A stretch of 6,978 nt of DNA, taken from assembly GCA_023539445.1 (NCBI GenBank), contig JAKCEW010000024.1, positions 1 through 6,978 of the forward strand. Direction: 5' to 3'. The notes under the pieces were generated by a model that saw only the letters and a list, made by a program, of their open reading frames with translations, made no database searches and had not been told where the DNA came from. This document shows positions 1-6,978 of this stretch, one piece after another. The translations under genes and the position numbers were made by a program. Source of the stretch: Candidatus Terraquivivens yellowstonensis (GTDB taxonomy: Archaea; Thermoproteota; Nitrososphaeria_A; Caldarchaeales; Wolframiiraptoraceae). The stretch's first letter is position 1; each line of letters begins with the position of its first letter.

Positions 1-733
1 CTTTCAATTCCTCTTCGGATTCAAGGTAATGGGGGACGCTCGAGTAGGGGACGTGGTGCGCGATGTCTTTCAATTCCTCTTCGGATTCAAGTTATTCCCT
101 CCCACTCGATCTCGAGCTCGTTTTGGGCGACTTTCAATTCCTCTTCGGATTCAAGGTAGTTCTGGTCGTGGCGCTTCCGCCTCTCATATACAACTTTCAA
201 TTCCTCTTCGGATTCAAGCCGGCACGACCCTGTTCGCGATGGGCGATTGGGAGATGAGCTTTCAATTCCTCTTCGGATTCAAGTTTATAATGCACAAGTC
301 AACAACGTCCCGCCGCAGCAGAGGCGCTTTCAATTCCTCTTCGGATTCAAGCTATGCTACTCACGAGGTGCATAATAATACGGATGCTGACTTTCAATTC
401 CTCTTCGGATTCAAGAGTCCTCGAACGTCGCCCTGTCCCCGCCCTTGTAGATGACTTTCAATTCCTCTTCGGATTCAAGAGCGCGCGGGAGGCGATTCAG
501 GCGCTCACCCAGCTCAGGGCCTTTCAATTCCTCTTCGGATTCAAGAAGATAATTGGGGAGGGGTGAGGGATGGATAGGGACTTTCAATTCCTCTTCGGAT
601 TCAAGGCTCAAGGAGTGGACGGGGCCGAAGGCCATCGGCTCGTACGCTTTCAATTCCTCTTCGGATTCAAGTAGGTGAGATCGAGGCGGGGGCGCTCGGC
701 ATAAGAAACTTTCAATTCCTCTTCGGATTCAAG
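1..733 (-). CRISPR. CRISPR array, 12 repeats and 11 spacers, transcribed on the minus strand
   Basis: Twelve identical 25-bp repeats start at 1, 67, 131, 194, 259, 327, 391, 455, 521, 581, 647 and 709. I found no mismatch in any copy. Spacers lie at 26-66, 92-130, 156-193, 219-258, 284-326, 352-390, 416-454, 480-520, 546-580, 606-646 and 672-708, with lengths of 35 to 43 bp. On the plus strand each repeat begins CTTTCAATTCC. The minus-strand repeat therefore ends in ATTGAAAG, the 8-nt 5' handle of crenarchaeal type I-A crRNAs, so transcription runs from 733 towards 1. The repeat has almost no internal dyad (about 3 bp), as is usual for this unstructured class. The first base of the window is the first base of a perfect repeat and there is no degenerate terminal copy, so the array probably continues to the left. 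The newest spacer should be 672-708. Confidence 0.98.
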
Positions 734-762
734 TGAAACTATTTATTTTAGCACTTAATCCT

Positions 763-777
763 TATTTAAACTTTGCG
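763..777 (-). promoter_or_regulatory. BRE/TATA promoter of the CRISPR array
   Basis: Read on the minus strand this is CGCAAAG followed directly by TTTAAATA, a good match to an archaeal BRE plus TATA box. The TATA box covers 763-770 and the BRE about 771-777. With the usual spacing of about 26 bp, transcription would start near 740, a few bases before the first repeat (733). This supports the array direction inferred from the handle sequence. Confidence 0.75.
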
Positions 778-798
778 GGGATTCGTGACCCATCCTAA

Positions 799-828
799 TA
801 AAAAATGTCCCAGAATTCGGAAATTCTG
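799..828 (-). terminator. Probable terminator of the cas6-cas4 operon
   Basis: On the minus strand a 7-bp perfect stem (CAGAATT and AATTCTG, arms at 811-817 and 822-828, 4-nt loop) is followed after a few bases by TTTTTT (800-805). It begins 8 bp after the cas4 stop codon. Archaeal RNA polymerase terminates mainly at T-tracts, so the T-run alone may be enough. Its likely job is to stop cas mRNA from running into the co-directional array. The dyad could instead be a protein-binding site within the leader. Confidence 0.55.
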
Positions 829-836
829 CCCTTTTG

Positions 837-1469
837 TCATTCAGGACCCCTTCTGGAACGGGCCTGCTTATATACCTCCCCTGAAAGGGCGCTAGGCTTG
901 CAGTACCTGCTGAAGCCGCAGTTCATGCATCTGGTCTCTGTAACCTTTACGGGCGGCATTTTTTCATCCAATATAATCCTATGGATCTCCTCCACAATCC
1001 TCTCAACGAACCTCTTGAGTCCCCCAGAAAGAAAAACCTCTAAAATCTTCCCATCAACACGGTAGTAGACAAAGCCCCTCTTAACATCCTTCCCAAAGTT
1101 CTCTTTGACAAGCAACGCGTACGCAGCCAGTTGCAGCTTATGATCGAACTTAACCCCTCCGCGAGCCTTCTCAGACCACTTAACTTCTGCCACCACATAC
1201 TCATCCAAATCAGTAATTAACAGGTAATCTACAACACCTGAAAGCTTCAGCCTATCGCTATCGAGTTTCAATTCTCGAAAAATCTTTACCGGCTTAAGCC
1301 TAGCAATTAGCGGTGCGATGTAACCTGCCTCATGCCTCTCTGAACCCATCTCCATGGCTTCCGAGACGACTTCGTCACAATGTAAGACATGAGTGATGTA
1401 CACAATCCTAGGGCAATAGCCATAATGTTTCACATCAACAACCTTGATATATCCGAGCTCCTCGGACAT
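837..1469 (-). CDS. cas4: Cas4 nuclease, spacer-acquisition factor
   Basis: This is a 210-residue protein of the Cas4 family (PD-(D/E)XK, RecB/AddB-like nuclease with an iron-sulfur cluster). In known systems Cas4 trims prespacers and helps select PAM and orientation for Cas1-Cas2. The family landmarks are all visible. Cys19 lies in a YCPR motif and pairs with Cys181, Cys184 and Cys190 (CxxC then C) as four cluster ligands. His46 lies in an RHE motif. The active-site set is Asp81, then Glu95-x-Lys97 (EVK), then Gln113 and Tyr117 in QLAAY. The ATG overlaps the cas2 stop by one base (TAATG), so the genes are translationally coupled. A GAGGGG run at 1481-1486, 11 nt upstream, is a possible Shine-Dalgarno. 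It is the last gene of the minus-strand operon and sits next to the leader. Nothing essential is missing, so it is probably active. Confidence 0.96.
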   Translation of the reverse strand: MSEELGYIKVVDVKHYGYCPRIVYITHVLHCDEVVSEAMEMGSERHEAGYIAPLIARLKPVKIFRELKLDSDRLKLSGVVDYLLITDLDEYVVAEVKWSEKARGGVKFDHKLQLAAYALLVKENFGKDVKRGFVYYRVDGKILEVFLSGGLKRFVERIVEEIHRIILDEKMPPVKVTETRCMNCGFSRYCKPSALSGEVYKQARSRRGPE

Positions 1470-1744
1470 TAGATCAGATACCCCTCAGTTTCGTAATCTA
1501 TTTGCATTCCTATCACCCTCCTATGAGTGAAGGAGGCGGGTGTTAGCGGATAAATCTGTATGTTGGCTTTTGCCCCCTTCACCAGTATGCTTAGCCCTGC
1601 CTCCACGTTTCTCATCTGACTATACGAAAGCTCGCCCACAAAAGCGCTCTTCTGAACCCTCTTCAGTCCCTTTGACTTCAGAAAGCTGGCAACCCTGTTT
1701 CTTAAATCGTCATCGGTTATGTCATATATGACTAAGACGAGCAG
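1469..1744 (-). CDS. cas2: Cas2, spacer-integration complex subunit, apparent CTG start
   Basis: An open frame without ATG, GTG or TTG near its beginning encodes a clear Cas2 of 91 residues, the normal size. The protein begins LLVLVIYDITDDDLRNRV, the first beta strand and helix of the ferredoxin-like fold. Asp8 is the conserved Asp at the end of strand 1, and KGLKRVQKSAFVGEL follows. Cas2 dimers bridge two Cas1 dimers during spacer integration. The cas1 stop TAG (1748-1750) is in the same frame, so no upstream start exists. CTG at 1742-1744 is the best candidate: AGGTGG at 1751-1756 is a good Shine-Dalgarno 6 nt before it, and the resulting N-terminus fits the family. An ATA five codons later would delete strand 1. 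The gene starts 3 nt after cas1 and its TAA overlaps the cas4 ATG by one base. Product identity is near certain; the start mechanism is inferred. Confidence 0.92.
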   Translation of the reverse strand: MLVLVIYDITDDDLRNRVASFLKSKGLKRVQKSAFVGELSYSQMRNVEAGLSILVKGAKANIQIYPLTPASFTHRRVIGMQIDYETEGYLI

Positions 1745-1747
1745 AGC

Positions 1748-2728
1748 CTACCACCTAGACTTAAAGGGAGTGTACGGATTAACGCCTTGTAGGTGAAGCA
1801 CGAGTTTTCGTGCCTGAGAAGCGATCAACTCGATGTGGGGCGGTTTGCTCTCGTGCATATATTTTAACAGATAAGCCCAGAGATCCCTGAAGGCAGCGCC
1901 CTCATCTTCAAGTTCCGCAAATATCTTCTTATCGGTTCTAGCTAGACCTATAAGCGGCCTGTCCACGGATATGGGTCTGAATTCTTCCATCAAATCGAGG
2001 ACAAGTGCCGGCCGCCCTCCCCTCGGTCTGTGAAGGAAACCAAGATAAGGATTGAGTCCAGCTAGGAAAACGGCTCGCCAGACTTCTTTCCTAAGTAAGG
2101 CATACCCGATGTTCAGCGCCTTGTTAAAAGGATCAAGCGGCCCATCTGGTGGGTTACTCCTAGTATAACGGTGATGGAACCCCAGGTCTTCAGGGAGGAG
2201 TGTGGATACTGCTTGCCAGTAAGACTTTGCGGCATGCCCTTCCACTTGTAAAAGCCCAGCGAGATCCGAAGCACCAGCCAACTCAGACAGCCTGTTCGCC
2301 AACTCGGCGGCTTTATTCTCTATGAATCCAGAATCTCGTCCGGCACTCCGCAATCTCCTAGAATACTCAAGCAACACGAGCCTTTGATTATGTATTTTCC
2401 CCTCGAGGAACTTCTTGGCTAAGCTCAATGTGTCTGACTCGTAATGCTTGAGCTGTAAAGACCACGTCTTCATAAGAGTGCCGTATCTATAATGAAGAAG
2501 TCTGGCCACCGGGTTTGTGTGTCTGAAAAATACGACGTCTATACCAAACTTTGCGGCAAGCATCAAGGCAGCGGCCGAAATTGAGACACCTTCACAAGTT
2601 ATCACGATGCTATCTATCTCGACTGGTGCTTTTTCCCACTTCGTCTCCCCCCGAACCTTTAGGACGAACCTTCCTTGCTTCACGCCCAAATACGATCCAT
2701 ATTGGTCGATTAATGCCGTTTTAGCCAT
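1748..2728 (-). CDS. cas1: Cas1 integrase
   Basis: Cas1 is the metal-dependent integrase that inserts prespacers at the leader-repeat border together with Cas2. From the ATG at 2726-2728 the protein has 326 residues, close to the usual archaeal size. The N-terminal beta domain begins MAKTALIDQYGSYLGV. The helical catalytic domain shows Glu163 (QVEGHAA), His233 (LGFLHRP) and Asp245 with Glu248 and Glu249 (LDLMEEFRP), the expected Glu/His/Asp set. The open frame runs upstream to 2842, but those 38 extra residues do not resemble Cas1 and overlap the coding 3' end of csa1, so I reject them. The chosen ATG overlaps the end of csa1 by 8 nt (ATGGCTAA), typical of coupled genes. A GTG one codon earlier (2731) is possible. 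The stop TAG is in frame with cas2, so any readthrough would give a Cas1-Cas2 fusion. Confidence 0.97.
   Translation of the reverse strand: MAKTALIDQYGSYLGVKQGRFVLKVRGETKWEKAPVEIDSIVITCEGVSISAAALMLAAKFGIDVVFFRHTNPVARLLHYRYGTLMKTWSLQLKHYESDTLSLAKKFLEGKIHNQRLVLLEYSRRLRSAGRDSGFIENKAAELANRLSELAGASDLAGLLQVEGHAAKSYWQAVSTLLPEDLGFHHRYTRSNPPDGPLDPFNKALNIGYALLRKEVWRAVFLAGLNPYLGFLHRPRGGRPALVLDLMEEFRPISVDRPLIGLARTDKKIFAELEDEGAAFRDLWAYLLKYMHESKPPHIELIASQARKLVLHLQGVNPYTPFKSRW
1751..1756 (-). promoter_or_regulatory. Shine-Dalgarno that decides the cas2 start
   Basis: The minus strand reads AGGTGG here, inside the last codons of cas1. It is complementary to the archaeal 16S rRNA 3' end and stands 6 nt before CTG 1742-1744. 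No other initiator-like codon in the cas2 frame lies at a usable distance, so this site is the main argument for a CTG start. Confidence 0.6.
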
Positions 2729-3620
2729 CACTTCTACAAACACCGAGATACGGACAGTATGGATCGCACTCATCGGGAACTCCTGGATCGACATCAGCAG
2801 AGGAGCGCTCAGCATACAGGTCGCGTCTTTCAATAAACTCAAGCCTGAGGAAGTCGTCTATCCTCACTATCCTTTCATACACCTTAAACGAATCGTACGA
2901 TTTGTTAAAATCTAGATAAAGTATCACAGCATAGTTGATGGGTGTCCTGAACTGGCATTCAAAGCACAATGCGTAGCCTGCTAAAGCTACCTCAATCGAT
3001 CGTTTGGCTGGTCTAGTCTTGAATTCTATGAGCAGGTTAGGTGGTACCAGAGCGTCAATCCTTATTGCTCTGTTTAAACCAAGCCTCCTGCCGTCTAAGG
3101 GGTACTCGCATATCCATGGGACAACCATGTTTACCAGTCCGTCAAGCGATATGTGTTGTGAGATTTCTAAAACTCTGTCAAGAGATGATGAGTACGTCAA
3201 TGCGGCTCTATGCCAGATTGCTCTGAAGGCATTGAGATATTCGGGTGATGGCGTCCCAGATACGATGGTGTTGCTAAGCTTCATCATCTCCTCGAAAAAC
3301 TGAACACCACTTTTAGGCCGGATGTTGTATAGGATTGCCTTGGCCTGAGCCGTAGCGGCTGATATGATGTTATGAACATACGCGCCGAACCTCAACCTCT
3401 CTGAAGCCTTTTCCTTCAATCTAAGGCAGTTTCTGAGGTATGCAATCCTTCCGGTTTTACACTCGAAACTAATATCCGAAACATTTGTTAATACTTCATG
3501 GCTGGGTGTAAGCGGTGGCTCGTTCCACCTCCAACCTCTGAGCTCCTCACTAACTTCACAGGGAGCTTCATGTATCTGCCGTAAAACTCTTAATACGTCA
3601 TCATGACTGTAAAACGGCAT
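2721..3620 (-). CDS. csa1: Csa1, type I-A Cas4-family nuclease
   Basis: Csa1 is a divergent Cas4-family protein (Cas4a) specific to type I-A systems and is encoded with cas1 and cas2 as an acquisition factor. From the ATG at 3618-3620 it has 299 residues and begins MPFYSHDDVLRVLRQIHE, as Csa1 proteins do. Visible landmarks are Cys54 (SFECKTGR), Gly79 and His83 (FGAYVH), Asp189 (IRIDAL), Glu199-x-Lys201 (IEFKT), and a C-terminal Cys285, Cys289, Cys295 group (ECDPYCPYLGVC). Together these give four putative iron-sulfur ligands and a PD-(D/E)XK active site. A TTG at 3663-3665 would add 15 residues, but that stretch is basic, lies in the palindrome at 3651-3671 and has no family counterpart. A 56-bp gap separates the gene from csa3, the longest in the operon, so it may have its own promoter. 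It overlaps cas1 by 8 nt. Confidence 0.93.
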   Translation of the reverse strand: MPFYSHDDVLRVLRQIHEAPCEVSEELRGWRWNEPPLTPSHEVLTNVSDISFECKTGRIAYLRNCLRLKEKASERLRFGAYVHNIISAATAQAKAILYNIRPKSGVQFFEEMMKLSNTIVSGTPSPEYLNAFRAIWHRAALTYSSSLDRVLEISQHISLDGLVNMVVPWICEYPLDGRRLGLNRAIRIDALVPPNLLIEFKTRPAKRSIEVALAGYALCFECQFRTPINYAVILYLDFNKSYDSFKVYERIVRIDDFLRLEFIERRDLYAERSSADVDPGVPDECDPYCPYLGVCRSDG

Positions 3621-3650
3621 GCTCTGACATACTTGTCGACGATTGCTTTT

Positions 3651-3671
3651 CAATTTTTGCTGCAAAAATTG
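3651..3671. promoter_or_regulatory. Perfect 21-bp palindrome upstream of csa1, candidate operator
   Basis: The 10-bp arms CAATTTTTGC and GCAAAAATTG flank a single central T (3661) with no mismatch. The site lies in the csa3-csa1 gap, 31 to 51 bp upstream of the csa1 ATG. The position suits a regulator-binding site at a promoter for csa1-cas1-cas2-cas4, and a poor TATA-like TTGAAAAG overlaps its downstream edge. Csa3a is known to activate csa1 and the acquisition genes in Sulfolobus, so Csa3 from this locus is the natural candidate ligand. That is an inference. With a 1-nt loop it is a poor RNA hairpin. Confidence 0.55.
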
Positions 3672-3676
3672 GGTGA

Positions 3677-4375
3677 TTATTTCAATTCCTGAAAATGAAT
3701 ATATTTTACGAGCCTACTGAAAATCGGCGACATATTTTTAAACTTGTCTGAAATGGAAAGTATGCGTAGCCCCTCGTCTAACAATCCGAGATTTTTCAGT
3801 CTGGAAACAGCCCTGCTAATGCTGCTTTCACTAACACCGATTTCCTTGCTTAGCTCCTTCCGTTTCGCATTGCCCTTGTTTGCTAACACCCCTAGGATCG
3901 TCCCAAGCAACCGTTCGTTCAAAACAGGTGGTGGAATAATTGGCAGAGATATTCTCTCCTGCGTGACCTCTGATATTAAAGTGACCTCCTCCACTAGGTT
4001 GGCAAAACATGCCGAAATCAGCATCATCAATACGGTGATTATTCTGACACCTCCTGTGAGCTCGATATATACCTTGTAGCCACCCTTCTTGACTTCAGCT
4101 ATGGCATCCACCAAAATAGCCAGTGAGGCTTTAACGTCAGCTACATTCAACTCCATCTCTCTCAATGTTATGCACCGTCCCCTTGTTTTCAGAAGGTCTA
4201 GATGCGTTTTTATTTGCGTCCTTGCCTGCTCGCTCCTTAGTTTTGAGGAGCCATCGGTAGCCGCAGGATACACCAATACAAGCAAATCGCCGGTCGATAA
4301 TCCGAGGGCAGCCAAGACATCTAGGGCTGCCGTTGGGTCGAATCCTGTGTTTATGAAGACTGCCTTCTTTGACAC
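3677..4375 (-). CDS. csa3: Csa3, CARF-wHTH transcription regulator
   Basis: This is a 232-residue protein with the two domains of Csa3. Residues about 1-145 form a CARF (Rossmann-like) domain, with the ligand-loop motifs NTGFDPTAALDVL near the start and ELTGGVRIITVL at about 105-116. An IPPP linker follows. Residues about 152-210 form a winged helix-turn-helix (NAKRKELSKEIGVSESSISR, then AVSRLKNLGLL). Csa3 homologues bind cyclic tetra-adenylate and control cas genes and acquisition; here it lies between cas6 and the acquisition block. The start is GTG at 4373-4375, 33 bp after the cas6 stop, without a Shine-Dalgarno. A TATA-like element 26 bp upstream suggests a second, leaderless promoter. 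No ATG lies between the cas6 stop and this codon. The family is certain; ligand and targets are inferred. Confidence 0.95.
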   Translation of the reverse strand: MSKKAVFINTGFDPTAALDVLAALGLSTGDLLVLVYPAATDGSSKLRSEQARTQIKTHLDLLKTRGRCITLREMELNVADVKASLAILVDAIAEVKKGGYKVYIELTGGVRIITVLMMLISACFANLVEEVTLISEVTQERISLPIIPPPVLNERLLGTILGVLANKGNAKRKELSKEIGVSESSISRAVSRLKNLGLLDEGLRILSISDKFKNMSPIFSRLVKYIHFQELK

Positions 4376-4396
4376 GTTGTTAAAGTGCTATGGGGC

Positions 4397-4405
4397 TAAA
4401 AATAA
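4397..4405 (-). promoter_or_regulatory. Possible internal TATA box for csa3
   Basis: The minus strand reads TTATTTTTA in the 33-bp cas6-csa3 gap. Its centre is about 26 bp upstream of the csa3 GTG, the spacing expected for a leaderless transcript. The match is only moderate and csa3 could simply be cotranscribed from the cas6 promoter. Confidence 0.35.
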
Positions 4406-4408
4406 CTC

Positions 4409-5233
4409 TTAGTACGTACAGCTAACTCTTACTTGGCCGAATCCGGTAGCACGTGACTTCCCGACGCCCACATACTGTGCATAGTCGAGAAGGGCCATGA
4501 TGCGCTTAAAACTGATGTTATTCCTGCATTTTCTCAAATCGTAGAAAACCCAACCCATAAACCCTCTTATTTTCTTTTTCTCGTCATAAATAACCGTGAC
4601 GGGTCTGAGACTGTACGCAGACTCCATCATTAAGTAGTTGGCATACACCGAAAGGAACTCAGGCCTCTTTATCAGCATGTTTGGGTCGCAATTTGCGTTC
4701 CAATGATCGACAAGCGAGCCAATTATTAGGGAGGGTATTGGAAAGAGAACGTACCTCCCTCTCTTAAACCTTCGGAAGCTCGGTAGTTGGAGGAGTACGG
4801 GGGACATGAAATCCATTCTTATGCCCTTCGGTCTTCCGAATCCAAGAGACGAAAACTTTCTAATATCTATCCTTACCTGTTCCAGTATCGCTCTGGCACC
4901 AAAGACCTCTTCCACCTCGGAGCACTCGAGGGAGATGACCTCATGAATTGGCAGGTCTTCATTGACTATCATGCTGCACGTAAAACTGTATAGATGCTCC
5001 GGTTGTAAATGAAGAATAGTTGTTCCGTCGCTGAACTTTAAGAGAGGCTTCTCATCGAAGTATATCGGCGAGACAGATATGGGCTTAAACAACTGGTTTA
5101 TCTGACTCATCTTTACATACTGGTTAGAAATTCTATGAAGGATCAGTTTGCTTACCTTAGCCGAGAAAGGAGGGATGATGATGGGTTTGGTGACGCGAAA
5201 TGTTATTACCAATCGAACTATGCTCTTTTCCAC
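4409..5233 (-). CDS. cas6: Cas6 crRNA-processing endoribonuclease
   Basis: Cas6 cleaves the array transcript within each repeat to leave the 8-nt ATTGAAAG handle. The 274-residue protein has the Cas6 pattern of two RAMP-type ferredoxin folds. The centre includes FMSPVLLQLPSFRRF and FPIPSLIIGSLVDHWN. GFMGWVFYDL lies near 224-233, and the C-terminus has the glycine-rich loop GVGKSRATGFGQV at about 256-268. His33 in the N-terminal fold is a possible catalytic residue, but position is weak evidence because crenarchaeal Cas6 enzymes often lack a conserved histidine. The start is GTG 5231-5233. It has no Shine-Dalgarno, but a TATA box 27 bp upstream fits a leaderless mRNA. It heads the minus-strand operon, diverges from csa5, and is followed by csa3 after 33 bp. 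Confidence 0.93.
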   Translation of the reverse strand: MEKSIVRLVITFRVTKPIIIPPFSAKVSKLILHRISNQYVKMSQINQLFKPISVSPIYFDEKPLLKFSDGTTILHLQPEHLYSFTCSMIVNEDLPIHEVISLECSEVEEVFGARAILEQVRIDIRKFSSLGFGRPKGIRMDFMSPVLLQLPSFRRFKRGRYVLFPIPSLIIGSLVDHWNANCDPNMLIKRPEFLSVYANYLMMESAYSLRPVTVIYDEKKKIRGFMGWVFYDLRKCRNNISFKRIMALLDYAQYVGVGKSRATGFGQVRVSCTY

Positions 5234-5241
5234 GTCTTATA

Positions 5242-5251
5242 GAAATATTTC
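5242..5251. promoter_or_regulatory. Candidate operator between the cas6 TATA box and start
   Basis: GAAATATTTC is a perfect 10-bp palindrome lying between the cas6 TATA box (5257-5264) and the GTG start (5233). A protein bound there would interfere with initiation. It is short and AT-rich, so chance is a real alternative. Confidence 0.3.
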
Positions 5252-5256
5252 GTTGG

Positions 5257-5264
5257 CTTATATC
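5257..5264 (-). promoter_or_regulatory. TATA box of the cas6 operon
   Basis: The minus strand reads GATATAAG, centred 27 bp upstream of the cas6 GTG. Transcription would start at or next to the first base of the start codon, giving a leaderless mRNA. This agrees with the lack of a Shine-Dalgarno. A second TATA-like element (ATTTATAAG) at 5283-5291 would give a leader of about 26 nt instead. Confidence 0.6.
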
Positions 5265-5324
5265 AATCATTCCGTCAATCCGCTTATAAATGCGTTGCAA
5301 CAAAATGATCAAAATTCATAGAAA

Positions 5325-5334
5325 TTTTTTTAAA
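5325..5334 (+). promoter_or_regulatory. TATA box of the csa5-cas7-cas5 operon
   Basis: Seven T followed by AAA, preceded by ATAGAAA as a possible BRE. The TATA-like core (5327-5334) is centred about 26 bp upstream of the csa5 ATG. The transcript would then be leaderless, as for cas6, and indeed no Shine-Dalgarno precedes csa5. Bases 5234-5356 hold no gene; they contain the two divergent promoters and small dyads only. Confidence 0.6.
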
Positions 5335-5356
5335 CATCTATCGAAGCACTATATTT

Positions 5357-5710
5357 ATGGCTCTGGAGGAAACGCGTGAAAAATTCGAACAGATACCCAA
5401 TCTTTTGGCTGTATTAACTGTGGCTGGAGGTTATGAACACGTAGATAGGCTTGCCTACTCGAACTCCAAGGGGCTGGCGCTTTATTATCTACGTGAGGCT
5501 ACTCGTGCTTTTCATGCTATTAAAAGATCACCGGGCAATCTTCCAGAAGATGTTAAGAAACTCATAGAAGAAGTCAATTCCGACTATCTGGATTTTGAAA
5601 TAAGAACCATACAAGAAAAAGGGAATGACACAGGAAAGCTACGAGAAATGCTGTCCTATATATGTTCTAGAGCGCTTGCTAAATCCTCAAAATACATCAA
5701 GGAGAAATAG
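5357..5710 (+). CDS. csa5: Csa5, small subunit of the type I-A surveillance complex
   Basis: This is a 117-residue, mostly helical protein. The segment NLLAVLTVAGGYEHVDRLAY followed by SNSKGLALYYLREATRAF resembles the N-terminal half of Csa5 (Cas11a), the small subunit that binds along the crRNA-target groove of the type I-A Cascade. There are no membrane segments or metal motifs, and no enzymatic role is expected. The second half (about 60-117) is charged and variable, as in other members. It is the first gene of the plus-strand operon and lies 14 bp before cas7, which is its normal place. The ATG is preceded by a TATA box at the leaderless distance. The family assignment rests on the recalled pattern, length and position; small subunits diverge fast. 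Confidence 0.88.
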   Translation: MALEETREKFEQIPNLLAVLTVAGGYEHVDRLAYSNSKGLALYYLREATRAFHAIKRSPGNLPEDVKKLIEEVNSDYLDFEIRTIQEKGNDTGKLREMLSYICSRALAKSSKYIKEK

Positions 5711-5714
5711 GAGG
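5710..5714 (+). promoter_or_regulatory. Shine-Dalgarno of cas7
   Basis: GGAGG overlaps the last base of the csa5 stop and stands 10 nt before the cas7 ATG. Unlike the first genes of both operons, this internal gene has a canonical ribosome-binding site, which fits the pattern of leaderless first genes and Shine-Dalgarno-led internal genes. Confidence 0.7.
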
Positions 5715-5724
5715 GAGAATCCAA

Positions 5725-6690
5725 ATGAAGGATGCATTTATAAGTATTCGTGGCAGGGTTGCGATAAACGTCGAAGCACTCAACATGACAGAATCTGTCG
5801 GAAATTATGTCAAGCATAGACGAGTACCGGTAATGCTGAAAGACGCGGATGGAAGTTACTCTGTATATTTTATGCCAGCAATATCGGGAGAGAGTATAGC
5901 TCACGGCCTTCAAACAGCAATCGCAACGCTTGGTAAGGAGAATGGATTAAAGGTATGCAAACTATGCGAGAAGGGGATATTCCTTAAGAGCACGAATAAA
6001 GCAGTTTTTAAAGAGTCTTTCGGCGAAGATGCGGATGAAAAAAATATCGAGAAGACAGTTATAGAAAATTGTGTCGTCGAAGATCTTGGAGGATTTCTCT
6101 ACGCAGAGGAGGCTAATGTGAAGAGAACCTCCAACTTCTACGTTGGATACATGATTCCTGTCTATGAAGTTGCTAAGAACGTGGTTATAGAGCCACAACT
6201 CCACAGCAGATATGCTCTTGGAACAAAGTTCGTCAAGCGCGGCGAGCAAAACGAGGAGCAAGGACAGATGCTGTACTATGTTGAGCTCACCTCTTCCGTC
6301 TATACTTTCAGTCTAGATATTGACACGCAATATATAGGCAGACTTACATTTGACGTTAACGAAGCAGGTAAAGAAGTCATATCAAATGATGAACGACTTA
6401 AAAGGGCCTATGTTTTACTGGATGCCGCAAAGGTACTCATGGTTGAAAATAGTTTTGGCGCGAAGAAAACTAGATTCCTACCAATAACGGGCTGGGAAAG
6501 CATGGTCATAGCCGTGTCAGACAAGCCTTGGACAGTGCCCAGCCCATTCACACAGGACTACATAAATAATGCGAAAAAGAAATGCGAAAAGATTAACTAC
6601 AATACCAAGCTCCACATTCATGAAGGAAGCGGGTTTGAAAGCTTCTTACATGATACGATAGAAGAAATAAAGGTGCGACTCAAGGGATAG
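5725..6690 (+). CDS. cas7: Cas7 (Csa2), backbone subunit of the type I-A surveillance complex
   Basis: Cas7 polymerises along the crRNA spacer and forms the helical backbone of Cascade. The 321-residue protein matches the Csa2/DevR-type Cas7 family in length and motifs. It has an N-terminal RAMP strand (FISIRGRVAINVEALN), the loop MTESVGNYVKHRRVP, PAISGESIAHGLQ at about 51-63 (fold core), and FGAKKTRFLP at about 244-253. A Cys78-x-x-Cys81 pair (CKLCEKG) lies in the variable insertion; whether it binds metal cannot be told. It follows csa5 by 14 bp and precedes cas5 by 6 bp, the usual csa5-cas7-cas5 order. The gene is complete and has a clear ribosome-binding site. Confidence 0.95.
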   Translation: MKDAFISIRGRVAINVEALNMTESVGNYVKHRRVPVMLKDADGSYSVYFMPAISGESIAHGLQTAIATLGKENGLKVCKLCEKGIFLKSTNKAVFKESFGEDADEKNIEKTVIENCVVEDLGGFLYAEEANVKRTSNFYVGYMIPVYEVAKNVVIEPQLHSRYALGTKFVKRGEQNEEQGQMLYYVELTSSVYTFSLDIDTQYIGRLTFDVNEAGKEVISNDERLKRAYVLLDAAKVLMVENSFGAKKTRFLPITGWESMVIAVSDKPWTVPSPFTQDYINNAKKKCEKINYNTKLHIHEGSGFESFLHDTIEEIKVRLKG

Positions 6691-6696
6691 CCCTAA

Positions 6697-6978
6697 ATGA
6701 TTGGCATCCGTTTTGATTTAGAGTTTGTCTGGGGCTTCCAATGTAAGGTCGTCGGGCTGTCAAAGTCATCACCATCATTTTATTATCCGCCGCCTACGAC
6801 GATACTCGGTGCGATTGCTGAACAAATCGCTAAAGAGTATAAAATAGGCGAGAAAAGGGGGAAAGAGATAATACCCTTACTGAGTGCTAATCTACTAGCA
6901 TTGGGTATAAAGCCATTAAACTGCACGCCAGTAAAATTCTCAGACATAAATCGTCTTATAACATTAAAAGTTACAGGA
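6697..6978 (+). CDS. cas5: Cas5 (Cas5a), 5' part, cut by the window edge
   Basis: The first 94 codons are present and the frame is still open at the last base. The protein begins MIGIRFDLEFVWGFQCKVVG, a RAMP strand. It continues with the Cas5 hallmark YYPPPTTILGAIAEQIA at about residues 29-45 (family pattern PP-[ST]-x-[LI]-x-G). Cas5 caps the crRNA 5' handle in Cascade. The ATG is fixed by an in-frame TAA at 6694-6696 and lies 6 bp after the cas7 stop; no strong Shine-Dalgarno is visible. Genes for Cas3 components and the large subunit (Cas8a) would be expected next, outside the window. Confidence 0.93.
   Translation, partial: MIGIRFDLEFVWGFQCKVVGLSKSSPSFYYPPPTTILGAIAEQIAKEYKIGEKRGKEIIPLLSANLLALGIKPLNCTPVKFSDINRLITLKVTG

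Follow-up and report, generated by a model that had tools for sequence, protein, structure and literature searches.

The cas2 gene of a type I-A CRISPR locus in Candidatus Terraquivivens yellowstonensis has no standard start codon and probably begins at a CTG. Our analysis covered a single stretch of 6,978 nt (the window), related loci across the Caldarchaeales, and other genes of the same genus. We consider it very likely that this CTG is read by the methionine initiator tRNA, that an AGGTG element places the ribosome on it, that ribosomes finishing cas1 supply most of the initiation, and that CTG starts preceded by GGTG(A) recur across the genus. A preliminary description of the junction had offered initiation at CTG with cas2 closely coupled to cas1, a cas1 TAG that is partly read through, or a sequencing error. 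The first of these is favored by the aligned start positions of relatives, the Shine-Dalgarno (SD) geometry, a CTG at the same place in a second species, and CTG starts in housekeeping genes throughout the genus, while the other two fared poorly.

The window lies on contig G000:C21 of the host genome (G000), a 1.16 Mb archaeal draft in 35 contigs. Its minus strand carries cas6, csa3, csa1, cas1, cas2, and cas4, and its plus strand carries csa2 and others (Table 1). The adaptation genes have the same content and order as the known type I-A module csa1-cas1-cas2-cas4, and the sole oddity in the window is the cas2 start codon. This operon is compact: the most likely start of cas1 is the ATG at 2728-2726, which overlaps the csa1 stop as ATGGCTAA, and cas4 likewise overlaps cas2, making coupled translation plausible. 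An alternative cas1 start, a TTG at 2842, was judged less likely than this ATG. On the other side of cas4, the final CTTTCAATTCCTCTTCGGATTCAAG copy of the array adjoins an AT-rich, leader-like stretch.

Table 1 Features of the adaptation operon and CRISPR array in the window.
Feature	Position	Strand	Remarks
CRISPR array	1-733		About a dozen copies of CTTTCAATTCCTCTTCGGATTCAAG
cas4	837..1469	-	TIGR00372; ATG overlaps cas2 stop (TAATG)
cas2, from CTG	1469..1744	-	91 residues plus stop; PF09827, TIGR01573
CTG, proposed cas2 start codon	1742..1744	-	No in-frame ATG, GTG, or TTG upstream; aligned with starts of relatives
cas1 stop TAG	1748..1750	-	
AGGTGG	1751..1756	-	Final two Cas1 codons (Arg-Trp) and SD-like element for cas2
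cas1	1748..2728	-	PF01867/TIGR00287
csa1/cas4-like exonuclease of type I-A	2721..3665	-	PF06023, TIGR01896

Translated on the minus strand, positions 1780..1469 read NPYTPFKSRW, the cas1 stop, and then ALLVLVIYDITDDD. The cas1 gene ends in AAG TCT AGG TGG TAG, and the cas2 frame continues as GCT CTG CTC GTC TTA GTC ATA TAT GAC, so that, as first described, no ATG, GTG, or TTG stands between the TAG and the conserved Tyr-Asp. From stop to stop this frame spans 92 codons, the earliest standard start lying 36 codons in, well beyond strand 1. The encoded protein is intact, matching PF09827 at 58.1 bits (cut-off 23.8, E = 1e-15) and the TIGR01573 cas2 model at 57.8 bits (cut-off 24.5, E = 9.8e-16), and it retains the conserved Asp that closes strand 1 (LVIYDITDDD). 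The coordinates bear out the reported spacing, with AGGTGG (1756-1751) 6 nt ahead of the CTG (1744-1742) and its AGGTG core 7 nt ahead; the gap from cas1 stop to CTG is 3 nt. Given that the host 16S rRNA ends in GGATCACCTCCT, AGGTG and the anti-SD are complementary over 5 nt. The host also encodes a second cas2 (G000:C26:28074-28340, L002), 40% identical to the first, whose ATG directly follows the TAA of the upstream frame.

We compared the junction with the cas1-cas2 junctions of eight close Caldarchaeales relatives. The codon aligned with the CTG is TTG in five (L004/L035, L007/L038, L008/L034, L009/L036, and L037), ATG in one (L005), and CTG in two. One of these last, G035 (L006/L032), belongs to another family of the same order (SZUA-1515), reads AGGTGG TGA GAG CTG CTG CTG, and has no other possible start; the other (L003/L033, G038) has, in addition to the CTG, a GTG GTG a few codons upstream that overlaps the SD. 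Most of the eight retain the AGGTGG motif. The congeners carry TTG or ATG here, and CTG at cas2 is not conserved within the genus. The preliminary description had expected the anomaly to vanish if relatives showed a standard start at this codon; such starts do occur, but the anomaly is not removed by them, and the standard starts of relatives support the CTG as the putative start position. The absence of a standard start is itself unusual, since of 104 distinct Cas2 loci only 4 show no such codon from the preceding in-frame stop to the Y-D motif. These are the locus in the window, that of G035, and two cases with ACG, all located 3-6 nt past the cas1 stop. Both ACG loci (L050 and L060) are on Bathyarchaeota-like contigs, have ACG where their relatives L018/L049 have ATG, and begin 6 nt after the cas1 stop. 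In a Cas1 tree, where branching among deep lineages was unresolved and the window Cas1 was at most 68% identical to any other, the rows with CTG did not group together. This scatter indicates that CTG at cas2 is either old and has been replaced or was acquired repeatedly, and that it is not a shared assembly artefact. A search for further cas1 relatives on viral contigs returned no match.

Other genes of the genus also lack standard starts. Comparing 566 kb of the host with stretches of a congener (G001, ~1.03 Mb), which gave 592 host genes with homologs, we found a handful in which a long conserved stretch is not preceded by any standard start. Five had CTG at the expected start: cas2, the genes for the primase PriS, the kinase RIO1, and a sugar nucleotidyltransferase, and a ScpA-like gene, the last with TTG in G001 at the position of the host's CTG. 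PriS, RIO1, and the nucleotidyltransferase were then examined across the whole order. All three have CTG at the start position in 6/6 Terraquivivens genomes (L229-L234, L259-L264, and L289-L294), and no in-frame standard codon lies upstream in 16 of these 18 loci, the exceptions being RIO1 and the nucleotidyltransferase of G003. At the G005 nucleotidyltransferase, the CTG immediately follows an in-frame TAG. In other genera, PriS starts mostly with ATG and sometimes with GTG or TTG, and the nucleotidyltransferase starts with ATG, TTG, or GTG in 22/24; the N-termini of RIO1 are less alignable, making its start comparison less clear than those of the other two.

The conservation of these codons sets them apart from their neighbors. 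Candidate selection had drawn on G000 and G001, which leaves the other four genomes as an independent test. Among the leucine-type columns common to the six genomes (35 in PriS, 23 in RIO1, and 23 in the nucleotidyltransferase), the start column alone is CTG in 6/6, and across 1,295 ordinary leucine sites CTG is retained between two Terraquivivens genomes in 34%. Judged by this pattern, the invariant CTG behaves as a start codon would, unlike ordinary leucine codons. GGTG(A) or AGGTG, complementary to the 16S end, precedes all of the CTG start sites at a similar distance, and the CTG residue is where several nucleotidyltransferase family profiles begin. At RIO1, and at those nucleotidyltransferase loci for which an upstream frame could be identified, at least 27 nt separate the CTG from the end of the preceding gene, which implies that SD-led initiation must also work without coupling. 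A smaller control, on 166 genes of a Caldarchaeum-type genome (G024), turned up a single orphan, itself doubtful. A genome-wide SD-anchored codon count, which is noisy as most genes have no strong SD, did not single out CTG, indicating that its use as a start is rare. Taken together, CTG appears to serve Terraquivivens as a real, if rarely used, start codon, with cas2 as one case.

These comparisons bear on whether the CTG is simply a sequencing or assembly error for TTG or ATG. TTG is the aligned codon in most relatives and differs from CTG by one base, and the window comes from a draft assembly. An independent assembly from another family (L006/L032) nevertheless has CTG at the same place with no alternative, making an error unlikely, and three more genes have CTG starts in six genomes each. 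We therefore regard an error as improbable. Equally at issue is whether cas2 is decaying and unexpressed, having lost its start codon while the second cas2 on C26 does the work. This second copy has an ATG and CTG is a weak start, and the window cas2 might indeed be dispensable. Against decay, the frame is intact with a good family match, the SD is retained, and essential genes in the same genome have CTG starts; we find decay distinctly improbable.

The in-frame arrangement of cas1 and cas2 had also raised the prospect of partial TAG readthrough, yielding a Cas1-Cas2 fusion of 419 residues, alone or alongside free Cas2. The window does have both frames in register across a single stop, as was originally noted, and the same layout is found in G035 (TGA), L034 (TAG), and L038 (TGA). 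This relation varies among relatives, however: cas2 lies outside the cas1 frame in 5 of the eight (L003/L033, L004/L035, L005, L009/L036, and L037), and a fusion is therefore excluded as the conserved product. The type of stop codon between the genes varies as well, and the features that are conserved are the SD element and the start position rather than the frame relation. In the host genome (95.8% complete), no PylS match to TIGR02367 rose above cut-off, and weak matches resembled those in 12/14 control genomes. ARAGORN matches labelled Pyl or Stop appeared only with introns allowed and were judged spurious. With its frame relation unconserved and PylS not found, readthrough is very improbable. 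Initiation at the out-of-frame GTG within AGGTGG (GTG GTA GGC) with a subsequent frameshift into cas2 can be practically discounted, as that frame closes after 10 codons, no slippery site is evident, and the GTG of relatives is either in frame with cas2 or missing.

Returning to initiation at CTG, we propose a mechanism built on the junction's geometry. AGGTG inside the last cas1 codons would position the ribosome at the CTG; with the small subunit held by the SD, the initiator tRNA would accept CUG through a C-U mismatch at position one, the second and third positions pairing normally, and the first residue would be methionine. Ribosomes finishing cas1 would supply most cas2 initiations, and Cas2 would be expected to be low relative to Cas1 and dependent on cas1 translation. 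An altered initiator tRNA was considered as a cause; the anticodon stem has the usual G-C pairs, as in the outgroup G024, and so no special adaptation was found.

Non-AUG initiation is already known, and what is new here is its unusual conservation. In bacteria, CUG is a known minor start at which an initiator tRNA with a CAU anticodon can begin with a first-position mismatch (PMC11497404, PMC5622118). It is a very poor start in E. coli, at 0.86% of AUG, and accounts for 0.024% of bacterial starts (PMC11497404); across 36 genome groups, AUG-to-CUG switches numbered 2/61,358 and UUG-to-CUG switches 1/2,468 (PMC5622118). In contrast, CTG is kept here genus-wide in essential archaeal genes. Termination-reinitiation in Haloferax volcanii requires very short distances (PMC10666635), and the window pair likewise has a very short stop-start distance in an operon for subunits of one complex (Cas1-Cas2). 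It differs from the Haloferax pairs in its CTG start and in leaving a 3 nt gap where those overlap by 1 or 4 nt, and coupling here is what we infer from the layout. Our search of the open-access literature turned up no publication on CTG starts in Caldarchaeales. Within the order, Wolframiiraptor has been brought into culture (PMC9246946).

The methionyl-tRNA synthetase gene may extend the pattern to other CUN codons. At all 30 Caldarchaeales loci (L340 at G000:C8:129411-131090 and L341-L369), the codon at the expected Met is CTA (15) or CTC (15), with no other leucine codon. Many of these loci lack any ATG, GTG, or TTG ahead of the first strand, and a GTG that overlaps in a different frame is often present; three Terraquivivens genomes have an in-frame stop two codons before the expected start. 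Within the genus, no column other than the start is invariantly CTA, but a CTG found three codons further along does not vary either. The synthetase may therefore start at CUA/CUC, at the CTG three codons on, or by a +1 shift from the overlapping GTG frame. A broader use of conserved CUN starts in Caldarchaeales, with CUG serving several housekeeping genes of Terraquivivens as well as some cas2 genes, and methionyl-tRNA synthetase using CUA/CUC, is a possibility we hold tentatively, with confidence a little short of even. The AUU start of bacterial IF3 tunes its expression, and by analogy weak CUN starts could be conserved by tuning expression.

If borne out, a lineage with conserved CTG starts in its essential genes would offer a natural setting in which to test non-canonical initiation in archaea and how aIF1 discrimination is relaxed or bypassed. 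There is also a practical consequence for annotation. Gene callers limited to ATG, GTG, and TTG would drop the window cas2, as had been anticipated, and the same would extend to PriS, RIO1, and similar genes in the genus, which they would truncate or drop. A few other frames have possible non-standard starts of different kinds. On G000:C5 (L141, L157-L167), a Bud32/RIO-like kinase has ATT after GGAGG, and methionine synthase has ATA or ACT near the congener's ATG. On the minus strand of G001:C4 (frame C4|-|11108), an oxidoreductase gamma-subunit-like frame lacks a standard start, and an ATC aligns with the outgroup ATG.
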